NCBI GenBank assembly: GCA_003696155.1
Contig: RFFP01000022.1
Location: forward strand, 1-64,000
From: Acidobacteriota bacterium
GTDB lineage: Bacteria > Aquificota > Aquificia > Aquificales > Aquificaceae
Length of the DNA: 64,000 nucleotides
Direction: 5' to 3'
Shown: positions 1 through 64,000 of the stretch, one piece after another
How positions within the stretch are numbered: the stretch's first letter is position 1
Layout of the letters: every line of letters begins with the position of its first letter
Notes under the pieces: model-generated
The model's input: the letters and a program-made list of their open reading frames with translations, nothing else
What the model was told of the DNA's origin: nothing
The model's database searches: none
Made by a program: the position numbers and the translations under genes

Positions 1-237
1 AATGCTGATGTGAATGCGTCAAGAAATCTCCTTGTGCGTCATAAGGAGAAAATGCATTTACACAGCATTGAGAAAGCCCTCAGGTGGCAGGTTGAAAGGC
101 TCATAAGCCTGTTATCTGAGCGGTATAAGTGTCTTTGGAGTAAGGCACGGGGCTTACTGGCTGTAAATCCATATTATAGCCACAGTCCCTTAACCCGAAG
201 TATAGATGAGCATAAAGGGAATACTTGTCTATGCTAA
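1..237 (+). pseudogene. Possible C-terminal tail of an IS200/IS605-type TnpB (partial, cut by window edge)
   Basis: An open frame enters from the left edge and begins NADVNASRNLL. This resembles the DxNAxxN box that carries the last catalytic Asp of the RuvC-like nuclease of TnpB/OrfB proteins. The frame runs about 60 more residues without recognisable content and overlaps the 3' end of the yihY-like gene on the other strand by 137 nt, so the far part is probably read-through rather than real protein. The upstream zinc ribbon and the rest of RuvC would lie outside the window. The call rests on one short motif and is tentative. It could also be a chance open frame. Confidence 0.35.
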
Positions 238-1000
238 GGGATACTCTTACAAACCTACTACCCAGAAGGATACAGTAGAAGGAGAGGTTAATCCATATAA
301 GAAAGCTAAGGAAGGAACCAAGCACAGCATAAAGAGGGTTGGAAAGCAAGAGCTTAACCATAAAAGCGGAGAAGAGCTTATTCAGAAAAAAGAGCAGTAG
401 GGAGGCAAAAAGGCTCCCATGTAGCAGATGGACAAGCCCCAACCTCTCCGGTAAGAAAAGCCTATAAAGGAGGATAAGGCTAAGAAGAAGGTAAAGCCAG
501 TTTAGAAGTGTGGTTATGTAAATATAGAAACTGCTTAGGTATAACCTGCTTATGGACATGAGAAAGAGTAGGGAAGGGGTAAGCACCGTATAAAAGAGGA
601 GTAAAAGGGGTACGGCAAGCCAGAAAACAAGTTCCTTCCTTTCGGTCAGAGAGCCATAGGCATAGCTGAGAGCCTTTGAGAGGACCTTGGCAAAGGATAC
701 GGAGAAAAAATAAGATAGAGCAACCGACAGAATATAGCCTGCGGTCCTGTGCTTGTAAATATCCAAAATTTTAGCTGTTAGCTTATCCCCATAAGGTATG
801 GCGAGGGTACTAAGATAGTTCAAAAGGTCCCTTTCGTTCACAAAGGGCAGGTAGGAGGCTAGGAAGCCCACGAGCATTAGAAAGGAGCTAAAAACCATAA
901 GAAAGCTGTAGGTAAGAGACGCGCTATGATAGGAAAAGCCAAGGCGTAAAGAGTCATAAAAGGCGAAAAAACAAGCCCTAATAACACTCCTTAATCTCAT
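101..1000 (-). CDS. YihY/BrkB family inner-membrane protein
   Basis: A 299-residue integral membrane protein with about six hydrophobic segments, spread from roughly residue 30 to 250. The layout matches the YihY/virulence factor BrkB family, including the N-terminal YHSASLTYSFLM stretch and the long C-terminal helices. The family is widespread and its molecular function is unsettled; RNase BN was an early misassignment. The ATG lies 23 nt inside the end of the upstream KamA-like gene, so the two are probably co-transcribed. The C-terminal 46 codons face a possible TnpB tail on the other strand, so the exact end may have been altered by an insertion. Confidence 0.8.
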   Translation of the reverse strand: MRLRSVIRACFFAFYDSLRLGFSYHSASLTYSFLMVFSSFLMLVGFLASYLPFVNERDLLNYLSTLAIPYGDKLTAKILDIYKHRTAGYILSVALSYFFSVSFAKVLSKALSYAYGSLTERKELVFWLAVPLLLLFYTVLTPSLLFLMSISRLYLSSFYIYITTLLNWLYLLLSLILLYRLFLPERLGLVHLLHGSLFASLLLFFLNKLFSAFMVKLLLSNPLYAVLGSFLSFLIWINLSFYCILLGSRFVRVSLSIDKYSLYAHLYFGLRDCGYNMDLQPVSPVPYSKDTYTAQITGL

Positions 1001-2084
1001 AATCTACAAAACCCTTAAGGGGGCTTCTAAAGACTAACCTGCTACCTTCTCTGTTTACTATGTAGTTGGGACTAAGGGGAACCTTCCCCTTACCACCCGG
1101 CAGGTCCACTGCATAGGTGGGGATGCCCATGCCTGATATTTTGCCCCTCAGGTACTCAACTATCTGGATACCCTTATCTATGCTTGTCCTGAAGTGCATT
1201 GCACCCTTCACAGGGTCGCAGTGAAAGAGATAGATGGGCCTGACCTTTATCCTTAGGAGTTTTCTAAAAAGCTCCAGCATGACATCGGGGCTGTCGTTGA
1301 CGCCCTTTAAAAGTACCGTTTGGTTGTTAACGGGCACTCCTCGCCTCAAAAGCCTTTCTACGGCTTCTGCAGACTCTTCCGTTATCTCCTTTGGATGGTT
1401 AAAGTGGGTATTTATCCATATGGGAGAGTATCTTTCAAGAATGTCCAAAAATCTATCATCAAAAAACCTCTGGGGTGCAAGCACGGGAAGGCGTGTACCA
1501 AAGCGGATAATCTCCACATGGGGAATCTTTCTAAGGTTAGAAAGGACATATTCCAGCTTCTCCTCGCTTACCGACAGGGGCTCACCCCCCGAAAGGAGCA
1601 CATCTCTTATCTCTTCGTGCCTTCTCACATAGTCTAAAAAGCTGTCTATCTCTTCCTTCGTTCTCACTCTCTCTCCGTTTTGGAATATCCTCTTCCTCAT
1701 ACAGTGCCTGCAGTAAACCGCGCAGAAGGTGGTGAGGGTAAAGAGGACCCTATCGGGGTATCTATGGGTAAGCCCGGGTATCTCTCCCTCTTCTCTAAAG
1801 GGGTCTGGTTCACCGAGGGACTGTACCCCCTCGTCCACCTCTTCCACCCTTGGAATAGCCTGCAGTCTTATGGGGTCCAGCGGATCCTCTGGGTCCATTA
1901 GGGACAGGTAGTACGGTGTTATAGCCATGGGGTAAAGGCCTTCGGTCATGTCTATGCCCCTCTCCTCCTCTGGAGTTAGCTCTATGAACCTTTTTAACCC
2001 TTCCTTTGTCTTTATCCTGTTTTGCACTTGCCAGCGATAGCTTCGCCAGAGTTCCATTGGAACATCCCTGAAAAAGCTTCTCAT
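978..2084 (-). CDS. KamA family radical SAM aminomutase (lysine 2,3-aminomutase-like)
   Basis: A 368-residue radical SAM enzyme with the CAVYCRHC cluster motif (Cys121, Cys125, Cys128) that binds the [4Fe-4S] cluster and SAM. The C-terminal PGGKGK stretch holds the lysine that binds PLP in lysine 2,3-aminomutases. Family members interconvert alpha- and beta-lysine, either for osmolyte or lysine metabolism (KamA) or to modify elongation factor P (EpmB). No EpmA-like ligase lies nearby, so the substrate cannot be set from this window. It is first in a two-gene unit with the YihY-like gene. Confidence 0.88.
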   Translation of the reverse strand: MRSFFRDVPMELWRSYRWQVQNRIKTKEGLKRFIELTPEEERGIDMTEGLYPMAITPYYLSLMDPEDPLDPIRLQAIPRVEEVDEGVQSLGEPDPFREEGEIPGLTHRYPDRVLFTLTTFCAVYCRHCMRKRIFQNGERVRTKEEIDSFLDYVRRHEEIRDVLLSGGEPLSVSEEKLEYVLSNLRKIPHVEIIRFGTRLPVLAPQRFFDDRFLDILERYSPIWINTHFNHPKEITEESAEAVERLLRRGVPVNNQTVLLKGVNDSPDVMLELFRKLLRIKVRPIYLFHCDPVKGAMHFRTSIDKGIQIVEYLRGKISGMGIPTYAVDLPGGKGKVPLSPNYIVNREGSRLVFRSPLKGFVDYEIKECY

Positions 2085-2104
2085 GCTATATATTCTATTA
2101 TGGC

Positions 2105-2305
2105 CCTAAAAGCGGGAGTGATACGGCTGGAGAAGGTGAACCCAACGGTGCCCATATTACAACTCAGAATGTGAACGGACTTTATCAAAGAGGGGGCTCT
2201 AAAAGGGTTTTGGAGCTTCTATCAGGATGTAGAAGATACGGAGGTCTCCTAAGGCCAGATGTGGTCTGGTTCGGTAAAGCATTCCCGGATGAAACCTATA
2301 TGTAA
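2105..2305 (+). pseudogene. Remnant of a Sir2-family NAD-dependent protein deacylase
   Basis: One frame encodes about 66 codons with clear sirtuin blocks in the right order: EPNGAH, then TTQNVNGLYQR, GGSKRVLEL and GGLLRPDVVWFG, ending FPDETYM and a stop. In intact CobB/Sir2 proteins the TQNVDGLH motif, the catalytic His-Gly, the four zinc cysteines and LRPDVVWFGE span well over 100 residues. Here the N-terminal Rossmann part, the catalytic His-Gly and most of the zinc module are missing. The canonical Asp and Glu of QNVDGLH and WFGE have become Asn and Lys. Internal deletions have therefore left a non-functional fossil in the 227 bp between kamA and ahcY. Confidence 0.8.
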
Positions 2306-2311
2306 CTAATA

Positions 2312-3568
2312 CTAAGTGCCCAGCTCCCATGAGCTTAGATACCTTACCTGTTCCTGTGTAAGCTCGTCTATTTCAACGCCCATGCTCCTTAGCTTCAGAG
2401 AGGCTACCATACTGTCTATTTCTATAGGCACTGTGTGAACATCCCTTTTGAGGTTTTCGTGGTTCTTCAGTATGTACTCCGCAGACAAGGCTTGATTGGC
2501 AAAGCTCATATCCATTACGGAAGCAGGATGCCCTTCTGCAGCGGCAAGGTTTACAAGCCTGCCCTGGGCAAGAAGATAGATTCTTCTTCCATCCTTTAGG
2601 ACGTACTCCTCGATGAAAGGTCTTACCTCTCTTTTGCTCAAGCTCATGCTTTCAAGAGCATCTATGTCTATCTCCACATTAAAATGTCCTGCGTTGGATA
2701 CTATGGCTCCGTCCTTCATCCTTTGTAAGTGCTCCTCCCTTATTACAGAGGTGTTTCCCGTAACGGTTACATAGAAGTCCCCAAGCTCGCATGCTTTGCT
2801 CATGGGCATTACTAAAAAGCCGTCCATCCTAGCCTCAAGGGCTTTTATGGGGTCTACCTCTGTCACTATAACCGTTGCTCCCATACCCCTTGCCCTCTGA
2901 GCTACTCCCTTACCACACCAGCCGTAGCCTGCCACCACAAAGTAAGAACCTGCTATAAGTCTGTTGGTAGCTCTCATTATGGCATCTACGGTGGACTGGC
3001 CGGTGCCGTAGCGGTTGTCAAACATATGCTTTGTGTAAGCGTCGTTGACGGCGATTATGGGGAAGAGTAGGACGCCCTGCTGTGCCATGGCGCGCAGTCT
3101 TATAACGCCCGTGGTTGTCTCCTCCATACCACCGAGAACCTTCTTAGCAAGCTGTGGAAACTCCCTGTGGAGGGTGGATATGAGGTCTGCACCATCGTCT
3201 ATGACTATGTGGGGCTCTCTCTTTATGACCTCCCTCAGGTGCATATAGTAGGTGTCCGTGTCCTCTCCCTTTAGGGCAAAGACGGGCACGTCAAAGTGCT
3301 TGACTAGGGCAGAAGCCACATCATCCTGAGTAGACAGTGGGTTGGAAGCGGTCAGGTATACATCCGCACCCCCATCCTTTAGGGTTAGTACCAAGTTTGC
3401 AGTCTCGGTGGTAACGTGAAGACAGGCGGATATACGAATACCCTTAAAAGGCTTTTCCTTTGAAAACCTTTCCCTTATGCTACGCAAGACGGGCATATCC
3501 CTTTCTGCCCATTCAATCCTGCTCTTTCCAAGGTCTGCAATGGAAAGGTCTTTGACATGGTAATCCAT
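2312..3568 (-). CDS. ahcY: Adenosylhomocysteinase
   Basis: A 418-residue S-adenosylhomocysteine hydrolase, which splits SAH to adenosine and homocysteine to keep SAM-dependent methylation going. The NAD-binding loop [11 protein letters not shown] lies near residue 215. The substrate-site stretches [11 protein letters not shown] and DNRYGTGQS are present. The protein lacks the roughly 40-residue insertion and the extended KxxxxY C terminus of many bacterial and eukaryotic enzymes, matching the shorter form of archaea and thermophiles. It stands upstream of no close same-strand gene and follows the PP2C gene by 13 nt, so it may be the end of the KaiC-like/PP2C transcript. Confidence 0.96.
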
Positions 3569-3581
3569 ATTATCCTCCTCT

Positions 3582-4313
3582 TTATGTTATTTTGAGCCTT
3601 ATATAGCTTATGTTGTCTCTTCCACCCATCTTTAAGGCAAGCTTTATAAGTTTATCACAGTCTAGGGAGAGCTCCTCCTCTTCCAAACACTCCCACAGTC
3701 CATCGGAGCATATGAGGAACTCTCTGTATTTCTTTACTGGCTTTGCAAAGAGTTCAAACTCTCCGTGATTTGGACTGCCTACCAGAGCCGAGGTCAGTAT
3801 GTGCCTCTGAGGGTGGTTTTTTGCCGACCTTTGGTCTATCAGGCCTCTTCTTACAAGCCTTTCCACCTCGGTGTGGTCAACGGTGAGCCTGTGCGCAGAA
3901 CCATCCTTCAGACCGTATACACGGCAGTCGCCCACGTTGAAGACTACAAGGGAGCCACTCACATACACAAGACCAGCCACAGCACAACCAAGACCATAGT
4001 AGAAGGGATTTTCCTTTGCAAAATCTTCTAGCCTATCCCTGGCTCTGTGCAGTGTGTGGTTTATCTCCTGTGGGCTTTTGGGCTTTTCCATGGATAGAAC
4101 CTCAAGGACCAACCTACTGGCTATCTCACCACCTCTATGTCCACCCATGCCGTCCGCAACTGCAAACAATGCATAGTCTCCGTCAAAGACAACAAACTCT
4201 GGTCTCTCCATGCTATCTGTGCATAAAACAATATCTTGCAAGAGGAGAGCATCCTCGTTGTTCTCCCTGACGTACCCTCTGTGAGTTAGGTAGCAAGCTT
4301 CGAACCTTGCCAT
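3582..4313 (-). CDS. PP2C-type protein serine/threonine phosphatase
   Basis: A 243-residue PPM/PP2C phosphatase of the short bacterial Stp/PrpC type. The metal-binding motifs are visible in order: RENNEDA near the N terminus, then [22 protein letters not shown] and GGRDNIS near the C terminus. It should remove phosphate from Ser/Thr residues in the cytoplasm. The ATG at 4313 overlaps the stop of the KaiC-like gene; a GTG one codon upstream is also possible. The overlap argues for translational coupling to a P-loop ATPase of a family known for phosphorylation. No Hanks-type kinase lies in the window. Confidence 0.92.
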
Positions 4314-5173
4314 CACGCAGCAGTAAGGGGTTTCCCAACCTTGACAATACCAAGCTCATCTATCTCCATAAAGTGGGTTCTTGTATCGTGACCACACATC
4401 CTGCACCCGTCTATGCGTATAAGCCTTACTATGTCTCCCAAGGGTTTTTTGTAAAGCTTGGATTGAGCTTGTGTTAGTATTAAATCCTTTGACAGGACTA
4501 TGGAACAGTCCACTATGTGGCTTACCGCGTATCCGCCCGCAGCCTCCGCTGTTAGCTCCTCATGTCCGCTTCTCTTTTGGGAGACAAAAAGCGCCGTTTG
4601 ATTTCTCCTTTTCATAAAGTTAAAGAGTTGTCTTACAACAGCTCTGGCATACATCTCCTTAGCCTCATAGAGGCCAGTTATGGAGTCAATTATTACATGT
4701 CTTATACCATAGTTTTTTATGGTATAGTCCAAGGTTGCAAACAGATCGGGAAGGTTCTCTCTAAGTTTTGAATATGTGGCAGCGTCTATTATGACCACGT
4801 GATCTTTAATAGTATCAAAGTCAAAACCCATAGCCTTTGCCCTCTCCCTTAGACCTATTGCCGTAAAAGGTGCTGGAGCTTCCACTGTCACGAATGCAAC
4901 CCCCTCTCCCCTGCTTGCCTGTTTAACCGTATACTGCTCCACCATTAACGTCTTTCCCGTATCCGAAACGCCAGTTATGTTGGTTACGGAATAGGAAGGT
5001 ATACCACCCAAGGGTCTTTTTTCAACCTTACCCTTGTGAACTTCCGCCAAAAAAAACAGTTCATCAAGACCCTCTATCCCCGTTGGTATACCGTAAAGTT
5101 TGGGAGCCTTCTTTATGGCCTCGCCCGCTACCCATATACTCTCTTCCAAAACCTCTGGCTTTCTCTCTTCCAC
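4313..5173 (-). CDS. KaiC-like RecA-superfamily ATPase
   Basis: A 286-residue single-domain P-loop ATPase. Walker A is GVSDTGKT (residues 68-75) and Walker B is the HVIIDSITGLY stretch near residue 158. These and the overall layout place it with KaiC/RadA-like proteins rather than RecA. A CxxC pair (Cys257, Cys260) near the C terminus could bind a metal. The start is GTG, with a TAAAAT box 7 nt upstream and no Shine-Dalgarno. The gene overlaps the next one, a PP2C phosphatase. Its function is not established; candidates are signalling or DNA transactions. Confidence 0.85.
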   Translation of the reverse strand: MEERKPEVLEESIWVAGEAIKKAPKLYGIPTGIEGLDELFFLAEVHKGKVEKRPLGGIPSYSVTNITGVSDTGKTLMVEQYTVKQASRGEGVAFVTVEAPAPFTAIGLRERAKAMGFDFDTIKDHVVIIDAATYSKLRENLPDLFATLDYTIKNYGIRHVIIDSITGLYEAKEMYARAVVRQLFNFMKRRNQTALFVSQKRSGHEELTAEAAGGYAVSHIVDCSIVLSKDLILTQAQSKLYKKPLGDIVRLIRIDGCRMCGHDTRTHFMEIDELGIVKVGKPLTAA

Positions 5174-5180
5174 ACACTAA

Positions 5181-5186
5181 ATTTTA
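5181..5186 (-). promoter_or_regulatory. -10-like box of a predicted leaderless start (KaiC-like gene)
   Basis: TAAAAT on the minus strand, 7 nt before the GTG start. No Shine-Dalgarno sequence precedes the start, so transcription would begin at about the start codon. The box is inferred from its position and repetition in this window; no clear -35 was seen. Confidence 0.5.
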
Positions 5187-5191
5187 TCATC

Positions 5192-6493
5192 ATGAAGTAT
5201 TACATAAAGACCTTTGGCTGTCAGATGAACTTTAACGACTCCGAGCGCTTGGGTGGCATACTGCAGAGCATGGGTTATGAACCTGCCCAGAGCTACGAGG
5301 ATGCGGACCTGATACTTTTAAACACCTGCACCATAAGGGAAAAGCCCGATCAGAAGGTTTACTCACATCTTGGAGAGTACAAAAAGGTAAAAGAAAAAAA
5401 TCCAAGAGCTTTAATAGGTGTATGCGGATGCCTTGCCCAGAGGATGGGGCAGGAACTGGTGCAGAAAGCTCCAATGGTGGACATCATGTTTTCCAGCTTT
5501 AACATGCATCAGCTTCCAGAGCTTATACAGCAGGCGCAAGCAGGCTACAGGGCAACAGCCATTTTGGAAGAGCCCCCACAGGACGAGGACAAGCTTTGGG
5601 ATTACCCTACTGTTAGGGACAACCAGTTTTGTGCATACGTGACGGTGATGAAGGGCTGTGATAAAAACTGTACCTACTGCGTTGTCCCAAAGACAAGAGG
5701 AAGGCAAAGGTCAAGAAGCCTTGAGAGCATACTTAGCGAGGTTGAATCCCTTGTAAAGGACGGTGTGAAAGAGGTGCATCTTTTAGGTCAAAACGTGACC
5801 GCATGGGGACAGGATATAGGCATGTCCTTTGCCGAGCTTATCTACAGGGTTGCACAGGTGGACGGTGTGGAGAGGATAAGGTTTACCACGGGGCATCCGA
5901 AAGATTTGACGGAAGAGATGGTAAGGGCTATGGCCGAAATTCCTCAGGTCTGCGAGCACATTCACCTTCCCGTGCAGGCTGGATCAAACAGAGTGCTAAA
6001 GCTCATGGACAGGGGCTACACAAAAGAAGAGTATCTGGAGAAAATACAGATGCTCAGAGAATACATACCAAACATGACCTTCTCAACGGACATAATAGTG
6101 GGCTTTCCCACGGAGACGGAGGAAGACTTTGAGCATACCTTAGATGTCCTCAAGAGGGTGGAGTTTGAGCAGGTCTTTTCCTTCAAGTACTCTCCAAGGC
6201 CGGACACTCCAGCCTACTCCATGGAGGGTCAAGTACCGGACGAAGTAAAAACCGAGAGGATGAGAAGGCTTTTAGAGCTTCAGAAGAGCATAATCTCCAA
6301 GAAAGCAAGGCTTTACCAAGGGACTGTCCAGGAGGTTCTGTTTGAATCCTACCAGGAGGGAAAGCTCTTGGGAAGGACAAGAACCAACCGTTGGGTCTCA
6401 GTGGAGGGTGGTGAGGAGCTCCTTGGCAAGCTGGTGAGGGTGAAGATCACAAAGCCCCATCTCTACAGCATGGAAGGAGAGCTTATATTTTAA
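5192..6493 (+). CDS. miaB: tRNA-2-methylthio-N6-isopentenyladenosine-37 synthase MiaB
   Basis: A 433-residue methylthiotransferase. The N-terminal UPF0004 domain begins YYIKTFGCQMN, with cluster cysteines in GCQMN, NTCTIRE and GVCGC. The radical SAM motif is CDKNCTYCVVP, followed by an RGRQRSR stretch and a C-terminal TRAM domain. MiaB adds the methylthio group to i6A37 of tRNAs reading UNN codons. I chose the ATG at 5192 because it begins at the family's usual N terminus; an open frame runs further upstream but lies over the KaiC-like gene. The spacing to the divergent gene is only 18 nt, so both promoters are compressed. Confidence 0.95.
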   Translation: MKYYIKTFGCQMNFNDSERLGGILQSMGYEPAQSYEDADLILLNTCTIREKPDQKVYSHLGEYKKVKEKNPRALIGVCGCLAQRMGQELVQKAPMVDIMFSSFNMHQLPELIQQAQAGYRATAILEEPPQDEDKLWDYPTVRDNQFCAYVTVMKGCDKNCTYCVVPKTRGRQRSRSLESILSEVESLVKDGVKEVHLLGQNVTAWGQDIGMSFAELIYRVAQVDGVERIRFTTGHPKDLTEEMVRAMAEIPQVCEHIHLPVQAGSNRVLKLMDRGYTKEEYLEKIQMLREYIPNMTFSTDIIVGFPTETEEDFEHTLDVLKRVEFEQVFSFKYSPRPDTPAYSMEGQVPDEVKTERMRRLLELQKSIISKKARLYQGTVQEVLFESYQEGKLLGRTRTNRWVSVEGGEELLGKLVRVKITKPHLYSMEGELIF

Positions 6494-6505
6494 ATAGAGG
6501 AGGAT

Positions 6506-6994
6506 ATGGCTATGATAGAGATGCTGGTGCATGGAGTTACCCTCGACCCCGTATCCCAAATGCCCATAGTGGTGTTAAGAGCGAAAGACAACGAAGAAAT
6601 CCTTTTACCCATATGGATAGGTATCTTTGAAGCGGACAGCATAGTCCGTCAGCTTCAAAATGTTGAACCGCCCAGACCTATGACCTACGAGCTGTCCAAG
6701 AGTATAATTGAAAACCTCGGCGGTAGGCTTGAAAAGGTTATAATCAACGACCTAAGGGACAGCACCTACTATGCAGAGCTCTATATACTTCAAGGTGGAA
6801 ACGTAGTTGTGATAGATTCCCGTCCAAGCGATGCTATAAACCTGGCTCTGAGGTTTGATGCGCCAATCTTTGTGGAAGAGACGGTGCTTGAGAAGTCAAA
6901 GGTGCCCAAACCAGAGGAGGAGGAAGAGAAGGAAAAACTCAAAGAATGGCTTGAAAACATAAAGCCCGAGGATTTTGAAAAGGGGCTAAGCTGA
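6506..6994 (+). CDS. Bifunctional nuclease family protein (DUF151)
   Basis: A 162-residue protein with the DUF151/BFN domain across residues 1-135, including LPIWIGIFEADSI and the SRPSDAINLALR motif near residue 110. The C terminus is an acidic, charged tail. The family takes its name from plant proteins with DNase and RNase activity; the bacterial role is unclear. A strong GAGGAGG Shine-Dalgarno precedes the ATG. The gene follows miaB by 12 nt and is probably in its transcript. It overlaps the convergent downstream gene by 9 nt. Confidence 0.9.
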   Translation: MAMIEMLVHGVTLDPVSQMPIVVLRAKDNEEILLPIWIGIFEADSIVRQLQNVEPPRPMTYELSKSIIENLGGRLEKVIINDLRDSTYYAELYILQGGNVVVIDSRPSDAINLALRFDAPIFVEETVLEKSKVPKPEEEEEKEKLKEWLENIKPEDFEKGLS

Positions 6995-7411
6995 AAGTGC
7001 CCTCTTTAGAGATTTATACATAACCTCCTTTGAAGGGGCACCCACATCTATAACAGGTTCCACGTACACCTCGCCCTTGTCCACTCTATCAAGGATTATC
7101 CTGTAAACCCTAAAGAGACCCTCCTCAAAGTCGAGGCCTTCTTCAAATACGTATAGCTCAAGGTCTTCTCTAAAGCCCTTTATTCCGTACTCTTCAGGGT
7201 TTTTTAGCTCCCAGTCAACACCCACCGCGTAAGCCTTCCCATGAGAAAGGGCTAAGTTCTGAGGGAGATATTCAGAGGCGTAGCACTCCATGTCTACCCT
7301 CTGTAGTTCCTGCTCTTCTGGTAGCGCGACCACGTAGACCGCAGATATATTTTGAATGCTTTTGTCTTTGTGATGCACCCTGACCTCAATCAAATAAACC
7401 CAAGACCTCAT
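6986..7411 (-). CDS. Hypothetical protein, lineage-specific
   Basis: A 141-residue acidic protein that I do not recognise. It has no signal peptide, membrane segment, cysteine cluster or nucleotide-binding motif. The pattern of alternating hydrophobic and charged residues suggests a mixed alpha/beta soluble fold. Its ATG overlaps the stop of the M50 protease gene by 4 nt, so the two are translationally coupled behind sdhA/frdA. The coding frame uses AGG/AGA and ATA codons like its neighbours, which supports it as a real gene. Confidence 0.7.
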   Translation of the reverse strand: MRSWVYLIEVRVHHKDKSIQNISAVYVVALPEEQELQRVDMECYASEYLPQNLALSHGKAYAVGVDWELKNPEEYGIKGFREDLELYVFEEGLDFEEGLFRVYRIILDRVDKGEVYVEPVIDVGAPSKEVMYKSLKRALSA

Positions 7412-8049
7412 CTACCTAATAAGGTATTCCAAAAAAAGAGTATGGGTGGGAAAAGAAGCCTTCCCAATATACCTGTGAAAAGGAGAAGGGTTATAACCAA
7501 AAAGCCGTACATTTCAAACCTGTAGAAGAGTTCCCAGTATCTGAGGGAGAAGAAGCTCATAAGAACTCTGCTTCCATCCAATGGTGGTATGGGGATGGCG
7601 TTGAAAAAGGCAAGTACTAAATTTATCAACACCGCCTTTCCTGCAAAAAGGGCTAAAGGAACAAGAACAGGGTCTCCGAGAAAGTCCAGATAACCACCGT
7701 ATATGATCCTAAAGAGCATAGCAAAGAGGAGAGCCAGCGCTAGGTTCATACCTATGCCCGCTATGGACACCAAAAAGGTACCAAGACGTAAGTCCCTAAA
7801 GCGGAGTGGATTTATGGGTACTGGCTTTGCCCACCCAAAGAGTATGGGAGAACCCACGAGCATGAGAAGACCGGGAAGTATGACCGTTCCAAGGGGGTCT
7901 ATGTGTGGTATGGGGTTTAGGGTTAGTCTTCCATGCTCCTTTGCGGTCGTATCTCCCATCTTGTAAGCCATCCATCCGTGGGCGTACTCGTGGAGTATAA
8001 CAGCCATCATTATGGCTGGCACGGAAACTATAGCTTCCTGGAGGTCCAT
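7408..8049 (-). CDS. Site-2 protease family (M50) integral-membrane metalloprotease
   Basis: A 213-residue membrane protein with about five hydrophobic segments. The zinc motif HEYAH (His20, Glu21, His24) sits inside the first segment. The second active-site motif, PIPPLDGSRV, lies near residue 150 and supplies the Asp ligand. There is no PDZ domain, so it is the compact rhomboid-like M50 class often called peptidase M50 or YwhC-like rather than RseP. It would cut substrates within the membrane. The start shares one base with the end of the SdhA/FrdA gene, so it is probably in the same operon, although no functional link is evident. Confidence 0.9.
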   Translation of the reverse strand: MDLQEAIVSVPAIMMAVILHEYAHGWMAYKMGDTTAKEHGRLTLNPIPHIDPLGTVILPGLLMLVGSPILFGWAKPVPINPLRFRDLRLGTFLVSIAGIGMNLALALLFAMLFRIIYGGYLDFLGDPVLVPLALFAGKAVLINLVLAFFNAIPIPPLDGSRVLMSFFSLRYWELFYRFEMYGFLVITLLLFTGILGRLLFPPILFFWNTLLGR

Positions 8050-9755
8050 CAGTATTTCCTCTCAGCAGGCTGGTAGCTTGTAATCCTAACGGGTATGTAC
8101 TCTATCCTTAAGCTGTCCCCTTCCTGCCATAGAAGACTGTGTTTTAAGAAGTTTTCGTCGTCCCTCTCTTGATAATCTTCCCTATAGTGCCCACCCCTTG
8201 ATTCCTTTCTGTGCAGTGCAGAGTAAGCCACAGCCCTTGCAAGCTCGAGCATGTTCCTAAGTTCCAATAGCTCCACAAGGTTTGTGTTAAACACCCTACT
8301 TTTATCAACCACGGGAATGTTTTCCCACCTTTGCAATAGCTCCGTAAGCTCTTGGTATGCCTCCCATAGGGACTTTTCGTCCCTGAATATGCCCATCTTC
8401 TCCCAAGTTATTTCGCCCATCCTTCTGCGGACCTCCGCCAGTTTCTCCCTGCCTTCCCTTTTCATGAGCCCTTCTATGAGCTCCTGACCCTTCCTTTCCT
8501 CACCTGGGCTGAGGGTTAGAAAGTCTACCTGTTTGGCGTATTCCCTTGCAGACATACCGCAGAACTTACCAAACACTAGAAGTTCTATAAGGGAATTTCC
8601 TCCCAGCCTGTTGGCACCATGAACTGAGACACAAGCACACTCCCCCACAGCATAAAGGCCTTCCATCAGTGTGGAAGAGGTCATGTAGTTTTCAACATGC
8701 ACACCTCCCATGCAGTAATGAGCGGTCGGCCTTATGGGTACTGGGTCGTAAACTGGGTCCACACCTTCAAAGTCTATGGCAAGCTGTCTTACCTGTGGGA
8801 GCCTTTCCCTAATCTTTGCCTCTCCAAGGTGTCTGAGGTCTAAAAGCACGTAAGCTGAAGTACCCTCGCCTAAGCCTCTTCCTTCCCTTATCTCATACTC
8901 TATGGCTCTGGAGACCATGTCCCTTGGTGCAAGTTCCATCTTCTCAGGGGCATACCTTGCCATAAAGCGCTCACCCAGTTTGTTTATGAGGTACCCACCC
9001 TCACCACGGCAGGCCTCCGAAAGGAGTATGCCCGTCTTTGCAAGACCTGTAGGATGGAACTGTATGAACTCCATGTCCTTCAATGGCAGACCATTTCTCA
9101 GGGCTACCGCCACACCATCACCCGTATTGCCTATGGCGTTGGTGCTCCTCTGCCAGTATATGCGGGCAAAGCCACCCGTTGCTAGCACCACAGCCTTTGC
9201 CCTGAGGTTTACCACCTCACCGTTTTTTATGTCATAGAGGCATACACCCTTTACCCTCTGTCCGTCATGAAGGAGGTCAAGGAGGAAAAACTCGTTGAAA
9301 AAATCTATGTTGTCCCTTGCCAAGGCTTGTTCAAAAAGGGTATGCAGAAGGACGTGCCCTGTTCTGTCTGCGGAGAAGACAGTCCTCGGAAAAGAGGCAC
9401 CACCGAAGGGTCTTTGGGCAATCCTACCATCGTTAAGCCTTGAGAAGGGCACACCCCATCGGTCAAGCTCGTAAACCACCTCCGGCGCGTGTTTACACAT
9501 AAACTGGACCGCATCCTGATCTGCAAGAAAGTCCGAACCTTTTATGGTGTCAAAGGCGTGCACCTCAGGGTTGTCCTCTGGCACTGTGTTTCCAAGGGCT
9601 GCGTTCAGACCTCCCTGTGCAGCACCCGTATGGGACCTTGTGGGGTATACCTTGGAGACAACTGCTACCCTAACCCTTTCGTCTCTTGCACACTCTATGG
9701 CAGTGCGTAGACCAGCACCACCTGCACCAATAACCACCACATGGTAATCTTTCAT
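8049..9755 (-). CDS. Succinate dehydrogenase/fumarate reductase flavoprotein subunit
   Basis: A 568-residue FAD enzyme subunit. The dinucleotide loop VIGAGGAGLRTA starts at residue 8. The covalent FAD histidine is in RSHTGAAQGG (His42). Active-site blocks FHPTGL, EACRGEGG and GANRLGGNSL are all present. In an organism with the reductive TCA cycle it could run as fumarate reductase; sequence alone does not decide the direction. No iron-sulfur or membrane-anchor subunit is adjacent, so the complex is encoded at scattered loci. A TAAAAT box lies 9 nt before the ATG and no Shine-Dalgarno is seen. The 159 bp upstream show only a weak ACAGA/TCTGT inverted repeat at 9844-9858. Confidence 0.93.
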   Translation of the reverse strand: MKDYHVVVIGAGGAGLRTAIECARDERVRVAVVSKVYPTRSHTGAAQGGLNAALGNTVPEDNPEVHAFDTIKGSDFLADQDAVQFMCKHAPEVVYELDRWGVPFSRLNDGRIAQRPFGGASFPRTVFSADRTGHVLLHTLFEQALARDNIDFFNEFFLLDLLHDGQRVKGVCLYDIKNGEVVNLRAKAVVLATGGFARIYWQRSTNAIGNTGDGVAVALRNGLPLKDMEFIQFHPTGLAKTGILLSEACRGEGGYLINKLGERFMARYAPEKMELAPRDMVSRAIEYEIREGRGLGEGTSAYVLLDLRHLGEAKIRERLPQVRQLAIDFEGVDPVYDPVPIRPTAHYCMGGVHVENYMTSSTLMEGLYAVGECACVSVHGANRLGGNSLIELLVFGKFCGMSAREYAKQVDFLTLSPGEERKGQELIEGLMKREGREKLAEVRRRMGEITWEKMGIFRDEKSLWEAYQELTELLQRWENIPVVDKSRVFNTNLVELLELRNMLELARAVAYSALHRKESRGGHYREDYQERDDENFLKHSLLWQEGDSLRIEYIPVRITSYQPAERKY

Positions 9756-9914
9756 AGCATCATAATTTTATATGATTTTTAGAGGGTAGAAGCTTAGAAC
9801 CAAAAAAGGACAGATACCACTAAGCCATAAATTTTGTACAGACACAGATGAGTTCTGTAATGACCTCTGTCCACCTGTCTTATAGTTAAGGAAGATGTTT
9901 CCATATCAGCATTC

Positions 9915-11450
9915 TTACCTCTTTATTCTCAACTTCCTAGGGGTTTTGACACTTGCCTCCCTAAGACTTTCAAAGTCTATGGGTGGTAGCTCTTCAGAAA
10001 GGCTAAGAGCTCTTAGGCTTTCTTCAAAAGCCCTTTCAAAGTTGAAGAGCTTTAGATTTTTCACGTAATCGGGTAGAAGGTGGTAGTTTCCATCCTTTAT
10101 TGCCTGCAAAAGCTCCAAAGCTTGTGGTGATAGCCTGAGGCTTTCCGTCTGTAAACTCTCAAAACCAAATCTAAAAACGCCTGCAAGAAAAACTGCCTCA
10201 TGATAGCTTAGCTCTTCTTTTTCCTTCTTTGTCTTGAGCTCAACCTTTGGGAGCCTATCCTCAAGAAGGCTCAGGGGCATGTTGGTCAGGCTTGAGAGCT
10301 CCTTCAGTAGCTCGTACCTCTTTATGCCATCGCTGATAAAACTGCAGTAGTAGAGAAGCTCCTCAAAGGCCTCCTTCTCTCCCTTTCTTACTTTATTTAA
10401 AAGCTCCTCGTGCAGAGGCTTTGCCTTTGAAAGAAGTTCCCTGAGTGCTCTGACATCCTTTTTTATAAAGCTGTCTGGGTCTTCACCCTCTGGCAAATAT
10501 ACCACCTTCACCTCTAAGCCTACCCTAAGAAGGTTGGGCACTGAGCTCTTTACAGCCCTCCTTCCTGCACTGTCCCCATCATAGAGGAGTACCGCACTTT
10601 TTACAAGCTTGGAGAGGAGCTCCCCCTGTTCTAAGGTCAAGGATGTACCAAGGGGTGCAACGCAGTTTCTAAAGTCCTCCTGATGCATGCTTATGACGTC
10701 AAAGTATCCCTCCACTATTATGGCTTCGGCGCTCTCTCTTAGGTATTCCTTTGCCTCGTAAAGGCCAAAGAGGTTATACCTTTTCTTGAAGACCTCCGAC
10801 TCTGGAGAGTTTACGTACTTGGGATGCTCATCTCCTAAGGACCTACCACCAAAGGCAATAAACCTACCCCCAAGGTCTCTGATGGGTATGACGAGCCTGT
10901 TTTTAAAGAGGTCTCTGTAGCTTTCCTCGTCCAGCCTGTTTAGGTTTGAGGTCTTTTCGTATACTTCAAGAAGACCCTCCCCACGAAGGATCTTTACAAG
11001 CTTGGAGGTTTCCCCACCATAACCAAGGAAAAACCTGTTTACCGCCCACGAGCTTATTCGTCTCTCCTTCAAATATTCAAAGGCCCTTTTGCTTAACTTT
11101 AGCTCCTCATGGTAAAAGTCTGCTACCCTCTGGAGGGCAACGTAAACCCTTTGGTCTTCCTTGGAGCTCTTCAGTTTTAAGGGTATTTTGTACTTTTGTG
11201 CAAGTTTGAGAAGGGCTTCTTTGTAGTCTACGTTTTCGTACATGGACACGAACTTTATTGCATCTCCCCCTACACCACAACCGAAGCACTTAAATATTCC
11301 CCTAGAAGGTGACACATAAAAGGAGGGTGTATCATCTTGGTGGAATGGGCACCTTGCCACGTAGTTGTTTCCCACCTGTCGGAGCTCTATGTAAGAAGAT
11401 ATGACGTCCACTATGTCTACCTTTTTAAGAAGTTCCCTAAGGGAGGGCAT
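9915..11450 (-). CDS. dnaG: DNA primase
   Basis: A 511-residue bacterial primase that makes the RNA primers for replication. The N-terminal zinc finger reads CPFHQDDTPSF followed by FKCFGCG. The TOPRIM catalytic motifs are IIVEGYFDVI and LLYDGDSAGRR. The C-terminal helicase-binding part is short, as in Aquifex. I chose the ATG at 11450 (MPSLRELLKK) because it matches the family's N terminus; the open frame extends 33 codons further across the divergent hemD start. A TATACT box lies 8 nt before this ATG, consistent with a leaderless mRNA. Confidence 0.95.
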   Translation of the reverse strand: MPSLRELLKKVDIVDVISSYIELRQVGNNYVARCPFHQDDTPSFYVSPSRGIFKCFGCGVGGDAIKFVSMYENVDYKEALLKLAQKYKIPLKLKSSKEDQRVYVALQRVADFYHEELKLSKRAFEYLKERRISSWAVNRFFLGYGGETSKLVKILRGEGLLEVYEKTSNLNRLDEESYRDLFKNRLVIPIRDLGGRFIAFGGRSLGDEHPKYVNSPESEVFKKRYNLFGLYEAKEYLRESAEAIIVEGYFDVISMHQEDFRNCVAPLGTSLTLEQGELLSKLVKSAVLLYDGDSAGRRAVKSSVPNLLRVGLEVKVVYLPEGEDPDSFIKKDVRALRELLSKAKPLHEELLNKVRKGEKEAFEELLYYCSFISDGIKRYELLKELSSLTNMPLSLLEDRLPKVELKTKKEKEELSYHEAVFLAGVFRFGFESLQTESLRLSPQALELLQAIKDGNYHLLPDYVKNLKLFNFERAFEESLRALSLSEELPPIDFESLREASVKTPRKLRIKR

Positions 11451-11460
11451 AGGGTTTAAG

Positions 11461-11466
11461 TATAAT
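11461..11466 (+). promoter_or_regulatory. -10 box TATAAT ahead of hemD (leaderless start predicted)
   Basis: A perfect TATAAT ends 9 nt before the hemD ATG. On the other strand TATACT (11464 to 11459) ends 8 nt before the dnaG ATG, so two face-to-face promoters share a 25-bp intergenic space. No Shine-Dalgarno fits either gene. Confidence 0.55.
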
Positions 11467-11475
11467 TCATATTCC

Positions 11476-12180
11476 ATGAGGGTAGCCCTCACCAGAGCGG
11501 AGGAGGATATAAGGAAGGACAAGCCCATCTTTGAAAGGGCATCCCTCAAGGTGGTAGAACTCCCCCTTATAGAGGAGGTGCCTTTAGACTTTGAGGTTCC
11601 TGATGAGGAGTTTGACTATCTTGTCTTTTTGAGCCCTAGGGCAGTTAGGTCTTTCCTGTCAAGGCACTCACCAAAGGGTTCTAAAATAGTGGCTGTGGGT
11701 GAAAAGACAAAGAGGGCTGTTGAGGAGTTTGGCTATGAGGTCTGGGCTATGCCAGAGAACTACTACGGCGAGTCTATCCTCAAGCTTATGGCGGGTAAGG
11801 GGGGGAAGGTCCTCCTACCGCGATCCGATGTGGGAAGAGAGGAGGTTATAGAGGGCTTGAGAGCTCTGGGCTTTGAGGTCCATACCCTTAGCGTTTATAC
11901 GGTAAGACCTATGATTTACCACAGGGATACGCTTATAGAAAGGCTGAACCTCGCAGATGCCATCTTCTTTGCAAGCCCCTCCGCGGTTGAGGGTCTTTTG
12001 GCAAACTTGCCAAAGGAAGAGGCATCAAGCCTATTAGCCGGAAAGATAATCCTCTGCATTGGCAAAACTACAAAAGAACACCTTTACAGCAAACTCTCCC
12101 TTCAATGTCTGACTCCAGAAAAACCTACGGTGGAGGGTGTGGTCAGTCTTCTGAAGAGTTTGGCACGGAGTTTGCACTAA
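11476..12180 (+). CDS. hemD: Uroporphyrinogen-III synthase
   Basis: A 234-residue two-lobed HemD-family protein. It cyclises hydroxymethylbilane to uroporphyrinogen III on the way to haem, sirohaem and cobalamin. The family is poorly conserved. Recognisable parts are RVALTRAEED at the start, VFLSPRAVRSF, VAVGEKTKRAVEEFGYEV and IFFASPSAVEGLL, which give the expected alternation of two Rossmann-like lobes. The ATG at 11476 was chosen because it begins at the conserved N terminus. No other haem gene is nearby. Confidence 0.85.
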   Translation: MRVALTRAEEDIRKDKPIFERASLKVVELPLIEEVPLDFEVPDEEFDYLVFLSPRAVRSFLSRHSPKGSKIVAVGEKTKRAVEEFGYEVWAMPENYYGESILKLMAGKGGKVLLPRSDVGREEVIEGLRALGFEVHTLSVYTVRPMIYHRDTLIERLNLADAIFFASPSAVEGLLANLPKEEASSLLAGKIILCIGKTTKEHLYSKLSLQCLTPEKPTVEGVVSLLKSLARSLH

Positions 12181-12192
12181 TACAGGTTGACC

Positions 12193-14434
<2,242 letters not shown>

Positions 14435-14441
14435 GGTAAAA

Positions 14442-14447
14442 ATTATA
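14442..14447 (-). promoter_or_regulatory. -10 box TATAAT ahead of the Nfn-type gene (decides the GTG start)
   Basis: TATAAT on the minus strand followed by 7 nt and GTG. The same spacing recurs before other genes here. A perfect 12-bp palindrome (CTTCATATGAAG, 14453-14464) lies just upstream, between this promoter and the divergent one, and could be an operator. Confidence 0.5.
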
Positions 14448-14468
14448 GTACGCTTCATATGAAGGTAC

Positions 14469-14496
14469 TTGACAAATGCTTTAACAATATTAGAAT
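14469..14496 (+). promoter_or_regulatory. Sigma-70-type promoter for the DUF2892 gene
   Basis: A perfect -35 TTGACA (14469-14474), a 16-bp spacer and TAGAAT (14491-14496). Transcription should start near 14503, giving a leader of about 24 nt that contains the strong AAGGAGGTG Shine-Dalgarno. This is the best full promoter in the window. Confidence 0.75.
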
Positions 14497-14526
14497 ATCC
14501 TTATTTTATAAAGGAGGTGTAAAAAG

Positions 14527-14733
14527 ATGACTATGGAGAGAGCTCTAAGGCTTACCTCTGGGTTGGTACTTCTTTTGGTCTTTCTGATAGCTATTTTGCC
14601 CTCGGACATTCATTGGTTTTGGAAGGCTTTTATAGTTTTTATGTCCATTAACCAGATACAGTCTTCCTTCAGTGGCTGGTGTCCAGTGGTGAGCCTCTAC
14701 AGAAGGCTTGGTATAAAGGAGTGTAGCTCTTAG
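14527..14733 (+). CDS. DUF2892 (YgaP-type) small inner-membrane protein
   Basis: A 68-residue protein with two hydrophobic segments (about residues 10-24 and 30-46). It ends in GWCPVVSLYRRLGIKEC, the typical end of the DUF2892/YgaP transmembrane domain. In some bacteria this domain is fused to a rhodanese; here it stands alone. A consensus promoter and an AAGGAGGTG ribosome site 7 nt before the ATG suggest strong expression. It overlaps the convergent ferredoxin gene by 4 nt. Confidence 0.88.
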   Translation: MTMERALRLTSGLVLLLVFLIAILPSDIHWFWKAFIVFMSINQIQSSFSGWCPVVSLYRRLGIKECSS

Positions 14734-15017
14734 TCCGTTTCTAACTCTATAGTGCAGTTCTCCCTCTCTATAACCAGCTGGCAGGTGAGCCTTCTGTTCT
14801 CCTCGTATTCACCTATTCTCCAGAGGGTCTCCTCCTCCTGTTCGGAGGGTTCCGCAAGGCACTCAAGACCGCTCTTTACCGTGCACACGCAAACGCCACA
14901 CTGACCGTCGGTGCACCCAAATTCAACACCCGCCTTCTCTATATCGTGATGAAGGTCTCCAAACTTTACGCCTGCAGGTATATCAAAGAGTTTGCCGTTT
15001 ATCTTAACCTTAGCCAT
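14730..15017 (-). CDS. [2Fe-2S] ferredoxin
   Basis: A 95-residue plant/adrenodoxin-like ferredoxin. The four cluster ligands are Cys35, Cys40, Cys43 (CTDGQCGVC, a C-x4-C-x2-C spacing) and Cys79 in RLTCQL. It would carry electrons in the cytoplasm at low potential. The FAD/[2Fe-2S] reductase gene lies about 240 nt away in the same direction, but the two are separated by a divergent gene. Cys45 and Cys53 are extra. It is a stand-alone gene. Confidence 0.92.
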   Translation of the reverse strand: MAKVKINGKLFDIPAGVKFGDLHHDIEKAGVEFGCTDGQCGVCVCTVKSGLECLAEPSEQEEETLWRIGEYEENRRLTCQLVIERENCTIELETD

Positions 15018-15041
15018 GAGAATATTTTAGCTCTATAAGCC

Positions 15042-15596
15042 CTATGAGCCCTGATTTATCTCAAAAACTTTACAAAACCTACCTGATAGCCTTCCGATGG
15101 GCTTTAGGTCTTGATCCCTTAGCCTTATGTTCACAACCCTACCTAAGATAAGATCGTAGCCAAAGAGCTCCTCGTGTCTGAAAAGGGTGCACTCCATCCA
15201 TGCCCTTGCCTCCTTTACCGATGGAACCTTCACAAGTTCTGAGTTCATAGGTGTAAGCCCTGCTATGTCAAACTCGTCCACCTCCGGTGGAAAGTCTCCT
15301 GAGGTAAGCTCCACCTCCTTTATGAGCTCTTCGGACACGAAGTTTATGACAAACTCTCCAACCCTTATTATGTTTTCTGCGGTATCCTTCCTCCTTCCGT
15401 CATCCCTTTTGCTTATGGAGAGGAACACCAGAGGAGGGCTATCGCATACCACGTTGAAAAAGCTAAAGGGTGCCAAGTTTCTCACACCCTCTGGGCTTAT
15501 GCTTGAAACCCATGCAATAGGCCTTGGTGCCACAAGGCTTGTAAGGAGTTTGTAGCACAAGTCCTCTGGGATGCTGTCTGTGTGGAAGGAAAGCAT
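15042..15596 (-). CDS. Flavin reductase-like FMN-binding protein (DIM6/NTAB family)
   Basis: A 184-residue protein of the FMN-binding split-barrel flavin reductase group. The signature stretches are LVAPRPIAWVSSIS near the N terminus, NLAPFSFFNVV, and DTAENI followed by EFVINFV. Members either reduce free flavins or bind FMN in a flavoredoxin-like role. It is possibly co-transcribed with the ferredoxin gene 24 nt downstream, which could serve as its partner; that link is inference. A TAAAAT box lies 7 nt before the ATG. Confidence 0.87.
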   Translation of the reverse strand: MLSFHTDSIPEDLCYKLLTSLVAPRPIAWVSSISPEGVRNLAPFSFFNVVCDSPPLVFLSISKRDDGRRKDTAENIIRVGEFVINFVSEELIKEVELTSGDFPPEVDEFDIAGLTPMNSELVKVPSVKEARAWMECTLFRHEELFGYDLILGRVVNIRLRDQDLKPIGRLSGRFCKVFEINQGS

Positions 15597-15599
15597 ATG

Positions 15600-15609
15600 T
15601 AAAATTTTA
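15600..15609. promoter_or_regulatory. Overlapping divergent -10 boxes (flavin reductase and tsaB)
   Basis: TAAAAT on the plus strand (15600-15605) ends 8 nt before the tsaB ATG. TAAAAT on the minus strand (15609 to 15604) ends 7 nt before the flavin-reductase ATG. The two boxes overlap within AAAATTTT, so RNA polymerase could probably open only one at a time. Confidence 0.5.
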
Positions 15610-15613
15610 TGCC

Positions 15614-16186
15614 ATGAGGCTTTTCTCTTTGGATACCTCTTTTTCCTTTTTGAACTTCAGCGTAATCGAAGATGGCAAAGTAGTTCTGTGCCACTATGTG
15701 GACAACGACAGAAAGACCTTAGAGCATCTGCCCTTAGAACTAAGGAGATATGGCATAGAGCCCGAAACTTTTGACGCATATGCAGTTTCCTTAGGTGTGG
15801 GCTATGCTACCTCTCTGAGAATTGGTATAACCTTTCTAAAGACCCTTGCCTACCTTCAGAAAAAGCCCATTGTGGGTTATGAAAACCTCAAATTGATGTG
15901 CCTGTATACACCTAGGATTGAAGAGAAGGTCTGTGCCCTAAAGGTAAGCAGTAGCGTATTTTACAGAGAGTGCAAAGGGAAGAGTGCTGGAGATATAGGG
16001 AAAGGAGAATTACCAGAGGATAAAACTATCATCTCCTTAAAAGGGCAGGGCTTGGGTGGGATTGAGCTTGAGTTTTTCCCCTTTTCCCTTTATGGGGGTC
16101 TTTGGGCTTATGAGAGGCTAAAGGAAGGCTACGCAGGGGATAACCCCTTTAGCCTTGAACCCATCTACCTTAGACCAGGAGTTTAG
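15614..16186 (+). CDS. tsaB: tRNA threonylcarbamoyladenosine biosynthesis protein TsaB
   Basis: A 190-residue ASKHA-fold protein of the TsaB (YeaZ) type, which pairs with TsaD and TsaE to make t6A37 in ANN-decoding tRNAs. It starts LFSLDTSFSFLNFSVIEDG and contains the diagnostic SLGVGYATSLRIGITFLKTL near residue 60. It lacks the metal-binding histidines of TsaD, as expected. The C-terminal half is shorter than in E. coli. No other t6A gene is in the window. A hairpin follows the stop codon directly. Confidence 0.88.
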   Translation: MRLFSLDTSFSFLNFSVIEDGKVVLCHYVDNDRKTLEHLPLELRRYGIEPETFDAYAVSLGVGYATSLRIGITFLKTLAYLQKKPIVGYENLKLMCLYTPRIEEKVCALKVSSSVFYRECKGKSAGDIGKGELPEDKTIISLKGQGLGGIELEFFPFSLYGGLWAYERLKEGYAGDNPFSLEPIYLRPGV

Positions 16187-16188
16187 TT

Positions 16189-16207
16189 AAGCCCCCAAAG
16201 GGGGCTT
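16189..16207. terminator. Hairpin between tsaB and the decayed exported-protein gene, possibly bidirectional
   Basis: A perfect inverted repeat, AAGCCCCC-AAA-GGGGGCTT, starts 3 nt after the tsaB stop. It serves the plus strand, and equally the minus-strand pseudogene ending at 16215. The flanking U tract is short on both strands. It is the only clear hairpin terminator seen. Confidence 0.7.
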
Positions 16208-16214
16208 TAAAGCT

Positions 16215-17229
16215 CTAAGCCTTTCTGAGCCTTCTTAGAAGTACCAAAGCAGGCAGGAGTAGATATACCAAAGCATTCACAGGGCGTGCACAGCTCCCAC
16301 ATGACAACCACCATCGCCACTGGGTTGCTGCTGAGACACAACCATAACCACTGGGTCCGTTATAACTCCTGTAGCTGGATTGATGTCAAACTGACCGTTG
16401 TCTAACACAGTAAAGCTTATGGTATTGCCGTTTATCTGAAGAGTGAAAGGCACATACTGGTTGTTTATAAGCTTGTAAAACTGAGCTCCCTGTGGAATGC
16501 TTGGCAAGGTTATGTTAACTGTTATGCTCGTCTGCCCTTGAACAAGGTTCACGCTAAAGGTAATAGCTCCGTGGGGTGCAGTGCTGTTGTTTGGAGGTGT
16601 GGGTATGTTTGTAGTTATTACAACCTGCATTTATAGCTGGAGAGCCTAGTTGTAGCCTTAGGTTATTGGGTGGGCTTACAAAAAGTGGGTCTCCTTGGAT
16701 GTTGCCATAAGGTGTCTGCGCTGTGCATGGTGGGTTTTGAGGATTGTTGTAGTTGTCCGTGTCATTGATAAACAGGTCTTCAGACTGTGCGGTGGTAAAG
16801 TTCGCATTGCCAGAAAAGAGATTATGATAGAGCTCCACAGGAGATCCTGTATTGTTACCGTCAAAATCACTATCCAAATAGAGGTCATCCCCATCGTTTC
16901 CACCTGCGTTTGCTGTGTTGTTCCAAAAGATTTTGGGCTTTGGCATCACTAGTTTGAGCGTTCCCGTCTGTGCTTATTGACATTATCCGCACATTATCAC
17001 CACCATTCAAAACCACCTGTCCGCCTACTGCCTTAATAGTTGTAGTGTGTCCGTTGTCTCCGTTTGGTGTGGAATATGTCAGGGTAGAGGTCACCGTATA
17101 GGTTCCTGCCTGAATGCATATGACATCGTTTTGGTTGTTTGATTGGGCAGTAGTTAGGGCATTCTGTAGCTCGCTTGTTATGTTGCCGTCGTTGTTGCTG
17201 TCAGATACAGGCGTAGTGCACGTCTGCAT
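16215..17229 (-). pseudogene. Decayed exported right-handed beta-helix protein with C-terminal anchor signal
   Basis: Three frames have to be joined by three frameshifts to read this gene. The first part (from 17229) has the typical beta-helix opening with VICIQAGTYTVTSTL and VVLNGGDNVRI. The middle (about 16630-16949) has FWNNTANAGG, DLYLDSDFDGNNT and LGSPAINAG. The third (16277-16630) is a choice-of-anchor-like domain with ITDPVVMVV and GDGGCHVG. A last shift gives the tail NALVYLLLPALVLLRRLRK, a hydrophobic stretch plus a basic cluster. The N-terminal signal peptide is missing and the helix repeats look shortened. The intact form was probably a surface protein. Confidence 0.82.
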
Positions 17230-17248
17230 AAGCTAACTCATAAAAGTG

Positions 17249-18370
17249 TCAACCTCTTTTGCCAGCCCAGTAAAGCAAAGCTCCCACAAGGGGAAAGAAA
17301 ACCATAAGAAGTGCGGAAAGCTTGTAGTTATCATGCGTTATAAAAAGGAAGGCTGACCAGCTTAAAAGACCTGCGGTAGAGGATATCCTTTCGCTCAAAG
17401 ATAGAAAGGACATCCTGAGGGCTATGTCCTCCTTTGTAAACCTCTCAAGGACTAAAACCCTTGAGGTGGTCCAAAGATGTGAAAGGCTAAGACCTGCAAA
17501 AAAGCCAAGGACTAAAAGCGTGTCCCTGGGTGTGAAGTAAAGCAAGAGGATAAAGAAGCTCCAGAGGAAAAAGCCTAGGGGAAAGAGCTTTTTTGCGGAT
17601 AGCTTATCCGTTAGCCTTCCAAAGACCACACCACCCAAAACCCCACCTAAGGCTGATATGCCTATAACCCTGTATATTTCTATGTTTTGAAGACCGTAAA
17701 CCTTTTTAAGGTATACACCCATCATGGCTATTAGTGTGTGGGCAACCTCAGATAGGCAAAGAAAGGACAGGATGGTAAGCATAAAAGCTCTGTCGTGGAA
17801 GACCTTTTTAAGGCTTACCTCTCCCAAAGGCACGGGCTCCTTAAGGCTTAGAAGGGCGGGCAAGGACAGGAGCATAAAGAGTAAACCTATCCACAGAAAG
17901 GCATTGGGCAGGCTGAGCTTGGGTGCAAGCAATATCAAGGAAAGGGCAGAACCTACGTAGCCGAAGGCAACACCCAAACCCGATGCGGCCCCTCTTATCT
18001 CAAAGTTGTAGAGCAATGAGTTGTAAAAGACCATAGCCTGCTGGTGGACTACCGCAAGGAGAAGGTAAAGGGTGAAGTTAGCCCCTGGAAGAGCATAGGT
18101 AAGCCAAAGAAGGGGACACAGGAGAACAACCCAGAGGCTAAAGAGAGAAAAAAACAGCTTCCTTTTGCCCCTTTGGTCTGCCCACTTTCCAAGGTAGAGT
18201 GCAACACCAAAGGACAAAAGAAAGGAAAATCCATAGAAAAAGGAGTAGAGCTTGGGGTCTATGTGCTCCGTTATGTAGAGCGGGTAGAGGGTAGAAAAGA
18301 GGAGGGCACCCAAGAGGGTCTCACCCGCATCGTATAGGGAAAAGGACAGAAGGCTACTTTTTGACCTCAA
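17249..18370 (-). CDS. Major facilitator superfamily transporter
   Basis: A roughly 373-residue protein with about 12 membrane segments. A loop GKWADQRGKRKLFF after the second segment and GRLTDKLSAKKLF in the second half are the MFS A-motifs. A stretch ALLYWAGKRG ends it. The substrate is not evident; the general shape recalls UMF1/nitrate-free sugar-like MFS members. The start is unclear: a TTG at 18370 or a CTG at 18349 places the N terminus at LLSFSLYDAGE, while an ATG at 18418 adds residues that lie over gltB. The gene follows gltB and may be translationally coupled to it. Confidence 0.85.
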   Translation of the reverse strand: MRSKSSLLSFSLYDAGETLLGALLFSTLYPLYITEHIDPKLYSFFYGFSFLLSFGVALYLGKWADQRGKRKLFFSLFSLWVVLLCPLLWLTYALPGANFTLYLLLAVVHQQAMVFYNSLLYNFEIRGAASGLGVAFGYVGSALSLILLAPKLSLPNAFLWIGLLFMLLSLPALLSLKEPVPLGEVSLKKVFHDRAFMLTILSFLCLSEVAHTLIAMMGVYLKKVYGLQNIEIYRVIGISALGGVLGGVVFGRLTDKLSAKKLFPLGFFLWSFFILLLYFTPRDTLLVLGFFAGLSLSHLWTTSRVLVLERFTKEDIALRMSFLSLSERISSTAGLLSWSAFLFITHDNYKLSALLMVFFPLVGALLYWAGKRG

Positions 18371-21300
18371 GGACGCACTCGTCGGACATACCCATGGGGT
18401 CACGCTTGCACTGTTCAATAGGTATGACCTTGTAAAACCTCTCTTTGAAATCTGACCAGCTTTCCATTATATGTTTAGCAAAGGTGCTTGAGGTGTAGCT
18501 ATAGTGTCTGCTTATAAGCTCATAGAGCTCCTTTTCCTCTTCCTCTCTTAGCCTTCTGACTATCACATAGCTAGGGTTTATCTTTCTCTCTATATCTTCA
18601 TCCAGCACATAAGCGTATCCTCCAGTCATGCCCGCACCAAGGTTTACACCCACAGGACCCAATACGACAACTACGCCCCCCGTCATGTACTCACAGCAGT
18701 GCATACCCGCACCTTCTATGACCGCCACCGCACCGCTGTTTCTAACCGCAAAGCGCTCACCCGACCTTCCCGCAGCGTAGAGCTCTCCACCCGTCGCACC
18801 GTAAAGGCATGTATTACCCATTATCACGTGGTTTTGAGAATCTTCTATGTGGCAAGGCTTTATAACTATCCTTCCCCCGTGCATGCCCTTGCCCACGTAG
18901 TCGTTGGCGTCCCCTATGAGAGTAAGGCTCATACCTTTGTGGTTAAAGGCTCCAAAGCTCTGTCCTGCGGTACCCTTAAAGACTAAGTTTATGGTGTCCT
19001 CTGGGAGCCCTTCGTCCCTGTACCGAACAGCTATATGGTAGGCAAGCCTTGTGGGTATGCTTCTGTCCACGTTTCTTATGGGGTACTCTTTGTAGAACTT
19101 CTCACCCCTTTCTATGTAAGGGAGGACCTCCTCCTCAAGAAGCTTGGCAAGGTCGCTCCTTCTTGGATTGTCGTTGCGCTCCTGAAGGCGCCTTTTGGGT
19201 TTGTCCGCTGGATAGCCTTCCTTTAGAAACTCCTCAAGCTTTACTCTTTTAGAGCCGGGTATATGGTCGTAGGTTTTCACTTCAAGGAGGTCCCTCCTTC
19301 CCACTATGTCTTCAAACTTTCTAAAGCCCATCTGAGCCAGTATCTCCCTGACCTCCTGAGCCACAGCCATAAAGTAGGCCATCACATCCTCTACCTTACC
19401 TTTGAACTTCTTCCTGTACTCAGGATCTTGGGTCGCCACGCCCGTTGGGCATTGGTTTGTATGGCATAGCCTTGCCATAACGCACCCTTCCGCTATCATG
19501 GCAGCGGTACCAAAGCCAAACTCCTCCGCACCTAAGAGGGCTGCTACGATGACATCTTTGCCCGTCCTTAGACCCCCATCTACCCTTAGCCTTACCTTAT
19601 CCCTTAGGTTGTTTTCCATTAAAACCCTTTGGGTCTCAGAAAGTCCAATCTCCCAGTAGTTGCCCGCATTCTTTATAGAAGAGTAAGGGCTTGCACCAGT
19701 GCCACCCTCCGCACCACTGACCTGAATTATGTCCGCATAAGCCTTTGCCACCCCTGCTGCTACCGTACCTACTCCCGTTTCCGCCACAAGCTTTACACAG
19801 ACCTTAGCCTTTGGGTTTGCCTCCTTTAGGTCGTTTATAAGCTGGGCAAGGTCCTCTATGGAGTATATGTCATGGTGGGGTGGTGGAGATATGAGGGTGA
19901 CCCCTGGCTGGGCATACCTGAGCTTGGCTATGTACTCGTTTACCTTCTTACCCGGTAGCTGTCCACCCTCCCCAGGCTTTGCACCCTGGGCTATCTTTAT
20001 CTCTATATCTTGTGCAGATGCCAGGTAAGTTGGCGTAACCCCAAACCTGCCAGAGGCTACCTGCTTTATGGCTGAGTTCTTTAAGGTCCAGTACCTTGCT
20101 GGGTCTTCTCCACCCTCTCCCGAGTTGCTCTTCATGCCGAGCCTGTTGCAGGCTTCTGCGAGCACCTCGTGGGCTTCTGGTGAGAGAGCCCCCAAAGACA
20201 TGCCACCGGTTACAAACCTCTTGAGGATGCTCTCCACAGGCTCCACATCTTCTACATCCAGAGGCTTTTCCGCCCTCTTGTAGTCCAAAAGGTGCCTTAT
20301 GAAGGTGGGATGCTCCTCGTTGGCTATGCGTGAAAACTCCTTGTAATCCTGGTAATCCTTGGTCTGCACAAACTTGTGTAGTGCTCTTACCAGAAAGGGC
20401 GACCATGCATGCCACTGCCCACCCTTTCTAAACTTCATATCACCACCGTAGTCAAGCTCGGGCTTTTCTGTTTCAAAGCCCGCATCGTGCCTTGCAAGAA
20501 GGCTCTCCTGAACTTCAAATATACCGTCAGACTCAAGGGTTACCGTCGTGCCGGAGAAGTACTCTTCCACAAAGTCCCTATTCAAACATACAGTATCAAA
20601 TATCTTTGCCCCTTGGTAGGAGTTAAGGGTGGATATGCCCATCTTGGACATGATCTTTAAAAGGCCATCCTCAAGAGCCTTTTTGTAGTTAAAGAGTGCC
20701 TTCTCGTAAGGGACCTTTAACTCTCCCTTCTGAATAAGCTCGTACAGAAGTTCATAGACAAGGTAGGGGTAAACCGCCGAGGCACCGTAACCTATGAGGC
20801 ATGCTACATGGTGGGTGTCCCTTGCCTCGCCTGTCTCCACAATCAGCGAGACTTTTGTAGAAAGACCCCGTTCGGAGAGCCACTTATGAACTGCAGACAC
20901 CGCGAGCAAGCTAGGAACAGCAAGTCTGTGACGCGAGATATTCCTGTCAGAAAGGATTACTATCTGAGCGCCCCCTCTAACTACCTCCTCCACCCTTCTG
21001 CAGACTATCTCCACTCCGAGCCTAAGGTCGCATATGGTTAAACCCTCGTACATGGCATCATAGAGTATGTCCGTAATCCTGCGCTCGCCCGCAAGGTCCT
21101 GGAGCTCCACCACACAGTAGCTCCTCTCTTTGGGGTAGGTCATGGGCACCCAAGCGACTTTAAAGCTCTCTTGCTCCATAAGCGCCTTGAACTGATAGGG
21201 CAGTAGTATGGGGCTGTCTATCTGAAGCCTTTTTGCGTAATCTTCCTTTTCTATAAGAAAGTTCCTTTTGTGCCCTAAGTTCATCCTTAGGGACATGACA

Positions 21301-22844
21301 GCCTTCTCCCTTATGGGGTCTATGGGTGGGTTTGTAACCTGGGCAAAACGCTGTTTGAAGTATCTAAAGAGAAGCACAGGCTTTTCTGAAAGGGGTGGTA
21401 TGGGTGTGTCATCACCCATGGAGAAGGTTATCTCTTTGCCCTCCTCAGCCATGGGAAGGAGTACGTTCTTTATCTCCTCCTGAGCGTATCCAAAGGCTAC
21501 AAGTTTCCTAAGCCTATCTTGGTCCTCTTTTGGTGGTGGTATGCTGTAGTCCTTTATGATGTTTGAAAGTCTGACCAGATGCCTTTCTAGCCACTGGCCG
21601 TAGGGCTTTTTAAGGGCTAAGCTTTTCAGTATCTCCTCACCCTCTAAAAGCTCCCCCCTTTGTAGGTCCACCATCAGGGTATCTCCAGGTCCCAGCCTTC
21701 CCTTCCTTAGAACCTTCCTGTTTCCAAGGTCAACCATGCCCACCTCAGAACCTAGCACCAGAATGCCATCCTCGGTAAGCACATAGCGTGCAGGTCTTAA
21801 GCCATTCCTGTCAAGGTGAGCCCCTATCTTCACACCGTCTGTAAAGGCTATGCTTGCAGGACCATCCCAGGGTTTCATAAGAAGGGACTGGTATTCAAAG
21901 AAGTCCTTTATCTCCTTAGGGAGCCATGGCACACCCTCCCAAGCGGGTGGTATGAGCATGTTTATGGCATGCTCTGGCTCGTAGCCAACAAGAAGAAGAA
22001 GCTCAAAGACCCTGTCTAGGGATGCGGAATCGCTCTCTTCATAAGAGACTAAGGGTCTTATGAGTCTTATGTCTTCTCCAAAAACCTCGTGCTCCAGCTC
22101 GTTTTGCAGAGCCAACATCCAGTTCCTGTTCCCAAGTATAGTGTTTATCTCACCGTTGTGAGCAAGACGCCTAAAGGGTTGGGCGAGCTTCCAATTGGGG
22201 AAGGTGTTGGTGGAGTACCTCTGATGGAAAAGACAAAGGGCAGACTCCACACGCTCATCGGTAAGGTCTGGATAGAATACATCCAGCTGGGGCGCCACCA
22301 GCATACCCTTGTAGACAAGCGTCCTTCTAGAAAGGGAAGCAAAGTAGACCTTGTCTTTGAGTTTTCTGTCCGTTTCTATCCTTCTCCTCAACAGATAGAG
22401 CTCTATATCCGCCCTATCTGGGTTTACATCCGCGCAATCCAGTAGAAGATGGAATATCCTGGGCATGACCTTAAGGGCAGACTCCCCAACTGCGGACTTG
22501 TTTATGGGCACCTCTCGCCATCCGGACAACCTAAAGGGGCTCTTTCTTATGTACTCCTCTATCTGAGCTCTTAAGTCCTCGTAAAGAAATAAACAGCCAA
22601 CCGCTAAGCTTTCGGGTGAAGAGAGCCTTAGACCCTCCTTCTCCACGTAATCTATAAAAAGCTTTCTAGGTATCTCTATGAGAACGCCCGCACCGTCTCC
22701 CGTCTTTCCATCGCCACCTATAGCTCCCCTATGGGTTAAGTTTCTAACCGCCTCTATACCCCAGCTTACTATCTGATGGCTCCTTTCCCCCCTTATGCTA
22801 CATACAAACCCTACACCGCAGGAATCATGTTCTAAGAGCTCCAT
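18354..22844 (-). CDS. gltB: Glutamate synthase large subunit
   Basis: A 1496-residue GOGAT alpha subunit. It combines glutamine hydrolysis with reduction of 2-oxoglutarate to give two glutamates. An eight-residue leader MELLEHDS precedes the nucleophile Cys9 in CGVGF, which must become N-terminal. A central domain, the FMN/2-oxoglutarate barrel with GEGGEDPARY and GGTGASP, the [3Fe-4S] motif CHTNQCPTGVATQ and the C-terminal beta-helix (GGRIVI, CCEYMTGG) follow in order. The ATG at 22844 has GAGGTG 7 nt upstream, which decides the start. No gltD lies adjacent, so the electron donor (ferredoxin or a distant GltD) is unknown. Confidence 0.97.
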   Translation of the reverse strand: MELLEHDSCGVGFVCSIRGERSHQIVSWGIEAVRNLTHRGAIGGDGKTGDGAGVLIEIPRKLFIDYVEKEGLRLSSPESLAVGCLFLYEDLRAQIEEYIRKSPFRLSGWREVPINKSAVGESALKVMPRIFHLLLDCADVNPDRADIELYLLRRRIETDRKLKDKVYFASLSRRTLVYKGMLVAPQLDVFYPDLTDERVESALCLFHQRYSTNTFPNWKLAQPFRRLAHNGEINTILGNRNWMLALQNELEHEVFGEDIRLIRPLVSYEESDSASLDRVFELLLLVGYEPEHAINMLIPPAWEGVPWLPKEIKDFFEYQSLLMKPWDGPASIAFTDGVKIGAHLDRNGLRPARYVLTEDGILVLGSEVGMVDLGNRKVLRKGRLGPGDTLMVDLQRGELLEGEEILKSLALKKPYGQWLERHLVRLSNIIKDYSIPPPKEDQDRLRKLVAFGYAQEEIKNVLLPMAEEGKEITFSMGDDTPIPPLSEKPVLLFRYFKQRFAQVTNPPIDPIREKAVMSLRMNLGHKRNFLIEKEDYAKRLQIDSPILLPYQFKALMEQESFKVAWVPMTYPKERSYCVVELQDLAGERRITDILYDAMYEGLTICDLRLGVEIVCRRVEEVVRGGAQIVILSDRNISRHRLAVPSLLAVSAVHKWLSERGLSTKVSLIVETGEARDTHHVACLIGYGASAVYPYLVYELLYELIQKGELKVPYEKALFNYKKALEDGLLKIMSKMGISTLNSYQGAKIFDTVCLNRDFVEEYFSGTTVTLESDGIFEVQESLLARHDAGFETEKPELDYGGDMKFRKGGQWHAWSPFLVRALHKFVQTKDYQDYKEFSRIANEEHPTFIRHLLDYKRAEKPLDVEDVEPVESILKRFVTGGMSLGALSPEAHEVLAEACNRLGMKSNSGEGGEDPARYWTLKNSAIKQVASGRFGVTPTYLASAQDIEIKIAQGAKPGEGGQLPGKKVNEYIAKLRYAQPGVTLISPPPHHDIYSIEDLAQLINDLKEANPKAKVCVKLVAETGVGTVAAGVAKAYADIIQVSGAEGGTGASPYSSIKNAGNYWEIGLSETQRVLMENNLRDKVRLRVDGGLRTGKDVIVAALLGAEEFGFGTAAMIAEGCVMARLCHTNQCPTGVATQDPEYRKKFKGKVEDVMAYFMAVAQEVREILAQMGFRKFEDIVGRRDLLEVKTYDHIPGSKRVKLEEFLKEGYPADKPKRRLQERNDNPRRSDLAKLLEEEVLPYIERGEKFYKEYPIRNVDRSIPTRLAYHIAVRYRDEGLPEDTINLVFKGTAGQSFGAFNHKGMSLTLIGDANDYVGKGMHGGRIVIKPCHIEDSQNHVIMGNTCLYGATGGELYAAGRSGERFAVRNSGAVAVIEGAGMHCCEYMTGGVVVVLGPVGVNLGAGMTGGYAYVLDEDIERKINPSYVIVRRLREEEEKELYELISRHYSYTSSTFAKHIMESWSDFKERFYKVIPIEQCKRDPMGMSDECVLEVKK

Positions 22845-22850
22845 CTCTTT

Positions 22851-22856
22851 CACCTC
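22851..22856 (-). promoter_or_regulatory. gltB: Shine-Dalgarno deciding the gltB start
   Basis: GAGGTG on the minus strand, 6-7 nt before the ATG. The open frame runs 37 codons further upstream, but this site and the conserved CGVGF position fix the start here. It also marks gltB as a gene with a leader, unlike most first genes in the window. Confidence 0.7.
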
Positions 22857-22919
22857 TATAAAGGGTAAATGGGCTAATATTTTAATATAAGACAGTAAAA
22901 ATAATCGGGATGCTGAGTC

Positions 22920-23330
22920 ATGGAACTTATAAAGGTGCACCCACCCGTAGTACACTTTGCCTTAGCCATTCCCATAGCCCTGTTTATTATAGACATCTAC
23001 TACAGAATAAGAAAGATACTACCGAACGGCTTATATCTCATTTTTAGCCTTTTAGCTACCCTTTCTGTCCTCTCTGCTACCCTTAGTGGCATGATAGCCT
23101 ACGAGCCAATAGAGGAAAGGCTTCACGCCGAGGTAAGCATATTCAAACCCCACAAATTCCTTGGGCTATTTCTTGCGGTCTACTTTGTCCTGCTACTTGT
23201 CGTAAGGCTTTATATGAATAGAGTTGGCACACTTCGTTTTATCTTTACCCTAATGCTCCTACTTGGAGTGGCTCTCGTCCTCCTTCAGGGCTACATGGGT
23301 GGTTCTGTGTGGTTTATGACCACATGGTAA
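22920..23330 (+). CDS. DUF2231 family membrane protein
   Basis: A 136-residue protein with four hydrophobic segments. The opening HPPVVHFALAIPIALFIID is the DUF2231 signature, with two His residues near the first helix that might bind a metal or haem. GMIAYEP follows the second helix. Its function is not known; relatives often sit with electron-transport or cytochrome genes. It is divergent from gltB with 75 bp between them, and that AT-rich stretch (TTAATATAA) probably holds both promoters. Confidence 0.85.
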   Translation: MELIKVHPPVVHFALAIPIALFIIDIYYRIRKILPNGLYLIFSLLATLSVLSATLSGMIAYEPIEERLHAEVSIFKPHKFLGLFLAVYFVLLLVVRLYMNRVGTLRFIFTLMLLLGVALVLLQGYMGGSVWFMTTW

Positions 23331-23358
23331 AACCTTGGGTGGAGGGTAGGTAAGGACT

Positions 23359-23886
23359 TTAAAATCCCCATAGCCCCCTTCTCTCCTCCCTGGCCCTTCT
23401 TTGAGCCTGTAGGAACCTCTCCTGATACTTTACGTTGGGTGGTATGGTATAAACCTGAGCGTAACCCTCAAGAAGGAGCACCTCGTTAAGCATCCTCCCA
23501 TCCTTTAGCCATACGTAGGCTAAGGTCCTTCCATACCTGTCCGTTGGTTGTACATCCTGCTCAAGGTATACCAGCTCACCTTTGGGAAGTAGTTTTTTTG
23601 TAAGCTCTTTGGAGAGCTTCCCCATCCTGACTATCTCCTCTACGGAAATTCCTGTTTTCTCCGCATCCTTCCTTGCCTTTGGGTTATCTGAGCTCTCCGG
23701 CGTGTCCACACCTATAAGCCTTACCTTAAGCTCTTGTCCCGAGCTCAATTTACACTCAAAGGTGTCTCCATCCACTACGTGGACCACAGTGCAGGGCGTA
23801 CCAGTGGGCTTGCTTTTTTCTACCTTTTCTGGTTTACATGCAGGCAAAAGCATGAAGACTAGGCATAAGAGGGCTACCTTGAGCAT
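23359..23886 (-). CDS. Thermonuclease-family (SNase-like) lipoprotein
   Basis: A 175-residue protein with a lipoprotein signal peptide ending LLPAC (Cys17), then a staphylococcal-nuclease OB fold. The active-site stretches are RLIGVDTPES, where the catalytic Arg and calcium-binding Asp lie, and DRYGRTLAYVWL near residue 130. It would be anchored in the periplasm facing a membrane and cut DNA or RNA. A perfect TATAAT lies 7 nt before the ATG. It stands alone between convergent and divergent neighbours. Confidence 0.92.
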   Translation of the reverse strand: MLKVALLCLVFMLLPACKPEKVEKSKPTGTPCTVVHVVDGDTFECKLSSGQELKVRLIGVDTPESSDNPKARKDAEKTGISVEEIVRMGKLSKELTKKLLPKGELVYLEQDVQPTDRYGRTLAYVWLKDGRMLNEVLLLEGYAQVYTIPPNVKYQERFLQAQRRAREERRGLWGF

Positions 23887-23893
23887 GCTAAAA

Positions 23894-23910
23894 ATTATAT
23901 GGTTTATATT
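23894..23910. promoter_or_regulatory. Divergent leaderless -10 boxes (SNase gene and 23918 gene)
   Basis: On the minus strand TATAAT (23899 to 23894) is followed by 7 nt and the SNase ATG. On the plus strand TATATT (23905-23910) is followed by 7 nt and the ATG at 23918. The whole divergent promoter region is 31 bp. Neither gene has a Shine-Dalgarno. Confidence 0.6.
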
Positions 23911-23917
23911 TTTTCCT

Positions 23918-24463
23918 ATGATTAAAAACCTCTGGGAAGAAGCTCTAGTGGAAGAAGTGGTCTACCTTATAGCCCATCTAGCTCATGCGGAACAGCACCT
24001 AATGGAGGTGGAGGGTGAAACCAAGCTAGAGGACCTTGTGCCTTATATTGATGAGCTAAGAGAGAGGCGTAAAAAGGTGGGACAGCTCCTCTTTTCCATA
24101 CTTGAGGTTTCTGAAGAGGGTGGCGGTGGTGAGTTTAGGACAAAGGTTGAAAGTCTGTGGTGCACCCTAAAGCATCTTGCCATGGCTTTGGTGCACTGCG
24201 ACGAGTCTGCGGAGAAGGTGATAAGAAGGATGGACTGTTACATAGCCCAGGGGGAAAAGCAAAAGGCTGAAGAACTCTCAAAGAGGTTAAGGGAACTTTA
24301 CGAGCTAAGACAGGCCATAAGGGGGTTTATAACAGACTTGCTCTTTGACATATCAAAAAAGCTTAAAAAGGTTTCCAGTGTGAGATGCAGGGAAGACCTT
24401 TGTATAGTAGAAGGAGACAAGGATGCCGTACAGAGACCTGAGAGAATTCCTCAAGAGACTTGA
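23918..24463 (+). CDS. Hypothetical helical protein
   Basis: A 181-residue protein that I do not recognise. It is rich in Leu, Glu and Lys with long amphipathic stretches (EEVVYLIAHLAHAEQHLMEV and AEELSKRLRELYELRQAI), suggesting a mostly helical bundle. A His-Glu pattern in the first helix could bind metal, as in ferritin-like or hemerythrin-like folds, but this is speculative. Cysteines lie near residues 79, 91, 104, 150 and 155. It overlaps the ubiD start by 41 nt, so it is translated ahead of the decarboxylase. The real start is the ATG at 23918; the open frame upstream lies over the SNase gene. Confidence 0.72.
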   Translation: MIKNLWEEALVEEVVYLIAHLAHAEQHLMEVEGETKLEDLVPYIDELRERRKKVGQLLFSILEVSEEGGGGEFRTKVESLWCTLKHLAMALVHCDESAEKVIRRMDCYIAQGEKQKAEELSKRLRELYELRQAIRGFITDLLFDISKKLKKVSSVRCREDLCIVEGDKDAVQRPERIPQET

Positions 24464-25880
24464 AAAAGAGGGAGAGCTCCTACGTATAAGGGAGAGCCTA
24501 TCACCCATACTTGAGATAACGGAGGTTACAGACAGAGTAAGCAAGATGCCAAAAGGAGGGAAGGCTCTACTCTTTGAGAGGGTTGAGGGCTGTTCTATAC
24601 CCGTTCTCACCAACTTGCTGGGTTCAGAAAGGAGGATAAAGCTCGCCCTAGGTTATGAAAACCTTGAAGACATAGGCTGGAAGCTTTATAAGCTCCTAAG
24701 GCCAGAGATTCCCCACACCTTCCTTGACAAGCTCAAAAGACTGCCAGAGCTTAAAAAGCTAAACGACTCTCTGCCCCGTACTGTAAAGGATGGACCCATC
24801 AGAAGCAGCATAAGGACAGATAGAATTGATGTGCTTGAGCTTCCCATACTCCAGTGCTGGCCTGAGGACGGTGGAAGGTATATAACCTTTGGACAGGTGA
24901 TAACCAAGGATCCAGAAAGCGGAATAAGGAACGTAGGTCTCTATAGGGTTCAGGTCCTTTCTCCCACCGAACTTGCCCTGCACTGGCAGATACACAAGGA
25001 TGGCAACCACCACTATTGGAAGGCGAAAAGGCTAGGCAGAAAGCTTGACGTAGCCATAGCTATAGGGGGTGACCCCGTCCTTTCCTATGTGGCTTCCGCA
25101 CCCTTACCGCCGGAAGTGGATGAATACCTTTTTGCTGGCTTGATAAGGGAAGAGGGTGTGGAACTCATAAAGGGTATAACGGTTGACCTGGAATATCCAG
25201 CCCATGCGGAGATAGTTATAGAAGGATACGTAGACCCATCTGAGCCCTTGGTGGATGAAGGTCCCTTTGGAGACCATACGGGCTTTTATACACCCGTAGA
25301 TAAGTATCCCAAGATGTACATAAGCGCCATACTTTACCGTAAAGAGCCTATATATCTGGCTACCATAGTGGGCAGACCTCCGCAAGAGGACAAGTACATA
25401 GGTTGGGCAACTGAGAGGATATTTCTACCCCTCATAAAGTTTAACCTTCCTGAAGTGGTGGACTACCATCTGCCTGCGGAAGGTTGTTTCCATAACTTCT
25501 GCTTTGTCTCCATAAAGAAGCGCTACCCTGGACATGCCTTCAAGGTTGCCTATGCCCTCTTGGGTCTTGGTCTTATGTCTCTTACCAAGCATGTGGTGGT
25601 CTTTGACGAAGATATAAAGGTCCATGACATTGGTGAGGTGCTCTGGGCTTGGGGTAACAACGTAGACCCATCCAGAGATGTGCAGATTTTAAAAGGACCC
25701 ATAGATGTGCTTGACCACAGCACAAACCAAATAGGCTTTGGTGGAAAGATGGTCATAGACGCTACAACAAAATGGAAAGAGGAGGGCCACGCCCGAGAGT
25801 GGCCTAAGGTCATAAGCATGTCTAAGGAGGTAAAGGAGAAGATAGACAGGCTTTGGGATAGACTGGGCATATATTATTAG
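24423..25880 (+). CDS. ubiD: UbiD-family (prenylated-FMN) decarboxylase
   Basis: A 485-residue UbiD superfamily decarboxylase, the group that uses prenylated FMN to remove carboxyl groups from aromatic rings. The signature [13 protein letters not shown] near residue 280, plus [15 protein letters not shown] and the N-terminal [17 protein letters not shown], are visible. In Aquificales this most likely serves menaquinone-type quinone synthesis. A UbiX partner is not present. The C-terminal end GHAREWP and [15 protein letters not shown] also match the family. The start overlaps the preceding unknown gene. Confidence 0.9.
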
Positions 25881-25884
25881 CCCT

Positions 25885-26166
25885 ATGGATGTTTGGACCA
25901 TCAAAAAGTCAATTTTTCTTTGGGAAGGCAAGAGTTTTTGGTTTGCCTTGATAGGTGTGCTCGTTTTGGTTCTTTACGGCATCATACCTACACTTCAGCC
26001 TGCGCATTTTGGGAGGGTTTATGCCGCTTACGGGGGTGTTTTCATAGTACTTTCTTTCCTTTAGGGATGGAAGGTTGATAGTGTGAATCCAGATAGGTAT
26101 GATCTACTAGGAGCCTTTGTATGCATATTAGGGGTTTCTATGATAATGTATTGGCCTAGGGAGTGA
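25885..26166 (+). pseudogene. UPF0060 (YnfA-type) membrane protein with in-frame stop
   Basis: A 94-codon frame reads as a UPF0060 protein: [35 protein letters not shown], then [14 protein letters not shown] stop at 26062-26064 follows, then GWKVDSVNPDRYDLLGAF and GVSMIMYWPRE. UPF0060 proteins have Trp at the stop position (LWGW), so a TGG-to-TAG change explains it. The first membrane helix is also missing at the 5' end. The family is a four-helix inner-membrane protein of unknown function related in shape to small multidrug transporters. Confidence 0.85.
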
Positions 26167-26169
26167 TGA

Positions 26170-26880
26170 ATGAGTATAAAGCTCTTTTCAAACACAGAAT
26201 TCCTTGACCCTCAACAACACCGCACGTTGAGATGGGAGTGTTTGAAGTCCTCGTGCCCTAACAGCTGTTGCCTCATTCCAGACAGGACCTTCGTGGTATT
26301 GGAAGAGATTATAGGGCTCTCTAGGTATTTTCCAGTAGTTATAACAGTGGAGGTGGATGAAGAAGGAAAGGAGGAGAGGTTTTTATGTGCCTACTTTAGA
26401 TTAAAAGAGGATAGTAGGGGCTGTGTATACCTGAAGGATGGTATGGGGTGTCTGTTAGGAGAGGAGAAGCCATACACCTGCAAACAATATCCTTTCTTTA
26501 TAAAAGGTAATTATTTAGCCATGGACCTGACCTGTCCGGGCTTTTCTCAGGAAAAGGGTGAGCCTCTTTGGGATGGCCAACATATAAACCAGAGGTTTGA
26601 AAGGCAGTTTTTCGCCTATTCTTTAAGACTCCAGGAACAGAGGAGGGAAACGGAAGACTTTGTAAATACGCTCTTTGAACTAAACCTAGTAGTGGGCGGA
26701 AAGATGGTTTACGAAGGTTTAGAGGTAACCTTTAACATGGTGGACGAGGAAAGACTGTATAACCTGCCAGAGGCTGTAAAAGAGGAGCTTTTTAAGAGTG
26801 GATACATGAGGCTTATCTACGCACACCTCAACTCTTTACAAAACTGGGAAAGGCTTATAAAGAAGTACCTCAGCGGTTAG
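26170..26880 (+). CDS. YkgJ-family CxxCxxCC-type metal-binding protein
   Basis: A 236-residue protein with the cysteine arrangement of the YkgJ/zinc- or iron-chelatase family: CLKSSCPNSCC near residue 30, CVYLKDGMGC in the middle, CKQYPFF, and TCPGF. The eight or so cysteines would hold a metal or an iron-sulfur cluster. The role of the family is not established. The gene starts 3 nt after the UPF0060 pseudogene and shares its transcript. Its end overlaps the convergent NlpC gene by 11 nt. Confidence 0.85.
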   Translation: MSIKLFSNTEFLDPQQHRTLRWECLKSSCPNSCCLIPDRTFVVLEEIIGLSRYFPVVITVEVDEEGKEERFLCAYFRLKEDSRGCVYLKDGMGCLLGEEKPYTCKQYPFFIKGNYLAMDLTCPGFSQEKGEPLWDGQHINQRFERQFFAYSLRLQEQRRETEDFVNTLFELNLVVGGKMVYEGLEVTFNMVDEERLYNLPEAVKEELFKSGYMRLIYAHLNSLQNWERLIKKYLSG

Positions 26881-27358
26881 CCAGTATATGTATTAGATCC
26901 GCTATCTCATCCCTTGTGTGAACGGGCGCCTGTGGTTGTGTTTGTGGGAGAACCCTTTTTGCTAAAAGGAACCTGCCACGCCAGTAAGGTTCATCTATCC
27001 TGCTTACTGTTACGCCTGTACTTTCGCTGGCGTGCACCATTTTACCGTTGCCTATGTATATGCCCACATGGGAAGGTCCCTTTTTGTACGTGCTAAAAAA
27101 GAGGAGATCCCCTTCCCTAAGCTCAGCCAAGCTGACAACCTTACCCACTTTGTACTGTTCTTCTGTCGTTCTTGGCATCCTTATCCCGTTTGCCATAAAG
27201 ACCCTTTGTACAAAAGCGGAGCAGTCAAGACGGTAAAGTTCGTTTGCACCAAATTGATAAGGCCTTTCCATGTAGGAGAGAGCAGTCAAAACCAAGTTCC
27301 CAGGGTTTGCATAGGCTGTGGAATACACGAGGAAAAAAACCAAAAACCTACCCCTCAT
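26870..27358 (-). CDS. NlpC/P60 family cysteine peptidase (cell-wall hydrolase)
   Basis: A 162-residue secreted protein. A short hydrophobic signal (about residues 3-17) precedes one NlpC/P60 domain. The catalytic triad is visible as Cys in RLDCSAFVQ, His in GPSHVGIYIG and His in MVHASES. It should cut peptide stems of peptidoglycan in the periplasm. A GGAGGG Shine-Dalgarno lies 7 nt before the ATG. The C-terminal PQTQPQAPV linker and a short helical end have no recognised domain. Confidence 0.92.
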   Translation of the reverse strand: MRGRFLVFFLVYSTAYANPGNLVLTALSYMERPYQFGANELYRLDCSAFVQRVFMANGIRMPRTTEEQYKVGKVVSLAELREGDLLFFSTYKKGPSHVGIYIGNGKMVHASESTGVTVSRIDEPYWRGRFLLAKRVLPQTQPQAPVHTRDEIADLIHILANR

Positions 27359-27378
27359 CCTGTACCCTCCATCTAATA

Positions 27379-28479
27379 CTATAACCGGGTAAAAGGTAAT
27401 TTTTCAAGCAACAGATCCTTTAGAAAGCTAAAAAGTCCACCCTTGTATAGCTCCTTATAGCTTTTCCTTCCTAGGAGAAGTTCATAAAAACTCTTTAAAG
27501 CAAAGCTTTTGCCCATATTGTAAGCTATTCCCTGAAAAGAATAGGCAAGCCTTGCAATCTTTCCTGCATAATGGAGCTCCTCAGCTAAGGGCTTGAGAAG
27601 TTTTTTGTAGCCTACAGTAGGATTTGATGGCTCCTTCTCTATGGAGCTTGCTAGAAGGCTTCCTGCCCAAAGGGCGTAGTATATACCCTCACCCAAAAGT
27701 GGGTCGGTCATGTTTGCGGCGTCTCCCACAAGAAGAACCCTCTCCTTTCCTATGTGTATATCCTTCTCCCCTTCCGCATAAGGTATGTGCCATCCAAGGG
27801 GATGTTTAAACCTTATGCCCTTAGCCTTTGAGTATTCAAAAAGGATTTTAAAAAGGTCCTCCCTGTGTGTTGAGGCTAAACCCATGCTAACGCCATCTCC
27901 ATGAGGGAAAAGCCAAAGGTAGCCATTCCTTATAAGACCCAGCTCTATAAGTACCTCATACCTTAGGTCCCCCTCTGTAAAGAACTCAAGGCTTTTGAAA
28001 AGCTTCTTCTTTTTGTAGCCCAAGAGCCTTGCAACCCTTGAGCGCATACCGTCCGCACCCACCAAGTAGTCCACCAAAAAACTACCATGTGTGGTGTAAA
28101 CCCTGTAGCGTGCCCCTTCCTTTTGAAAAGCTAAGAACTCACCCCTCAGGAGCTCAGCCCCTGACTCAAGAGCTTTTAGGACTAAAAAGTGGTCAAAGTC
28201 CTTCCTGTCAACTATGTAGGCTATTTCTTCCTTAGCCTCAAGCCTGTGCTCCTCCCCACGGAAGGCCAGCCTTCCCACCCTTATACGGTTGAGAAGGAGA
28301 TCCTCGTAGCCGCTTGGGAGCAACCTTAGAGTTCTTGCAGAAAGGCATCCTGCACACAGTTTGAAGCGTGGTAAAGGCTTTTTCTCCAGAAGGAGCACCC
28401 TAAAACCCAACCTTGATAGGTGGTAAGCGCTGGAGGAACCGGCAGGCCCCCCACCCACTACCAAGGCATCCCAGTTCAC
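27379..28479 (-). CDS. Geranylgeranyl reductase-family FAD-dependent oxidoreductase
   Basis: A 366-residue flavoprotein of the geranylgeranyl reductase/Rubredoxin-like GR2 family. The N-terminal FAD loop is VVGGGPAGSSSAYHLSRLG (residues 6-24), with a following LLLEKKPLPRFKLCAG. A second FAD motif, VLLVGDAANMTDPLLGEGI, lies near residue 255. Such enzymes saturate isoprenoid chains on quinones or lipids. With ubiD and lipid genes around, quinone-tail or lipid modification is plausible but not shown. It follows fabH by 1 nt, so it is probably the last gene of the yceD-rpmF-plsX-fabH operon. Confidence 0.85.
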   Translation of the reverse strand: MNWDALVVGGGPAGSSSAYHLSRLGFRVLLLEKKPLPRFKLCAGCLSARTLRLLPSGYEDLLLNRIRVGRLAFRGEEHRLEAKEEIAYIVDRKDFDHFLVLKALESGAELLRGEFLAFQKEGARYRVYTTHGSFLVDYLVGADGMRSRVARLLGYKKKKLFKSLEFFTEGDLRYEVLIELGLIRNGYLWLFPHGDGVSMGLASTHREDLFKILFEYSKAKGIRFKHPLGWHIPYAEGEKDIHIGKERVLLVGDAANMTDPLLGEGIYYALWAGSLLASSIEKEPSNPTVGYKKLLKPLAEELHYAGKIARLAYSFQGIAYNMGKSFALKSFYELLLGRKSYKELYKGGLFSFLKDLLLEKLPFTRL

Positions 28480-28480
28480 C

Positions 28481-29407
28481 CTAAAACCTCAGGAGGGTGG
28501 CTCCCCAGGTAAGACCACCGCCCATGGCCGTAAGGAGCACAAGGTCACCCCTTTTTAACCTGCCTTCATTGTAAGCCTCGCATAGGGCTATAGGTATGGA
28601 GGCTGCGCTTGTGTTTCCGTATTTGTGTATGTTGGAGTAAACCTTTTCCATGCCTATCCCAAGCCTTTCCGCAAGTGCCTCCATTATCCTTATGTTTGCC
28701 TGATGAGGAATGACAAGGTTTATATCACTTACGGATAGGCCTGCTATGGAGAGCACCTCCTCGCAGACCTCTGCCATGCTACGCACAGCCAATTTGAATA
28801 GCTCCTTCCCTTTCATGTTTATGTAACCACATCTTTCCGCAAAGAGTATCTCCCAGTGGTTTCCATCGGAATACATGCGGGATGCTAAAATCTCACCATT
28901 GCCCTCTGAGCTCAAAAGCACCGCACCGGCACCATCCCCAAAGAGTACGCATGTACTCCTGTCCTCCCAGTTGACTATCTGCGATAGCTTCTCCGCACCG
29001 ACTAAAAGTACCCTCTTTGCCCTACCAGCCAGAAGCAGTGAGCCGGCTATTTCAAGCCCATAGAGAAATCCACTGCATGCAGCGGATATGTCAAAGGCGT
29101 AAGCCTTTCTGCATCCAAGGTTTGTTTGAAGAAGGCAAGCACTGGCGGGAAAGCCAAGCTCGGGTGTGAGGGTTGCAAGTACTATAACTTCAACATCCTC
29201 TGGATTAACGCAGGCCATATTCAGAGCGTCAAGGCTTGCTCTATAGGCAAGCTCCACTAGGCTCTCCTTCTTGGCTATTCTCCTCTCCTTTATGCCCGTG
29301 CGCGTGGTAATCCAATCGTCGGAGGTGTCCACCATCTTCTCAAGGTCAAAGTTGGTCAGCACGTGGGAGGGTAAGGCATAACCCAAACCTTCTATAGATA
29401 TGCCCAT
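28481..29407 (-). CDS. fabH: 3-oxoacyl-[acyl-carrier-protein] synthase III
   Basis: A 308-residue KAS III, which condenses acetyl-CoA with malonyl-ACP to start fatty acid synthesis. The Cys-His-Asn triad is present: ACSGFLYG (Cys near residue 110), PHQANIRI and KYGNTSAAS. The N-terminal DDWITTRTGIKERRI is the usual CoA-binding region. It overlaps the plsX stop by one base, in the standard yceD-rpmF-plsX-fabH order. Confidence 0.97.
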   Translation of the reverse strand: MGISIEGLGYALPSHVLTNFDLEKMVDTSDDWITTRTGIKERRIAKKESLVELAYRASLDALNMACVNPEDVEVIVLATLTPELGFPASACLLQTNLGCRKAYAFDISAACSGFLYGLEIAGSLLLAGRAKRVLLVGAEKLSQIVNWEDRSTCVLFGDGAGAVLLSSEGNGEILASRMYSDGNHWEILFAERCGYINMKGKELFKLAVRSMAEVCEEVLSIAGLSVSDINLVIPHQANIRIMEALAERLGIGMEKVYSNIHKYGNTSAASIPIALCEAYNEGRLKRGDLVLLTAMGGGLTWGATLLRF

Positions 29408-30411
29408 CAGACCTTTACCTCCTGAGGCATAAGCCTTCTCAGGTTTTCCCCAAGACGCTCATTAAAGTGATGAGCCAAAAACTCGTTGGCTACCCTTATG
29501 GCGTTCTTTATAGCCCTTGCGTTTGCCCTGCCGTGGGTGATTATAACAGGTTTTTTAGCACCCAATAGTGGAATTCCTCCGTACTCTGCAAAGTCTGCCT
29601 TCTTTTTGAAGTTATTAAGGGCTGGTTTCATCAATAAGGCGCCCAGCTTCGCAAAAAAGCTTTTTTCTACCTCTTCCCTTATCATCTGCAGGACCGCAAA
29701 GCCTAGGCTCTCGCTCGCCTTAAGTATGACGTTACCCACAAAGCCATCGCACACTATCACGTCGAAGGTGCCTGCGTATATGTCCCTACCCTCTGCGTTT
29801 CCCAAAAAGTTGAGCTTGCTTACCTTAAGGAGGGGGTAGGTATCCTTTACAAGCTCGTTCCCTTTTCCTTCCTCCTCTCCTATGCTCAGTATACCTACCC
29901 TCGGGTTTTTTATGTTCAGTATCTCCTCCGCATAGGTATGTCCAACGACGGCAAACTGCAAGAGGTGTTTGGGCTTGCAATCTACATTTGCCCCTACATC
30001 TAATAGAACGGTCTTACCCTTAGGGTTGGGGAGAGCAACCCCTATGGGTGGCCTTTCCAGTTCATCTATAGAGCCGACCACAAACTTACCCACCGTAAGC
30101 ACCGCCCCCGTGTTGCCGGCGGACACAAGACCGTCAGCCAGTCCCTCCCTTACAAGCTTTCCCGCAATATACAAGGAAGAGTCCTTCTTTCTGAGAACGT
30201 TAGAGGGGGGCTCGTGCATCTGTATAATTCCTTCCGCGTGCACAACAGAAAGGTTTTCCGCACCCTCCCTTTTCAGTATTTTGCCTATCTTCTCCTCATC
30301 CCCCACAAGTATACTTTCTAGCCCCAGCTCTCTGTAGGCTAATATGCAGCCTTTTACTATCTCCTCGGGGGCGTAATCGCCCCCCATACAGTCAACTGCT
30401 ATCCTTGTCAT
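29407..30411 (-). CDS. plsX: Phosphate acyltransferase PlsX
   Basis: A 334-residue acyl-ACP:phosphate acyltransferase that makes acyl-phosphate for phospholipid synthesis. The N terminus RIAVDCMGGDYAPEEIVKG and the inner VGANVDCKPKHLLQFA are diagnostic. I chose the ATG at 30411, which begins at the conserved N terminus and overlaps the rpmF stop by 4 nt; the open frame extends 16 codons further. A PlsY partner is not in the window. Confidence 0.95.
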   Translation of the reverse strand: MTRIAVDCMGGDYAPEEIVKGCILAYRELGLESILVGDEEKIGKILKREGAENLSVVHAEGIIQMHEPPSNVLRKKDSSLYIAGKLVREGLADGLVSAGNTGAVLTVGKFVVGSIDELERPPIGVALPNPKGKTVLLDVGANVDCKPKHLLQFAVVGHTYAEEILNIKNPRVGILSIGEEEGKGNELVKDTYPLLKVSKLNFLGNAEGRDIYAGTFDVIVCDGFVGNVILKASESLGFAVLQMIREEVEKSFFAKLGALLMKPALNNFKKKADFAEYGGIPLLGAKKPVIITHGRANARAIKNAIRVANEFLAHHFNERLGENLRRLMPQEVKV

Positions 30412-30593
30412 GAAGTTTCCAGCACAGACCTTCCCCTGTAGTGACCGCAGTAAGGACATACCCTATGGGGCATGGCTAGCTCACCGCAGTTGGGACAGGT
30501 GGAAAGGGAAAGGGAGCTCAGTTTTGAAAAAAAGTTCTGAGCCCTTCTCTGGTCTCTTCTCCATTTGGAAGTTTTCCTCTTTGGGACAGCCAT
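30408..30593 (-). CDS. rpmF: 50S ribosomal protein L32
   Basis: A 61-residue ribosomal protein. It begins AVPKRKTSKWRRDQRRAQ and has a zinc ribbon made of CPNCG and CPYCG. The four-Cys form is the zinc-bound type. It sits in the classic order between yceD and plsX, with a 44-nt gap behind yceD that ends in a GGAG-type ribosome site. Confidence 0.97.
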   Translation of the reverse strand: MAVPKRKTSKWRRDQRRAQNFFSKLSSLSLSTCPNCGELAMPHRVCPYCGHYRGRSVLETS

Positions 30594-30637
30594 ACTAATC
30601 CTCCGTTCTCTTTAGTGGAGTTACCTATTATAACAGA

Positions 30638-31123
30638 TTAACCGCTTTCTTTTCTCTTTAGTACGCTACCGAGGGTTATTCTCTCGCTTTCTTTACCAAG
30701 CTCTGCGGCCATGCAATCGGGACTGCATAGGGGTTTGGTTGGTATACTCAGGATTATCTGTTCTCTTACTAGGTTTCCCAGGTCAAAGGCGCTCTCGTCT
30801 TCGTAGAAGGATACGTCAAGCTCCGAGGGTTTTAGGTACATCACATCCTTTGTAGGGTAGGGCTCTATCCTGATGTTCTCCGTTTTCCCTATATCCTTGT
30901 GATATAAAGTTAGACATCTGCTACATTCCAAGATTACCTCACCTTCTATCTCCATATGAACCCTGTATCCACCCTTTTCTTTGGTTATTTCAACGTACAC
31001 CTTTACAGGCTGTTTTATCTCACCCAGGTCGGGAGATAGCTCTATCTCCTTCGGGCTAAGGGTGTAGTAGCCCGTGAACCTACTTTTCGTTTTAAATATC
31101 TCTTTAAGGTTAAGGATTAACAT
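30638..31123 (-). CDS. yceD: YceD family protein (DUF177), 23S rRNA accumulation factor
   Basis: A 161-residue YceD/DUF177 protein. The family is needed for normal 23S rRNA levels and is almost always coupled to rpmF. The conserved cysteines appear as ECSRCL near residue 90 and CSPDC near residue 140, a likely zinc pair. It leads the yceD-rpmF-plsX-fabH-(reductase) operon. The upstream 47 bp to the divergent yvcK are AT-rich (TATTATTTTAAAA on the minus strand), a probable promoter. Confidence 0.88.
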   Translation of the reverse strand: MLILNLKEIFKTKSRFTGYYTLSPKEIELSPDLGEIKQPVKVYVEITKEKGGYRVHMEIEGEVILECSRCLTLYHKDIGKTENIRIEPYPTKDVMYLKPSELDVSFYEDESAFDLGNLVREQIILSIPTKPLCSPDCMAAELGKESERITLGSVLKRKESG

Positions 31124-31170
31124 AATGTTTTAAAATAATACGAGCCTTAAGAAATTCAAGGAGGATAAGG

Positions 31171-32148
31171 ATGAGAATAGTAGTCATAGGCGGGGGAACA
31201 GGGCTCTCAACCCTTCTCAGGGGTCTTAAGGAAAGGGTAAACGGTGAAATAAAGGACCTTTCAGCCGTAGTTACTGTAGCGGACAGCGGTGGGAGCACAG
31301 GAAGGCTTAGGAAGGTTTATAATTTCCCTGCTCCTGGTGATATAAGAAACTGCATAGTTGCCCTCTCCGAGAGTGAGGATATAATGCAAAAGCTGTTCCA
31401 ATACAGGTTTAAGGGGGGTGAGCTTGAAGGGCATGCCTTTGGCAATCTGCTCATAGTTGCACTGGCGGATATAACGGGTAGCTTTCTTTCCGCCATAAAC
31501 ATAGCCTCTCAGATACTCAGAACAAAGGGTGAGATAATCCCAGCCACTGTGGAGGACATACAGCTATGCGCTAGGTTCAATGACAATAGTGTGGTATGTG
31601 GAGAGGAGGACATAACGGAGTACGGCAAAAAGTGTATAGCAAGGGTTGAAGAGATCTGGATTGAGCCTAGGGATGTGCGCGCGCCCATAGATGCCATCGC
31701 TAAGATAGAGTCTGCGGATGTGATAGTGTTCGGTCCTGGTAGCCTGTACACTAGCATAATACCCAACCTGCTCATAAGGGATATAAAGGAGGCTGTTGAG
31801 TCCTCCCATGCCATCAGGGTCTTTGTAGTTAACGCCATGACCCAGCCCGGTGAGACCGACGGTTTTTCAGCCTACGACCATATAAGCACCTTTTTAAAGC
31901 TCACAGGCTTGAGCAAAGTTGATATAGCTCTGGTAAACACGAGAATGCCCTCTGACCAGGTTCTGAGGAGGTACTTAGAACAGAGGCAGGAACCAGTTAT
32001 ACCGGACGTGGCAAAGATAGCCAAGGATGGTATAGAAGTCTACGCTGAGGACCTTATAGGAGAGAAGGAGGATTTTGTGAGGCATGACCCGTACCGTCTT
32101 GCGGAGCTCATAATAAACGTCTACAAAAGGCATGGGATACTTTCTTAA
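31171..32148 (+). CDS. yvcK: Gluconeogenesis factor YvcK/CofD-like family
   Basis: A 325-residue CofD-like protein of the YvcK type, which binds UDP-GlcNAc and links carbon metabolism to cell-wall synthesis. The N-terminal [17 protein letters not shown], then [27 protein letters not shown] and GPGSLYTSI are the family's blocks. It has a strong AAGGAGG Shine-Dalgarno 7 nt before the ATG. It starts a plus-strand run of eight genes and overlaps nadB by 17 nt. Confidence 0.93.
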
Positions 32149-33628
32149 TTTTGACACCCACTTTCTGCCCTCGGAGAAGGTTGATGTGGTTGTGTGCGGA
32201 AGCGGTATAGCTGGTCTCACAACGGCCATAGTCTTAAAGGAGCTGGGAACAGATGTGCTCTTACTTACACGGGGGATAGGAAATACCTACTATTCCCAGG
32301 GTGGTATAGCCTGCGCACTGCATCCTCAGGACAGCGCATACCTTCATATGGTTGATACTCAGAGGGCTGGTCGGGGACTATGTAGGGATGAGGCTCTAAG
32401 GGTGCTTATAGAGGAGGGTGTTCAAAGAATGGCTGACCTTGAGCGCTGGGGTGTGCGCTTTGACCCAGAAACTACCATAGAGGGCGGTCACTCCTACCCG
32501 AGGGTCTTCAAGGTGGAGGACTACACAGGCAAAGCCATATATCAAGCCCTGTGGAGAAGGGCAGAAGAGCTCGGCATTAAAGTTCTCATGGGGGAACTCC
32601 AAGAGGTGCTAGGGAAAGACCAAGTACAAGGCATTCTGACCTACGGTGATGGGCTGAGGTTTATAAGAAGCAAGTGCCTGGTGCTTGCTACGGGCGGTGC
32701 TGCCAGCATGTTTTTATACACCTCAAACCCGGTAAATGTTAGGGGAGATGCTCTTGGCATAGTAATGAGGAAGGGGGTAGCCATTGAAAACCCCGAGTTT
32801 GTTCAGTTCCATCCTACTGTGGTCCACAACACGAGCATACTCGTATCCGAGGCAGTAAGGGGAGAGGGTGCACTCCTCGTAGACCAAAAGGGCGAGCGCT
32901 TCGTTGACGAGCTTCAGCCAAGGGACGTGGTAGCAAGGGCTATATACAAAAAGATAAAGGAAGGACATAGGGTGTTTTTGGACATGAGACATCTGAAGGA
33001 GAAGGGTGTGGACCTGCAGAGGCGCTTCCCAACTGTCTACAGAATGTTAAGAGAGAGGGGATATGACCCTGAGAGGGAGCCCATACCTGTAAGCCCAGCG
33101 GCTCACTACTTTATAGGTGGTATAAAGGTGGATCTATGGGGCAGGACCTCCATGGAGAGTCTCTATGCGGTGGGTGAATGCGCCTGCACGGGGGTTCATG
33201 GTGCCAACAGGCTTGCCTCCAACTCTCTCCTTGAGGGGCTCGTATTTGGATACAGAACTGCTGTGAGAGTCTATCATGACCTTAAGTTTTTAAGGTTTTC
33301 AGACGCTGAGTTTAAACACCAAAGGGAGGGGAGCCTTGAGCCTACATACGACTTTGAAAGCCTAAAAAGGCTCATGTGGGAGTACTGCGGGCTTGAAAGG
33401 GAAGAGTCAGGGCTTACTCATGCAATAGAAACCCTAAGGGGCTGGCTTTCAGAGTGGGAAAGGTGGAAGGCGACCGTGGAAAACAGACAGCTTTTAGATA
33501 TAAGCCTTACCGCACTGGCCACCCTATCTTGTGCCCTCTGGAGGAGAGAAAGCAGGGGCGTACACTACAGAAGGGACTACACTTACGAGAGGGAAAACTA
33601 CAGGAGGGACAGCCTCTTTCTGATATAA
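32132..33628 (+). CDS. nadB: L-aspartate oxidase
   Basis: A 498-residue FAD enzyme that oxidises L-aspartate to iminosuccinate, the first step of de novo NAD synthesis. The FAD loop is [16 protein letters not shown] near residue 19. The active-site blocks [28 protein letters not shown] and [13 protein letters not shown] are typical. It is a relative of the SdhA/FrdA protein at 8049 but lacks the covalent-FAD His. nadA and nadC are not here. Confidence 0.95.
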
Positions 33629-33638
33629 TGTAAGACCT

Positions 33639-34001
33639 ATGGAAGAGAAGCTCAGAAAGTTCTACAGGGATATGGAGCCAAAGGAGCTAAGAGCGGCCGT
33701 AGAGGAGAAGCTCAGAAGTGTACCACCAACTATGGAATACGTAAGAAACCTCATTCTTGATGTGAAGCTTTTACTTAGAGTGCTGAGCGATGAGGACTTT
33801 GACCTTACAGAGGATGCGAGAAGGGACTTTACCGCAGCCCTCCTCTACTTTGTAGAAAAGAAGGATGCTTGGCCAGATTATCTGCCCCTAATAGGATACT
33901 GGGATGACTATAAGCTCCTGCGCTCTGTTAAGGAAAAGCACAAGGGGGAGATAGATCGCTACTTTTCCCAAGTAAAGCATTTCATAGCTAACTACTTCTG
34001 A
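33639..34001 (+). CDS. DUF1232 (YkvA-type) family protein
   Basis: A 120-residue protein. The C-terminal half has the DUF1232 block TAALLYFVEKKDAWPDYLP, followed by GYWDDYKLL. The N-terminal part is helical and charged. The family is of unknown function; members are often short membrane-associated proteins, but no convincing transmembrane helix is visible here. Its stop overlaps the dppB start by one base. Confidence 0.85.
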   Translation: MEEKLRKFYRDMEPKELRAAVEEKLRSVPPTMEYVRNLILDVKLLLRVLSDEDFDLTEDARRDFTAALLYFVEKKDAWPDYLPLIGYWDDYKLLRSVKEKHKGEIDRYFSQVKHFIANYF

Positions 34002-34975
34002 TGCTGTGGTTTTTGGCCTACAGGTTTTTTCAAGCTTTTATCACCCTTTTGGGGGTCACCTTCCTTTCCTTTCTAATAATAAAGCTTGCCCCCGGCGATT
34101 ACCTTGACCAGCTAAAGCTCAACCCCCAGATATCTCCAGAGACCATAGAAGCCCTGAAAAGACAGTACGGTCTTGACCAGAACCTCTTTGTTCAGTACGT
34201 AAGATGGCTAAAGTCCGCTCTACTTTTTGACCTTGGGCAAAGCTTCCAGTACCATGCACCCGTGTCTGACCTCATAAGGGAGAGGATTGGGAACACCCTT
34301 CTTCTCACTGTGAGTTCTACCATCCTATCCTGGCTTTTAGCGGTTCCCTTAGGGCTTATATCCGGTTTAAAGGAAGGTACTTTAACCGACCGTCTTATAA
34401 GGTCATACAGCTATGTTTTCATGTCCTTCCCCTCCTTTTTCCTTGCCTTTATCTTCCTCGTCCTCGTCTCAAAGACGGGTTATCTTCCAGTTGGTGGTGT
34501 CCATAGCCCAGACTTTGAAAAGCTCAGCCTTCTTGGAAAAGCCCTTGACTTACTTGCCCACATGCTTGTGCCCGTTTTGACCTTAACCCTTGTCTCCTCC
34601 GCCGGACTCATAAGGCTCATGAGAAGTAGCGTCATAGAAATAAAGAACAGCCCTATGGTGGTTATGCTAAAGGCCAAGGGCGTATCAGACCGGACTATAA
34701 CAAAGCACATTCTTAAAAACGCCATGAACCCCTTTACTACCCTCATAGGATACGAGATAGCCGGTTTGCTCTCTGGTGCAGCCCTTATTGAGATAATAGT
34801 TGGCTGGCCAGGTCTTGGAACTCTCATGCTAGATGCAGTGCTATCTCAGGACCTCTTTCTTGTGATGGGTGGTCTCTACATAGGTACCATAATGCTACTT
34901 GTGGGAAACCTACTGGCAGACCTTCTCCTTGCCCTAATAGACCCAAGGGTAAGGGAGAAGGAGGTGTTAAGATGA
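34001..34975 (+). CDS. ABC transporter permease, DppB/OppB type
   Basis: A 324-residue inner-membrane permease of the peptide/nickel importer family. An N-terminal helix is followed by the binding-protein-dependent transport domain, with about six membrane segments. The EAA loop is visible as LKAKGVSDRTITKHILKNAM near residue 225. The extracellular stretch with LKRQYGLDQNLFVQYVRWL is typical of DppB. No DppC, ATPase or binding protein follows; only an 8-codon stub lies downstream. The partners must be elsewhere or have been lost. Confidence 0.9.
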   Translation: MLWFLAYRFFQAFITLLGVTFLSFLIIKLAPGDYLDQLKLNPQISPETIEALKRQYGLDQNLFVQYVRWLKSALLFDLGQSFQYHAPVSDLIRERIGNTLLLTVSSTILSWLLAVPLGLISGLKEGTLTDRLIRSYSYVFMSFPSFFLAFIFLVLVSKTGYLPVGGVHSPDFEKLSLLGKALDLLAHMLVPVLTLTLVSSAGLIRLMRSSVIEIKNSPMVVMLKAKGVSDRTITKHILKNAMNPFTTLIGYEIAGLLSGAALIEIIVGWPGLGTLMLDAVLSQDLFLVMGGLYIGTIMLLVGNLLADLLLALIDPRVREKEVLR

Positions 34976-34998
34976 TAGATAAAACTCTAAGGAGGTAA
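34972..34998 (+). other. Eight-codon open frame after dppB, possible dppC start stub
   Basis: The ATG overlaps the dppB stop (ATGA), as a following dppC would. The frame encodes MIDKTLRR and a stop. The AAGGAGG within it is the ribosome site for the next gene. It may be a deletion scar of dppC or simply a leader frame used for coupling. Nothing else supports it. Confidence 0.3.
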
Positions 34999-35002
34999 GA
35001 CC

Positions 35003-35554
35003 ATGGCAAAGGTTGCTATAGTGCTTGCGGAAGGATTTGAAGAGGTTGAGGCGGTGGCACCCATCGATGTGCTTAGGCGTGCGGGTGTGGAGGTGCTTAT
35101 AGCCGGGCTCACAAAAGACCCAGTACCCAGCGCAAGGAATCTAAGGATAGTACCGGACACAACCGTAGATGAGCTAAAAGCAGAAGAGCTTGACATGGTC
35201 ATATTGCCAGGGGGTGCGGGCGGTGTGGAAAGGATAAAAAAGGACCCAAGGGTAGAGATGCTTCTTAAACAGATGGAAGAGAAGAAAAAACTCATAGGTG
35301 CCATATGCGCTGCACCCACCGCCCTTGCTAGCTTTGGGCTCCTTAAGGGTAGAAAAGCCACCGTTTATCCCTCTTTGGTAGAGGATATAAAGCCTGCGGA
35401 GTTTGTTAATCAAGCGGTGGTGGAGGACCAGAACATAATAACCAGTCAAGGTCCTGGAACAGCGCTTGAGTTTTCTCTAAAACTTGTGGAGAAGCTTATC
35501 GGAAAGGAGAAGGCTAAGGAAGTAGCCGGGAGAATGCTCGTAAAGTATGGATGA
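35003..35554 (+). CDS. DJ-1/PfpI family protein
   Basis: A 183-residue DJ-1/PfpI-superfamily protein. The nucleophile elbow is GAICAAP with Cys102, and the acidic partner lies in EGFEEVEAVAP near residue 14. The length and DJ-1-like ending point to the DJ-1/YajL subgroup, which acts as a deglycase-like or redox chaperone, rather than the archaeal PfpI protease. A strong AAGGAGG ribosome site precedes the ATG. It overlaps the rRNA methyltransferase start by 4 nt. Confidence 0.9.
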   Translation: MAKVAIVLAEGFEEVEAVAPIDVLRRAGVEVLIAGLTKDPVPSARNLRIVPDTTVDELKAEELDMVILPGGAGGVERIKKDPRVEMLLKQMEEKKKLIGAICAAPTALASFGLLKGRKATVYPSLVEDIKPAEFVNQAVVEDQNIITSQGPGTALEFSLKLVEKLIGKEKAKEVAGRMLVKYG

Positions 35555-36726
35555 TACAGGTTAGGGTAAGGCCCGGCGTAGAGAAAAAGATAAGGGGCTT
35601 TTTTCCTTGGGTTTACAGGCCTGAGATAGCAGGGTTTTCAAAAGAGCCAAAGAAGGGTGATTTTGTGGTTGTTAGGGACTATTCTGGAAAGTTCTTGGGG
35701 TACGGCTACGTAAATCCGGAGGCAAACATAAGCATAAGGATAGTCTCCTTCAAAAAGGAAGAGCCCATAAGCAAGGAGCTTATAGTTAAGAGGATAGAGG
35801 AGGCCTTAAACTATAGGAAAAGGTTAAACCTTGATAGCAACGCCTACAGACTGGTGCACTCCGAGGGAGACCTTCTCCCCGGTCTTATTGTGGATATCTA
35901 CGATAGGTATGCGGTAGTGGAGTTTACCACCTACGGCATGAACAAAATGAGGGAATGGGTCATAGAGGCGCTCATAGAATTGCTAAAACCAGCGGGCATA
36001 TGGGAGAAGACAAATCCCTACATTTCAAGTGTTGAGGGTTTTGATGTTGGTGGGGGCTTGCTTTACGGAGAGGTTCCAGAGGAGGTACTCATATGGGAGC
36101 ACGACCTTAGGTTTCTTGTGAACATACCCCAAGGACAGAAAACGGGCTTCTTCCTTGACCAAAGAAGAGCAAGGAAGATAATAAGAGAGTTTGTGAAGCC
36201 GGGTGATGAGTGCCTGGACTTCTTTTGTCATAGTGGTGGCTTTGCCCTAAACATGAAGAGGAAGGGTGCAAGTAAGGTTATCGCCGTGGACATATCCCCC
36301 TCCGCTCTTCAGATGGGCAGAAGGTGCGAGAAGCTGAACGGGCTTGATGGAATTGAATGGGTGGAGGAGAACGCCTTTGACTTCCTGAGGGCTCTTCACA
36401 AGCAAGGGAAGAGTTTTGACGTGGTGGTTATAGACCCACCCTCCTTTGCCAAGAACAGGGCAGCGGTTCCTAATGCTTTAAGGGGGTACAAGGAGCTCTG
36501 CCTTAGGGGCATACACCTTACTAAACCAGGAGGATATCTTGCGGTCTTTTCCTGTTCCTTTCACATAGGAAGGGAAGAGCTTCTGCAGGTTATAAGCTCC
36601 GCTGCTTACGATGCGAGAAGGGAGCTACGGGTTGTTGCGGAAAGCTATCAGGACCTTGACCATCCTTGGATACTCCAAATACCCAACACCCTGTACCTAA
36701 AGGGCATATACCTGGAGGTGCTCTAA
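35551..36726 (+). CDS. 23S rRNA (cytosine-C5) methyltransferase, RlmI family
   Basis: A 391-residue SAM methyltransferase. An N-terminal PUA domain (RVRPGVEKKIRGFFPWVY) is joined to an RlmI-like middle and a class I Rossmann domain. The SAM site is LDFFCHSGGFALNMKRKGA near residue 225. The catalytic NPPxF-type motif is DPPSFAKNR. RlmI makes m5C1962 in E. coli 23S rRNA; orthology at this level is likely but not certain. The stop overlaps the uppP start by one base. Confidence 0.9.
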   Translation: MIQVRVRPGVEKKIRGFFPWVYRPEIAGFSKEPKKGDFVVVRDYSGKFLGYGYVNPEANISIRIVSFKKEEPISKELIVKRIEEALNYRKRLNLDSNAYRLVHSEGDLLPGLIVDIYDRYAVVEFTTYGMNKMREWVIEALIELLKPAGIWEKTNPYISSVEGFDVGGGLLYGEVPEEVLIWEHDLRFLVNIPQGQKTGFFLDQRRARKIIREFVKPGDECLDFFCHSGGFALNMKRKGASKVIAVDISPSALQMGRRCEKLNGLDGIEWVEENAFDFLRALHKQGKSFDVVVIDPPSFAKNRAAVPNALRGYKELCLRGIHLTKPGGYLAVFSCSFHIGREELLQVISSAAYDARRELRVVAESYQDLDHPWILQIPNTLYLKGIYLEVL

Positions 36727-37499
36727 TGGACGGTTTAAAGGCCTTTTTAATGGGTGCGGTGGAAGGTATTACCGAGTTTCTCCCCGTATCATCCACAGGC
36801 CACCTAATCCTGACTGCCCATATTATGGGCATTCCACACACGGAGTTTACCAAGAGCTTCGAAATATCCATACAGCTCGGTTCCATACTTGCCATAGTCT
36901 TTCTCTATTGGAGGCGGTTTTTGGTGGACATGGAGCTCTGGAAGAGGATAGCCGTAGCCTTTCTACCTACGGGACTTCTCGGTTTTACCCTCTACAGGTA
37001 TATAAAGGGATACCTAATAGGTAATGACCTTCTAGTGGTGATTGCCCTTTCCTTAGGTGGTCTCCTTCTCATAGTGGCTGATAGGTTATGCCAGAGGTTT
37101 GCCACACTGGAGGATGGGAGGGAGCTGAGTTACCTTAGGGCTTTTGTGGTGGGCCTCTTCCAGAGCCTTGCCATGGTGCCGGGTGTTTCCCGTTCTGGCT
37201 CTACCATAGTGGGTGGCATGCTAATGGGACTTTCCAGAAGGGCATCGGCGGAGTTTTCCTTCCTCTTGGCAGTTCCCACCATGTTAATAGCCACAACCTA
37301 CGACTTTTTTAAATCCTACGAGCAATTTCAACCCCATGAGTGGCAGAGCTTGGCAATAGGTTTTCTCACCGCTTTTGTCTTTGCTCTCCTAAGCGTTAAG
37401 GCGCTTCTCAGCTTTGTCTCAAAACACTCCTTCCTTCCCTTTGGTATTTACAGAATCCTTTTAGCCCTGCTCTACTCTTACCTTTTCCTGCTAAAATAG
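36726..37499 (+). CDS. uppP: Undecaprenyl-diphosphatase
   Basis: A 257-residue BacA/UppP membrane phosphatase that recycles the undecaprenyl carrier for peptidoglycan and LPS. The two catalytic stretches are EGITEFLPVSSTGHLIL near the start and PGVSRSGSTI near residue 155. About eight hydrophobic segments are present. The ATG at 36726 begins at the conserved N terminus; the open frame upstream lies over the methyltransferase gene. Confidence 0.96.
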   Translation: MDGLKAFLMGAVEGITEFLPVSSTGHLILTAHIMGIPHTEFTKSFEISIQLGSILAIVFLYWRRFLVDMELWKRIAVAFLPTGLLGFTLYRYIKGYLIGNDLLVVIALSLGGLLLIVADRLCQRFATLEDGRELSYLRAFVVGLFQSLAMVPGVSRSGSTIVGGMLMGLSRRASAEFSFLLAVPTMLIATTYDFFKSYEQFQPHEWQSLAIGFLTAFVFALLSVKALLSFVSKHSFLPFGIYRILLALLYSYLFLLK

Positions 37500-37505
37500 T
37501 ATGTC

Positions 37506-38249
37506 ATGATAAAGCTCATATCAGCCAACTGGAAGATGAACCTAACCCCTTCTCAGACAGAGTCCTACCTGGAGAGGTTCTTACCGCTGGTCAAGGATGT
37601 GACTGATAGGGAAGTGCTACTGTGCCCACCCTTTCCATCCCTTTGCGTAGCTCAGAGGATGTTAGAGGGTAGCAATGTAAGGCTGGGAGCTCAGAACTGT
37701 TTCTACGAGAAGAAGGGAGCCTTTACCGGTGAGGTCTCCATAGATATGCTTAAGGAGCTTGGCGTGTTTTACGTTATAGTCGGACACTCGGAAAGAAGAT
37801 GGATCTTTGGAGAGTCTGACGAGCTTATAAACAAAAAACTGACAGCCTGCATAGAGACAGGGCTACGCCCCATACTCTGCGTCGGAGAGAGAATAGAGGA
37901 GAGAGAGGCAGGGCTTACCCTAAAGGTGGTAGAGACCCAGCTGAGGATAGCCCTTTCGGGTTTAGAGGCCTACACAGACAGCATAGACATAGCTTACGAG
38001 CCCGTATGGGCAATAGGCACTGGAAATCCTGCAACGCCAGAGGATGCCCAATTTGTGCACGCCTTCATAAAGGACCTTCTGTCCCAGATAAACCCTGAAA
38101 GAAAGGGGAACACAAGGATTCTCTACGGTGGAAGTGTTAACCCAAGCAACGCAGGTCAGTTTATGTCCATGGGTGACGTGGATGGTCTGCTCGTGGGCTC
38201 TTCCAGCCTAGACCCTGATTCCTTTGCTCATATAGTAAAGTCCTTTTAG
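37506..38249 (+). CDS. tpiA: Triosephosphate isomerase
   Basis: A 247-residue TIM barrel that interconverts glyceraldehyde-3-phosphate and dihydroxyacetone phosphate. The active-site residues are in SANWKMN (Lys), GHSERR (His) and AYEPVWAIG (Glu), followed by the phosphate loop YGGSVNPSN and GLLVGSSSL. In an autotroph it feeds gluconeogenesis. Its end overlaps the convergent lptF/G gene by 42 nt. Confidence 0.98.
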   Translation: MIKLISANWKMNLTPSQTESYLERFLPLVKDVTDREVLLCPPFPSLCVAQRMLEGSNVRLGAQNCFYEKKGAFTGEVSIDMLKELGVFYVIVGHSERRWIFGESDELINKKLTACIETGLRPILCVGERIEEREAGLTLKVVETQLRIALSGLEAYTDSIDIAYEPVWAIGTGNPATPEDAQFVHAFIKDLLSQINPERKGNTRILYGGSVNPSNAGQFMSMGDVDGLLVGSSSLDPDSFAHIVKSF

Positions 38250-39266
38250 CGATATAAGGGGTAAGGGTATATAGAGAAGAAGGGAATACATAAGGCTAAG
38301 GTCCGTATTTTCTACAATAGACCTTAAGATGTTGAGCAAGAACCAGTGAGCGGAAAAGTAAGAGATAACAGACAGAATACCCAAGAGGAAGCTTTTTTTC
38401 CTGAGGTACAACCAAGAGAGCAACAGCACAAGGTTCAGAGGAAGTAGGGAGGTTAGCACTCTCCTTATCAGCTCGTACCAGTAGTATCTATGGTTTATAC
38501 CCACCTCCTTTCCAAGCAGGCTGAGTAAGACTACGTCTTTGAGGTGCAGGTGCTCTGGTTTTTCTGCAAGAGGCTTGACCTGAGATAGGTCTATAAACTT
38601 AAAGCTGTATTCACGAACCTGCTCTTTATCCAACCTTGGGTCCCATATCTGCGCCGGCTTTACTGTTATCACATCCCCCTTCCATAGACCCCTCTCCCCC
38701 TCTATAACCATCTGTATGGAACCACCCCTAACCATGAGGATAAAAGGGTTTAATATTTTCCCAGAGCTTAGATCTACAAGCTGGAAGCCATAGAAATAGA
38801 CCGTATCCTCTTTCTTCTCTGTGAGCCAAAGGTTTCTAACCACACCCGACTCTGATTCCTTAGCCTTCTTATACTCCCTCTCCATCCTATAGAGCTTCTT
38901 CTGGCTGTTAGGGTAAAAGGAGTAGCTCATAGATAGGTTAAGAAGGGAGAGGAAGGCGGTAAAGAGAACAGCATTTCTTAAAAAATCAAAGGGTGAAAGC
39001 CCAAAACTCTGACTTACCAAATCAAGCTTTCTCTGAACAAAGCGTCTAAGTGTTATAAGTAAGGCGAGGGAACTTATAAAGGCACCTGTGTAGAATACTA
39101 TAACTGGAAAAAAGTTTAAGCTGTATTCTAGGAATATTGAAATGTGCTTTTCTTTGAAAAGAATGAACACTTCACCAAATATATAGGCGTATACTACGCC
39201 TATGAACACAGTTAGGACTATAAGAAAGTTCTTTATATAGCTGAGCAGGATATAGTTTCTTAACAT
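38208..39266 (-). CDS. LptF/LptG family LPS export permease (YjgP/YjgQ)
   Basis: A 352-residue membrane protein with the LptF/LptG layout: an N-terminal helix pair with LRNYILLSYIKNFLIVLTVF, a large periplasmic beta-rich part at about residues 130-260, and C-terminal helices. These permeases pair and work with the LptB ATPase to extract LPS from the inner membrane. Only one of the pair is in the window. A TAAAAT box lies 8 nt before the ATG. The gene overlaps tpiA by 42 nt. Confidence 0.87.
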   Translation of the reverse strand: MLRNYILLSYIKNFLIVLTVFIGVVYAYIFGEVFILFKEKHISIFLEYSLNFFPVIVFYTGAFISSLALLITLRRFVQRKLDLVSQSFGLSPFDFLRNAVLFTAFLSLLNLSMSYSFYPNSQKKLYRMEREYKKAKESESGVVRNLWLTEKKEDTVYFYGFQLVDLSSGKILNPFILMVRGGSIQMVIEGERGLWKGDVITVKPAQIWDPRLDKEQVREYSFKFIDLSQVKPLAEKPEHLHLKDVVLLSLLGKEVGINHRYYWYELIRRVLTSLLPLNLVLLLSWLYLRKKSFLLGILSVISYFSAHWFLLNILRSIVENTDLSLMYSLLLYIPLPLISLKGLYYMSKGIRV

Positions 39267-39274
39267 CTGCTAAG

Positions 39275-39280
39275 ATTTTA
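39275..39280 (-). promoter_or_regulatory. -10 box TAAAAT ahead of the LptF/G-type gene
   Basis: TAAAAT on the minus strand (39280 to 39275) followed by 8 nt and the ATG at 39266. The divergent gcvT ATG lies at 39283, so the whole divergent intergenic space is 16 bp. A weaker TAAGAT (39271-39276) may serve gcvT. Confidence 0.45.
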
Positions 39281-39282
39281 AT

Positions 39283-40308
39283 ATGAACACTCCCCTTTAT
39301 GATTATCATGTAAAACTCCACGCAAGGTTCACCGAGTTTGCAAATTGGATTATGCCCCTTGAGTATTCTTCTATAAAAGAGGAAGTATTCTCTGTCAGAA
39401 GCTCCTGTGGCATCTTTGACCTATGCCATATGGGTAGGATCCTTGTAAAGGACGGCGAGGAGAAACTTCAATGGCTTACATCAAGGAGCATAAGAAACTT
39501 GCCCGTGGGAAGAGTTCAGTACAACCTGTTGCTCAACGAAAGGGGAGGTGTAAAGGATGACATAACCCTTTATAAACTTTCGGAAGGAGAGTTCCTCTTA
39601 TGTGTGAACGCGGTAAATAGAGAAAAGGTGCTTCTGTGGCTTTCGGAACACGGTCTTGAGGTGAGGGATTTGAGCCATAACTATGTCCAGATTGCACTTC
39701 AAGGTCCAAAGGCAAGGGAGAGAATGGAGAGGTTTTTCTCTGTGGGAGATCTGAAGTATTACCACTTTGCTGTCTTTAAGGATGTGATAGTTTCAAGAAC
39801 GGGATACACAGGAGAGGATGGTTTTGAGGTCTATGCACCAAAAGACGTTGGTTTAGAGCTCTTCAAGGAACTCGTAGAGGTATGCGCTCCCTGTGGTCTT
39901 GGTGCTAGGGATGTTCTGAGGATAGAGGCAGGAATGCCCCTTTATGGGCATGAGCTTTCCGAAGAGATAACCCCCATAGAGGCGGGGCTTGATAGGTACG
40001 TGAGCTTGAACAAGGACTTCATAGGAAAGGAAGCACTGCTGAATAAGGAAGTGAAAAGGAGGCTTTACGGTCTTGAGCTTTTGGTGAGGGGTGTACCAAG
40101 AGAAGGTTATAAAATAGTGCTTGGAGACAGGCACGTAGGCTATGTGAGCAGTGGAACCTTTTCACCGACCTTAAAGAGAGGTATAGCCCTATGCTTTGTA
40201 GATAGAGAGTCCACGCTTGAGGGTCTAAGGGTGGAACTCTTAATAAGGGGTAAAAGGTTTCCCGCAGTTTTGAAGAGTTTGCCCTTCATTAAAAAGCCTA
40301 AGGTATAG
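39283..40308 (+). CDS. gcvT: Aminomethyltransferase (glycine cleavage system T protein)
   Basis: A 341-residue GcvT. It moves the aminomethyl carbon from lipoylated H protein to tetrahydrofolate. The N-terminal MPLEYSSIKEE, VRSSCGIFDLCHMGRI and GARDVLRIEAGMPLYGHEL are the family's blocks, with the catalytic Asp in LGARDVLR. It is shorter at the C terminus than most. GcvH and GcvP are elsewhere, but a lipoate-protein ligase-like gene at 51439 would fit the same pathway. The 3' end overlaps mnmH by 69 nt. Confidence 0.92.
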   Translation: MNTPLYDYHVKLHARFTEFANWIMPLEYSSIKEEVFSVRSSCGIFDLCHMGRILVKDGEEKLQWLTSRSIRNLPVGRVQYNLLLNERGGVKDDITLYKLSEGEFLLCVNAVNREKVLLWLSEHGLEVRDLSHNYVQIALQGPKARERMERFFSVGDLKYYHFAVFKDVIVSRTGYTGEDGFEVYAPKDVGLELFKELVEVCAPCGLGARDVLRIEAGMPLYGHELSEEITPIEAGLDRYVSLNKDFIGKEALLNKEVKRRLYGLELLVRGVPREGYKIVLGDRHVGYVSSGTFSPTLKRGIALCFVDRESTLEGLRVELLIRGKRFPAVLKSLPFIKKPKV

Positions 40309-41307
40309 GAGCTTAAGCTCTTCAAAACACCCTTCAAAGTCTGAACAATCTATCGTGTAGCTTGGCTTCTTCTCAAGCCTATACCTTTTATCGTAATACT
40401 CCACCATTAAGAGGGTGGCAAGCTCTTCAACCCTCCCAAGTTTTAGAAGCTCCTTTGCCTGCTTGTACTGTGCGGTAGATAGATACTTCCTTATTCTCTC
40501 TAGGGAAAGGTTTGCCTGCATTTCCCAGCCTGGCTTGGCTGTGTATTCCTCTATTATGTTCTTAACCCTTGTACGCAAGTCTGCGGTTATCTCAACAAAT
40601 GTACCCTTCTCCTTACTATCCCAGAAGGCCTGAGGCAGATGAACCCTACCTATACATCTGCTCTCATCCTCTGTTATTAACAGTTTTTGTTGTAAACTTC
40701 TAAGCTCCTCGTATAGGAGGGCATCAAACATCTTCTGGCTTATCAATTTATCATCCATACCCATCTTTCCAAATACGGAGCCCCTGTTTTGAGCCAAATG
40801 CTCCAGGTCCACTGCCGGAAAGCCTTCCTGCTTTAACCTCCTTATAAGTTTGGTTTTGCCAACACCCGTCTTCCCTGTAAGCACAAGAAGGCTTCTGTCC
40901 TCCAAAATTCTCCCCATGTCACTAAGAATATAGTTTCTGTATGCCCTGTAGCCACCGATAAGCCTATAAACGTCAATACCGTAGGATTTAAGAACCTTAC
41001 AAAGCTCCTTACTTCTTAGTCCGCCTCGCCAACAGTAAACCACCACATGCTTGTATTGTCTTCTTAGCTGTTCAAATCTCTCTATAAACCTGCCCACCTT
41101 CCCTCCCGCTATCTTATAGCCCGCTTCCTTTGCTTCCTCCAGGCCCCTTTCTCTGTATAGAAGGCCTATTATTCTCTTTTCGTAGTCATCAAACAGCGGA
41201 AGGTTTACGGCACCCGGTATGTGAAAGTCTTTGAACTCTTCTGGACTTCTTATGTCCACGAGAATTCTATCTTCAAGCTCGTAAATCTGCCAGGCTTCTA
41301 TTTCCAT
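40240..41307 (-). CDS. mnmH: tRNA 2-selenouridine synthase MnmH/SelU
   Basis: A 355-residue protein. A rhodanese domain (residues 1-125) carries the active Cys92 in YCWRGGLRS. A P-loop domain with GKTGVGKT (residues 145-152) follows. The pair matches MnmH, which first geranylates and then selenates 2-thiouridine at the tRNA wobble position, with selenophosphate as donor. It implies that selD exists elsewhere in the genome. The gene overlaps gcvT by 69 nt at its 3' end. A TAAAAT box overlaps the end of the GT39 gene. Confidence 0.92.
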   Translation of the reverse strand: MEIEAWQIYELEDRILVDIRSPEEFKDFHIPGAVNLPLFDDYEKRIIGLLYRERGLEEAKEAGYKIAGGKVGRFIERFEQLRRQYKHVVVYCWRGGLRSKELCKVLKSYGIDVYRLIGGYRAYRNYILSDMGRILEDRSLLVLTGKTGVGKTKLIRRLKQEGFPAVDLEHLAQNRGSVFGKMGMDDKLISQKMFDALLYEELRSLQQKLLITEDESRCIGRVHLPQAFWDSKEKGTFVEITADLRTRVKNIIEEYTAKPGWEMQANLSLERIRKYLSTAQYKQAKELLKLGRVEELATLLMVEYYDKRYRLEKKPSYTIDCSDFEGCFEELKLLYLRLFNEGQTLQNCGKPFTPY

Positions 41308-41315
41308 CTGTATAT

Positions 41316-42650
41316 CTATTTTAGGCTCTCAAGCCTTGCCCTGTCCCCCCTTCTAAGTTCATACTCACCAATCACTCTACCTACAGGTCCTTCTTGGCAG
41401 TTTATCACATAATCGGCCCCCCTTTCGAGCGCGAGCCTTTTCAAAGGCTTCCCATTCCAGATGCCCAGATAAAGACATATATCCTTTCTGTGTGGACACT
41501 CACAGGCTATAACCCCCTTACCAGCCATGTCAGACAATATACTCTGAGCTACTGATTGTTCTCTATCTTTCTGCTGGATATATGGGAAATATACGAATGC
41601 ATAAGCTATTCTGAGGATTATAGTTATGGTCAAAGCTGAATAAAACAACTTCCTAAAAGAGTCATGCTCCATAACCCTGTTTACGTAGTATCCAGCAATT
41701 ATGGCAAGGATGGGATAGAGTGGTAGGACGTATCTGCCCGCGGAGTTGGACAGCCAATAGGGTATGTAGTTTAAGGCAAGAAGTAAAAGAAAAGGCCTTA
41801 ACTCCGCTGGGACATGAAGTCCCTTCCTACCTAGGTACAAAGATAGCAAGAAAAGCACACTTCCCGGAAGCAAGTCCTTAAAGTTTTCAACAGGGTAGGT
41901 AAGCATATGCCATAGCCTCGAAAAGCCCTTGCCCTCAACCCTCCTAAAGCTTTCTTCCCATAGGGTTTTTATATAGATTAGGGGCTCTTGAGTGTTTAAA
42001 AGCCAAAGCAAGGGAATTAAGAGACATAAGGAGTATATTAAAAAGGCAAGTTTCGAAAAAGTGGGCCTCAGCCTTCTGTAGTATAGAACCATAGCAAGCA
42101 TGGAAAGGGCTAAAAAGCCATAGGCAGGAAGTCCCTTAAGTAAAACCGCTACACCAAAGAGCACACCAGACAGAAAGCCTAAAAACTTGTAATCTTTGTC
42201 CCACCAGAGGTATAGGCAGACTACAGCAGAGAAGATAAAGAAGGTTAAGGTTGCCTCTATCTCCCCTAAGTAGCCATAGAAGAAGAGCACATTACCAGAG
42301 GTTAGAAATAGGAGGGAGGAAATTAATGATTGTCTAATACTTTTGAAGAGATAGAGACTAAACAGAAAAATAGTAAAGGTGCTTAGAAACAAAAATGCTA
42401 AACTCACAAGCCTAGCCGTTAGTTCATTCCATCCAACAAAAGAGGATGAGACTATTATGAACCAGTTAAAAGCTGGCGGTTTGTTGTAGTAGAGTTCTCC
42501 AAACAGCGTTGGTTGGAAGAGGTTTTTGTTGAAGTACATTTCGTAGGCTACTATTGTCCGCAAGGACTCTTCATTTTTAAAAGGGTATACATGTAAGTTG
42601 ATTAATAGGCTAATAAAAGCTATGAGGAGTAAAAACGCAAGCAATAACAC
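41316..42650 (-). CDS. Glycosyltransferase family 39-type membrane protein (ArnT-like)
   Basis: A 444-residue protein with about ten to twelve membrane segments. Its first external loop has NEESLRTIVAYEMY and FGELYYNKPPAFNW, as in dolichyl-phosphate-mannose and ArnT glycosyltransferases. These use a polyprenyl-phosphate sugar donor. The acceptor is unknown; lipid A or a glycoprotein would fit. It starts with GTG and is divergent from asd over 22 bp. A roughly 100-residue soluble end follows, with CECPHRKDICLYLG. Confidence 0.85.
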   Translation of the reverse strand: MLLLAFLLLIAFISLLINLHVYPFKNEESLRTIVAYEMYFNKNLFQPTLFGELYYNKPPAFNWFIIVSSSFVGWNELTARLVSLAFLFLSTFTIFLFSLYLFKSIRQSLISSLLFLTSGNVLFFYGYLGEIEATLTFFIFSAVVCLYLWWDKDYKFLGFLSGVLFGVAVLLKGLPAYGFLALSMLAMVLYYRRLRPTFSKLAFLIYSLCLLIPLLWLLNTQEPLIYIKTLWEESFRRVEGKGFSRLWHMLTYPVENFKDLLPGSVLFLLSLYLGRKGLHVPAELRPFLLLLALNYIPYWLSNSAGRYVLPLYPILAIIAGYYVNRVMEHDSFRKLFYSALTITIILRIAYAFVYFPYIQQKDREQSVAQSILSDMAGKGVIACECPHRKDICLYLGIWNGKPLKRLALERGADYVINCQEGPVGRVIGEYELRRGDRARLESLK

Positions 42651-42657
42651 AGTTGAT

Positions 42658-42663
42658 TATAAT
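42658..42663 (+). promoter_or_regulatory. asd: -10 box TATAAT ahead of asd
   Basis: TATAAT ending 9 nt before the asd ATG, inside ATTATAATTATA. The sequence is near-palindromic, so the same stretch offers TATAAT boxes to the divergent GTG-start glycosyltransferase gene. No Shine-Dalgarno serves asd. Confidence 0.5.
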
Positions 42664-42672
42664 TATAGAACC

Positions 42673-43689
42673 ATGGGCTACAGGATTGCAGTTGTCGGAG
42701 CAACAGGAGAGGTAGGAAGGACTTTCCTGAAGGTTTTAGAGGAGAGAAACTTTCCTATAGATGACTTGGAGCTTTTTGCCTCTGAACGCTCAGAAGGGAT
42801 GGTGCTTGACTTTAAGGGAGAAAAGATAAAGGTACATGCCTTAAACAAGAGACCAGACTTTAAGGGTATAGATATAGCTCTTTTCTCTGCGGGTAGCTCT
42901 ATAAGCAAGGAGTATGCTCCTAGGTTTGCCAAGGATGGTGCTGTGGTTATAGACAACTCTTCCGCCTGGAGGCTTGAGCCTGACGTCCCCCTAGTGGTGC
43001 CAGAGGTAAACCCCGAAGACGTAAAGGAGCATAGGGGCATAATAGCCAATCCCAACTGCTCCACCATACAGATGGTTGTGGCACTAAAGCCCATCTACGA
43101 TGCGGTGGGAATAGAGGCCATTGTGGTCTCCACCTATCAGTCCGTTTCTGGTGCTGGTGCTAAGGCAATAAGGGAGCTGGAAGAGCAGGTAAGGGCGTGG
43201 TGCAAGAAGGAAGAGATTCCCCCTCCCAAAGTCCTGCCCAAAAGGATAGCCTTCAACGTAATACCTCAGATTGACGTCTTTACAGAAAACGGCTACACCA
43301 AAGAAGAGCTAAAGATGTTAAACGAGACGCGCAAGATTATGCACGACCCAAATATAAAGGTTTCCGCCACGACGGTCAGAGTCCCCGTTTTCTATGGCCA
43401 CTCGGAAGCTGTGAGCGTAAAGCTAAAGGGTGAGCTGTCTTCTCAGGAGGCAAGGATGCTCCTTAGAAAGGCTCAGGGTGTGGTGCTGATAGATGAGTCC
43501 TCCCAAGGCTTGTATCCCCTTGCGGTGGATGTGGTAGGTAAGGACGAGGTCTTCGTGGGAAGAGTTAGGGAAGACCTGGTCTTTGAGCCTGGACTTTCCA
43601 TGTGGATAGTGGCAGACAACATACGGAAGGGTGCGGCAACCAATGCAGTCCAGATAGCGGAGCTTCTGACTCAGTATGCTATGGTTTGA
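42673..43689 (+). CDS. asd: Aspartate-semialdehyde dehydrogenase
   Basis: A 338-residue enzyme that reduces aspartyl-phosphate to the semialdehyde for lysine, methionine and threonine. The NADP loop is VVGATGEVGRTFL. The catalytic Cys is in ANPNCSTIQMV near residue 130. VSGAGAKAI and RVPVFYGHSEAVS follow. The ATG at 42673 was chosen because the open frame upstream lies in the divergent gene. It feeds lysA at 49692 in the same pathway but is not in its operon. Confidence 0.96.
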   Translation: MGYRIAVVGATGEVGRTFLKVLEERNFPIDDLELFASERSEGMVLDFKGEKIKVHALNKRPDFKGIDIALFSAGSSISKEYAPRFAKDGAVVIDNSSAWRLEPDVPLVVPEVNPEDVKEHRGIIANPNCSTIQMVVALKPIYDAVGIEAIVVSTYQSVSGAGAKAIRELEEQVRAWCKKEEIPPPKVLPKRIAFNVIPQIDVFTENGYTKEELKMLNETRKIMHDPNIKVSATTVRVPVFYGHSEAVSVKLKGELSSQEARMLLRKAQGVVLIDESSQGLYPLAVDVVGKDEVFVGRVREDLVFEPGLSMWIVADNIRKGAATNAVQIAELLTQYAMV

Positions 43690-43692
43690 GAC

Positions 43693-44109
43693 ATGTTAAG
43701 GATAAAGGCTTCAGCCGTAGAAAAGATAAAGGCGCAGGCAGAGAAGGACTATCCTTACGAAACTTGCGGTCTCCTTCTTGGAAAGACACAAGGGGACATA
43801 AGGACCGTATTCGGAGCCTACGAAACACCCAACGCAAACCCCGAGCGAAAGCACGACAGGTATGAGATAGACCCCAAAGACTACCTTAAAGCCGAGGAGA
43901 AGGCTCGCCAATTTGGACTTGAGATTGTGGGTGTCTATCACTCCCATCCTGACCATCCTGACAGGCCATCAAGCTTTGACGAGGAGAGGGCTTTTGAAGG
44001 TCTTTCATACATTATACTGTCCGTTAGCAAGGGGAAGGTAGTCTCCTACAGAAGTTGGCATCTCGTGGATGGCAAGTTTAGGGAAGAGGAAGTGCTCCTA
44101 TTTGGATGA
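43693..44109 (+). CDS. JAMM/MPN+ metallopeptidase (M67 family)
   Basis: A 138-residue single-domain JAMM protein. The catalytic Glu is Glu23 (PYETCGLLLG). The zinc ligands are His83, His85 in YHSHPDHP and Asp96 in PSSFDE, with Ser93. Bacterial members clip ubiquitin-like or sulfur-carrier proteins such as ThiS/MoaD, or relate to cysteine synthesis through CysO-type carriers. A MoaD-type gene lies at 46870 but is not adjacent. It starts 3 nt after asd and overlaps the MEMO gene by 4 nt. Confidence 0.92.
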   Translation: MLRIKASAVEKIKAQAEKDYPYETCGLLLGKTQGDIRTVFGAYETPNANPERKHDRYEIDPKDYLKAEEKARQFGLEIVGVYHSHPDHPDRPSSFDEERAFEGLSYIILSVSKGKVVSYRSWHLVDGKFREEEVLLFG

Positions 44110-45218
44110 AGCCCAAGGTAAGGTTTTTAACTCTTAAGCCTTTGGATGGCTCCTTCTTGGTAAGCGACCCCCTTGGTGTATCTCCCGAGCTTGTGCTCTC
44201 GTGGGAAGCTGCCCTTCTCCTCTCCCTGATGGACGGAGAAAGGGAGCTGGTAGATATAAAGGCTGAGTTTTTCAAAAGGACGCTGAGGCTCATATCCGAC
44301 GAGGAGCTAAAGGGCTTCATATGGGAGCTGCATAGGCTTCTACTCCTTGACAACCATAGGTTTAGGGAGCATTTAAAGAGGTTGAAGGAGGAACTTCTAA
44401 GTGCGGGCGTAAGAAGGGCTTACCACGCTGGCCTTGCCTACCCATCCGATAGGGTAGAAGCCTTAGGCTTTCTCAAGCTTGAGGAGAGGGAAAAAAGGGA
44501 CATGCTTGGGCTTATAGTTCCCCATATGGACCTTAGGGTCGCAAGGGAAACATACTGGGAGGGATATGGAAGGATCAAAGAGCACAAGGAGCTTATAATC
44601 ATACTTGGAGTCTCCCACTACTGGCACGAGATGCCCTTCTCTGCCCTGCCCTTGGATATGGAAACACCCTTCGGGATATTGAAAACAGACACGGAGCTAT
44701 TTAGAAAACTCCAAGAGCTTTACAGCTTTGACCTTGCCCACGATATCCTCTCCTACAGAAAGGAGCATTCCATAGAGTTTGCAAGCCTCTATGCCAAGAT
44801 GCTCTTTCCGGAGGCAAAGGCTTTAGCTCTAATAGTCTCCTACGGAAGCCTCGATTTTCTTAAAGAGCTTGCGGAGAACCTGCTAAGGCTTATAGATAGA
44901 AAGCTCCATAGGACATTTGTCATATCCAGTATAGACCTCAGCCACGTGGGCAAGAAGTTTGGGGACCTGTGCAGCTACGACCCATCCTTTAGAGACAGGG
45001 AGTATTTAAATCTTATAGGTGAGCTAAAAACGGAAGAAGCCTTTAGACTACTTGAAAGTGATCAAAACTCCACAAGGATAGACGGTCAGTACACCAATGT
45101 GGTCTTTAGCCACATACTTAGGTGCGCAGGCATTAAGAGTGGTGAGCTCTTTGATTACAAGGTCTATCACGAGGAGCCAACAGACTCTAAGGTCTCTTAC
45201 GCGAGCATGGGCTTTTAG
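44106..45218 (+). CDS. MEMO1 family protein (AmmeMemoRadiSam system B-type) with N-terminal extension
   Basis: A 370-residue protein. The MEMO domain spans about residues 115-370, with IVPHMDLRVA, GVSHYWHEMPF, RKEHSIEF and SSIDLSHVGKKFGD, which contribute the His and Asp site of the family. The first 110 residues are an extra domain with the pattern of a PqqD-like or winged-helix fold (SDPLGVSPELVLSWEAALLL); this is inference. In many genomes MEMO goes with an AMMECR1 protein and a radical SAM protein. Neither is adjacent here. Confidence 0.85.
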   Translation: MKPKVRFLTLKPLDGSFLVSDPLGVSPELVLSWEAALLLSLMDGERELVDIKAEFFKRTLRLISDEELKGFIWELHRLLLLDNHRFREHLKRLKEELLSAGVRRAYHAGLAYPSDRVEALGFLKLEEREKRDMLGLIVPHMDLRVARETYWEGYGRIKEHKELIIILGVSHYWHEMPFSALPLDMETPFGILKTDTELFRKLQELYSFDLAHDILSYRKEHSIEFASLYAKMLFPEAKALALIVSYGSLDFLKELAENLLRLIDRKLHRTFVISSIDLSHVGKKFGDLCSYDPSFRDREYLNLIGELKTEEAFRLLESDQNSTRIDGQYTNVVFSHILRCAGIKSGELFDYKVYHEEPTDSKVSYASMGF

Positions 45219-45502
45219 AGCTTCAGGTAGTTAGTCTGCATACCTATTATAAACTCTGGATAGTGTCTATCAAGGAGCTTTATGGCCTTTTGGATGGTAT
45301 CTTCGGCAATGGCCTTCTCCACCGCAACACATGCAAAGGCAAGCTGAGCCCTCTGCCAGAGCTCATGGTGGTCTATCTCAGCCACAGACACGTTTAGAGA
45401 GCTTCTGACCCTGTCCTTGATGGACCTGAGGTACTGCCTTTTCTCCTTTAAGGAGCCGTTTTCTGGAAAGAACAACTCTACGCTGAGGATTCCTAAGACC
45501 AT
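45215..45502 (-). CDS. DUF503 family protein
   Basis: A 95-residue DUF503 protein with a ferredoxin-like fold. Typical stretches are LKEKRQYLRSIKDRVRSSLNVSVAEI and a following WQRAQLAFACVA. The family is often found near rbfA and infB and is unassigned. Here it stands alone, convergent with the MEMO gene (4-nt overlap) and divergent from the DsrE gene. A TATAAT box lies 8 nt before the ATG. Confidence 0.9.
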   Translation of the reverse strand: MVLGILSVELFFPENGSLKEKRQYLRSIKDRVRSSLNVSVAEIDHHELWQRAQLAFACVAVEKAIAEDTIQKAIKLLDRHYPEFIIGMQTNYLKL

Positions 45503-45510
45503 GTTATATA

Positions 45511-45516
45511 ATTATA
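45511..45516 (-). promoter_or_regulatory. -10 box TATAAT ahead of the DUF503 gene
   Basis: TATAAT on the minus strand (45516 to 45511) followed by 8 nt and the ATG at 45502, with no Shine-Dalgarno. A second TATAAT, farther upstream on the same strand, is possible and would give a longer leader. Confidence 0.5.
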
Positions 45517-45584
45517 GGCTTCAGGCTTATTTCTGTTGTATTATTATATTCTTAATCTTTAAAGTCTTAACAAGGAGGAAGACC

Positions 45585-45959
45585 ATGGAACAAAAGGCCC
45601 CCGACCTAGTGATAATACTACTCACCGGTAAGGAAAATCCCAAAAGGTTGCCCTCAGCCTTCTTTCTGGCATCCACCGCTGCCGCCGAGGATATGAACGT
45701 GGTGGTATACTTTACGGGACCTGCAACGGAGCTGCTAAAGAAAGGCGTGGCGGACAGCATATACCCTATGGAAGGCGGACAGCCCCTCTCCTACTTCATA
45801 AAGCTTGCCCTTGATAACGGCGTTCAGATGGTGGCATGCAAGCAGTCCCTGGACCTCAACGGCATGACGGAAGGGGACCTGGCTTACAGCTTTCCAGTTC
45901 TCACACCAACCCAAGCCCTACCAACCCTGGGTATGGCCGGCAGGGTCCTAACCTGGTAA
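45585..45959 (+). CDS. DsrE/DsrF-family sulfur-carrier protein
   Basis: A 124-residue DsrE-like protein. The conserved Cys85 lies in VACKQSLDLNGM, matching the DsrE3-type motif in which the Cys carries a persulfide. The N-terminal LVIILLTGKEN and VVVYFTGPATELL give the flavodoxin-like core. In sulfur-oxidising bacteria such proteins pass sulfane sulfur between TusA-like partners and oxidation enzymes. None of those is adjacent. An AAGGAGG ribosome site is present. The open frame upstream of the ATG is not used. It overlaps the GT9 gene by 12 nt. Confidence 0.87.
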   Translation: MEQKAPDLVIILLTGKENPKRLPSAFFLASTAAAEDMNVVVYFTGPATELLKKGVADSIYPMEGGQPLSYFIKLALDNGVQMVACKQSLDLNGMTEGDLAYSFPVLTPTQALPTLGMAGRVLTW

Positions 45960-46877
45960 AAAAGACAGCGCCTCCCTGAAGACTTCTGAGGGTTCTATCT
46001 GAAGGCAGGGGAAGTTCCCAAACTTACAGCTTCCCCTGCCGTGTATATGACAGGGTTGGCATTGAAGACCCTTTATTATAACCTTCCCCTCCCCTTCGCT
46101 GAGAGAAAAGCCTAGGGTTGGATGGGTCCCACCGTAGACCTGGATAGCTTTGATTCCCGCAGCCCTCGCCATATGGAGGAGTCCAGAGTCGTTACCTATA
46201 AAGAGGCTTGAGTTTTTTAGAACCGCCATGACGTCCAGAAGCTCAAGCTCACCGCATAGGTTTACGCCCTTCCAACCTTCCGTGTAAGCCCTGTCCCTAC
46301 TGTCACCAAGAAGAACAACGCTATAGCCATGCTCCGTAAGGAGCTCTACAACCCTTTTAAAGTATGGATAGCGCTTCTTCTCATACCTTGCACCCGGCCC
46401 TATGCATACGTAGCCCTTTCCCAGACGTTCTTCCCAGAGCTCTAGCCTTTCCTGAGAGATAAGGATTTTAGGCCTTCCACTGGAAACTCCTATGCTTTGC
46501 ATATAGGCATCTACAACGCTGTAAGGCTTTCTAAAGGACTTAAGGTAAACCGCAAGGCGCCTCCTTAGGCTCTCCTTTCTGTAGGAGACCCATACTCCAC
46601 CTAGCATAAGCCTAAGAAGGAAACTCTTAAGGTTCTTATGAAGGTCAATGTACAGATCAAAGCCTCTGAGTTTGTCTATGGTTTGTACTTTGAAAAGCTC
46701 TTCTTTGCTTACCTGAAGGACCTCCAGCCTTGGGTCCTCGAGGAAGGGCTCTCCATAGGGTGTAAAGGTAAGGAGGACGGGCCTGTAGCCCATCTTTATG
46801 AGGGGGTCTATGAGGCATGAGGTGAGGACTACATCACCCAGGGAGGAGAACCTTACTATTAGAGCTCTCTTATCCAC
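45948..46877 (-). CDS. Glycosyltransferase family 9 (heptosyltransferase-like)
   Basis: A 309-residue GT-B protein of family GT9. The N-terminal LIVRFSSLGDVVLTS and the C-terminal LLGDSRDRA and FIGNDSGLLHMARAAGIKAI are the heptosyltransferase signatures (WaaC/WaaF/WaaQ). It would add heptose or a related sugar to the LPS core from ADP-heptose on the cytoplasmic side. The end overlaps moaD by 8 nt, and moaD in turn lies 1 nt behind purH. Confidence 0.9.
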   Translation of the reverse strand: MDKRALIVRFSSLGDVVLTSCLIDPLIKMGYRPVLLTFTPYGEPFLEDPRLEVLQVSKEELFKVQTIDKLRGFDLYIDLHKNLKSFLLRLMLGGVWVSYRKESLRRRLAVYLKSFRKPYSVVDAYMQSIGVSSGRPKILISQERLELWEERLGKGYVCIGPGARYEKKRYPYFKRVVELLTEHGYSVVLLGDSRDRAYTEGWKGVNLCGELELLDVMAVLKNSSLFIGNDSGLLHMARAAGIKAIQVYGGTHPTLGFSLSEGEGKVIIKGLQCQPCHIHGRGSCKFGNFPCLQIEPSEVFREALSFLPG

Positions 46878-47103
46878 CGCTCACTGGGGGTATGATGGCC
46901 ACTCTTTCCTTGCCGAAGAGCTCAAAGTCCTCAGAGACGTACTCCTCGTTTACCGCAAACCTTACCACATCCCAGAGGGATTGGAGCTCTGGATATTTAT
47001 CCTTTAAAAACCTCCTCAGCTGTTTCACACTTCCGCTAAATTCTACCTCTTCCTGGGCCTTTCCAAGCCTTTCTCTTACTATGGAAAAGTACAGCAGTAC
47101 CAT
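46870..47103 (-). CDS. moaD: MoaD/ThiS-family sulfur carrier protein
   Basis: A 77-residue ubiquitin-fold protein that ends in PPVSGG, the Gly-Gly tail that becomes thiocarboxylated. It begins [20 protein letters not shown], as in molybdopterin synthase small subunit. The tail and length favour MoaD over ThiS. The start lies 1 nt after purH and the end overlaps the GT9 gene by 8 nt, so it is probably in the purH transcript. moaE is not in the window. Confidence 0.87.
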
Positions 47104-47104
47104 G

Positions 47105-48622
47105 TCAGTGTCTGAAGTGCCTAGTGCCAGTGAAAACCATTGCCATGTGGTGCTCGTTGACCGCTTGTATGACTTCCTTGTCCCTTATGGATCCACCCGG
47201 CTGGATTATGGCAGTTATACCTGCACTGTGGGCAAGGTCTACGCTGTCTCTAAAGGGGAAGAAGGCCTCTGAGGCAAGCACACTGCCCCTTAGGTCAAAT
47301 CCATACATCTGAGCCCTGTTTATGGCGCATCGAAGGCTGTCAACCCTTGATACGTTCCCCGACCCTATTGCCAAAGTCCTACCATCCTTGGCTATGACCA
47401 CGCTGTTAGACCTCACAAACTTGCACACCTTCCAGGCAAAGAGCATATCTTCCATTTCCCTCTCAGTAGGTTGTTTCTCGGATACTACATCGAGCTTATC
47501 GTAGTCTAAGTTATCCTCTTCCTGCACAAGGTATCCACCGCTTACCTTCTTTATATCAAAGGATTTAGAAAATCCCAAAGCTTGCACAACCCTTAGGTTT
47601 TTCTTCTTAGCCAATACCTCAAGGGCTTCCTCTGAAAAGTCGGGAGCAACCACCACCTCAAGGAAAACCTCCTTTAGTCTTTCTGCAAGCTCCTTCTCCA
47701 CCCTGTAGTTTAAGGCTACTATTCCCCCAAAGGCAGACTCGGGATCTGAGGAGAAAGCCTTCTCAAAGGCTTGTGTGTGGTCTTTGTCAAGAGCCACACC
47801 GCAAGGGTTTGTATGCTTTACAATTACGCAGGCTGGCTTTGAAAACTCACTTACGAGCCTGAAGGCACAGTCCGCATCAAGGTAGTTGTTGTAGGACATT
47901 TCCTTACCCTGAAGAACCTTAGCCTGGGCTATACCTAGAGTCTCCAAAGGGTTCAGATAGAGCCAGCCCTTCTGGTGAGGATTCTCACCGTATCTTAGGG
48001 TTCTGTACAGCTTCATAGGTAAAGCGGAAAGCTCCAACCGCTCCTCTACTTCAAAGAGGTTGGAGAAGTATGAAGATATAAGGCCATCGTAGTAGGCGGT
48101 ATAGGAAAAGGCTTTAATGGCTAGCCTTCTTCTCTCCCTTAAGCTTAAACCACCCTCTTCAAGCCTTTTTGCTACCCATCCGTAGTCCCTTGGGTCTACC
48201 ACCACAACAACCCTGTAAAAGTTCTTGGCAGATGCCCTTATAAGGGCCGGACCACCTATATCTATAAATTCCAAAAGCTCCCTCTCTTCTAAACCTTCCC
48301 CCATCTTCTCCTCAAACGGGTACAGGTTTACCACCACAAGGTCTATGGGTACTATCCCCAACCTCCTTATGTCCTCCTTATCTTCTTCTACCCAATCTCT
48401 GTAGAGTATGCCCCCGTGCACCGCAGGATGGAGCGTCTTTACCCTACCATCTAGTATTTCAGGAAAGCCAGTAAGCTCTTCTATCCTCTTAACCCTATAG
48501 CCCCTATCTTCTATAAACCTTGCAGTCCCACCCGTCGAAAGCAATTCCCAGCCGAGCTTTTCCAAGGCTTTTAGAAGATCCTCTAAGCCTTCCTTGTAGT
48601 AAACGGATATAAGGGCCCTCAT
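47105..48622 (-). CDS. purH: Bifunctional AICAR formyltransferase/IMP cyclohydrolase
   Basis: A 505-residue PurH that catalyses the last two steps of IMP synthesis. The N-terminal cyclohydrolase (MGS-like) has [16 protein letters not shown] and [15 protein letters not shown]. The formyltransferase domain has [23 protein letters not shown] and the C-terminal [13 protein letters not shown] with QPGGSIRD. The ATG at 48622 was chosen because the open frame upstream lies over the divergent radical SAM gene. Confidence 0.97.
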
Positions 48623-48647
48623 GGAAGGTTTATATTTTAACCCAAGG

Positions 48648-49730
48648 ATGGACGATAAGCAAAAGCTCAGGATACTTTCAAGGTTGGCCGCCTTTGAAAG
48701 GGATGAGAGCCTGGACCTGGAGAGTTGCATATATATGGCATCTACTCCAAAGGGCAGGTTGCCCATACTGAAAGTCATGCAGAGTACCATGTGCGATAAA
48801 AACTGCCTCTACTGTGCTTTCAGGAGGGACAGGGAAGAGACGCCAAGGCTCTACATATCCCCAGAAGCTCTTGCAAAGGGTTTTATGGAGCTTTATAAGT
48901 CTGGAAAGGTAAAAGGTATATTTCTGTCTTCGGGCATCTTTGGTCATCCCGAGTTTACCATGGAAAAACTCGTAGATACAGCCAAGATACTCAGAGAAAA
49001 GTATAAGTACAGGGATTATATACACCTTAAGCTTATGCCCGGCGTATCCTTGCAAACTGTAGAAGAGGCCATAAAGGTTGCAAATAGGGTATCTATAAAC
49101 ATTGAAACAAGCAAGGAGGAAAGACTTCAAAGGATAGCTAAGGGCAAGAGCATACTAAGGGACATGCTTCCTAAGATGGAGCACATAAGTAGGCTGTTAG
49201 AGAACTACAGGGGCAAAAGCCAGATAACCCAGATGATGGTGGGCCTTGAGGACGAAAAGGACGAGGAGATAATAAAGGTTGTAGACTTTCTCAACAGACG
49301 TTTTAAGGTTAGCAGGGTATACTTCAGCGCCTTTTTCCCCATAAAAGGCACACCCCTTGAAAACAGACCTGCCGAATCACCAAAAAGAGAGCACAGGCTC
49401 TATCAGGTGGACTTTCTGATAAGAGAATATGGCTTTGACTTCGAGGAGCTAAGGCCCATACTCAAGGATGGAAACCTGCCCTTGGATGTGGACCCAAAAA
49501 CCGCCTGGGCTGAGGCAAACTTCCACATCTTCCCCGTGGAGCTCAACACTGCGGATTACTGGACGCTTATAAGGGTGCCCGGTATAGGCAAAGAAACAGC
49601 TAAGGAGATAATAAGGAGAAGAAAAGAGAAGAAGCTCACATCACCCGAAGACCTGAAGGGCATAAAAAATCTCAGAAAAATACTTAGATACTCAACCCTT
49701 CAAGGGAGGTACTACGTCAAAGATGTGTGA
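48648..49730 (+). CDS. Radical SAM protein of the putative DNA modification/repair (UDG-linked) family
   Basis: A 360-residue protein. The radical SAM motif is CDKNCLYC (Cys49, Cys53, Cys56), preceded by MQSTM. Conserved family blocks include SSGIFGHPEFTMEKLV, YIHLKLMPG and NIETSKEERL. A C-terminal helix-hairpin-helix (RVPGIGKETAKEI) would bind DNA. This matches the family usually coupled to a uracil-DNA-glycosylase-like protein, but no such gene lies next to it here. The start at 48648 follows AAGG. It overlaps lysA by 39 nt at the 3' end. Confidence 0.85.
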   Translation: MDDKQKLRILSRLAAFERDESLDLESCIYMASTPKGRLPILKVMQSTMCDKNCLYCAFRRDREETPRLYISPEALAKGFMELYKSGKVKGIFLSSGIFGHPEFTMEKLVDTAKILREKYKYRDYIHLKLMPGVSLQTVEEAIKVANRVSINIETSKEERLQRIAKGKSILRDMLPKMEHISRLLENYRGKSQITQMMVGLEDEKDEEIIKVVDFLNRRFKVSRVYFSAFFPIKGTPLENRPAESPKREHRLYQVDFLIREYGFDFEELRPILKDGNLPLDVDPKTAWAEANFHIFPVELNTADYWTLIRVPGIGKETAKEIIRRRKEKKLTSPEDLKGIKNLRKILRYSTLQGRYYVKDV

Positions 49731-50954
49731 GTACTCCTCTCTCTCCCTTATGACCCTATGGTAACCCTTCTCGACGAGCACCTCGCAGGCTCTGGGTCTT
49801 AGGTTGTACTGGGAAGACATGGCAAATCCATAAGCACCTACGGACAGCACTGCCAGATAATCCCCTCTTTCCATTATGGGCAGTTCTCTGTCCAAGGCAA
49901 GAAAGTCTCCCGTTTCACATATGGGTCCTACCAAGTCTACCTTCACATGGGCCCTATCACTCTTTATTACAGGCAATACGTGGTGATAGGCCTGATACAT
50001 GGCAGGTCTTACCAAGTCGTTCATACCAGCGTCCACTATGACAAAGTGCTTGTGCCCCTTATCCTTGAGAAATTGCACCTGTGTAAGAAGTACTCCGGCA
50101 TTGCCCACTATGGACCTTCCAGGCTCCAGCACGAGCCTTGCGTTAACACCTTTTAGCTCTGGAAGTATGGCTTCCGCGAGGTCCTTGGGCTCTGGGTTGG
50201 ATTGGTCTGGCTTGTACTTTATACCCAGCCCACCACCGAGGTTTATATACTCTATGTTGAACCCCTCTTTTATAAGTTGGTTGTAAAGGTCCACCACTTT
50301 CTGAGTTGCCTCTATGTATGGGGAAACGTCCAGTATCTGAGAACCTATATGACAGTGGATGCCTACCACTTTAAGGTTTTTTAGGCTTCCAGCATATCGG
50401 TATTCCCTCATTGCCTCCTTTATATCCACACCGAACTTGCTCTTTTTCATACCAGTGGATATGTATGGATGGGTCTTTGGGTCCACATCGGGGTTTACCC
50501 TTATGGCTACCCTTGCCTTCTTTCCCAGCTTTCCAGCCACCTGGTTGAGCACATCAAGCTCCATGTAAGACTCTACGTTAAACATGAGTATGTCAGATTC
50601 AAGGGCGTACTCGACTTCCCTTAACGTTTTTCCCACACCTGCGTACACTATCTTTGAAGGCTCAATTCCAGCAAGAAGACTTGCGTAAAGCTCTCCCCCA
50701 GAGACTATATCCGCACCGGCTCCCTCCTCCTTAGCTAGGGCTATAATATGTGGGTTGAAGTTTGCCTTGACCGCGTAGCAGATAAGCGCCCCTGGAAAGG
50801 CCTCCTTGTATGCTCTTATCCTATCCCTTATGTAGCTTGAGCTGTATACGTACAGGGGAGTTCCCAACTCTTCTGCAAGCCCCTTTAGAGGTAAACCCTC
50901 AAGGTAAAGCTCCCCTTCTCTATACTCAAGGTAGGGATTGTATTCGGAAAGCAT
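49692..50954 (-). CDS. lysA: Diaminopimelate decarboxylase
   Basis: A 420-residue PLP enzyme that makes L-lysine from meso-diaminopimelate. The PLP lysine is in YAVKANFN near residue 60. GIHCHIGSQ, LEPGRSIVGNAG and GPICETGDFLA follow, then the C-terminal YGFAMSSQYN. The ATG follows a GGAGGTAAG ribosome site at the end of pgsA, so pgsA and lysA share a transcript. Confidence 0.97.
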   Translation of the reverse strand: MLSEYNPYLEYREGELYLEGLPLKGLAEELGTPLYVYSSSYIRDRIRAYKEAFPGALICYAVKANFNPHIIALAKEEGAGADIVSGGELYASLLAGIEPSKIVYAGVGKTLREVEYALESDILMFNVESYMELDVLNQVAGKLGKKARVAIRVNPDVDPKTHPYISTGMKKSKFGVDIKEAMREYRYAGSLKNLKVVGIHCHIGSQILDVSPYIEATQKVVDLYNQLIKEGFNIEYINLGGGLGIKYKPDQSNPEPKDLAEAILPELKGVNARLVLEPGRSIVGNAGVLLTQVQFLKDKGHKHFVIVDAGMNDLVRPAMYQAYHHVLPVIKSDRAHVKVDLVGPICETGDFLALDRELPIMERGDYLAVLSVGAYGFAMSSQYNLRPRACEVLVEKGYHRVIREREEYSHIFDVVPPLKG

Positions 50955-50956
50955 GC

Positions 50957-51454
50957 TTACCTCCTTTCAAAGGTTAGATATTTTAGCATATAGTCATAAA
51001 GGGAAAGGTAGGCAAAGGCAACAGATAACCATAGAAGGGTGGACGAGAGCCCAAGACCTAAGCACAGGGACAGGAGGGTAAGGAACTCAAAAAAAGCCTT
51101 TGCCTTGCCAAGGTAGGAAGCTTTCATTACATACCCCTTCTCCACTGCCAAGCTCCTTAAGAAGGAAAGGAAGAGCTCCCTAAGAAGTAGTAAAACAAAG
51201 GCGAGCAGCTGTACATCCTTCACATAGAGGAAAAAGGATAGCACAGACAAGACAAAGGCCTTGTCCACCATGGGGTCAAGTAAAGCTCCTACCCTGCTTG
51301 TATTGTTCGTTTTCCTCGCGACCTCACCGTCCAGCCAGTCGGAAAGACCAGCAAACAAAACCAAGAAGAAAGCTAAAAGCCTGCTGTCCCTCTCAAGAAA
51401 GTATAGGGTGGGGAATATCAGAAAAAACCTGATAAGGGTTATGAGTAAGGGCAT
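50957..51454 (-). CDS. pgsA: CDP-diacylglycerol-glycerol-3-phosphate 3-phosphatidyltransferase
   Basis: A 165-residue membrane enzyme of the CDP-alcohol phosphatidyltransferase family. The catalytic motif is SDWLDGEVARKTNNTSRVG followed by LLDPMVDK, which gives the D-G-x2-A-R-x8-G-x3-D-x3-D pattern. It makes phosphatidylglycerolphosphate for phosphatidylglycerol. About four to five hydrophobic segments are present. It overlaps the lipoate-ligase-like gene by 16 nt. Confidence 0.9.
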   Translation of the reverse strand: MPLLITLIRFFLIFPTLYFLERDSRLLAFFLVLFAGLSDWLDGEVARKTNNTSRVGALLDPMVDKAFVLSVLSFFLYVKDVQLLAFVLLLLRELFLSFLRSLAVEKGYVMKASYLGKAKAFFEFLTLLSLCLGLGLSSTLLWLSVAFAYLSLYDYMLKYLTFERR

Positions 51455-52095
51455 AGTTCTTCCTTCACCTTATAAAGGACCCTTAAGACCTCACCTTCCT
51501 CTATGTTTAGCTCTTCCAAACTTACTATCCTGTCCTTTAACTTCCTTTCCCCAACCCCCGTAAGCTTTTCAAGGAGTTGGTAATCTAAGCTGAGGAATAG
51601 ACTCCCATGTATAAGGAAAGCGTTTTTCATAAGCCTCATGGCACAGGCAACCACCTTTTTACCCTCTATGGTAAGCTCCCCAAAGGTAGGATAGAAGTAG
51701 CAGAAGTATGAGCTGTATCCACCTCTGAAGGAACTCATATCAAGTTTAGGAAGAAGACCCTTAAGAACATCCAAGAGAACTCCCATAAAGTTCCTGTATA
51801 TTTTACTAAAGCTCCCTCCCCAATGGGACCTAAGCCCTACATAGGAAAAGGAGATATCGCTTCCATGAAGGAGAGCACCGCCACCTGTGGGTCTTCTTAC
51901 CGTAGGTAGGGGAAAGCTAAGGAGCTCCTGGGAATAGCCTATGCTTAAAGTCGGTCTACTCCAACGATAAAGCCTAAGAGCTGGACTTTGTCCACCTTCT
52001 ACCTTCATAAGGTTTTCATAATCCCTCCTCATATTCTCCTCACCCTCTAGCACTTCCATATGGAGAGCTATATCATAGAAACCCTTACTTTCCAC
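51439..52095 (-). CDS. Lipoate/octanoate-protein ligase or transferase family
   Basis: A 218-residue biotin/lipoate A/B ligase-fold protein. The core motif RRPTGGGALLHGSDISFSY near residue 68 binds the lipoyl or octanoyl adenylate. A later KVVACAMRLMKNAFLIHGSL matches the GSAQR..HG region of LplA and LipM but with changes (Ala-Met instead of Ser-Ala-Gln). It has only the catalytic domain, so it could be LipM-like octanoyltransferase rather than LplA. It would supply lipoyl groups to GcvH. The start is GTG with TAAAAT 8 nt upstream. Confidence 0.82.
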   Translation of the reverse strand: MESKGFYDIALHMEVLEGEENMRRDYENLMKVEGGQSPALRLYRWSRPTLSIGYSQELLSFPLPTVRRPTGGGALLHGSDISFSYVGLRSHWGGSFSKIYRNFMGVLLDVLKGLLPKLDMSSFRGGYSSYFCYFYPTFGELTIEGKKVVACAMRLMKNAFLIHGSLFLSLDYQLLEKLTGVGERKLKDRIVSLEELNIEEGEVLRVLYKVKEELCPYS

Positions 52096-52103
52096 AGCCT
52101 ATT

Positions 52104-52109
52104 ATTTTA
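52104..52109 (-). promoter_or_regulatory. -10 box TAAAAT ahead of the lipoate-ligase-like gene
   Basis: TAAAAT on the minus strand (52109 to 52104) followed by 8 nt and the GTG at 52095. The divergent AAA+ gene ATG lies at 52115, so both promoters lie in 19 bp. A TATTAT (52100-52105) on the plus strand ends 9 nt before that ATG. Confidence 0.45.
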
Positions 52110-52114
52110 TATTC

Positions 52115-54916
52115 ATGAAGTTTTTAGAAAGGCTTTTTTCAGGAAAGGAAAGAGAGGAGAAAGGCAGAATAGAGCTCCAAACTCCTAAGGGTACTCTCCA
52201 GATCAACCCAGAGGACCTTTTTGAAAAGGACCCAGATGCACGTATAGAGGAGTTCTGGGTGGATGCTATGGACGTGTCCGAAGATGGATACTGGCTACTT
52301 GTAGGTAGAAGGTACGGCATAGTCCAGCTTTACGATTGGAGTGGAAAGCTCCACAGGCTACCCTCCAGACCACCAGCTCAGGTTATAACCAACGTGCTCT
52401 TTAGGGGCAAGTATCTTGGTCTTATCACTCCACCCTACCTTGTAGTTTACCTTATGGAAGACCCGAGAAACCCCCAGAGTTGGAAGAGCTTTAGAACGAC
52501 CCAAGAGGGAATTAGGGCTTCCGTAGGTCTTGACATAAAAGGGAATCTATTGGCCTACGGTGTGGTAGGTGAGCGTGTCTACGTTATAGACATATCAGGG
52601 GGCTTTGCCTCTCAGGGTCTTGATTTCAAGAGCGTCTTTTCTTACTCCGAGTCTCGCATAGGGGAGCTTAGAACCCTTAGGTTTTTGGGTCAGAACAAGT
52701 TGACCCTTTCTGGAACCGATGGGGTTGCCCTGTACGACCTGGGTGGAAGGCTTCTGGGAAAGGTTGATAAGCCCTCGGGCAAGGCTGTAGCCCTTCACAA
52801 GGAGGGCATCATAGTTGCAGATGGCACAAACCTACTTATGTATGACTACGATCTGAAGGAGGAGCTTGGCAGAGTGGAGACACCCATAAACATTGCCCAT
52901 ATGGACCTATCACCCGACGAGGACCTTCTCTTCCTTGCAGACGCTGAAAGAAACCTCCTGTCCGTGGTTTACCTTCCAAACTGGCAGGTTTTGAAAACCC
53001 TTGAAGGCTTTGGCTACTCCATAGTAAGGGTCTCTCCCGATGGCACCATATACACCTGCACTTACACAGATACGGAGGACAAGAGGCTATACAGCCTCAG
53101 AGCTCTGACCACAAACCTATCTAACTTTCTCTATCAGGAAGAGAGACAAAGGCAGATGGTAAAGAGGGCAAGGGAAAGCCTCAACAGCTTAAAAGTCAAG
53201 CTCAAGAGGTCGGCGCTGGACCAAAACCCTGAGGATATGGAAGACTACAAGAGGCTCCTCTCCATGGACATGCCATTAAGGGAGGTAAGGGAGGTAATAA
53301 GGCAGGCAAGGGATTTGGTGGAAGAGTACAAGTTTGAAGCCTTTTTGGCTCAGATGAGGGGGAGAATGGCAGAGGGTACCCTTCAGGGAGAGCATCTTAA
53401 AGAGGTAGAAAGCAGGATGAAGACAGAAAGGGAAGGTAGGCTCTCCAAGCTTGAAACTCTAAGGTCTGAGATGGAAGGCTACTTTAAAGAGCTTTTGGAG
53501 AAACATCTAAGAGCGGTCAGGGAAGCTATAGAGAGGGTGGAAGACATGGACATGCTTGACCTTGAAGCTCTCCCGGAAGTAAAGAGCGCCAGAGAAGCCT
53601 TCCATAAGTTACCTGCAGCTATGAGCAGCGAAGCCCAAAGTCTGCTGACAAAGAGCCTTCAGGAAAGGGTTATAAGGGACAGGCTCAAAAAGAGCAGGAT
53701 AGTTTTAGAGGAAGATAGGGTTATATTCGGTAAGGAGGACTTTCCCAGGTTTTCAGGGGAGAGAAGAAGACTACGCTGGAGGATAAAGGTAGAGGATAAA
53801 TTCCTGATGGACGGTGAACCCTATGTCAGGGTAGCTTTTGAGAGGGAGGACGGTGTACTTTTAGAACCCAAGAGGCATTCAAACCTGCTCCCCGAGAGTG
53901 CCCTAAAGCACCTACCCAAATGGGTAAGGAGCTATCTAAGACATCTGAACGGCCTTTTTGCTTACGAGCCTTACAGACTTCCCCATTTTGTTGCCTATGA
54001 GGAAACTCCATGGTTTGTGCACAATCTGGAGAGGTTTGTAAGGTTTGTCAAGGAGCAACTTCTCTACTCTGAGGGCATACTCATACTTGAGGGTGACGCG
54101 GGCGTGGGTAAGAACTTCCTCGTTGAGGTGTTCTCAGCCCTAACCAACAGACCCCTTTACATAATACCTTGTAACTCCAAGATGGAAAAGGAGGACATAA
54201 CCTTTATCTACGAGTTTGAACCGAGGCGAGGAACGCGGAGGGTCTATTCGGACCTTGTTAAGGCCCTGCAAACACCGGGGGCGGTCATATATTTTGACGA
54301 GATAAACACCCTTCCCCCATCTTTGATTAAGATTTTTAACCCGCTCTTTGACTACAGAAGGTATTTAACCCTACCTACTGGAGAGGTTATAAAGCCTCAC
54401 AGGGACGTTGTATTCTTGGGCGGTATGAACCCACAGAATTACCTGGGCGTGTCCGAACTCCCTCAGGATGTGAAGTCCAGGGCTGATATACTCTACATAG
54501 ACTACCCACCCTTTGAAGACGGTAAGGGCATGTACTATCCTGACGAGGCTATAATCTTAAAGGACTACGTAAGAGAACTCTCAAGCCTTTCCCTTGAGGA
54601 GTTTGTATATCTATGGTATGGCATAGTGAACGGTGTGGGTTCTGTAAGGGACAGGGAGGTTTACGAGGCCCATATATGGAAACTGTTTGAACTGTTAAAA
54701 CTGGCAAATACCATAAGAAAGGCATACAGAGCCTATCAGATGCAACAGTCTGAGGAGCCTGTAGACTTTGTATTCTCTATTAGGGATACCATAAGATGTG
54801 CCAGAAGGCTAAGCAGGTATGAAAGCGTAAAGGCTTTAGTCCTCGATACGGTGCTAACCAAGGTAAGTTCACCCCTTGAGAAGGAGATAATTAAAAGTCT
54901 TGTAGAAAAAGCTTAA
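52115..54916 (+). CDS. Large AAA+ ATPase with N-terminal beta-propeller-like region and coiled coil
   Basis: A 933-residue protein. Residues about 40-330 show repeated beta-propeller-like units (VSEDGYWLLVGRRYG, SPDEDLLFLADAERN, SPDGTIYTCTYTD). Residues about 340-540 are charged and helical, a likely coiled coil. The C-terminal 300 residues are an AAA+ module of the dynein/MoxR type: Walker A GDAGVGKN (660-667), Walker B AVIYFDEIN (Asp near 728), sensor 1 GGMNPQNY near 770. MoxR-type ATPases remodel partner complexes, usually with a VWA protein; none is adjacent. The role of this fusion is unknown. Confidence 0.82.
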   Translation: MKFLERLFSGKEREEKGRIELQTPKGTLQINPEDLFEKDPDARIEEFWVDAMDVSEDGYWLLVGRRYGIVQLYDWSGKLHRLPSRPPAQVITNVLFRGKYLGLITPPYLVVYLMEDPRNPQSWKSFRTTQEGIRASVGLDIKGNLLAYGVVGERVYVIDISGGFASQGLDFKSVFSYSESRIGELRTLRFLGQNKLTLSGTDGVALYDLGGRLLGKVDKPSGKAVALHKEGIIVADGTNLLMYDYDLKEELGRVETPINIAHMDLSPDEDLLFLADAERNLLSVVYLPNWQVLKTLEGFGYSIVRVSPDGTIYTCTYTDTEDKRLYSLRALTTNLSNFLYQEERQRQMVKRARESLNSLKVKLKRSALDQNPEDMEDYKRLLSMDMPLREVREVIRQARDLVEEYKFEAFLAQMRGRMAEGTLQGEHLKEVESRMKTEREGRLSKLETLRSEMEGYFKELLEKHLRAVREAIERVEDMDMLDLEALPEVKSAREAFHKLPAAMSSEAQSLLTKSLQERVIRDRLKKSRIVLEEDRVIFGKEDFPRFSGERRRLRWRIKVEDKFLMDGEPYVRVAFEREDGVLLEPKRHSNLLPESALKHLPKWVRSYLRHLNGLFAYEPYRLPHFVAYEETPWFVHNLERFVRFVKEQLLYSEGILILEGDAGVGKNFLVEVFSALTNRPLYIIPCNSKMEKEDITFIYEFEPRRGTRRVYSDLVKALQTPGAVIYFDEINTLPPSLIKIFNPLFDYRRYLTLPTGEVIKPHRDVVFLGGMNPQNYLGVSELPQDVKSRADILYIDYPPFEDGKGMYYPDEAIILKDYVRELSSLSLEEFVYLWYGIVNGVGSVRDREVYEAHIWKLFELLKLANTIRKAYRAYQMQQSEEPVDFVFSIRDTIRCARRLSRYESVKALVLDTVLTKVSSPLEKEIIKSLVEKA

Positions 54917-54944
54917 TTTATGAACAACACCATGCAGTGTGTTT

Positions 54945-54950
54945 TAATAT
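54945..54950 (+). promoter_or_regulatory. rng: -10 box TAATAT ahead of rng (leaderless start predicted)
   Basis: TAATAT followed by 7 nt and the ATG at 54958. No Shine-Dalgarno precedes it. It would drive the whole rng-to-rsmG run, about 8.8 kb without a clear internal terminator. Confidence 0.5.
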
Positions 54951-54957
54951 TACCTGC

Positions 54958-56316
54958 ATGGCGAAGACGTTGCTCATACTATCTGACGAGGATCTCGCTC
55001 TTTCCTTTCTCGCAGACGAAAGGGAAGTACAAAAGGTAAGGGTTGAAATAAAGAACTCTCCAACACTAGTAGACAGCATCTTTAAAGGAAGGGTAAAGAG
55101 ATACGTAAAGGGCATGGACGGTGTTTTTGTAGACATAGGTACAGATAAGGACGCCTACCTACCTACCAAGGGTAAGACCTATAAAATTGGCGAAAGTCTT
55201 ATAGTCCAGCTTGTAAGAGAGCCCGAAGAAAACAGAGGTGCAAAGCTAACGGACAAGATAAAGCTGGTTGGCAAGTATCTGATATATCTACCAAAAGGTA
55301 AGGATATAAAATGCTCTTCAAGGTTGGCCTCTGAGGAAAAAGAAAAACTCTCCACCTTACTAAAGGAATCTCTGAAGGATGAGGGTATCATAGTAAGGAG
55401 CATAGCATATAACGCAAGCTATGAAGAGTTAAAAGAAGACCTAGAGAAGCTAAGGGAGCTCTGGAGTAGTATAGAAAAAAGGGCAAAGGCTGTAAGGAAG
55501 CCCAAAATGCTTATGGAGGAGCTCCCAGCCCATATGGGCCTTATAAGAGAGCACTGGTATGAGTTGGAGGAGATTGTTACCAACGACCCAGAGCTTTGGA
55601 GCGGTATATCCTCCTTCCTTGAAGACTTTGACCCCAACTTGCTAAAGAGAAACGTCTATATAAAGGACCCCTACACTTATATGGTGAAGTATAGGATTCC
55701 CGAAGTGCTTAACAGGTTGTTTAGCAAGGTGGTTTGGTTGAAAGGTGGTGGGTATATGGTTATAGATGAGACGGAAGCTTTCACCGTTGTGGATGTAAAC
55801 AGCGGTGACCCGGTGGGGTCCTGTCATGAAGAGAATGCCCTCAGGACAAACCTGGAAGCAGCCCAAGAACTTGCAAGGCAGATTGTGCTAAGGGACATAG
55901 GTGGTATAATACTTGTTGACTTCATAGATATGAAAAAACAGGAGAACAAGAACTTGGTGATAAGCAGGCTCCAGGAGGCTTTGGGGAGGGAAAGTTGCTA
56001 CACTACCATATACGGTTTTACAAAGCTTGGCATACTGGAGATGGTAAGGAAGAAGAGGGGAAGGAGTGTTGTAAGGATACTTTCCGAACCTTGTAAGGCT
56101 TGTGGCGGTAAGGGGTACATAAAAAGCTCATCTCTGTTCAATCTTAAGGTTCAGAGAGAGCTTATGTCCTATCCTCATAAGAAGGTTGAGCTTTGCGTGC
56201 ATCCCCTTAGATATAACTCAGTAAAAAGGATGTTAGAAAAGAAGAATCTAAGGTACGTGGAACTTCAAGAGTCTAAGGAATTGGGCATGGACAGTTACAG
56301 TATAAGCCATGGTTAA
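54958..56316 (+). CDS. rng: Ribonuclease G (RNase E/G family)
   Basis: A 452-residue endoribonuclease of the RNase E/G family without the long C-terminal scaffold of RNase E. An S1 domain (SIFKGRVKRYVKGMDGVFVDIG) opens the protein. The catalytic metal site has VVDVNSGD and ILVDFIDM, with the zinc-link CKACGGKG near residue 380. It matures rRNA and decays mRNA. The ATG at 54958 was chosen because of the conserved MAKTLLI. It overlaps bamD by 8 nt. Confidence 0.95.
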   Translation: MAKTLLILSDEDLALSFLADEREVQKVRVEIKNSPTLVDSIFKGRVKRYVKGMDGVFVDIGTDKDAYLPTKGKTYKIGESLIVQLVREPEENRGAKLTDKIKLVGKYLIYLPKGKDIKCSSRLASEEKEKLSTLLKESLKDEGIIVRSIAYNASYEELKEDLEKLRELWSSIEKRAKAVRKPKMLMEELPAHMGLIREHWYELEEIVTNDPELWSGISSFLEDFDPNLLKRNVYIKDPYTYMVKYRIPEVLNRLFSKVVWLKGGGYMVIDETEAFTVVDVNSGDPVGSCHEENALRTNLEAAQELARQIVLRDIGGIILVDFIDMKKQENKNLVISRLQEALGRESCYTTIYGFTKLGILEMVRKKRGRSVVRILSEPCKACGGKGYIKSSSLFNLKVQRELMSYPHKKVELCVHPLRYNSVKRMLEKKNLRYVELQESKELGMDSYSISHG

Positions 56317-57202
56317 GCTCATAGCCCTGTTGATGCTCATGTTTATAGGCTGTGCTAAGGTAACGGAAGAGAAAAGGGCAGAACTTGCTACTAAACTGTA
56401 TTCGGAGGGTATGTCCGCTTATTCGAGGAGAGATTACAAGGAAGCAATAAGCAAGCTATCGGAAACGTTAAAGTATATAGACAACCTCAGTCCTGAGGAG
56501 ATAAAATCCGCCAAGTACACCTTGGCTGAGAGTTATTATCTTAGAAAAGACTACGTAAACGCCGTAGTTCACTTTGAGGATTATCTCTTTTACTATCCAG
56601 AAAGTCCGGAGACCGAGCGGGTTTACTTTATGCTCGTGGACAGCTACATGAAGATAGCCCCCGACGCCTACAGGGATCAGAGCTATACTTACAGGGCAAT
56701 AGAAAAGGCAAAGGATTTTCTCAGCAGGTATCCCAACAGCCCCTACGCGGAGCGTGTTATAGACCTAATAGGCTCTGCACAGACAAAGATTGCAAGGCAC
56801 GAGTACCTGGTGGGAAGGTTTTACGAAGACTTTGGATACTACTACTCTGCGTCCCTCAGGTACAAGGACCTTTTGATAAACTTTCCAGAACAGGTCTCTG
56901 AAGCGGAGGTATTATACAGATACATAAAATCTCTCCTCCTTGTGAAGGAGCAGGCAAAGAGGCAGGAAACAAAGTACAAAAGATGGATAGAGGATGCAAA
57001 AAAGCAGATAACACAGATAAAGGGGGAAGAGGACAGAAAGGCTGTAGAGAACAGGATTAAGTTCTTCCAGGGAGAGATAGAAAGGTGGCAGAGGCTTTCC
57101 CAAGAGAGCAGGGAGGAGGGGCTTAGGCTAATGGAGAGGTACAGAGAGACCTACGGTGAAAACAGCTTCTACAGAGAACTGAGGAATTATGCAGGACGGT
57201 AA
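56309..57202 (+). CDS. bamD: BamD-like outer-membrane assembly lipoprotein (TPR)
   Basis: A 297-residue lipoprotein. The signal peptide ends in the lipobox IGCAK (Cys11). Repeated TPR-like helices follow (EGMSAYSRRDYKEAISKLSE, YLRKDYVNAVVHFEDYL, EKAKDFLSRYPNSPYAERV) as in BamD/YfiO, which helps insert outer-membrane beta-barrels. The C-terminal 90 residues are strongly charged and coiled-coil-like, longer than E. coli BamD. It overlaps rsfS by 14 nt. Confidence 0.85.
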   Translation: MVKLIALLMLMFIGCAKVTEEKRAELATKLYSEGMSAYSRRDYKEAISKLSETLKYIDNLSPEEIKSAKYTLAESYYLRKDYVNAVVHFEDYLFYYPESPETERVYFMLVDSYMKIAPDAYRDQSYTYRAIEKAKDFLSRYPNSPYAERVIDLIGSAQTKIARHEYLVGRFYEDFGYYYSASLRYKDLLINFPEQVSEAEVLYRYIKSLLLVKEQAKRQETKYKRWIEDAKKQITQIKGEEDRKAVENRIKFFQGEIERWQRLSQESREEGLRLMERYRETYGENSFYRELRNYAGR

Positions 57203-57530
57203 AGAGCTTCTAAAGATGATAAGGGAGCTTCTTGACAGCAAGAAGGCGGAGGACATAGTGGTTTTGGATGTGTCAAAGCATACCAATATAGCGGACTACT
57301 TTATGATAGCTACAGCCAATTCTAAGGTGCATGCGAAGGCACTCATGGACTATCTTTTGGAGGAGCTTGAAAAGAAGGGCATCAGACCAGACCATGTGGA
57401 AGGTGCGGAGGAAGGTGGCTGGATACTGATAGACCTTATTGATATAATAGTGCATATCTTCCTTAAGGAATGGAGGGAACACTATGACCTTGAGTGGCTC
57501 TATTCCGCTGCAAAAAGAGTAGAGGCATGA
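57189..57530 (+). CDS. rsfS: Ribosome silencing factor RsfS
   Basis: A 113-residue RsfS/YbeB protein that binds L14 and blocks subunit joining in poor conditions. The core DIVVLDVSKHTNIADYFMIAT, HVEGAEEGGWILIDL and DIIVHIFLKEWREHYDLEWL are typical. It commonly sits with nadD, which is not here. It overlaps the LapAB-like gene by 4 nt (ATGA). Confidence 0.95.
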   Translation: MQDGKELLKMIRELLDSKKAEDIVVLDVSKHTNIADYFMIATANSKVHAKALMDYLLEELEKKGIRPDHVEGAEEGGWILIDLIDIIVHIFLKEWREHYDLEWLYSAAKRVEA

Positions 57531-58630
57531 GTGGTTTTAAGCTCATATTTGGCCTTTTGATACTCGCCCTCTTTCTCCTCTTTATAGCACAAAATGCAGG
57601 CTATGTGGACATTAACCTTTTCCACATGGCCTTCAGAGTGCCAATCTTTGTTATCCTGCTTGTCTCCTTTGGTATAGGTTTCCTTATGCCATCCCTCTAT
57701 TTTAGTTTTAGGGAAATGTCTCTAAGGAGCAGGCTTAGCAGGATGGAAAACGTCTTAAAAGAGTTTGCAAGAGGCTATTACGGTAAGGTTGAAAAGCTCC
57801 TGCCACACGGGAGCCCATGGAATGTGTTACTCGTCTTATCTTTGGCAAAGCAGGGAAAGACGGATAGCCTCAAGGGTATTAGTGCAGGTCCTCTCTCTCT
57901 TGCCGGTGAATACCTTATGAGGGGAGAATTTCTCCAGGAGGCTAAGGAGAAGTTTCAAGGGGCTCTGTCTACGGATAGCTTGGACCTTAACGCCCTGAAG
58001 GGTATGAGGGATATAAGCTTTATTGAAGGTGATGTGGATAAAGCTCTTGAATACCAGAGTAAGGTGCTGGATAGCTCAGAAAGATGGGATAGAGAAGCTC
58101 AAAAGGCTATAAGGGCCGAGCTTTTGGGCTATAAATACCTAACGACGGGTGAGGGTGCCTATGTTGAAGAAGCCTTTGACCTGCACAAAAGCCCCTTTGT
58201 ATACTACACATACATACTCTATCTTCTCTCTCAAGATAGGATAAAGGATGCTAAAAAGCATATGGAAAAGGTGTTTTCCCTTGGCTATCAGGAGGATGTG
58301 GTTTGGATGCTCATGGAAAGGGAGGAGGCTTTGGCAAAAGTCTACGACCTTCTTGAAGCCAAGAGAGAGCTTATAAAAGCTGATACACTGGCCATGGTTT
58401 ACATGAAGTTAAACCTCCTTAGTAAAGCCAAGGGCTTGGAGGATACGGTAAGCACTCCCATAAGAGCTCTCCTGCTTAGCTCCCAGTCTCACAGAGAACA
58501 AGACAAACTCTGTCTAATGGGTATAGTTGAACTCCTAAAACCCTTCTCCTGTTCTTGTGGCAAGCCTTATAATAAATACCAGCCCATGTGCGATAGCTGT
58601 TTTAAATGGGGGAGTATAAGGAGGGATTAG
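57527..58630 (+). CDS. LapA-LapB-like fusion protein (TPR and rubredoxin-type zinc ribbon)
   Basis: A 367-residue protein. Two membrane helices (about 5-22 and 39-60) with AQNAGYVDINLF between them form a LapA-type domain. TPR-like helices (about 80-335) follow. The C terminus has FSCSCGKPY and MCDSCFKWGSI, four cysteines (342, 344, 355, 358) that match the C-terminal rubredoxin-like metal site of LapB/YciM. In E. coli LapA and LapB are separate neighbours; LapB regulates LpxC turnover with FtsH. Here the two appear as one chain. The first pair is CxC rather than CxxC. Confidence 0.82.
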   Translation: MSGFKLIFGLLILALFLLFIAQNAGYVDINLFHMAFRVPIFVILLVSFGIGFLMPSLYFSFREMSLRSRLSRMENVLKEFARGYYGKVEKLLPHGSPWNVLLVLSLAKQGKTDSLKGISAGPLSLAGEYLMRGEFLQEAKEKFQGALSTDSLDLNALKGMRDISFIEGDVDKALEYQSKVLDSSERWDREAQKAIRAELLGYKYLTTGEGAYVEEAFDLHKSPFVYYTYILYLLSQDRIKDAKKHMEKVFSLGYQEDVVWMLMEREEALAKVYDLLEAKRELIKADTLAMVYMKLNLLSKAKGLEDTVSTPIRALLLSSQSHREQDKLCLMGIVELLKPFSCSCGKPYNKYQPMCDSCFKWGSIRRD

Positions 58631-59203
58631 ATGCTGGTTGACTTGGACAGAAAGCTCATAAGACTTAAGGTCGTATACTATGGACCTGCTCACTCTGGTA
58701 AGACCACAAACCTTGAAAAGATATCCCAGTTGGAAGGACTGAGCCTGACAAAGATAGACACAAAGGGTGAAAAAACCCTGGTCTTTGATTTTGCTACAAG
58801 GAAGCTTAGGGTGGGGGATATGACCATCTCCATGGCTTTGTACACCGTGCCAGGACAGGACATATACAAAGACATAAGATTAACCGTCATAAGGGGTGTG
58901 GACGGCATAGTTTTTGTTGTCGATGCTCAGAGAGAAAGGCTTGAGGAGAACAAGGAGTTTTTGAAGGTCCTTAAGAAGGACCTAGAGAAGATTGGTAAAG
59001 AACTTGGAAAAGTGCCCATAGTTTTGCAATACAACAAGATGGACCTACCAAACGCGATAGCCTATGGGGATTTGGAAAGAGAGATAAACATGGATAGATA
59101 TCCATCCCTTCCTGCAATTGCCTTAAGTGGAGTAGGTGTGTTAGAAACCCTTGGAAAGCTGGAGGAGCTTCTTCTTTCAAAGATAGAAGGTGTGATTGGA
59201 TGA
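58631..59203 (+). CDS. MglA-type small GTPase
   Basis: A 190-residue Ras-like GTPase of the MglA/Gem1-like bacterial group. The P-loop is GPAHSGKT (residues 18-25). The switch II stretch has TVPGQDIY in place of DxxG, as in MglA. The NKxD motif is in QYNKMDLP, and the C-terminal ALSGVGV fits the SAK position. MglA sets cell polarity and motility in Myxococcus, with the GAP MglB. No MglB/roadblock gene is here; the next gene encodes PATAN-like repeats. It starts directly behind the LapAB-like stop. Confidence 0.92.
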   Translation: MLVDLDRKLIRLKVVYYGPAHSGKTTNLEKISQLEGLSLTKIDTKGEKTLVFDFATRKLRVGDMTISMALYTVPGQDIYKDIRLTVIRGVDGIVFVVDAQRERLEENKEFLKVLKKDLEKIGKELGKVPIVLQYNKMDLPNAIAYGDLEREINMDRYPSLPAIALSGVGVLETLGKLEELLLSKIEGVIG

Positions 59204-60606
59204 TTTCTGGATACATAAGTTCAAGGCAGGAGCTGGTAGACCTTCTCAACGGTTATCTTTCTACAAGGGCTGGTACGCTGGACATTTTCTTTGGTTCTAA
59301 TATTGTATCCCTCTGCGTGGATAGGGGCTTTGTAAAGGGTTTTAGAGTGACTGAAGATGAGCATGTTTACGAAGGTTATAAGAACAAAAGATCCCTTCTC
59401 CTCTATAAGCTTACGGAGTTTTTTGAAAGGCCGGAAGCCTTTTTCACCTTTAGGGAGGAAAAAGTAGAGTGCATAGAATTGGAAGAACCTATACATGCAG
59501 AGGAAATTGTGCTTCAGCTCCAGCTTGCAAATCAGGAGCTTAGGTCTCTTATGGAAAAGGTCATAACACCCATGGCCGTAGTAAGGGTGCTAAAAAAGTT
59601 TGACGACTTTGATTTGTACAGCGATAGAGAAATATATCAGATACTGGTGAATTCGCCAAGAAGCCTAGTTGAAGAGATAAGAAGACTAAAGTCTCTTTTT
59701 TCAGAGGGTTATATAGATATAAGTCAGTTCAACCCTGTTAAAGGAATATCAGAAGACGCAGGTGTGGAGTACCTTTTTAAAAGGGTAGAGTTGGACAAGG
59801 TGAGCATGCCCACTATCTTTGAAAGCCTCCAATTGAGCGGTTTTAGTGGTTTAGTTCAGATTGTTAGCAGCGATGCCCAATTTGAGATTTACTTTAAAAA
59901 AGGTAAGCTTATAGCAGTTTATCCTTATAGTATAGAGATTTTTGATCTTCTCCTCAGTCCTCCTGGAGGTTCTTACTTAAACGTAGTGGATATTAAAACA
60001 AAAATCATAGATTTAATACTTCTCAAACACTCTGAAAACAAGGTTGTGTCTGGACTCCCTGGTTCCTTTGTGGAGATGGGTAAAGTACTTATGGGGATGA
60101 ACAGAGAAAGAAGGACAGGAATGGTAACGGTTTACCTTGAAGGTACAAAGTACTACCTAATGTACAAGGATGGAATACTGATGAGCGTGGTGGAGGATGG
60201 ATGGGATGGGCTGAAGGGTCATAGAACCCTTGTCTTTAGCAGTGTTGGTTGGTTAGACATAGCCTTCTATGAGCCTATGGAGAACGTAAGGATAGTATGC
60301 TATCTCTTCCTGATAAACATCCTATATGGAATACTCCTCAAGCATGCTGGGCATATAAACCAAAGTGTACTATCCTATCTATCTTCCTCCGACATCTTCA
60401 AACACGAGGAAGGTGTCATAACATACAGAAGGATGCCAAAAGACTACGATGGGGTCTTTGCCTTCTTACACTTCCTTTTAGACATGAGCTATAGCATGTT
60501 GGGTAAGGAGAAGTTGGGGGAGGAGCTCCAGATAGCCTTGCAGCCCTACAGGGATATTTTACGTATCATGAAGATTGAGGACTATCTTAGACTTCCTGAA
60601 GCATGA
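59200..60606 (+). CDS. PATAN/DUF4388-type protein with three repeats, partner of MglA-like GTPase
   Basis: A 468-residue protein without a signal peptide. Three copies of a short beta-hairpin core are visible at about residues 22-48 (TRAGTLDIFFGSN), 214-241 (GFSGLVQIVSSDAQFEIYFKKG) and 304-331 (RRTGMVTVYLEGTKYYLMYKDG). This is the core of PATAN (DUF4388) domains, known from cyanobacterial PatA and other signalling proteins. It overlaps both the GTPase and the response-regulator genes by 4 nt, which suggests it works with them. Its biochemical role is unknown. Confidence 0.78.
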   Translation: MISGYISSRQELVDLLNGYLSTRAGTLDIFFGSNIVSLCVDRGFVKGFRVTEDEHVYEGYKNKRSLLLYKLTEFFERPEAFFTFREEKVECIELEEPIHAEEIVLQLQLANQELRSLMEKVITPMAVVRVLKKFDDFDLYSDREIYQILVNSPRSLVEEIRRLKSLFSEGYIDISQFNPVKGISEDAGVEYLFKRVELDKVSMPTIFESLQLSGFSGLVQIVSSDAQFEIYFKKGKLIAVYPYSIEIFDLLLSPPGGSYLNVVDIKTKIIDLILLKHSENKVVSGLPGSFVEMGKVLMGMNRERRTGMVTVYLEGTKYYLMYKDGILMSVVEDGWDGLKGHRTLVFSSVGWLDIAFYEPMENVRIVCYLFLINILYGILLKHAGHINQSVLSYLSSSDIFKHEEGVITYRRMPKDYDGVFAFLHFLLDMSYSMLGKEKLGEELQIALQPYRDILRIMKIEDYLRLPEA

Positions 60607-61283
60607 GGTTTTTACTGGTGGAGGATGACCCTTACATAGGGCAGATGATTAAGGATGCCCTTTCTCACGAAGGGTATCAAGTTTATTGGGTTAGGGATGG
60701 TTATGAAGCTGTCAAGCGTATCCTCGAAGAGGACTTTGACATGGTGTTGCTGGATATAATGCTCCCTAAAATGGATGGCATAAAGGTATGTAAGAGGATA
60801 AGGGAAACAAAGGATATACCGGTGATAATGTTGACTGCAAAGACTCAGGTGGAGGACAGGGTGGAAGGACTTTCTGCAGGTGCAGATGACTACATTACAA
60901 AACCTTTCTCCTTTAAGGAGCTCCTTGCCAGGATAAGGGCTGTGCTAAGGAGGTACAAAAGGGAGGAGCACGACACTTTAAAGGTTGGGGAGCTGGAGCT
61001 CAGGCTGAGCTCTTTTGAGGTCATATACAGAGGTAAAAAAATCCCCACAACGCAGAAGGAGTTTAGACTTTTAAAGTTATTGGCAGAAAGGGCAAATAGG
61101 GCCGTGAGCAGAGAGGAGATATACTCTAAGGTTTGGGGCTACTCTCATCAAGAGGGGTCTAACGTAGTAGATGTGTACATAAAGAACCTCAGAAACAAAC
61201 TGGGTGACCAGGACCACCGCCTTATCAGGACTGTAAGAGCCTTTGGTTATATGCTCAGCTCTGAGGATGTCGGTCAGAGTTAA
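60603..61283 (+). CDS. OmpR/PhoB-type response regulator
   Basis: A 226-residue response regulator. A receiver domain has acidic DDP at residues 8-10, the phospho-acceptor Asp51 in LLDIMLPKMDG, Thr in MLTAKT and Lys in YITKPF. A winged-helix DNA-binding domain occupies about 125-220, with TQKEFRLLKLLAERAN and VVDVYIKNLRNKLG. It overlaps the histidine-kinase gene by 17 nt. Its target genes are not evident. Confidence 0.95.
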   Translation: MRFLLVEDDPYIGQMIKDALSHEGYQVYWVRDGYEAVKRILEEDFDMVLLDIMLPKMDGIKVCKRIRETKDIPVIMLTAKTQVEDRVEGLSAGADDYITKPFSFKELLARIRAVLRRYKREEHDTLKVGELELRLSSFEVIYRGKKIPTTQKEFRLLKLLAERANRAVSREEIYSKVWGYSHQEGSNVVDVYIKNLRNKLGDQDHRLIRTVRAFGYMLSSEDVGQS

Positions 61284-62571
61284 GGTTCTTTCCCTTTTTC
61301 TTGGTCTCTACATAGGTGGTATATTCCTGATTACCCTGTTTAGCCTACTGTCCATAAGGAGCTTGCTTCATGATTACCTACTGGACTATATGGATTATCA
61401 GGTGAGACCTCTGCTTGAGTTTTACCGCTCCTATTACAAAAACCCCGATTACTATGCCCCCTTACTAACGGAAGATGTGGTCTCTGGGGATATTGCCAGC
61501 TTCCTCTTGGACAATAAGGGTAGGGTTTTAAAGAGGGAGAGTTTTTTAGAGGGCGAATTTCCAAACTTGGAGGAGGATGAGCTCAAAAGGGTTCTGGGGA
61601 CAAAAAGGGGCGTACTCAAGGATTACGCTTATATAGTTAAGAGTGTAGGGGATTATAAACTTTTGCTGGTAGGCAAGCTCGACAGGATAAAGGAGGTGGA
61701 AAGGCGCATAGTTTTATTTACCGTTGGTCTTGTGCTCTTTATCCTCTTGCTGTCCTCTTTGCTGGCAACAGCCTACATAAAGAGGCTTTTAAGCCCTCTT
61801 AACTACCTTACTGAGGTCTCAAGAAGAATATCAAAGGGTGAAATATCCCTTGAAGTAAAGAGGAGTGAGAGAAAGGACGAGTTTGGACTTCTGGAGGAAG
61901 CCTATGCCAACATGGTAGAGAGGCTAAAGGGTATAATCTTATGGCAGAAAGAGTTTATTAGAAACATAACCCACGCACTTAAAACACCACTTACCTACAT
62001 AAAGGGACAGGTGGAACTCATGCAAGCAGGTATTTATGAAGATAGAAGCCTTGAAGAGATTTACAAGAACATAAACATGCAAGTTTCCAAGATGGAAAAG
62101 CTTATAACCCAGCTTTCAACTCTTATGAGGCTTGAGTCCCAGATGCCCCTAAAGGTGGAAAGGATAGCGCTAAACCAGATTCTTGCCGAGCTAGAAGAGG
62201 AGTACGAGTTTATAAAGAAGGAGAGGAGGTTTACCGTAGAGTACACGGAGGAAAATGTGGAGCTACTTGTGGACAAGGAATATCTAAAGACCGCCCTGAG
62301 GAACCTCATAGAAAACGCCTACAAGTACACGGATATGGGTGGAAAGATAAGGCTTTACTACGAATCTGGGTGCATAGTGGTAGAAGATGAAGGGATAGGC
62401 ATGGAGCATCCAGAGAGGGCTGGGGAGATGTTCTACAGGGAAGACCATGGTAAAGACGGCCTAGGTTTAGGCCTTTCCATAGTTAAGGCCATTGCAAGTA
62501 AGATGAACATGGATATGAGGGTCCATAGCAAGAGGGGTCTTGGCACCAAAGTGAGTTTATGTATAATTTAA
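61267..62571 (+). CDS. Sensor histidine kinase
   Basis: A 434-residue membrane kinase. A first membrane helix (about 8-30) and a second (about 150-175) bracket a periplasmic domain of about 120 residues. A HAMP region (about 175-228) follows. The phospho-acceptor His236 is in ITHALKTPLTYIKG. The ATPase has NLIENAYKYT (N box), VEDEGIGM (G1) and DGLGLGLSIVKA (G2). It pairs with the response regulator before it. The ATG at 61267 begins within the end of that gene. The sensed signal is unknown. Confidence 0.94.
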   Translation: MSVRVKVLSLFLGLYIGGIFLITLFSLLSIRSLLHDYLLDYMDYQVRPLLEFYRSYYKNPDYYAPLLTEDVVSGDIASFLLDNKGRVLKRESFLEGEFPNLEEDELKRVLGTKRGVLKDYAYIVKSVGDYKLLLVGKLDRIKEVERRIVLFTVGLVLFILLLSSLLATAYIKRLLSPLNYLTEVSRRISKGEISLEVKRSERKDEFGLLEEAYANMVERLKGIILWQKEFIRNITHALKTPLTYIKGQVELMQAGIYEDRSLEEIYKNINMQVSKMEKLITQLSTLMRLESQMPLKVERIALNQILAELEEEYEFIKKERRFTVEYTEENVELLVDKEYLKTALRNLIENAYKYTDMGGKIRLYYESGCIVVEDEGIGMEHPERAGEMFYREDHGKDGLGLGLSIVKAIASKMNMDMRVHSKRGLGTKVSLCII

Positions 62572-62574
62572 TTT

Positions 62575-63168
62575 ATGAGGAAATTAACCACTATTCTAAC
62601 CTTTTTATGGGCATCCCTTTTGCTTCTGGCATGTAGTAGGGAGCATAAGTTCTACGGCCATCTGTATGACCAGCCAGCTTACAACTTCGAGCTAACGGAC
62701 CACAACGGAAAGAGGGTAAAGCTCTCCGACTATACAGGTCAAAAGAAGCTAGTCTTTATATTCTTTGGTTACACCCACTGTCCCGATGTCTGCCCTGCAG
62801 CTTTGAGCACCTTAGCACAGGTTATGAAGGAATTAAAGCAAGAGGAGGCCAGCAGAGTTCAGGTGCTTTTCATAAGTGTAGACCCTGAGAGGGATACGGA
62901 GGAGCTCCTAAAGGGTTATGTGCCCTATTTTAATCCTACCTTTGTGGGACTTAGGGGTTCCGAAGAGGAGATAAAAAAGGTTGCAAAAGAGTACAAGGCG
63001 TACTATAAAAAGGTTGAAGGTCAATCTGCCGGTGGCTACCTTGTAGATCACACTGCAACCATATACCTGATAACACCCGACATGAAGATTAAGGTCCTTT
63101 ACACACCCTCAAAACAGGAACCTGACAAAATGGTGGAGGATGTGAGATACCTGCTGAAAAGCTTATAA
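62575..63168 (+). CDS. SCO1/SenC-family copper chaperone
   Basis: A 197-residue lipoprotein (lipobox LLAC, Cys20). The thioredoxin-like Sco domain has the copper ligands Cys69 and Cys73 in THCPDVCP and His near 158 in VDHTATIYLI. Sco proteins help build the CuA centre of cytochrome c oxidase. The gene starts 3 nt after the kinase, so it is probably expressed with the two-component pair. It precedes rsmG by 29 nt. Confidence 0.92.
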   Translation: MRKLTTILTFLWASLLLLACSREHKFYGHLYDQPAYNFELTDHNGKRVKLSDYTGQKKLVFIFFGYTHCPDVCPAALSTLAQVMKELKQEEASRVQVLFISVDPERDTEELLKGYVPYFNPTFVGLRGSEEEIKKVAKEYKAYYKKVEGQSAGGYLVDHTATIYLITPDMKIKVLYTPSKQEPDKMVEDVRYLLKSL

Positions 63169-63197
63169 GAGAGATATTCCTAAGAAACGGCTTTCCA

Positions 63198-63749
63198 ATG
63201 TCTGAGGAACAGATAAGGAGCTTTAGCGTATATCTGACAGAGCTCCAACGTTGGAATAGGGTACACAACATAACAGCCATAGAGGAAGATAGGGATATAG
63301 TCATTAGACATTTTTTAGACTCTCTAACACCCACCCTTTGTTTAAGGGAGAAGGGCGTTAATGTAGAAGGACTTTCCTTCTGCGATGTGGGTTCAGGAGC
63401 TGGCTTTCCTGGCGTGCCCTTGAAGATATACTACGGCAACAGTATAAAACTAACCCTTGTGGAGTCCCAATCCAAAAAATGCTCTTTTCTTGAGTTCATC
63501 AAGGTAAAGCTTGGGCTGGATTACAGGGTTTTATGTACGAGGGCTGAGAGCCTAAAGGAGACCTTCGATGTGGTCCTATGCCGAGCCCTTGGACCTCTGA
63601 AGGAGATAATCCCCATCCTTGATAGACTTTCAAGAAGGTATGTCCTTGTCATGAAGGGTAAGGAGGCTCCCGAAGGATACGATTACTGCAAGGTGGACCT
63701 TCCCGATATAAAGGACAGCTATATCCTCTTCCTTGCAAAGAGCACGTAG
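63198..63749 (+). CDS. rsmG: 16S rRNA (guanine-N7)-methyltransferase RsmG
   Basis: A 183-residue RsmG/GidB that makes m7G527 in 16S rRNA. The SAM motif is DVGSGAGFPGVPLKI, with LVESQSKKCSFLEFI and ALGPLKEIIP following, and the N-terminal LQRWNRVHNITAI and RHFLDSLTP. The 3' end overlaps the convergent trmI by 31 nt. Confidence 0.94.
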   Translation: MSEEQIRSFSVYLTELQRWNRVHNITAIEEDRDIVIRHFLDSLTPTLCLREKGVNVEGLSFCDVGSGAGFPGVPLKIYYGNSIKLTLVESQSKKCSFLEFIKVKLGLDYRVLCTRAESLKETFDVVLCRALGPLKEIIPILDRLSRRYVLVMKGKEAPEGYDYCKVDLPDIKDSYILFLAKST

Positions 63750-64000
63750 CCCGTGTGTCCAACCATGGTATCCTTAGGTCTTATTCTCTCTGGGTTTGTT
63801 TTGTAGTAGCGGTGTAGTATCTCCAGAACCTCTACGGAGCAGAAACCCTCCTTTAGCTTATTTATGACCGATGAGAGCTGATTGGCTGTAGGTAGTAGGC
63901 TCGCAAGGATTGCACCGGGCCTTAGCACCTTCCAGACCTTTTCTATGTAGGGATTTGGGTCTTTGACATCCACGAAAGCACCATCGAAAAAGCTCTCTTC
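63719..64000 (-). CDS. trmI: tRNA (adenine-N1)-methyltransferase TrmI, C-terminal part (cut by window edge)
   Basis: The last 93 residues of a TrmI-type methyltransferase that makes m1A58 in tRNA. It enters the window with FDGAFVDVKDPNPYIEKVW, matching the FDAVFLD-DP-W catalytic block, and continues LRPGAILASLLPT, where the N-terminal SAM domain ends. The final GHTGYVLFARK is typical of the family's last strand. The start lies beyond position 64000. Confidence 0.85.
   Translation of the reverse strand, partial: EESFFDGAFVDVKDPNPYIEKVWKVLRPGAILASLLPTANQLSSVINKLKEGFCSVEVLEILHRYYKTNPERIRPKDTMVGHTGYVLFARKRI

Follow-up and report, generated by a model that had tools for sequence, protein, structure and literature searches.

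The analysed stretch of DNA, a window of 64,000 nucleotides, contains a gene that joins a LapA domain and a LapB-like body in one polypeptide. In the encoded protein, a two-helix LapA domain is followed by a superhelix of the TPR type and, at the C terminus, by a ribbon with four cysteines, and the full-length, single-chain form was found with the A1 profile in 52 of the 64 Aquificaceae genomes. Because the whole architecture is kept in these genomes, it is not a product of chance, and we are highly confident that it is a natural, family-wide fusion of LapA with a LapB-like protein. In E. coli, LapA and LapB are separate proteins that control the sugar-lipid of the outer membrane. The union of both modules in a single 367-residue frame, proposed in the preliminary description, is borne out by Pfam, by the fold and by the split counterparts in family f5. 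The complete reading, i.e., that the LapA–LapB-like fusion is a membrane-anchored, LpxC-binding regulator which works without an E. coli-type degron and without YejM, appears rather probable.

The start codon of the fusion gene overlaps the stop codon of rsfS (ATGA) and is aligned with M1 of 29 relatives in the A1 alignment of 30 sequences. Of the 29 relatives with flanks, 26 have the bamD-like gene and rsfS upstream of the fusion gene, and 25 have the small GTPase gene downstream of it. The features identified in the window are presented in Table 1.

Table 1. Features of the fusion gene, its neighbours and lpxC in the window.
Feature	Position	Strand	Basis or remark
bamD-like outer-membrane assembly lipoprotein gene	56309..57202	+	TIGR03302, 133 bits
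rsfS	57189..57530	+	PF02410, 111 bits; overlaps the fusion gene by 4 bases
LapA-TPR-ribbon fusion gene	57527..58630	+	Open frame, 367 aa; conserved in relatives
LapA_dom, residues 22-79, including the second membrane helix	57590..57763	+	Pfam PF06305
TPR-like superhelix, residues ~99-336	57821..58534	+	Model; best structural match LapB
Four-Cys ribbon, residues 341-367, CSC-x10-CDSC	58547..58627	+	Invariant Cys; aligned to the LapB C terminus
Small GTPase gene, Arf/Ras kind	58631..59203	+	Directly downstream of the fusion gene
lpxC	12187..13035	+	PF03331, 251 bits; short C-terminal tail

The small GTPase gene and a DUF4388 gene form a pair at positions 58631-60606, directly downstream of the fusion gene, which is kept in most of the family. 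The pair was not seen beside the fusion in loci L012, L017, L018 and L031, and the fusion is kept there.

The Pfam analysis assigned 35.7 bits to the LapA_dom of the fusion, against a cut-off of 28, and the domain was also detected in 29 of the 30 A1 relatives at E <= 1. The hydropathy profile revealed two N-terminal hydrophobic stretches; both belong to LapA_dom, so the protein has no single helix of the LapB type. Two N-terminal membrane helices with a LapA-like part, as the preliminary description had it, are therefore confirmed. The first membrane helix covers residues 3-23, and the structural model places helices at residues 3-23 and 40-82 with low confidence, the whole LapA part being weakly modelled (pLDDT 50-66). 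A comparison of the fusion-family profile with E. coli LapA using hhalign gave an E value of 1.1e-4. E. coli LapA (YciS, PF06305) shares the two-helix hairpin with LapA_dom; however, it is a separate protein of 102 aa, whereas the Aquificaceae domain continues into the TPR body. A second short frame of 73-85 aa with a borderline LapA_dom lies beside the fusion in G066, G072, G073, G074, G078 and other Aquificaceae.

The TPR-like region had also been noted before, and both approaches recovered it: repeats were recognised by sequence at residues ~124-186, and the model shows helical pairs over the whole range given in Table 1. The structural model, for which the window protein was combined with six relatives, reached a mean pLDDT of 86, with most of the TPR and ribbon parts above 80. 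A Foldseek search against 350,542 chains placed LapB in the first four positions. Likewise, LapB entries took ranks 1-4 in VIA-align (Z 14.5-16.7, rmsd 5.0-8.6, 265-317 residues aligned), and the alignment extended to residue 367. The presumed cytoplasmic part of the model, including the ribbon, is thus closest to LapB. The best chain other than LapB, an unrelated TPR protein, scored Z 12.3, at least 2.2 Z units lower. As TPR and other repeat folds inflate Z in general, this gap and the full coverage weigh more than the Z value itself. The sequence identity to LapB in the structural alignment is only 12-14%.

The profile searches gave a divided picture, in that PF06305 exceeded its cut-off whereas the LapB models were silent: the window protein matched neither Pfam Zn_ribbon_LapB nor any NCBIfam LapB model at E <= 10. 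With the threshold set at E <= 1, seven of the 30 A1 sequences matched the Pfam LapB-ribbon model, with 0.035 as the best value; 19 matched an NCBIfam LapB model, and the best of these, with 8e-6, still lies far below the cut-offs of 363 bits or more for these models. When the fusion family was compared as a profile using hhalign, it aligned with E. coli LapB over 277 columns (E 1.9e-9) and with the LapB-like family of f5 (E 1.1e-11), in both cases through the ribbon. The LapB kinship of the window protein rests on its relatives and on the fold. The fusion shares with E. coli LapB (YciM) the TPR superhelix and the C-terminal four-Cys ribbon, presumably also the cytoplasmic location of these parts. 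However, E. coli LapB carries a single N-terminal helix and a ribbon with two CxxC pairs, whereas the window protein carries two LapA helices and a first pair of the CxC type, and it differs further in its low identity and in having no LapB equivalog match.

The cysteines of the ribbon are residues 342, 344, 355 and 358, and all four, together with Tyr351, are invariant in the 30 A1 sequences. The C-terminal LapB-type ribbon with CxC described earlier is correct as far as the CSC...CDSC pattern and the LapB-like fold are concerned; its CxC spacing is lineage-specific, and the ribbon model is silent. Of 36 sequences, 24 have CxC as the first pair and 12 have CxxC; in L031 (genus g11), the shortening to CxC affects the second pair instead of the first. 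On a tree whose alignment included the columns of the trait itself, CxC requires two changes or more, although its starred branches would also be compatible with one origin. CxC is one derived variant, a feature of the lineage and not a defining trait. A tolerance for shorter spacing with all four cysteines retained favours a metal site. The most likely role of these cysteines is to bind a metal ion, probably zinc, for structural purposes, and they may also have a redox role. The profile of the ribbon alone, searched against the PDB, found C2H2 zinc fingers first, and LapB was absent among the best 60 entries; for this reason the ribbon sequence was not used as evidence for LapB.

The distribution of the fusion was analysed in 136 genomes of one phylum, so the survey does not limit the fusion to the Aquificaceae. 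The set comprised 64 genomes of family f1, identified as Aquificaceae by the named relatives L109-L113, 41 of f3, 22 of f5, seven of f2 and two of f4. We take f5 to be Desulfurobacteriaceae-like and f3 to be Hydrogenothermaceae-like. The search was performed with A1, a profile of 30 sequences; a single-protein scan of genome contigs gave no match. Besides the full-length cases, the fusion was fragmentary in six f1 genomes (G002, G020, G033, G069, G076 and G081), and the A1 profile detected none in six others (G011, G017, G068, G075, G082 and G087), including G082, which is listed as 98% complete.

In f5, a sister family of the Aquificaceae, the two modules are encoded separately. LapA_dom is present as a short stand-alone frame in 21 of the 22 genomes, and a separate TPR and ribbon frame of 321-375 aa is present in all 22. 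Where both lie on a single contig, they are widely separated, for example by ~334 kb in G132 and ~356 kb in G131, but by ~5 kb in G122. The 19 f5 LapB-like proteins that were read, including one cut at a contig end, have no hydropathy typical of a membrane helix (maximum 1.37, compared with 2.6 in the window protein). PF18073 exceeded its cut-off in the three f5 proteins scanned, and E values down to 2e-29 were obtained with the LapB models, which is still below the cut-offs of the latter. The f5 protein therefore has the same order of TPR and ribbon as the fusion, to which its family is matched by profile, but it has no membrane helix, its LapA is encoded elsewhere, and the LpxC of f5 has a longer tail.

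In f3, LapA_dom occurs in short frames in 38 of the 41 genomes, in the loci read often directly after a HIT-like gene. None of the 41 f3 genomes yielded a recognisable LapB-like protein, though 38 of them encode LpxC; a LapB-like protein is thus not needed wherever LpxC is present. The ribbon profile matched in f3 mostly frames of ~450 residues among the matches listed, which were taken as RadA by their size. A HIT-like gene adjoins LapA in f3 loci (L032-L061) and the LapB-like gene in both f5 loci read (L093 and L094).

The simplest history is a gene fusion in the line leading to the Aquificaceae; alternatively, the modules may have been split in the other families. A literature search at the level of titles and abstracts, largely outside subscription journals, recognised no report of a LapA–LapB fusion.

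The presence of LpxC in the same genome, noted in the preliminary description, was confirmed by the lpxC gene lying in the same window, and FtsH is also encoded in this genome. The LpxC tail was defined as the residues after the last conserved motif. In f1, where 19 of the 55 genomes with a match were sampled, all 19 tails are 6-23 residues long, compared with 33 in E. coli, and none has an ending of the E. coli degron type. The tails comprise 34-37 residues in f5 (19 proteins), 26-32 in f3 (11) and 21 in f2 (one protein); the single f4 LpxC read was dropped from the comparison, as it had no motif. Eight of the 11 f3 tails end in LVA or AVA and are degron-like (L118, L128, L132, L133 and L135-L138). 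PF11893, which we take to be the N-terminal domain of YejM, was found in none of the 64 f1 genomes, whereas the E. coli control gave a match. A turnover of LpxC in the E. coli manner, as implied in the preliminary description, is not supported; the link to it is weak because the LpxC tails are short and degron-less and the search for the YejM domain was negative.

In the accessible parts of the sources, E. coli FtsH is described as recognising a C-terminal LpxC degron (PMC12444477), and LapB as binding FtsH through its helix and LpxC through its body (PMC9356133). The LapB ribbon is placed beside the LpxC substrate and active site, and LapB inhibits LpxC (PMC13333357, accessible part). The LapB homologue of Neisseria, Ght, whose host LpxC has no degron, is described as acting without FtsH and is thought to work by holding LpxC at the membrane (PMC12444477, accessible part). 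The fusion and Ght have in common a LapB-like protein and a host LpxC without the degron; Ght was compared by description only, and the accessible part of the source describes no LapA fusion for it.

On the explanation that we favour, the two LapA helices would anchor the TPR/ribbon body to the inner membrane on its cytoplasmic side and would stand in place of LapB's own helix. The body would bind LpxC as E. coli LapB does, which is less sure, and would control the place or the activity of LpxC at the membrane, with the ribbon near the LpxC active site. Such control would operate without a C-terminal degron of the E. coli type and without YejM. By analogy with Neisseria Ght, for which an action independent of FtsH has been proposed, our best guess is that the fusion may dispense with FtsH, and we regard the case for a membrane-held LpxC regulator as evenly balanced.

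Under the nearest competing explanation, the protein would be an FtsH adaptor of the E. coli type, in which the LapA helices take over the binding of FtsH and the TPR/ribbon body hands LpxC over for degradation. It fits a genome that encodes both FtsH and LpxC and a body that is LapB-like; however, E. coli LapB depends on its own helix where FtsH is concerned (PMC9356133, accessible part), and this helix is replaced in the fusion. Moreover, the short, degron-less LpxC tails and the absence of the YejM domain from the f1 genomes speak against it, and we consider this adaptor role unlikely.

TPR proteins often serve as scaffolds, and the small GTPase gene adjoins the fusion gene in most relatives. 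The protein could then be a membrane scaffold for the co-located GTPase and DUF4388 protein, forming a polarity or surface-sensing module, and be LapB-like in shape only. Four of the 29 relatives keep the fusion without the adjoining GTPase, the four cysteines are kept in all 30 sequences, and LapB leads all other folds by the gap given above, which makes this scaffold role quite improbable. Still less credible is a convergent build, i.e., a LapA-anchored TPR protein that acquired its ribbon independently of LapB. The low identity to LapB and the ribbon that alone was not LapB-specific among the best 60 PDB entries would agree with it, but the colinear TPR-then-ribbon chain, its profile match through the ribbon to the f5 LapB-like family and the clear scores of f5 proteins with PF18073 and the LapB models argue against such a build.

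The one-chain fusion and the split f5 forms with a helix-less LapB body provide independent evidence that LapA and LapB work as a unit, and they suggest that LapA anchors the working part of LapB in the membrane. The fusion is a natural clue to the role of LapA. In a more tentative and rather doubtful extension, a soluble LapB body would ancestrally have been held at the membrane by LapA, the latter being split and recruited in f5, fused in the Aquificaceae and replaced by LapB's own helix in Proteobacteria under FtsH/YejM control. If so, LapB would have been an LpxC regulator at the membrane first and a protease adaptor only later. The heat-loving lineage supplies a protein for structural work, and the Aquificaceae offer a system for studying LapB-like control that involves neither YejM nor the degron of E. 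coli. In the window, lpxC on the plus strand and a frame on the minus strand, presumably kdsB-like, converge and share 79 bases at their ends (12957-13035), and the overlap covers the C terminus of LpxC.
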